The notes beneath the pieces were generated by a model. It worked only from the letters and a program-made list of their open reading frames with translations. It ran no database searches and was not told where the DNA came from. A stretch of DNA of 11,159 nt, taken from the NCBI GenBank assembly GCA_022865845.1, contig JALHUC010000540.1, positions 1 through 11,159 of the forward strand. The letters are read 5' to 3'. This document shows positions 1 through 11,159 of the stretch, piece after piece (the first letter of the stretch is position 1; the number at the start of each line of letters is the position of its first letter). This DNA is from a bacterium (GTDB lineage: Bacteria; BMS3Abin14). The translations under genes and the position numbers were made by a program.

Positions 1-2114
1 AGGCTGTTTATAAGAGCTTTTAGCTGGCTGACATCCTCAACCTCTACATCAAAGGTGTTGATGGCCCTGTCATCTGCACTCGTCCTGATATCTGCGTGGG
101 TAATAATGATGTTCTTTTCCGAGATTATTCCGGTCATTTCTGCCAGGATGCCCTTGATGTCCTCCGAGGTGATCTTTATGCTCACTTTTCGTGGAACTTT
201 AGCCTTGTCATCCCAGTTAATTTCAACGATGCGGTCGCTGTCGTAGCCCTCAGCCTCTATATTGGGACAATCAGCGGTATGGACCGATATGCCCCTGCCC
301 CGAGTGATAATCCCTACAACTTCGTCTCCCGGCAATGGATTGCAGCAAAGGGCAAAGCGGACCATGAGGTCATCCAGACCGTCCACAACGATCCCCTCTT
401 TTCTCGCTTTTTCCTTGGCTTTGCGGACCAGGGCTTTAACTTCAGCTACCTGACCGAGTTTGTCTGCCACCTCCTCCTCGGGGAACAGTCGGCCCAGGAC
501 CTGCCTCGGGGAGTATTTACCAAAACCTACAGTAGCAATGAGGTCCTCTACCTTGTGAAAACCAAAGGCTGTAACTGTCTTGGTCATCTGCGCGGTTTTC
601 CTCATTTTTTTCAGGGTCGTACCCATCTTCCGCAGCTCCTTGTCCAGGAGCTCCTCACCTATCTTCAGGCTTCTTTCCCTCTCCTCCCTCTTAATGAAGC
701 TGCGGATCTTCGATTTTGCGCTGTGGGTGCCTACGAGCTTTAGCCAGTCCTTGCTGGGTTTGTGCCCCTTGGAGGTAATAATTTCGGCCACATCCCCATT
801 CTTGAGCTTGTACTTCAGCGGAACCATCCTGCCGTTGATCTTCGCGCCAACACACTGGTTCCCTACATCTGAGTGAATGCTATAGGCAAAGTCGATGGGG
901 GTGGCGCCAGCAGGGAACTCCTTCACATCCCCGGTGGGGGTGAATACGTAGACTTCGTCAGGGAAAAGGTCCGTTCTGACCGTTTCCATGAGTTCCCTTG
1001 GGTCCTCCACCTCGGAAAGCTCATCCAGGATCTGTTTGAACCACTTAAACCGCTTTATGTCCTCCTCGGGCAGAGTGCGATCCTCTGATTTATAGCGCCA
1101 GTGGGAGGCTATGCCGTCCTCTGCCGTGTGATGCATTTCCCCGGACCTGATCTGTACTTCCATCCTTTCACCCACAGGCCCGATAACGGTGGTGTGCAGG
1201 GATTGATACCGGTTTGATTTTGGAACGCCGATGTAGTCTTTGAATCTGCCGGGTACTGGTTTGAACATGGAGTGGATAAGACCAAGTACGCCATAACAAT
1301 CCCTCACCGACTCCACAACGATCCTGAAGGCGATAAGGTCGTAGATCTGGTCAAAGGGCAGTCCCTGCCTTTGCATCTTGTTGAATGTACTCCACAGATG
1401 CTTGACCCTGCCGGTTACCTCCCCCTTGATATCGTGATCTTCGAGAACTTTGCTGAGGACCTGTATAGCCTTCCTGATATATTCATCATATTCTTTGCTT
1501 CTTTCTTCGACCTTCTGCTTCAGGTTCTGATAGGCTTCAGGGTAGAGGTACTTGAAAGAAAGGTCCTCCAGTTCACTCTGCATCCACGAGATCCCCAGCC
1601 TGTTGGCAAGAGGCGCGTAGATATCCATTGTTTCCTGGGATATCTTTATCCTTTTTTCAGGCCTGAGATGCTCGAGTGTCCTCATGTTGTGCAGGCGATC
1701 CGCCAGCTTTACCATGATCACCCGAATATCCTGGGCCATGGAAAGGATCATGCGCCTAAGGTTCTCTGCCTGTTGATGGACCCGTGTCTCAAAATCAAGT
1801 CTGCTGATCTTGGTCATGCCTTCAACAAGGAAAGTCACTTCGTCGCCGAATAATTTCAGCAAATCTTCTTTCGTAACGTCGGTATCTTCAACAGTGTCGT
1901 GCAAGAGACCCACGGCAATGGTCGTTACATCCATCTTCATATCGCTAAGGATGCCTGCCACTTGCAAGGGGTGAATGAGGTAGGGCTCTCCGGATTGGCG
2001 TACATGGCCGGCGTGGGCTTTGGCAGAGTAGACGTAGGCCCTGTTGATCAGCTCAAGGTCAGCTTTCGGGTTGTATTCCCGAACTTTATCGATTATGTCA
2101 TCGAGTCGTATCAT
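1..2114 (-). CDS. spoT: Bifunctional (p)ppGpp synthetase/hydrolase (Rel/SpoT), 3' end cut by window edge
   Basis: This cytoplasmic enzyme makes (p)ppGpp from ATP and GTP/GDP and hydrolyses it, driving the stringent response. About 704 codons are present without a stop and the frame runs off position 1. The family is usually about 700-740 residues, so probably only 10-30 residues are missing. The HD hydrolase domain comes first, with metal-ligand positions H48, H72-D73 (in HDTVEDT) and D138 (in KLADRLHNMRT). The synthetase domain follows, with RFKD at 290-293 and YQSLHTTV just after. RFKD, not the EFDD of E. coli RelA, is the form typical of bifunctional enzymes. A TGS domain begins near 386 (DEVYVFTPTGD). 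A Cys-containing domain has C590, C591 and C616, and an ACT domain occupies the last ~70 residues seen. The ATG start opens MIRLDD, typical for the family, but has no clear Shine-Dalgarno. It lies last in the gmk-rpoZ-spoT order, behind a terminator-like hairpin. Confidence 0.97.
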   Translation of the reverse strand, partial: MIRLDDIIDKVREYNPKADLELINRAYVYSAKAHAGHVRQSGEPYLIHPLQVAGILSDMKMDVTTIAVGLLHDTVEDTDVTKEDLLKLFGDEVTFLVEGMTKISRLDFETRVHQQAENLRRMILSMAQDIRVIMVKLADRLHNMRTLEHLRPEKRIKISQETMDIYAPLANRLGISWMQSELEDLSFKYLYPEAYQNLKQKVEERSKEYDEYIRKAIQVLSKVLEDHDIKGEVTGRVKHLWSTFNKMQRQGLPFDQIYDLIAFRIVVESVRDCYGVLGLIHSMFKPVPGRFKDYIGVPKSNRYQSLHTTVIGPVGERMEVQIRSGEMHHTAEDGIASHWRYKSEDRTLPEEDIKRFKWFKQILDELSEVEDPRELMETVRTDLFPDEVYVFTPTGDVKEFPAGATPIDFAYSIHSDVGNQCVGAKINGRMVPLKYKLKNGDVAEIITSKGHKPSKDWLKLVGTHSAKSKIRSFIKREERERSLKIGEELLDKELRKMGTTLKKMRKTAQMTKTVTAFGFHKVEDLIATVGFGKYSPRQVLGRLFPEEEVADKLGQVAEVKALVRKAKEKARKEGIVVDGLDDLMVRFALCCNPLPGDEVVGIITRGRGISVHTADCPNIEAEGYDSDRIVEINWDDKAKVPRKVSIKITSEDIKGILAEMTGIISEKNIIITHADIRTSADDRAINTFDVEVEDVSQLKALINS

Positions 2115-2138
2115 TTCGCTTAAGACCAATCCCGGTCA

Positions 2139-2175
2139 CAAAAATACAAACCCCGACCCAAAGGTGGGCCAGGGG
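2139..2175 (-). terminator. Terminator-like hairpin between rpoZ and spoT
   Basis: On the minus strand a GC-rich hairpin is followed by a T-rich run, TTTGTATTTTTG (2139-2150). CCCC pairs with GGGG (2172-2175 with 2151-2154) and CCCA with TGGG (2165-2168 with 2157-2160). A small asymmetric internal loop separates the two stems, and the loop is 4 nt. It ends only about 25 nt before the spoT ATG, leaving no room for a promoter after it. It would therefore act as an attenuator or partial terminator, if at all. The stem is short and interrupted, so this is a moderate call. Confidence 0.4.
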
Positions 2176-2186
2176 TGGAAAGCTAA

Positions 2187-2223
2187 TAGCGAGTATGGCC
2201 TACAAGATAACTCTAACTCGCTA
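2187..2223. repeat. Inverted repeat in the rpoZ-spoT gap
   Basis: TAGCGAGT (2187-2194) and ACTCGCTA (2216-2223) form a perfect 8-bp inverted repeat with a 21-nt loop, starting 11 bp after the rpoZ stop codon. It could form an RNA hairpin in the rpoZ 3' untranslated region. It may be a decayed relative of the heptamer elements elsewhere in the window, because the right arm sits in ACTC-containing near-repeats, but that link is weak. Confidence 0.4.
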
Positions 2224-2233
2224 CTGGATCTCC

Positions 2234-2581
2234 CTAGGGATTATCTCCCCTGGAAGGATCTCCTTTGGGATGGGCACTTGCATAGGAATCGTCACTATCC
2301 TCTTCAGCCTGAAGGCCCTCCTGCTCCGCTATCCTGAGCGCGCGATCCCTCACAACCCTTTTAGCATCCTTGATCCGCTTCATCTCATCGTGGGTAGCCG
2401 GCACGACCAATCCTTCGGCGATCTCCCTTAAGGCCATCACAACAGGCTTTGCCTGCTCCTCATTGTGAACAAGGGCGGGTTCCCCTTCATTAAGGTCCTT
2501 TGCTCGAGCCACGGCCATCATGGTTAGTTGAAACCTGTTCGGATGAGCTTTCAGTGCGATTTCCATTGTTCTAAGTTTCAT
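2234..2581 (-). CDS. rpoZ: DNA-directed RNA polymerase subunit omega
   Basis: Omega is the small RNA polymerase subunit that wraps the beta' C-terminal region and promotes core assembly; in E. coli it also contributes to a ppGpp site. The conserved core is visible: PNRFQLTMMAVARAKDL at 14-30, matching the usual PNRFxLVxxAxxRAxxL, and VVMALREIAEGLV at 47-59. The product is 115 residues, longer than the 91 of E. coli, because of a helical stretch after 65 and an acidic, probably disordered tail from about 93 (EEDSDDS). The ATG at 2581 overlaps the end of gmk by 11 bp. AGGAGG lies about 11 nt upstream, a somewhat long spacing, with an AAGG closer in. A second in-frame ATG at 2566 lacks a ribosome site. 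Adjacency to gmk and spoT is a classic arrangement that puts a ppGpp target beside its synthetase. Confidence 0.93.
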   Translation of the reverse strand: MKLRTMEIALKAHPNRFQLTMMAVARAKDLNEGEPALVHNEEQAKPVVMALREIAEGLVVPATHDEMKRIKDAKRVVRDRALRIAEQEGLQAEEDSDDSYASAHPKGDPSRGDNP

Positions 2582-3218
2582 TCCTTTTATTTCCTCCTGA
2601 TGCCTGAATTGCAGTTTTGGACCGATTCCGGCATCTTTCAGCCCTGATGATGGAGCTCACGGTTTCCACTGCGTTTTTTATATCATCGTTGAGTACAGAG
2701 TAATGGTATTCGTTAATGAAGGCAAGCTCCCGTGTTGCCGCTTCCAGTCTCAAACCCAGATCATGATCGTTTTCTGTACCGCGAACCTTCAACCGCCGTT
2801 CCTGCTCCTCTTCTCCAGGAGCAACGATGAATATCAGGATTCCGTTCTTCTCTCTTTCCTTAACCTGCATGCCCCCCTGAACGTCAATGTCCAGCAGGAC
2901 ATCAAAACCTTCTCTTGCGAAAGAGTCGACTGAACTTTTGGAGGTCCCGTAGAATTGACCGTATACCTGAGCCCATTCCAGAAAAAACCCCTCGTCTACC
3001 ATCATCTTGAAGCGGTTTTTATCTACGAAATGATAATCTCGGCCTTCCATCTCTCCGGGACGGGGTTCCCGGGTTGTATGGGATACGGACATGCGCAGGT
3101 CCCTCAATACTTCCATCACCCCCCTGATCACGGTGGTTTTCCCGCCGCCGGACACAGAGGAGATAACGAAAATGAGGCCCTTCCCGGTAAGTCCGTTATC
3201 AATGGAAGTCAGATCCAT
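2571..3218 (-). CDS. gmk: Guanylate kinase
   Basis: This cytosolic kinase phosphorylates GMP to GDP with ATP, an essential step of GTP supply and a point of inhibition by ppGpp in some bacteria. The product has 215 residues (207 in E. coli). The P-loop is at 20-29, read as SSVSGGGKTT. The GMP-binding region SVSHTTREPRPGEMEGRDYHF is at 44-64, followed by FLEWAQVYGQFYGTSK at 79-94, LDIDVQGG at 109-116, RGTEND at 146-151 with downstream RL and E residues of the lid, and IIRAERCR near the end. These match the family throughout. The one deviation is the P-loop entry, where the usual [GA]-P-S-G is S-V-S-G. The ATG at 3218 has AAGGAA 7 nt upstream. It follows a repeat-rich gap after yicC and overlaps rpoZ downstream, so the two are probably co-translated. 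Confidence 0.97.
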   Translation of the reverse strand: MDLTSIDNGLTGKGLIFVISSVSGGGKTTVIRGVMEVLRDLRMSVSHTTREPRPGEMEGRDYHFVDKNRFKMMVDEGFFLEWAQVYGQFYGTSKSSVDSFAREGFDVLLDIDVQGGMQVKEREKNGILIFIVAPGEEEQERRLKVRGTENDHDLGLRLEAATRELAFINEYHYSVLNDDIKNAVETVSSIIRAERCRNRSKTAIQASGGNKRNET

Positions 3219-3236
3219 TAGAAATTCCTTATTTTC

Positions 3237-3257
3237 AATCTCAAATCTCAGATCTCA
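3237..3257. repeat. Three tandem heptamers (AATCTCA type)
   Basis: AATCTCA at 3237-3243 and 3244-3250 and GATCTCA at 3251-3257 form three head-to-tail 7-bp units. They lie immediately upstream of the gmk ribosome-binding site. No inverted partner (TGAGATT) was found in the same gap. Confidence 0.75.
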
Positions 3258-3400
3258 AAAAAACTTGAAGAAGGAATATGGAAGGTGGAATAAATAACTG
3301 GTGCAGCAGTGCAATAAACAGGTGCATGAGTGCACTCCCTGCACTATTGCACTAATGCACTTTTCGTTCTCCCTCATTCCCTATTCCATATTCCTTATTC
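3257..3400 (-). terminator. Possible intrinsic terminator after yicC formed by the long inverted repeat and a T7 run
   Basis: In the minus-strand transcript the long inverted repeat 3267-3400 is followed after three bases by seven Ts (3257-3263). This is the layout of a factor-independent terminator, although the outer stem is AT-rich and the loop is filled by a second inverted repeat. If it works, gmk needs its own promoter within about 40 bp or depends on read-through. Confidence 0.3.
3267..3400. repeat. Nested inverted-repeat element built of heptamers, filling the yicC-gmk gap
   Basis: Outer arms 3267-3291 and 3376-3400 pair at 21 of 25 positions, including a perfect 13-bp core (AAGGAATATGGAA at 3271-3283 against 3384-3396). 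The right arm reads as four 7-bp units: ATTCCCT, ATTCCAT, ATTCCTT, ATTCCTC. The left arm carries the same units on the other strand. Inside, a second pair (3301-3316 against 3345-3360, 14 of 16) is built from GTGCA-containing units around a perfect 10-bp palindrome, GAGTGCACTC (3328-3337). The element ends one base before the yicC stop codon. It has no coding content and is not a recognised insertion sequence. Confidence 0.8.
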
Positions 3401-3401
3401 C

Positions 3402-4289
3402 TCACTCGATGTTCTGCACCTGTTCACGGACCTTTTCCAACCCGGTCTTGAAATCCACGACCCGTTCTGAGATCTCGGGGATCCCGGATTTTGATCCGAT
3501 GGTATTGATCTCACGCTGGATCTCCTGGATAAGGAAATCCAGACGCCTCCCGATCACACCGCCTTTTGACAGAGCCTCCCGAAATGAATCCTGGTGGGTA
3601 CGAAGACGAGTGATCTCCTCCGTTACATCTGATCGCTGGGCCAGCATGGCAACTTCCATCTCAAGCCTTTGAGGCTCCACCCGTTCACCCAGGTCCAGGT
3701 CCGACAGAAACTGCATAATACTCTGTCTGGCTCTCCCGGGTGCATCCGGGGCTATTTCTTCAATACCCCTGGAAATCGCAGTCAATTCATCCATCCGCTG
3801 TACAAGATCCTGGGCCAGCACATCGCCTTCATCATGTCTGTGTTCCACCATTTCTTCCAGAGCCTGACCAGCGGTCTTCAGGATAACGGAATTGATCTCA
3901 TCACCAACTTCCCTCTCATTGCTCTGAACGATCTCACCGGCCGCAAGGATGTGCTCAAGACGGACCTTGTCGCCTATGGCTGCGGCCACACTTTCGAGAG
4001 CTTTGGCCACAGAAAGAGCCCTGTCAGTGTCGATAACGAATTCCAGGGGGCGGTCCTCAAGGATCAGAAATATCTCAACCTTTCCCCTGGATACGCGTTT
4101 TCTGGCCATGTTGCGTAGCTCAGGATCCAGATGCAGCAGGCTGCGGGGCGTCCTGACCATTATATCAAGATGCCTGTGGTTCAAGGAACGTACTTCCACA
4201 GTAATACGGCCAAAACCGGTCTCCCCGGTGGACCTGCCGTATCCGGTCATGCTTGCTACATCGCTCTTGCCCTTCGATGCCCTGTTCAA
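3402..4289 (-). CDS. yicC: YicC family endoribonuclease (YicC N-terminal plus DUF1732)
   Basis: YicC proteins are metal-dependent endoribonucleases; the E. coli member takes part in turnover of small RNAs such as RyhB. The family signature SMTGYGRS is at residues 13-20, VEVRSLNHRHLD at about 31-42, RGKVE at 68-72, and the DUF1732 end GRRLDFLIQEIQREINTIGS at 247-266. With the TTG start at 4289 the product is 295 residues, close to 287 in E. coli. I chose TTG because it overlaps the upstream stop as TTGA and has AAAGGAAG about 10 nt before it. The alternatives are ATG 4250 (beginning MTGYGRS, 282 residues, no clear ribosome site) and GTG 4364, which would overlap the previous gene by 79 bp and add residues unlike the family. 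It is last in the three-gene unit with DUF4416 and the TPR-receiver gene. Confidence 0.93.
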   Translation of the reverse strand: MNRASKGKSDVASMTGYGRSTGETGFGRITVEVRSLNHRHLDIMVRTPRSLLHLDPELRNMARKRVSRGKVEIFLILEDRPLEFVIDTDRALSVAKALESVAAAIGDKVRLEHILAAGEIVQSNEREVGDEINSVILKTAGQALEEMVEHRHDEGDVLAQDLVQRMDELTAISRGIEEIAPDAPGRARQSIMQFLSDLDLGERVEPQRLEMEVAMLAQRSDVTEEITRLRTHQDSFREALSKGGVIGRRLDFLIQEIQREINTIGSKSGIPEISERVVDFKTGLEKVREQVQNIE

Positions 4290-4807
4290 ATCAACAAAAC
4301 TTCCTTTCTGATCCCGCTGAAAAAATCCATCACCAGAGATCTTCGATAATCCGGGTATGTCCACTCCAGCAGATCGACCCCGCCCCCCTTCCTGAACATA
4401 TAGGATAGTTCCCCGTAAATACCTTTTGAAAGGTATATGCGATGGGAATACGGTTTTGTCGTGGCCAGCACCAGGGATTCAAGTGACAGCAACCCGGGGT
4501 CAAGGTTTACTGTTCTCTTACTCCCAATGCTCATTTTCCTCTCGATGCGGTTTGTGGCAAGCTTTGCCTCCACGAGGACTGCGCGCACCACAGGTTCGGC
4601 AAAGACCCAGTAGGACCTTAAAAGGTCTGGGCCCATCTCCCTTTCATAATAACTGGTGAACCCTTCGAAAACTTCCGGATCTGTTTTCCTGAGCAAGGGA
4701 CCAAACACATATTCTGTTCTCGATTCAGCTTCCCAAAGCGCCTCTTTCGATTTGGACAGGACACCCATCACAAGCAAAACCGTGTCAGGGCGAGGTATTA
4801 TTCCCAC
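4286..4807 (-). CDS. DUF4416 family protein
   Basis: This is a small cytosolic protein of unknown biochemical function, 173 residues, the usual size for the family. Recognisable family stretches are the N-terminal hydrophobic strand LLVMGVLSKSKEAL, FTSYYEREMGPDLLR (50-64), VNLDPGLLSLESLVLATTK (100-118), SHRIYLSKGIYGEL (121-134) and WTYPDYR (149-155). There is no signal peptide or membrane segment. The start is GTG 4807: AAAGGAG ends 5 nt before it, and it follows the TPR-receiver stop codon by two bases. An ATG at 4768 would remove the first strand. Its stop overlaps the proposed yicC TTG, so all three genes are probably translated from one message. The position next to yicC invites a role with RNA or nucleotide metabolism, but nothing in the sequence shows a catalytic centre. 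Confidence 0.88.
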   Translation of the reverse strand: MGIIPRPDTVLLVMGVLSKSKEALWEAESRTEYVFGPLLRKTDPEVFEGFTSYYEREMGPDLLRSYWVFAEPVVRAVLVEAKLATNRIERKMSIGSKRTVNLDPGLLSLESLVLATTKPYSHRIYLSKGIYGELSYMFRKGGGVDLLEWTYPDYRRSLVMDFFSGIRKEVLLI

Positions 4808-4809
4808 CC

Positions 4810-6606
4810 TTACTCCTTTGGCTTTTCCAACTGTTCCTTGAGGTGCCCCGCCTCTTCTTCCAATTCCCGAACCCTGGTGCTGTAATATTCCTCAAGCTGG
4901 TTGTGGCTTTTCAGGATCCTTGCAACCTTGCTTCTCAGGATGGCGTCGATGCGTTTTTCATCGTGGCTCAGGGCCTGATTTCTGCGCCCAATGGCAACTT
5001 TCGGGGAAGAACTGTGAAGCTGGACGATATTATCCAGGACACTTTTGTCGATAGGCGCGAACACCCTGTGGTCAAAATCTTCTAATACACCTTCCAGTTT
5101 TGATTTCTCTTTCGTTATCAGGACTATTGTCGTCGACCGAAGGTCAAGTAAACCTTTGAGGAGACGTGCGGCTACAGAAGATTCCAGACCAGGCAATGAA
5201 TCGGTGACCAGGATGATATCAGGTAACTCCCTGTTAAGGGATTCGACAAGCTGTTGAGGATCTTTTGCTATCTGAAGCCTGATTTCCTGTCGCGTGCAAA
5301 ATTTCGTAACTTTCTCAGCGAGGTCGCCATCAGATTCCGAAATCAGCAGTATTTTCAATTTGCCAGGTTGTTTTCCTTCGATCTCGGGTACCGTTGAAGG
5401 CAGGTACTTGGGAGCTTCCCTGGCGTTCTCTGCCATCCTGTTGAACACCTGCAAAAATTCGGTGATCTGGAACGGTTTATCCAGGTACTCATCAACATTG
5501 TATTCTTCCTGGACCTTTCCCTTATATTTATATTTCTTGTACACAGCGGTCAGGATCATAACCTTGGCAGTGTTGTCCGATTCCTCCTTGATCCTTCGGC
5601 AAAGTTCAAACCCGTGGAGCTTGGGCATCATCGCATCGGTCACCACAAGGGGCGGCCTTTCTTTCATGTAGACCAAGAGCCCCTCCTGCCCATCCATTGC
5701 CGTAAAGACCTGGAAACCTTCACCGGTAAGGATCTGTTCCAGGAGCAGGAGAATTTCACGTTCATCATCTACCACCAGCACCTTGGTGCCAGCATACTTC
5801 CCGGTTCCCGGTTGTCTCTTCGGCAAGTCATCGGAACCCGTTGTATCCTCGGCACCCGAGTGCATCCTGATAATTTCGGAAGCTTCCCGGGCCTTGTCCT
5901 CGAGCGAGGTTCCTTTCAGCAGATCCAGGAGGATCACGGCTTGCTCATATTGCCCGTTTCGATCCACCTCCTTGGCCAATTGCAGGATTTCAGTCTCGTG
6001 TACTGATTCCGTCTCACCCGATCCTGCCAGGATTCGAAACAGTTCATGGGCCTCTGTGTTCTCTGAGTCCAGTTTAAGGGCCTCAATAACCAGCCCCACA
6101 GCAGGTTCACCTTTCCTCGTCTTCAGGCCCAGGGATGCTGCCTGAACAAAGGCCTGGGCAGCGTGAAACGGCATACCGGCGTCCCGGTTTAAAGTGGCGA
6201 ACTGTATCCATTTTTCCATATCCTCTGGATCGACGCTGATAACCTTATCGAAGACCGATACGGCCATCAAATGCTTGCCTTCCTTCCGATAGATATTAGA
6301 CAGCTGGCCATAAACCTCTTTGGCTTCCTCATGGTTATCCATCTCCTCCAGAATTTCAGCGAGGAGATAGTAGGAATCGTGGTGAGACGGAAAGTCCCTC
6401 GTCATCTTTCTCAGGATGGCAATGGCTTTGTTCAGGTTCCGATGAGGACTGTCCGGGACAGAAAAAAGGCGTGCTGCCGCGAGGAAATGTTTGGAGGCTT
6501 CTCCAACGTCACCCTTTTGTTGATATAGCCCGCCGAGGGAATTGTGAAGGTCGGGGCGGTTCGGGTGTTTTCTGAGTTGTTTTAAAAACTCTTTTATCTG
6601 TTCCAA
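4810..6606 (-). CDS. TPR protein with receiver and degenerate receiver domains
   Basis: The 598-residue product has no membrane segment and is probably cytoplasmic. Residues 1-250 are helical TPR-type repeats, for example LHNSLGGLYQQKGDVGEASKHF at 20-41 with further units near 77-106 and 110-160. A linker is followed by a receiver domain at about 275-393 with the expected residues: acidic D280-D281, phosphoacceptor D324 in VVTDAMMP, T353 and K377 in LDKPF. A second receiver-like fold spans about 418-530 but is degenerate. Its acidic pair reads S-E (423-424), strict alignment puts T468 at the phosphoacceptor position, and the KPF lysine is A517. The C-terminus (~560-598) is charged coiled coil. 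There is no DNA-binding or enzymatic output, so it is likely a phospho-controlled scaffold. The start is TTG 6606, the only usual start codon after an in-frame stop at 6628-6630, but it has no clear ribosome site. A later start is possible. Confidence 0.88.
   Translation of the reverse strand: MEQIKEFLKQLRKHPNRPDLHNSLGGLYQQKGDVGEASKHFLAAARLFSVPDSPHRNLNKAIAILRKMTRDFPSHHDSYYLLAEILEEMDNHEEAKEVYGQLSNIYRKEGKHLMAVSVFDKVISVDPEDMEKWIQFATLNRDAGMPFHAAQAFVQAASLGLKTRKGEPAVGLVIEALKLDSENTEAHELFRILAGSGETESVHETEILQLAKEVDRNGQYEQAVILLDLLKGTSLEDKAREASEIIRMHSGAEDTTGSDDLPKRQPGTGKYAGTKVLVVDDEREILLLLEQILTGEGFQVFTAMDGQEGLLVYMKERPPLVVTDAMMPKLHGFELCRRIKEESDNTAKVMILTAVYKKYKYKGKVQEEYNVDEYLDKPFQITEFLQVFNRMAENAREAPKYLPSTVPEIEGKQPGKLKILLISESDGDLAEKVTKFCTRQEIRLQIAKDPQQLVESLNRELPDIILVTDSLPGLESSVAARLLKGLLDLRSTTIVLITKEKSKLEGVLEDFDHRVFAPIDKSVLDNIVQLHSSSPKVAIGRRNQALSHDEKRIDAILRSKVARILKSHNQLEEYYSTRVRELEEEAGHLKEQLEKPKE
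4813..4819 (-). promoter_or_regulatory. Ribosome-binding site deciding the GTG start of the DUF4416 gene
   Basis: The minus strand reads AAAGGAG, then 5 nt, then GTG at 4807. The site lies inside the last codons of the upstream gene. It is the only strong ribosome site near the candidate starts and supports GTG over the internal ATG. Confidence 0.7.
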
Positions 6607-6618
6607 GGGAAGGCTACC

Positions 6619-6642
6619 CGTGATCGGTTATCGGTAATCGGT
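6619..6642 (+). repeat. Heptamer array, left arm (NGTNATC type)
   Basis: Three 7-bp units, CGTGATC, GGTTATC and GGTAATC, plus a trailing GGT, stand head to tail just upstream of the TPR-receiver start codon. The same heptamer appears inverted at 6746-6773, so the pair brackets an AT-rich spacer of about 100 bp. Confidence 0.75.
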
Positions 6643-6658
6643 CCCAAATTACCCAGTA

Positions 6659-6664
6659 AGTATA
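6659..6664 (-). promoter_or_regulatory. Weak candidate -10 box for the TPR-receiver unit
   Basis: The AT-rich gap 6643-6723 reads TATACT on the minus strand at this position, one mismatch from the sigma-70 -10 consensus, about 50 nt before the TTG start. No convincing -35 hexamer lies 16-18 bp upstream. Other TATTAT hexamers occur in the same gap, so the assignment is tentative. Confidence 0.2.
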
Positions 6665-6723
6665 AACCTAATAATTCTTCATAATATCTTTTCAGAAAAT
6701 TACACCCAAAGCCTTTTATAATA

Positions 6724-6740
6724 CTGTCGACAGGTACCTG
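6724..6740. repeat. Two overlapping 10-bp palindromes
   Basis: CTGTCGACAG (6724-6733) and CAGGTACCTG (6731-6740) are both perfect palindromes sharing three bases. They lie at the edge of the AT-rich spacer, just inside the right heptamer arm, and could be a dimeric regulator site or part of a cruciform. Confidence 0.5.
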
Positions 6741-6745
6741 CTTCA

Positions 6746-6773
6746 GATCACGGATCACTGATCACCGATTACT
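6746..6773 (-). repeat. Heptamer array, right arm (inverted copies of the NGTNATC type)
   Basis: On the plus strand four units, GATCACG, GATCACT, GATCACC and GATTACT, stand head to tail. On the minus strand they read AGTAATC, GGTGATC, AGTGATC and CGTGATC, the same heptamer as 6619-6642. The array is framed by CTTCAG (6741-6746) and CTGAAG (6772-6777), and begins 7 bp after the stop codon of the secreted TPR gene. Confidence 0.75.
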
Positions 6774-6780
6774 GAAGTTC

Positions 6781-7329
6781 TCAGTAGTACCCCTTCGCCT
6801 TGTTGTATTCCGACTCGGCCTTGCTGTACTCCTCCAACTCCATGTAGACTTCGCCAAGGTAGAAATGTATCTCCGGGTTCGACCCATCCTCAACGACTGC
6901 CTGGAGCAGGACCTGTTCCGCTTCCCGATATTTCCCCTCCGTGAAGAGGCTTTTCCCACGTTCCAGCAGCCCGCTTGATCGGGTTGTTTCCCTGCTAAGT
7001 CGCTCTTCAATGGCCCTTACTCTTCGGGCCGCGTCGTCCCGTTGAGTACCCGGCCGGCCAAGATCCATAAAACGTCTATAATGCCTCAGGGCGTCCCTGT
7101 CTTTGCCGGAATCTTCGTAAATTAGTCCCATCCTGTAGTGGGCTCGCATATCGTTTAGCCCCAACGCTTTGCGATAATACTGGAGAGCTGTCCTGTAGTC
7201 CTCGCTGGCAAAGTATTTCTCGCCTATTTCGTAGGGGTCCTTCCCCTTGTCTCCACCGGCCTGGACCTGCTGAGGCAACATCACACAGACCAGCAGTAAC
7301 GCTGTCAGGAGACGGAAAACAATTTTCAT
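6781..7329 (-). CDS. Exported TPR-repeat protein
   Basis: The product is 182 residues and begins with a clear signal peptide: positive MK..R, hydrophobic core LLTALLLVCVML, and a type I cleavage site after VQA (residue 24). The cysteine at 15 is not in a good lipobox, so a soluble periplasmic protein is likelier than a lipoprotein. The mature part consists of about four TPR units (32-61, 62-95, 119-150, 151-182), with hallmark G/A/Y spacing as in YRMGLIYEDSGKDRDALRHY. A charged Arg-rich helix lies between the second and third units. It probably serves as a binding module; no enzyme motif is seen. The start is ATG 7329, with AAAGGAG 6 nt upstream. An upstream GTG (7353) would put extra residues before the signal peptide. 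It starts 24 bp after the stop of the membrane double-receiver gene and is likely co-transcribed, so it may meet that protein's periplasmic domain. Confidence 0.88.
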   Translation of the reverse strand: MKIVFRLLTALLLVCVMLPQQVQAGGDKGKDPYEIGEKYFASEDYRTALQYYRKALGLNDMRAHYRMGLIYEDSGKDRDALRHYRRFMDLGRPGTQRDDAARRVRAIEERLSRETTRSSGLLERGKSLFTEGKYREAEQVLLQAVVEDGSNPEIHFYLGEVYMELEEYSKAESEYNKAKGYY

Positions 7330-7335
7330 GCACTG

Positions 7336-7342
7336 CTCCTTT
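7336..7342 (-). promoter_or_regulatory. Ribosome-binding site for the exported TPR protein
   Basis: The minus strand reads AAAGGAG, then 6 nt, then ATG at 7329. This fixes the start so that the signal peptide is N-terminal and rejects the upstream GTG. Confidence 0.75.
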
Positions 7343-7353
7343 CCCGGAGTCAC

Positions 7354-10300
7354 TTACAAAAGCGATCCCATGCCGGACATGTCCCAGGTGAGTACGCGCA
7401 TGGGAACCGCTCCAATGTCATAAAGAACGAGCTGCAGACCTAAAGGCTTGCCTGCCAGCTCCTCTCTGGAAAATGCTACAGTCAAACCCACCTCATAAAG
7501 GAAAACGGGGTTCATTTCTTTTCCGGCTGCGGACACCCGACTAGATATGAATTTGCTCCCTTCAAGTTCTACAGGGAGATGAGCCCTGGTTTCCCGTCCG
7601 GAATGATCCCTTAACGCAATATGCCTTTCGAAACTTTCCGCATATCCGGGATAACCGCTCTTCAGGTTTTTGTTGTAGACCGTAATATAGTAGGACCCTG
7701 AAAGATTGTATGTTTTTGCCATGTCGGCCATGGCTTTTTCTGTTCTCTCGCTGGTCCAACCTTCTTTGGCGGCAGTGTATTTTATGGCTGCCTCCAGCTC
7801 CTCCCTGGTATGAAGGGTGGCCTGGATCATCATATCATCTGATACCGATTGTACAGTATTCCTGCGCCAGAGTTCTTCATAGGTGTCCTCCGGCCCCGAC
7901 CTCGCGATCCATGGTTTGGGAGGTTTACCGGCCGTTATCTGCGGATCTGGAACAGTAGCTATGCCCGGCACCGGTATGGCAGCTTGACCCGAAGTGGCAT
8001 CGTTCCTTGATTTGGCCAAATATCCACCGGCAAAAATAACAAGTGCAGCGACCACCGCAACGGCGGCAATTCCATACTTGCTCTTCCAGGTGACCACTTC
8101 GAGAGGTCGGCTGCGGCCAGGCATATGCATCGGGTAAACCCGCGCCGCTTCCTCGCCCATTAACCGGCGGCTTTCCCTGAGAGCGTCTTCGAAGGATTGC
8201 TTGAGTTCGCCCTCTTTCTCATTCCACATCGCCCTATCCTTACGGTAAGCCGACTTTTCCTCTTCCAAAGCTCTCATAAGGGATTCAACACTATTCTCAA
8301 GGGCTGTTTCCTTGTCCTTCTGATCCCTGAGAATAGTTTGAGCTTCTCGAACCGTTTTCCCAAGCACCGCTTCCAACTGATCAAGACGGTCATCCAGATG
8401 AGAATTGCCCCTGACCGGTTCGCGGAGTTCTCCAAGGTGATCAGCTTTCCTTTGCTCTTCCTGCTTCTCTAACTGCTCACAGCGATTCCGGGTCTCTCGC
8501 AGAGCAGCACTGAGTTGCTTATTATCCTTTTCCAGCTGCTCTATCTTTCCGTCCGATTCGTCTGATCCTTCGATCGCAGCTTTTAGACCCTTGATCTCTT
8601 CTCTGGCATCGCCAAGCTTTTCCCCTTTTTCCCCCACCTTTTTCTCAAGATCCTCACAGCGTTTCCGGGTCTCCCTCAAGGAAGCCTTCAGCTCCTTGTT
8701 ATCCTTTTCCAGCTGCCTTATCTTTTCCTCTTCCTGGGTGGGCTCCAGAAGTTCGGCCTTGAGTTCTTCGATCTTTCTATCAGCAGCGTTACGCAACTCC
8801 CTTTCAGCTTCCAACCTGTTTTCCAGATTCTGGATCTTGTCATCAGCTTCATCATCCTCGCCCGGCTGAAGTTTGGCTTGAGCAAGTTCATCCGCGAGGA
8901 GGGCTTTTTCCTGAGCCTGACTGTCCAGCTGACCTTCAAGGTCCATACGAGCCCCAGTTTCACTGGCGGCAAGCTTTCGATTTTCCTCTCCTTCTTTCTT
9001 CAACTCTTCATTCAGCTTTTCCAGCTCTAGATTTCTTGAGCGCAGTTCATCCATCTCTCCCTGGGCGGGAGACAAAGTGTCTCTCTCTTTTTCCAGAAAA
9101 TCAGATCTTTCAAGAGCTTCAGCAAGTTCCTCCTTGAGAGCGGACAGTTCACCATTGACGTTGTCTGGTAAGGTGTCCAGCTGCTTGCGAAGCTCGCTGG
9201 TTTCCGATTGAGCCTGTTCTAGCTGGGATTTGACCTCATCTAGCCACTGGACCTTGGATTCCGCCTCAGCAATGCGGGTGATCAGCTCCTGGTTCTCCTC
9301 TCTGGACTTTTCCAGCTGCTGCTTGAGAACAGGGGTTTCATCTTCTTTCTCCCTGTTCTGGATGATGGAATTCGCCTGATCCTCAATCTCCTTTTTAGCC
9401 GCGATGGCAGCTTTAAGATCCCTGCTTAAACCTTCTATCTCTTTCTGTAGTTCTTCGCGATCAGGCGCATCATCTCCGGGATCAGGTATCTCCCGTGACT
9501 TGAGTTCTTCAATTTCAATGTTAAGGAGTATGTTCCGGTTTTCCATTTCCAGAGCCGCGGCATTGGCTCCTTCCAGCCTGGCGCCAAACTCTGTCAGCTG
9601 GGACTTCCACTCAACATGGGATTCAGCCTCCAGCTGTTTATCCTTCAACTCCTTATTTTCACCCCGGAGGGCGTTCAGCTCTTCCTGTTTTTCCTTCAGT
9701 TTCTGCTCTAGCTTCAGGCCAAGCTCCTCAAGCTCCCCTCGTCCCTGACCATCGGCAGAGATCCCTTCCAGTCTGGCCTTCAGGGCAGTGTTCTCCTCGG
9801 CCAATCGCTCGGATGAGGCTCTGGATTCCTCGAACCGCTGTGTGGCAAGGGTGAGCTTGTCATGAAGACCACTTTCCGTTCCCTCCACCGTTTTCCTCAT
9901 TTCGAACATTTCAGCTTCCAACTGATCCTTTGTTTTTCTCACACTGTCCAGGTCAGCTTCCAGCTGATCCTTTGCACTTTTCATACCCTCAAGATCGCCT
10001 TCCAGCTGTAATTCCCTGGCAACCTTACCTTCCAGTTCCGCTTTTGTTTTTTCAAGCTGCTTCAAGATGTGTGGGTCACTGCCTTCCATGGTTGAAGATA
10101 CGTTTTCGCCAGATATGTCCGCATCCTCCAAAGGCACAAAGAAACCTGTTTTACTCTCTATATTTATTGGAGGGGTGTTCCCTAAAGAGGTGAAGCGGCG
10201 AACGAGTTCATGGAGTTCGGATTTCATGAACGGTTTCTGCAGGTAAGCGTCGGCGTGAAACCTGAGTTTGGAGTGGCGTTGGAAGGATTCATCGTCAACC

Positions 10301-11076
10301 ACCGCTGACATGAGGATGATAGGGATATTTTCTGTGTTTTTCTGTTTTCGAAGCATCTCGCAGACCACAAAACCGTTCAGGTTGGGCATCTGGACATCCA
10401 GCAGGACCAGATCAGGCAGAAGTTCACTGGCTTTTTTATACCCGGCCTCTCCATCAGAAGCGGTTTCGGTCCTGATGCCTAATTCCTTCAGGAAGTCCGT
10501 GGTGATATCACAAATGTACCGGGAATCGTCCACAACCAGTATAGTGAGTTCCCCTGCTTCAACATGGACCTGTACATGATCCTGAGGTTCCTCTACAGGG
10601 AACTGTGAGATCTCGGGAGCACTATGTGTCTCGGCAGGTTTGGGATGGCCCAAGGGTTCCTCGCCATCCGGCGTGATCTTCACTTCCGAAAACCCGAAGT
10701 CCTCGCCAACAAGGTTCCGGATCATGTCAATGAGTACCTGGCCGCTGAACGGTTTAGGCAGGTAGCCGTCGGCGTGAATACTTAGGCTGGAATGTCTTTC
10801 CAGAAGGGCCTTTTCAACCTTGCCCGACATCATGATCACGGGAATATTGCAGGTTTCGGGGCGCTCTCTGAGTGTTTTGAAGAGGACAAACCCCTGTATC
10901 CTGGGTATTTCAATGTCGGTTATAATGAGATCAGGCTGTTCGGCAATAGCCAGGGCAAGGCCGGCCTCGCCGTCCTGGGCGTTGACAATGTCGACATCGC
11001 TGTCGGCCAGCAGGTCGTTTACGTAGGTTTGATAGAAGAGGTCATCCTCAATTACGAGGAACTTCAGCTTTGACAT
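7354..11076 (-). CDS. Transmembrane double-receiver coiled-coil protein
   Basis: The 1240-residue product combines parts rarely seen together. Receiver 1 (3-125) has E10/D11/D12, phosphoacceptor D54, S84 and K108. Receiver 2 (178-297) has D183/D184, D227, S257 and K281. Both look phosphorylatable. Residues ~335-975 are an almost unbroken E/K/L/Q-rich coiled coil with internal repeats. One membrane helix lies at ~1002-1021, preceded by Arg/Lys (GRSR, WKSK), which by the positive-inside rule leaves receivers and coil in the cytoplasm. A Pro-rich linker follows, then a ~180-residue C-terminal domain in the periplasm that I do not recognise. FrzS and AglZ of Myxococcus also join a receiver to a long coiled coil and act in polarity and gliding, but lack this membrane tail; similarity of role is inference. 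The ATG at 11076 directly precedes the first receiver strand; its ribosome site is weak. No kinase lies nearby. Confidence 0.92.
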   Translation of the reverse strand: MSKLKFLVIEDDLFYQTYVNDLLADSDVDIVNAQDGEAGLALAIAEQPDLIITDIEIPRIQGFVLFKTLRERPETCNIPVIMMSGKVEKALLERHSSLSIHADGYLPKPFSGQVLIDMIRNLVGEDFGFSEVKITPDGEEPLGHPKPAETHSAPEISQFPVEEPQDHVQVHVEAGELTILVVDDSRYICDITTDFLKELGIRTETASDGEAGYKKASELLPDLVLLDVQMPNLNGFVVCEMLRKQKNTENIPIILMSAVVDDESFQRHSKLRFHADAYLQKPFMKSELHELVRRFTSLGNTPPINIESKTGFFVPLEDADISGENVSSTMEGSDPHILKQLEKTKAELEGKVARELQLEGDLEGMKSAKDQLEADLDSVRKTKDQLEAEMFEMRKTVEGTESGLHDKLTLATQRFEESRASSERLAEENTALKARLEGISADGQGRGELEELGLKLEQKLKEKQEELNALRGENKELKDKQLEAESHVEWKSQLTEFGARLEGANAAALEMENRNILLNIEIEELKSREIPDPGDDAPDREELQKEIEGLSRDLKAAIAAKKEIEDQANSIIQNREKEDETPVLKQQLEKSREENQELITRIAEAESKVQWLDEVKSQLEQAQSETSELRKQLDTLPDNVNGELSALKEELAEALERSDFLEKERDTLSPAQGEMDELRSRNLELEKLNEELKKEGEENRKLAASETGARMDLEGQLDSQAQEKALLADELAQAKLQPGEDDEADDKIQNLENRLEAERELRNAADRKIEELKAELLEPTQEEEKIRQLEKDNKELKASLRETRKRCEDLEKKVGEKGEKLGDAREEIKGLKAAIEGSDESDGKIEQLEKDNKQLSAALRETRNRCEQLEKQEEQRKADHLGELREPVRGNSHLDDRLDQLEAVLGKTVREAQTILRDQKDKETALENSVESLMRALEEEKSAYRKDRAMWNEKEGELKQSFEDALRESRRLMGEEAARVYPMHMPGRSRPLEVVTWKSKYGIAAVAVVAALVIFAGGYLAKSRNDATSGQAAIPVPGIATVPDPQITAGKPPKPWIARSGPEDTYEELWRRNTVQSVSDDMMIQATLHTREELEAAIKYTAAKEGWTSERTEKAMADMAKTYNLSGSYYITVYNKNLKSGYPGYAESFERHIALRDHSGRETRAHLPVELEGSKFISSRVSAAGKEMNPVFLYEVGLTVAFSREELAGKPLGLQLVLYDIGAVPMRVLTWDMSGMGSLL
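8461..8547 (-). repeat. Direct repeat in coiled coil, copy 2
   Basis: Codes for residues 844-872, beginning KIEQLEKDNKQLSAALRETR. It closely matches residues 785-813 (8638-8724), which begin KIRQLEKDNKELKASLRETR. The nucleotide sequences are also visibly alike, suggesting an internal duplication. Confidence 0.8.
8638..8724 (-). repeat. Direct repeat in coiled coil, copy 1
   Basis: Codes for residues 785-813, the first copy of a 29-residue direct repeat whose second copy is at 8461-8547. Starts of the two copies are 59 residues apart. Confidence 0.8.
9880..10005 (-). repeat. Three tandem 42-bp units at the start of the coiled coil
   Basis: Residues 358-371 (LEGDLEGMKSAKDQ), 372-385 (LEADLDSVRKTKDQ) and 386-399 (LEAEMFEMRKTVEG) are three consecutive 14-residue units, each two heptads long. 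The DNA shows the same 42-bp period, so the coil seems to have grown here by tandem duplication. Confidence 0.75.
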
Positions 11077-11159
11077 CGAGATCCAGTTTCCCTTTAAGCT
11101 GCACCGCTCCGTTGGATACCAGGAGCTGTCCCGTGGGAATAGAAGGTGCGATGAGGATC
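11048..11159 (-). CDS. Possible 3' end of an upstream gene
   Basis: A minus-strand frame open from the window edge to a TGA at 11048-11050 would encode 36 residues containing SIPTGQLLVSNGAVQLKGK and ending EVPRN. It would overlap the start of the double-receiver gene by 29 bp. The residues look protein-like and beta-rich, and the gene density of the region makes an upstream neighbour plausible. The piece is too short to name. The frame of the double-receiver gene is also open to the window edge, but upstream of its ATG it reads as an unlikely Ser/Trp/Cys-rich peptide. Confidence 0.35.
   Translation of the reverse strand, partial: ILIAPSIPTGQLLVSNGAVQLKGKLDLDVKAEVPRN

Follow-up and report, generated by a model that had tools for sequence, protein, structure and literature searches.

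In a window of 11,159 nucleotides we detected a gene for a 1240-residue protein that combines two receiver domains with intact acceptor sites, a long coiled coil, one membrane helix and a predicted periplasmic C-terminal domain (Table 1), and this combination is conserved as a unit among its homologues. The reading that we prefer, at a probability of roughly one half, is that of a receiver-controlled inner-membrane scaffold resembling PodJ and HubP, which periplasmic contacts would hold at the cell wall or at a secretin and which would probably serve type IV pili. We rank it above a relay of the receiver signal to the periplasm, a tuning of the receivers from the periplasm and a role apart from pili. 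The window is the whole of contig C421 of a 2.86-Mb draft genome (662 contigs). The genome sample comprised 12 genomes of the phylum (G000 to G011; one family, eight genera), of which seven are at least 90% complete and the remainder incomplete.

Table 1. Features of the scaffold gene and its downstream neighbors, in window coordinates
Feature	Residues	Position	Strand	Remark
Receiver-receiver-coil-helix-tail gene	1240 aa	7354..11076	-	frame open without break
Receiver 1	4-123	10708..11067	-	Pfam Response_reg; NCBIfam stretch 5-123
Receiver 1 acceptor	D54	10915-10917	-	D in 46/49 family rows, gap in 3
Receiver 2	179-292	10201..10542	-	Pfam Response_reg
Receiver 2 acceptor	D227	10396-10398	-	D in 48/49 family rows
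Motif SKTGFFVP between receiver 2 and coil	308-315	10132..10155	-	19 aligned sequences
Segmented coiled coil	about 332-975	8152..10083	-	3.5-residue periodicity; length varies among homologues
Juxtamembrane segment, conserved, basic	974-1000	8077..8157	-	matched in 36/36 tail homologues
Single membrane helix	1003-1021	8014..8070	-	mean hydropathy 2.46
C-terminal domain, predicted periplasmic Ig-like sandwich with helices	about 1066-1240	7357..7881	-	
TPR protein with signal peptide		6781..7329	-	ATG 24 bases past the end of the preceding stop codon
Cytoplasmic TPR - receiver - receiver-like protein	598 aa	4810..6606	-	conserved partner gene

Response_reg (2.1e-44) is the only Pfam family over its cut-off in the whole protein, and the HMM matches two stretches, which correspond to the two receivers named in the original prediction. 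Judged by their residues, both are canonical phosphorylatable receivers with acceptor aspartate, acidic pair, Thr/Ser and Lys: the acidic residues are E10/D11 in receiver 1 and D183/D184 in receiver 2, and S84/S257 and K108/K281 are conserved in the family alignment, where K281 is a lysine in all 49 rows. Five rows of the alignment are exceptional (P0010, P0013, P0035 and two genome copies at contig ends) because their starts are incomplete or unaligned. The motif that follows receiver 2 has the consensus VESKTGFxVP in the 19 sequences, with P315 invariant and K309 nearly so.

The coil was called from periodicity and shuffles, and the helix from hydropathy. The LIVM periodicity of residues 320-975 exceeds that of all 500 shuffles at 3.5 and likewise at 3.6 and 3.67. 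This heptad periodicity bears out the long coil that had been proposed, but not a single rod of ~640 residues: patches containing Gly or Pro interrupt it, so that it is better described as segmented. The membrane helix, first placed at residues 1002-1021 and essential to the original prediction, is the sole strong hydrophobic stretch of the protein. One strong helix was also found in each of the 36 homologues retrieved with the tail. Of 13 further members, 10 have it too, and P0043, P0044 and P0045 have no helix and are cut short. Lysines and arginines before the helix outnumber those after it in 38 of 49 rows, equal them in 10 and are fewer in one, an excess that favors an N-in/C-out orientation and a predicted periplasmic C-terminus.

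The chain holds together across the family. A search with the tail identified 36 proteins, 34 of which carry both receivers, the pre-membrane region, the helix and the tail in the order anticipated from the single sequence; P0013 lacks a receiver and P0035 has one, while receiver 1 is partial in P0010 and the tail is partial in P0036. A search that started from the C-terminal portion of a short family member retrieved six proteins, and a receiver search added the 13 further members, followed by a score gap beyond which hybrid kinases and one GGDEF protein appear (P0056-P0066, E 1.5e-39 or weaker). In total, we saw 55 proteins of the family, including the distant members P0054 and P0055, whose tail is recognizable by eye. 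The full layout was limited to one lineage in the sequence searches run.

On the minus strand of the window, the scaffold gene is followed by the TPR gene, the TPR-receiver gene, DUF4416, YicC, guanylate kinase and then an omega-type RNA polymerase subunit and a RelA/SpoT protein. The end of another contig (C576) equals the window end over exactly 141 bases and adds, upstream, a 661-residue exported-looking protein and argC, preceded by rpsI and rplM (argC, rpsI and rplM identified by eye from sequence); 85 bases separate the end of the 661-residue protein from the ATG of the scaffold gene. For the last domain of this upstream partner, modeled structure predicts an AMIN-like fold as in PilQ and AmiC, the top match in the fold comparison being the cell-separation amidase AmiC. 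By sequence, neither Pfam nor PDB returned an AMIN match, and the Pfam AMIN family was missing for three proteins of this kind up to E 1 and for the G000 protein up to 0.1. The AMIN-type periplasmic protein was identified in nine of the 12 genomes, directly upstream in all eight with readable order, and G001, G002 and G005 gave no AMIN match. One account describes the AMIN domain of PilQ as binding peptidoglycan and links it to the assembly of pili during division (PMC7668184). An Ig-like extension of the AMIN partner that would accompany the tail was considered and rejected: the tail occurs in both G009 and G010, whose AMIN proteins of ~200 residues leave no room for such an extension.

Downstream, the small TPR protein has 190 residues, or 182 from the likelier ATG, and an RBS-like AAAGGAG precedes the ATG of its gene. 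It was found downstream of the scaffold gene in G000, G006, G007 and G008, and among NCBIfam families PilW, a pilus protein, matches it best, at a score far short of the cut-off (45.5 of 154 bits). The TPR-receiver protein is present in 11 of the 12 genomes (E 1e-40 or better; exception G006), and its gene lies directly downstream of the scaffold gene, or behind the small TPR gene, in 10 of them.

The tail itself has no sequence match in Pfam, NCBIfam or PDB. A C-terminal profile matched 11 of the 12 genomes, over its full length in G000, G006, G007, G008, G009 and G010 and ending just past the helix in G001, G002, G003, G005 and G011; the tail domain is absent in 5/11 readable genomes. The twelfth genome, G004, gave no profile match, and we rejected its reading as gene absence, as the copy has a normal start and is then interrupted by an N run. 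The five tail-less copies keep both receivers, the coil, a juxtamembrane sequence of the same kind and the helix, followed by a tail of ~36-66 residues. The receiver tree comprises 54 rows, of which 37 have the tail, 14 are short and 3 are cut. On it, the tail label requires two changes, which well-supported branches force, and none of 500 label shuffles was as low (mean 12.5). A midpoint root, itself assumed, puts the tail on both sides, which makes two losses the simplest story. Missing in five genomes while the helix is kept, the tail is no constant output.

The missing tails weigh on the alternative that survives best, unlikely as we judge it, in which receiver phosphorylation would change the coil, pass the helix and switch the periplasmic domain. 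It is just as doubtful that the switched domain would go on to affect a target such as AMIN partner, cell wall or pilus secretin. In the same improbable scheme, phosphorylation of the two receivers would alter the Ig-like domain and, through an AMIN partner at the wall or secretin, gate the type IV pilus, and tail-less lineages would have shed the periplasmic half and kept a cytoplasmic scaffold. Where they are present, the receivers and the tail alike show strong conservation (P0034, for example, stands at 65% and 53% for the receivers and 52% for the tail), and the gene of a periplasmic partner adjoins the scaffold gene. The AMIN partner occurs in 6/6 tail-bearing vs 2/5 tail-less genomes, which would fit a contact between tail and partner, though only two evolutionary changes underlie the pattern. 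Against these points stand the missing tails, the Gly/Pro-containing breaks of the coil and its length: receiver 2 and the helix are 451-810 residues apart in 42 proteins (the minimum, P0036, looks partial). Of 93 distinct coil indels of at least 4 residues, 20 are multiples of 7, a weak excess over the ~13 expected under equal remainders. Missing tails and variable distance together do not favor a rigid relay from inside to outside. What stands of the original interpretation is thus a membrane-spanning receiver protein with a predicted periplasmic C-terminus, conserved as a unit; what is not favored, on tail absence, tree changes, distance and indels, is the coil as relay to a periplasmic output. 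Were that relay true, two-component signaling would have a direct output in the periplasm that bypasses transcription.

Under the preferred scaffold reading, D54 and/or D227 would, we infer, be phosphorylated, with a histidine kinase, CheA-type or other, as the probable donor. The two cytoplasmic receivers would sit on the long segmented coil, which the single helix would fix in the membrane. The periplasmic end, if present, and the upstream AMIN partner may position the complex at the cell wall or at a secretin, or keep it there, in analogy to the roles of the periplasmic domains of PodJ and HubP. Phosphorylation would then alter what the cytoplasmic part recruits, with the downstream TPR-receiver protein as a candidate, and the likeliest target machine would be the type IV pilus. 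Signaling could also run in the other direction, which we consider less probable again than the relay: the tail and AMIN partner would sense the state of the wall or pilus and modulate the docking of receiver and kinase, making the protein a membrane-tethered phosphate sink or adaptor. Two intact receivers could act as such a sink, and the available part of the PodJ description has its membrane and periplasmic part modulate signaling by the kinase PleC (PMC8980812). No kinase gene is constantly adjacent, however, with CheA beside the scaffold gene in G002 only and a PilS-like kinase upstream in G008, and the tail-less forms stay conserved.

Links to pili and chemosensing were looked for in gene neighborhoods and in genome content. 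Upstream on the G008 contig, which is free of N, we found PilB (775.7 bits; cut-off 675.65), PilT (482.9; 319.1), a PilC-like protein below its cut-off (600.6 of 700) and a kinase that matches Pfam's PilS membrane domain (52.2; 27). The kinase is followed by a sigma-54 response regulator, for which no PilR-specific model matched, and then by the genes of the AMIN protein, the scaffold, the small TPR protein and the TPR-receiver protein. In G002, an MCP, CheA and CheD lie upstream of the scaffold gene. The proximity of pilB and pilT in G006 (~10 kb) was rejected as pilus evidence, the record being scaffolded with N runs between pieces. Flagellin was found in none of the 12 genomes, including the seven that are at least 90% complete, in a search that was positive in 4 of 14 control genomes. 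Families of T2SSE and the CheA dimer domain were detected in all 12 genomes, and secretin and Roadblock/MglB in 11 each.

Several results count against the preferred scaffold reading. Linkage to pil genes and to chemosensory genes was seen in one genome each of the 12 (G008 and G002, respectively), and most copies lie in a housekeeping context, flanked by rplM-rpsI-argC and yicC-gmk-rpoZ-spoT; wherever the flanks could be read in the remaining genomes, the gene lies between argC and yicC. The T2SSE and secretin families include type II secretion, apparently also in these genomes, which speaks against the pilus in particular, and the AMIN assignment was made by fold alone, with three genomes giving no match. 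The housekeeping neighborhood would suit a structural, envelope or cell-cycle scaffold apart from pili, for example in division or cell shape, whose receivers only time it, as would the AMIN domain of AmiC. The pilus genes in G008 and the chemosensory genes in G002 argue against such a role, to which we give the lowest standing of these functional readings. An assembly or annotation error joining separate genes, as the original prediction had allowed, can be dismissed almost entirely: the G004 copy does run from its N run into a different gene, but the same chain recurs in the 34 tail homologues, from several sources, and with the open frame in the window this already refutes an artefact there.

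Both halves of the layout have precedents. FrzS and AglZ of Myxococcus likewise begin with a receiver and continue into a coiled coil whose length varies, and FrzS serves type IV pilus motility (PMC1974792, PMC4546325). As described in the available parts of these papers, they have one receiver, without acceptor Asp, unlike the two acceptor-bearing receivers here, and this upholds the distinction first drawn from them (PMC4546325, PMC1974792). A membrane helix and often a periplasmic domain further separate the present protein from both. FrzZ, the dual-receiver protein of the Frz pathway, is not known to have a coil or membrane part, and its tandem receivers resemble ours. It acts in a chemosensory pathway controlling pili (PMC4546325).

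PodJ, the Caulobacter polar scaffold, is similar in its cytoplasmic coils, single helix, periplasmic C-terminal part, chain of ~1000 residues and tie to two-component signaling, and both its cytoplasmic and its periplasmic sides are reported to matter for pole localization and signaling (PMC8980812). The present protein shares the predicted coils, single helix and periplasmic C-terminus. It differs in its two receivers, the accessible PodJ description giving coils and a disordered region and mentioning no receivers, and in its tail, with a predicted Ig-like fold and no Pfam TPR or peptidoglycan-binding match, compared with the TPR and wall-binding domains described for PodJ (PMC8980812). The half of the layout formed by coil, helix and periplasmic part is thus known from PodJ and mirrored in HubP, as far as their descriptions were available, and there it serves localization and regulation. 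HubP and FimV have the opposite orientation, with their periplasmic LysM on the N-terminal side. They too are single-pass scaffolds with a periplasmic wall-binding domain, in HubP necessary and sufficient for polar targeting, and a large cytoplasmic part organizing polar machinery, but, in the available HubP description, without receivers (PMC8789113). Archaeal response regulators of the MetOD3 type, a group of few members, are similar in having a membrane-anchored output domain (PMC5847659).

Among the open-licence PMC papers searched, we found none describing the full combination of two receivers, coil, helix and periplasmic domain, which agrees with the original view that no characterized protein has exactly this layout and is no proof of absence. 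If the preferred scaffold reading is right, a class of response regulators would be single-pass membrane scaffolds, joining the receiver and coil of FrzS with the membrane hub of PodJ and HubP that reaches the cell wall. AMIN partner, double-receiver scaffold, TPR protein and TPR-receiver protein would be a candidate four-gene module, by which a little-studied phylum without detectable flagellin could control its surface machinery.

In G000, the PilQ model was over its cut-off (377.3 vs 284.35) and the MglB model was below it (89.7 of 200 bits). NCBIfam gave no family for MglA; by eye only, an MglA gene was seen to adjoin the MglB-type gene in this genome.

The TPR-receiver-receiver-like protein of the window is kept in 11 of the 12 genomes of the phylum that were compared. 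One of these 12, G006 (CP070698.1; loci L010, L032, L033 and L039), is deposited as a single "chromosome" that is in fact a scaffold joined by 100-base runs of N, and the gene order across these runs should therefore not be trusted.

In PilB of the genome G008, a cyclic di-GMP-binding motif of the MshE type scored above the cut-off (63.4 bits against 38 bits), so the pilus motor is probably also controlled by c-di-GMP.

Locus L036, on contig C116 of the genome G000, encodes a CheA, with CheY-like and other receiver proteins close by, and the flagellin search of this genome gave no match. We also detected a MamK-family actin-like protein in the genome G004, encoded on the far side of the run of N in the scaffold. 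Its score against the NCBIfam MamK model was 377.9 bits, below the cut-off of 400, and magnetosome-type or related actins may be present in the phylum.

Runs resembling the short repeated motifs between the two TPR genes of the window also occur in the locus L009.

Coordinates and content of the features discussed
Feature	Location	Genome	Content
TPR-receiver-receiver-like protein	window 4810-6606		
Gap between the two TPR genes	window 6607-6780		short repeated motifs of the type ATCGGTTATCGG / GATCACGGATCACTGATC
PilB	L029:2353-4143	G008	MshE-type motif
MamK-family actin-like protein	L038:6934-7986	G004
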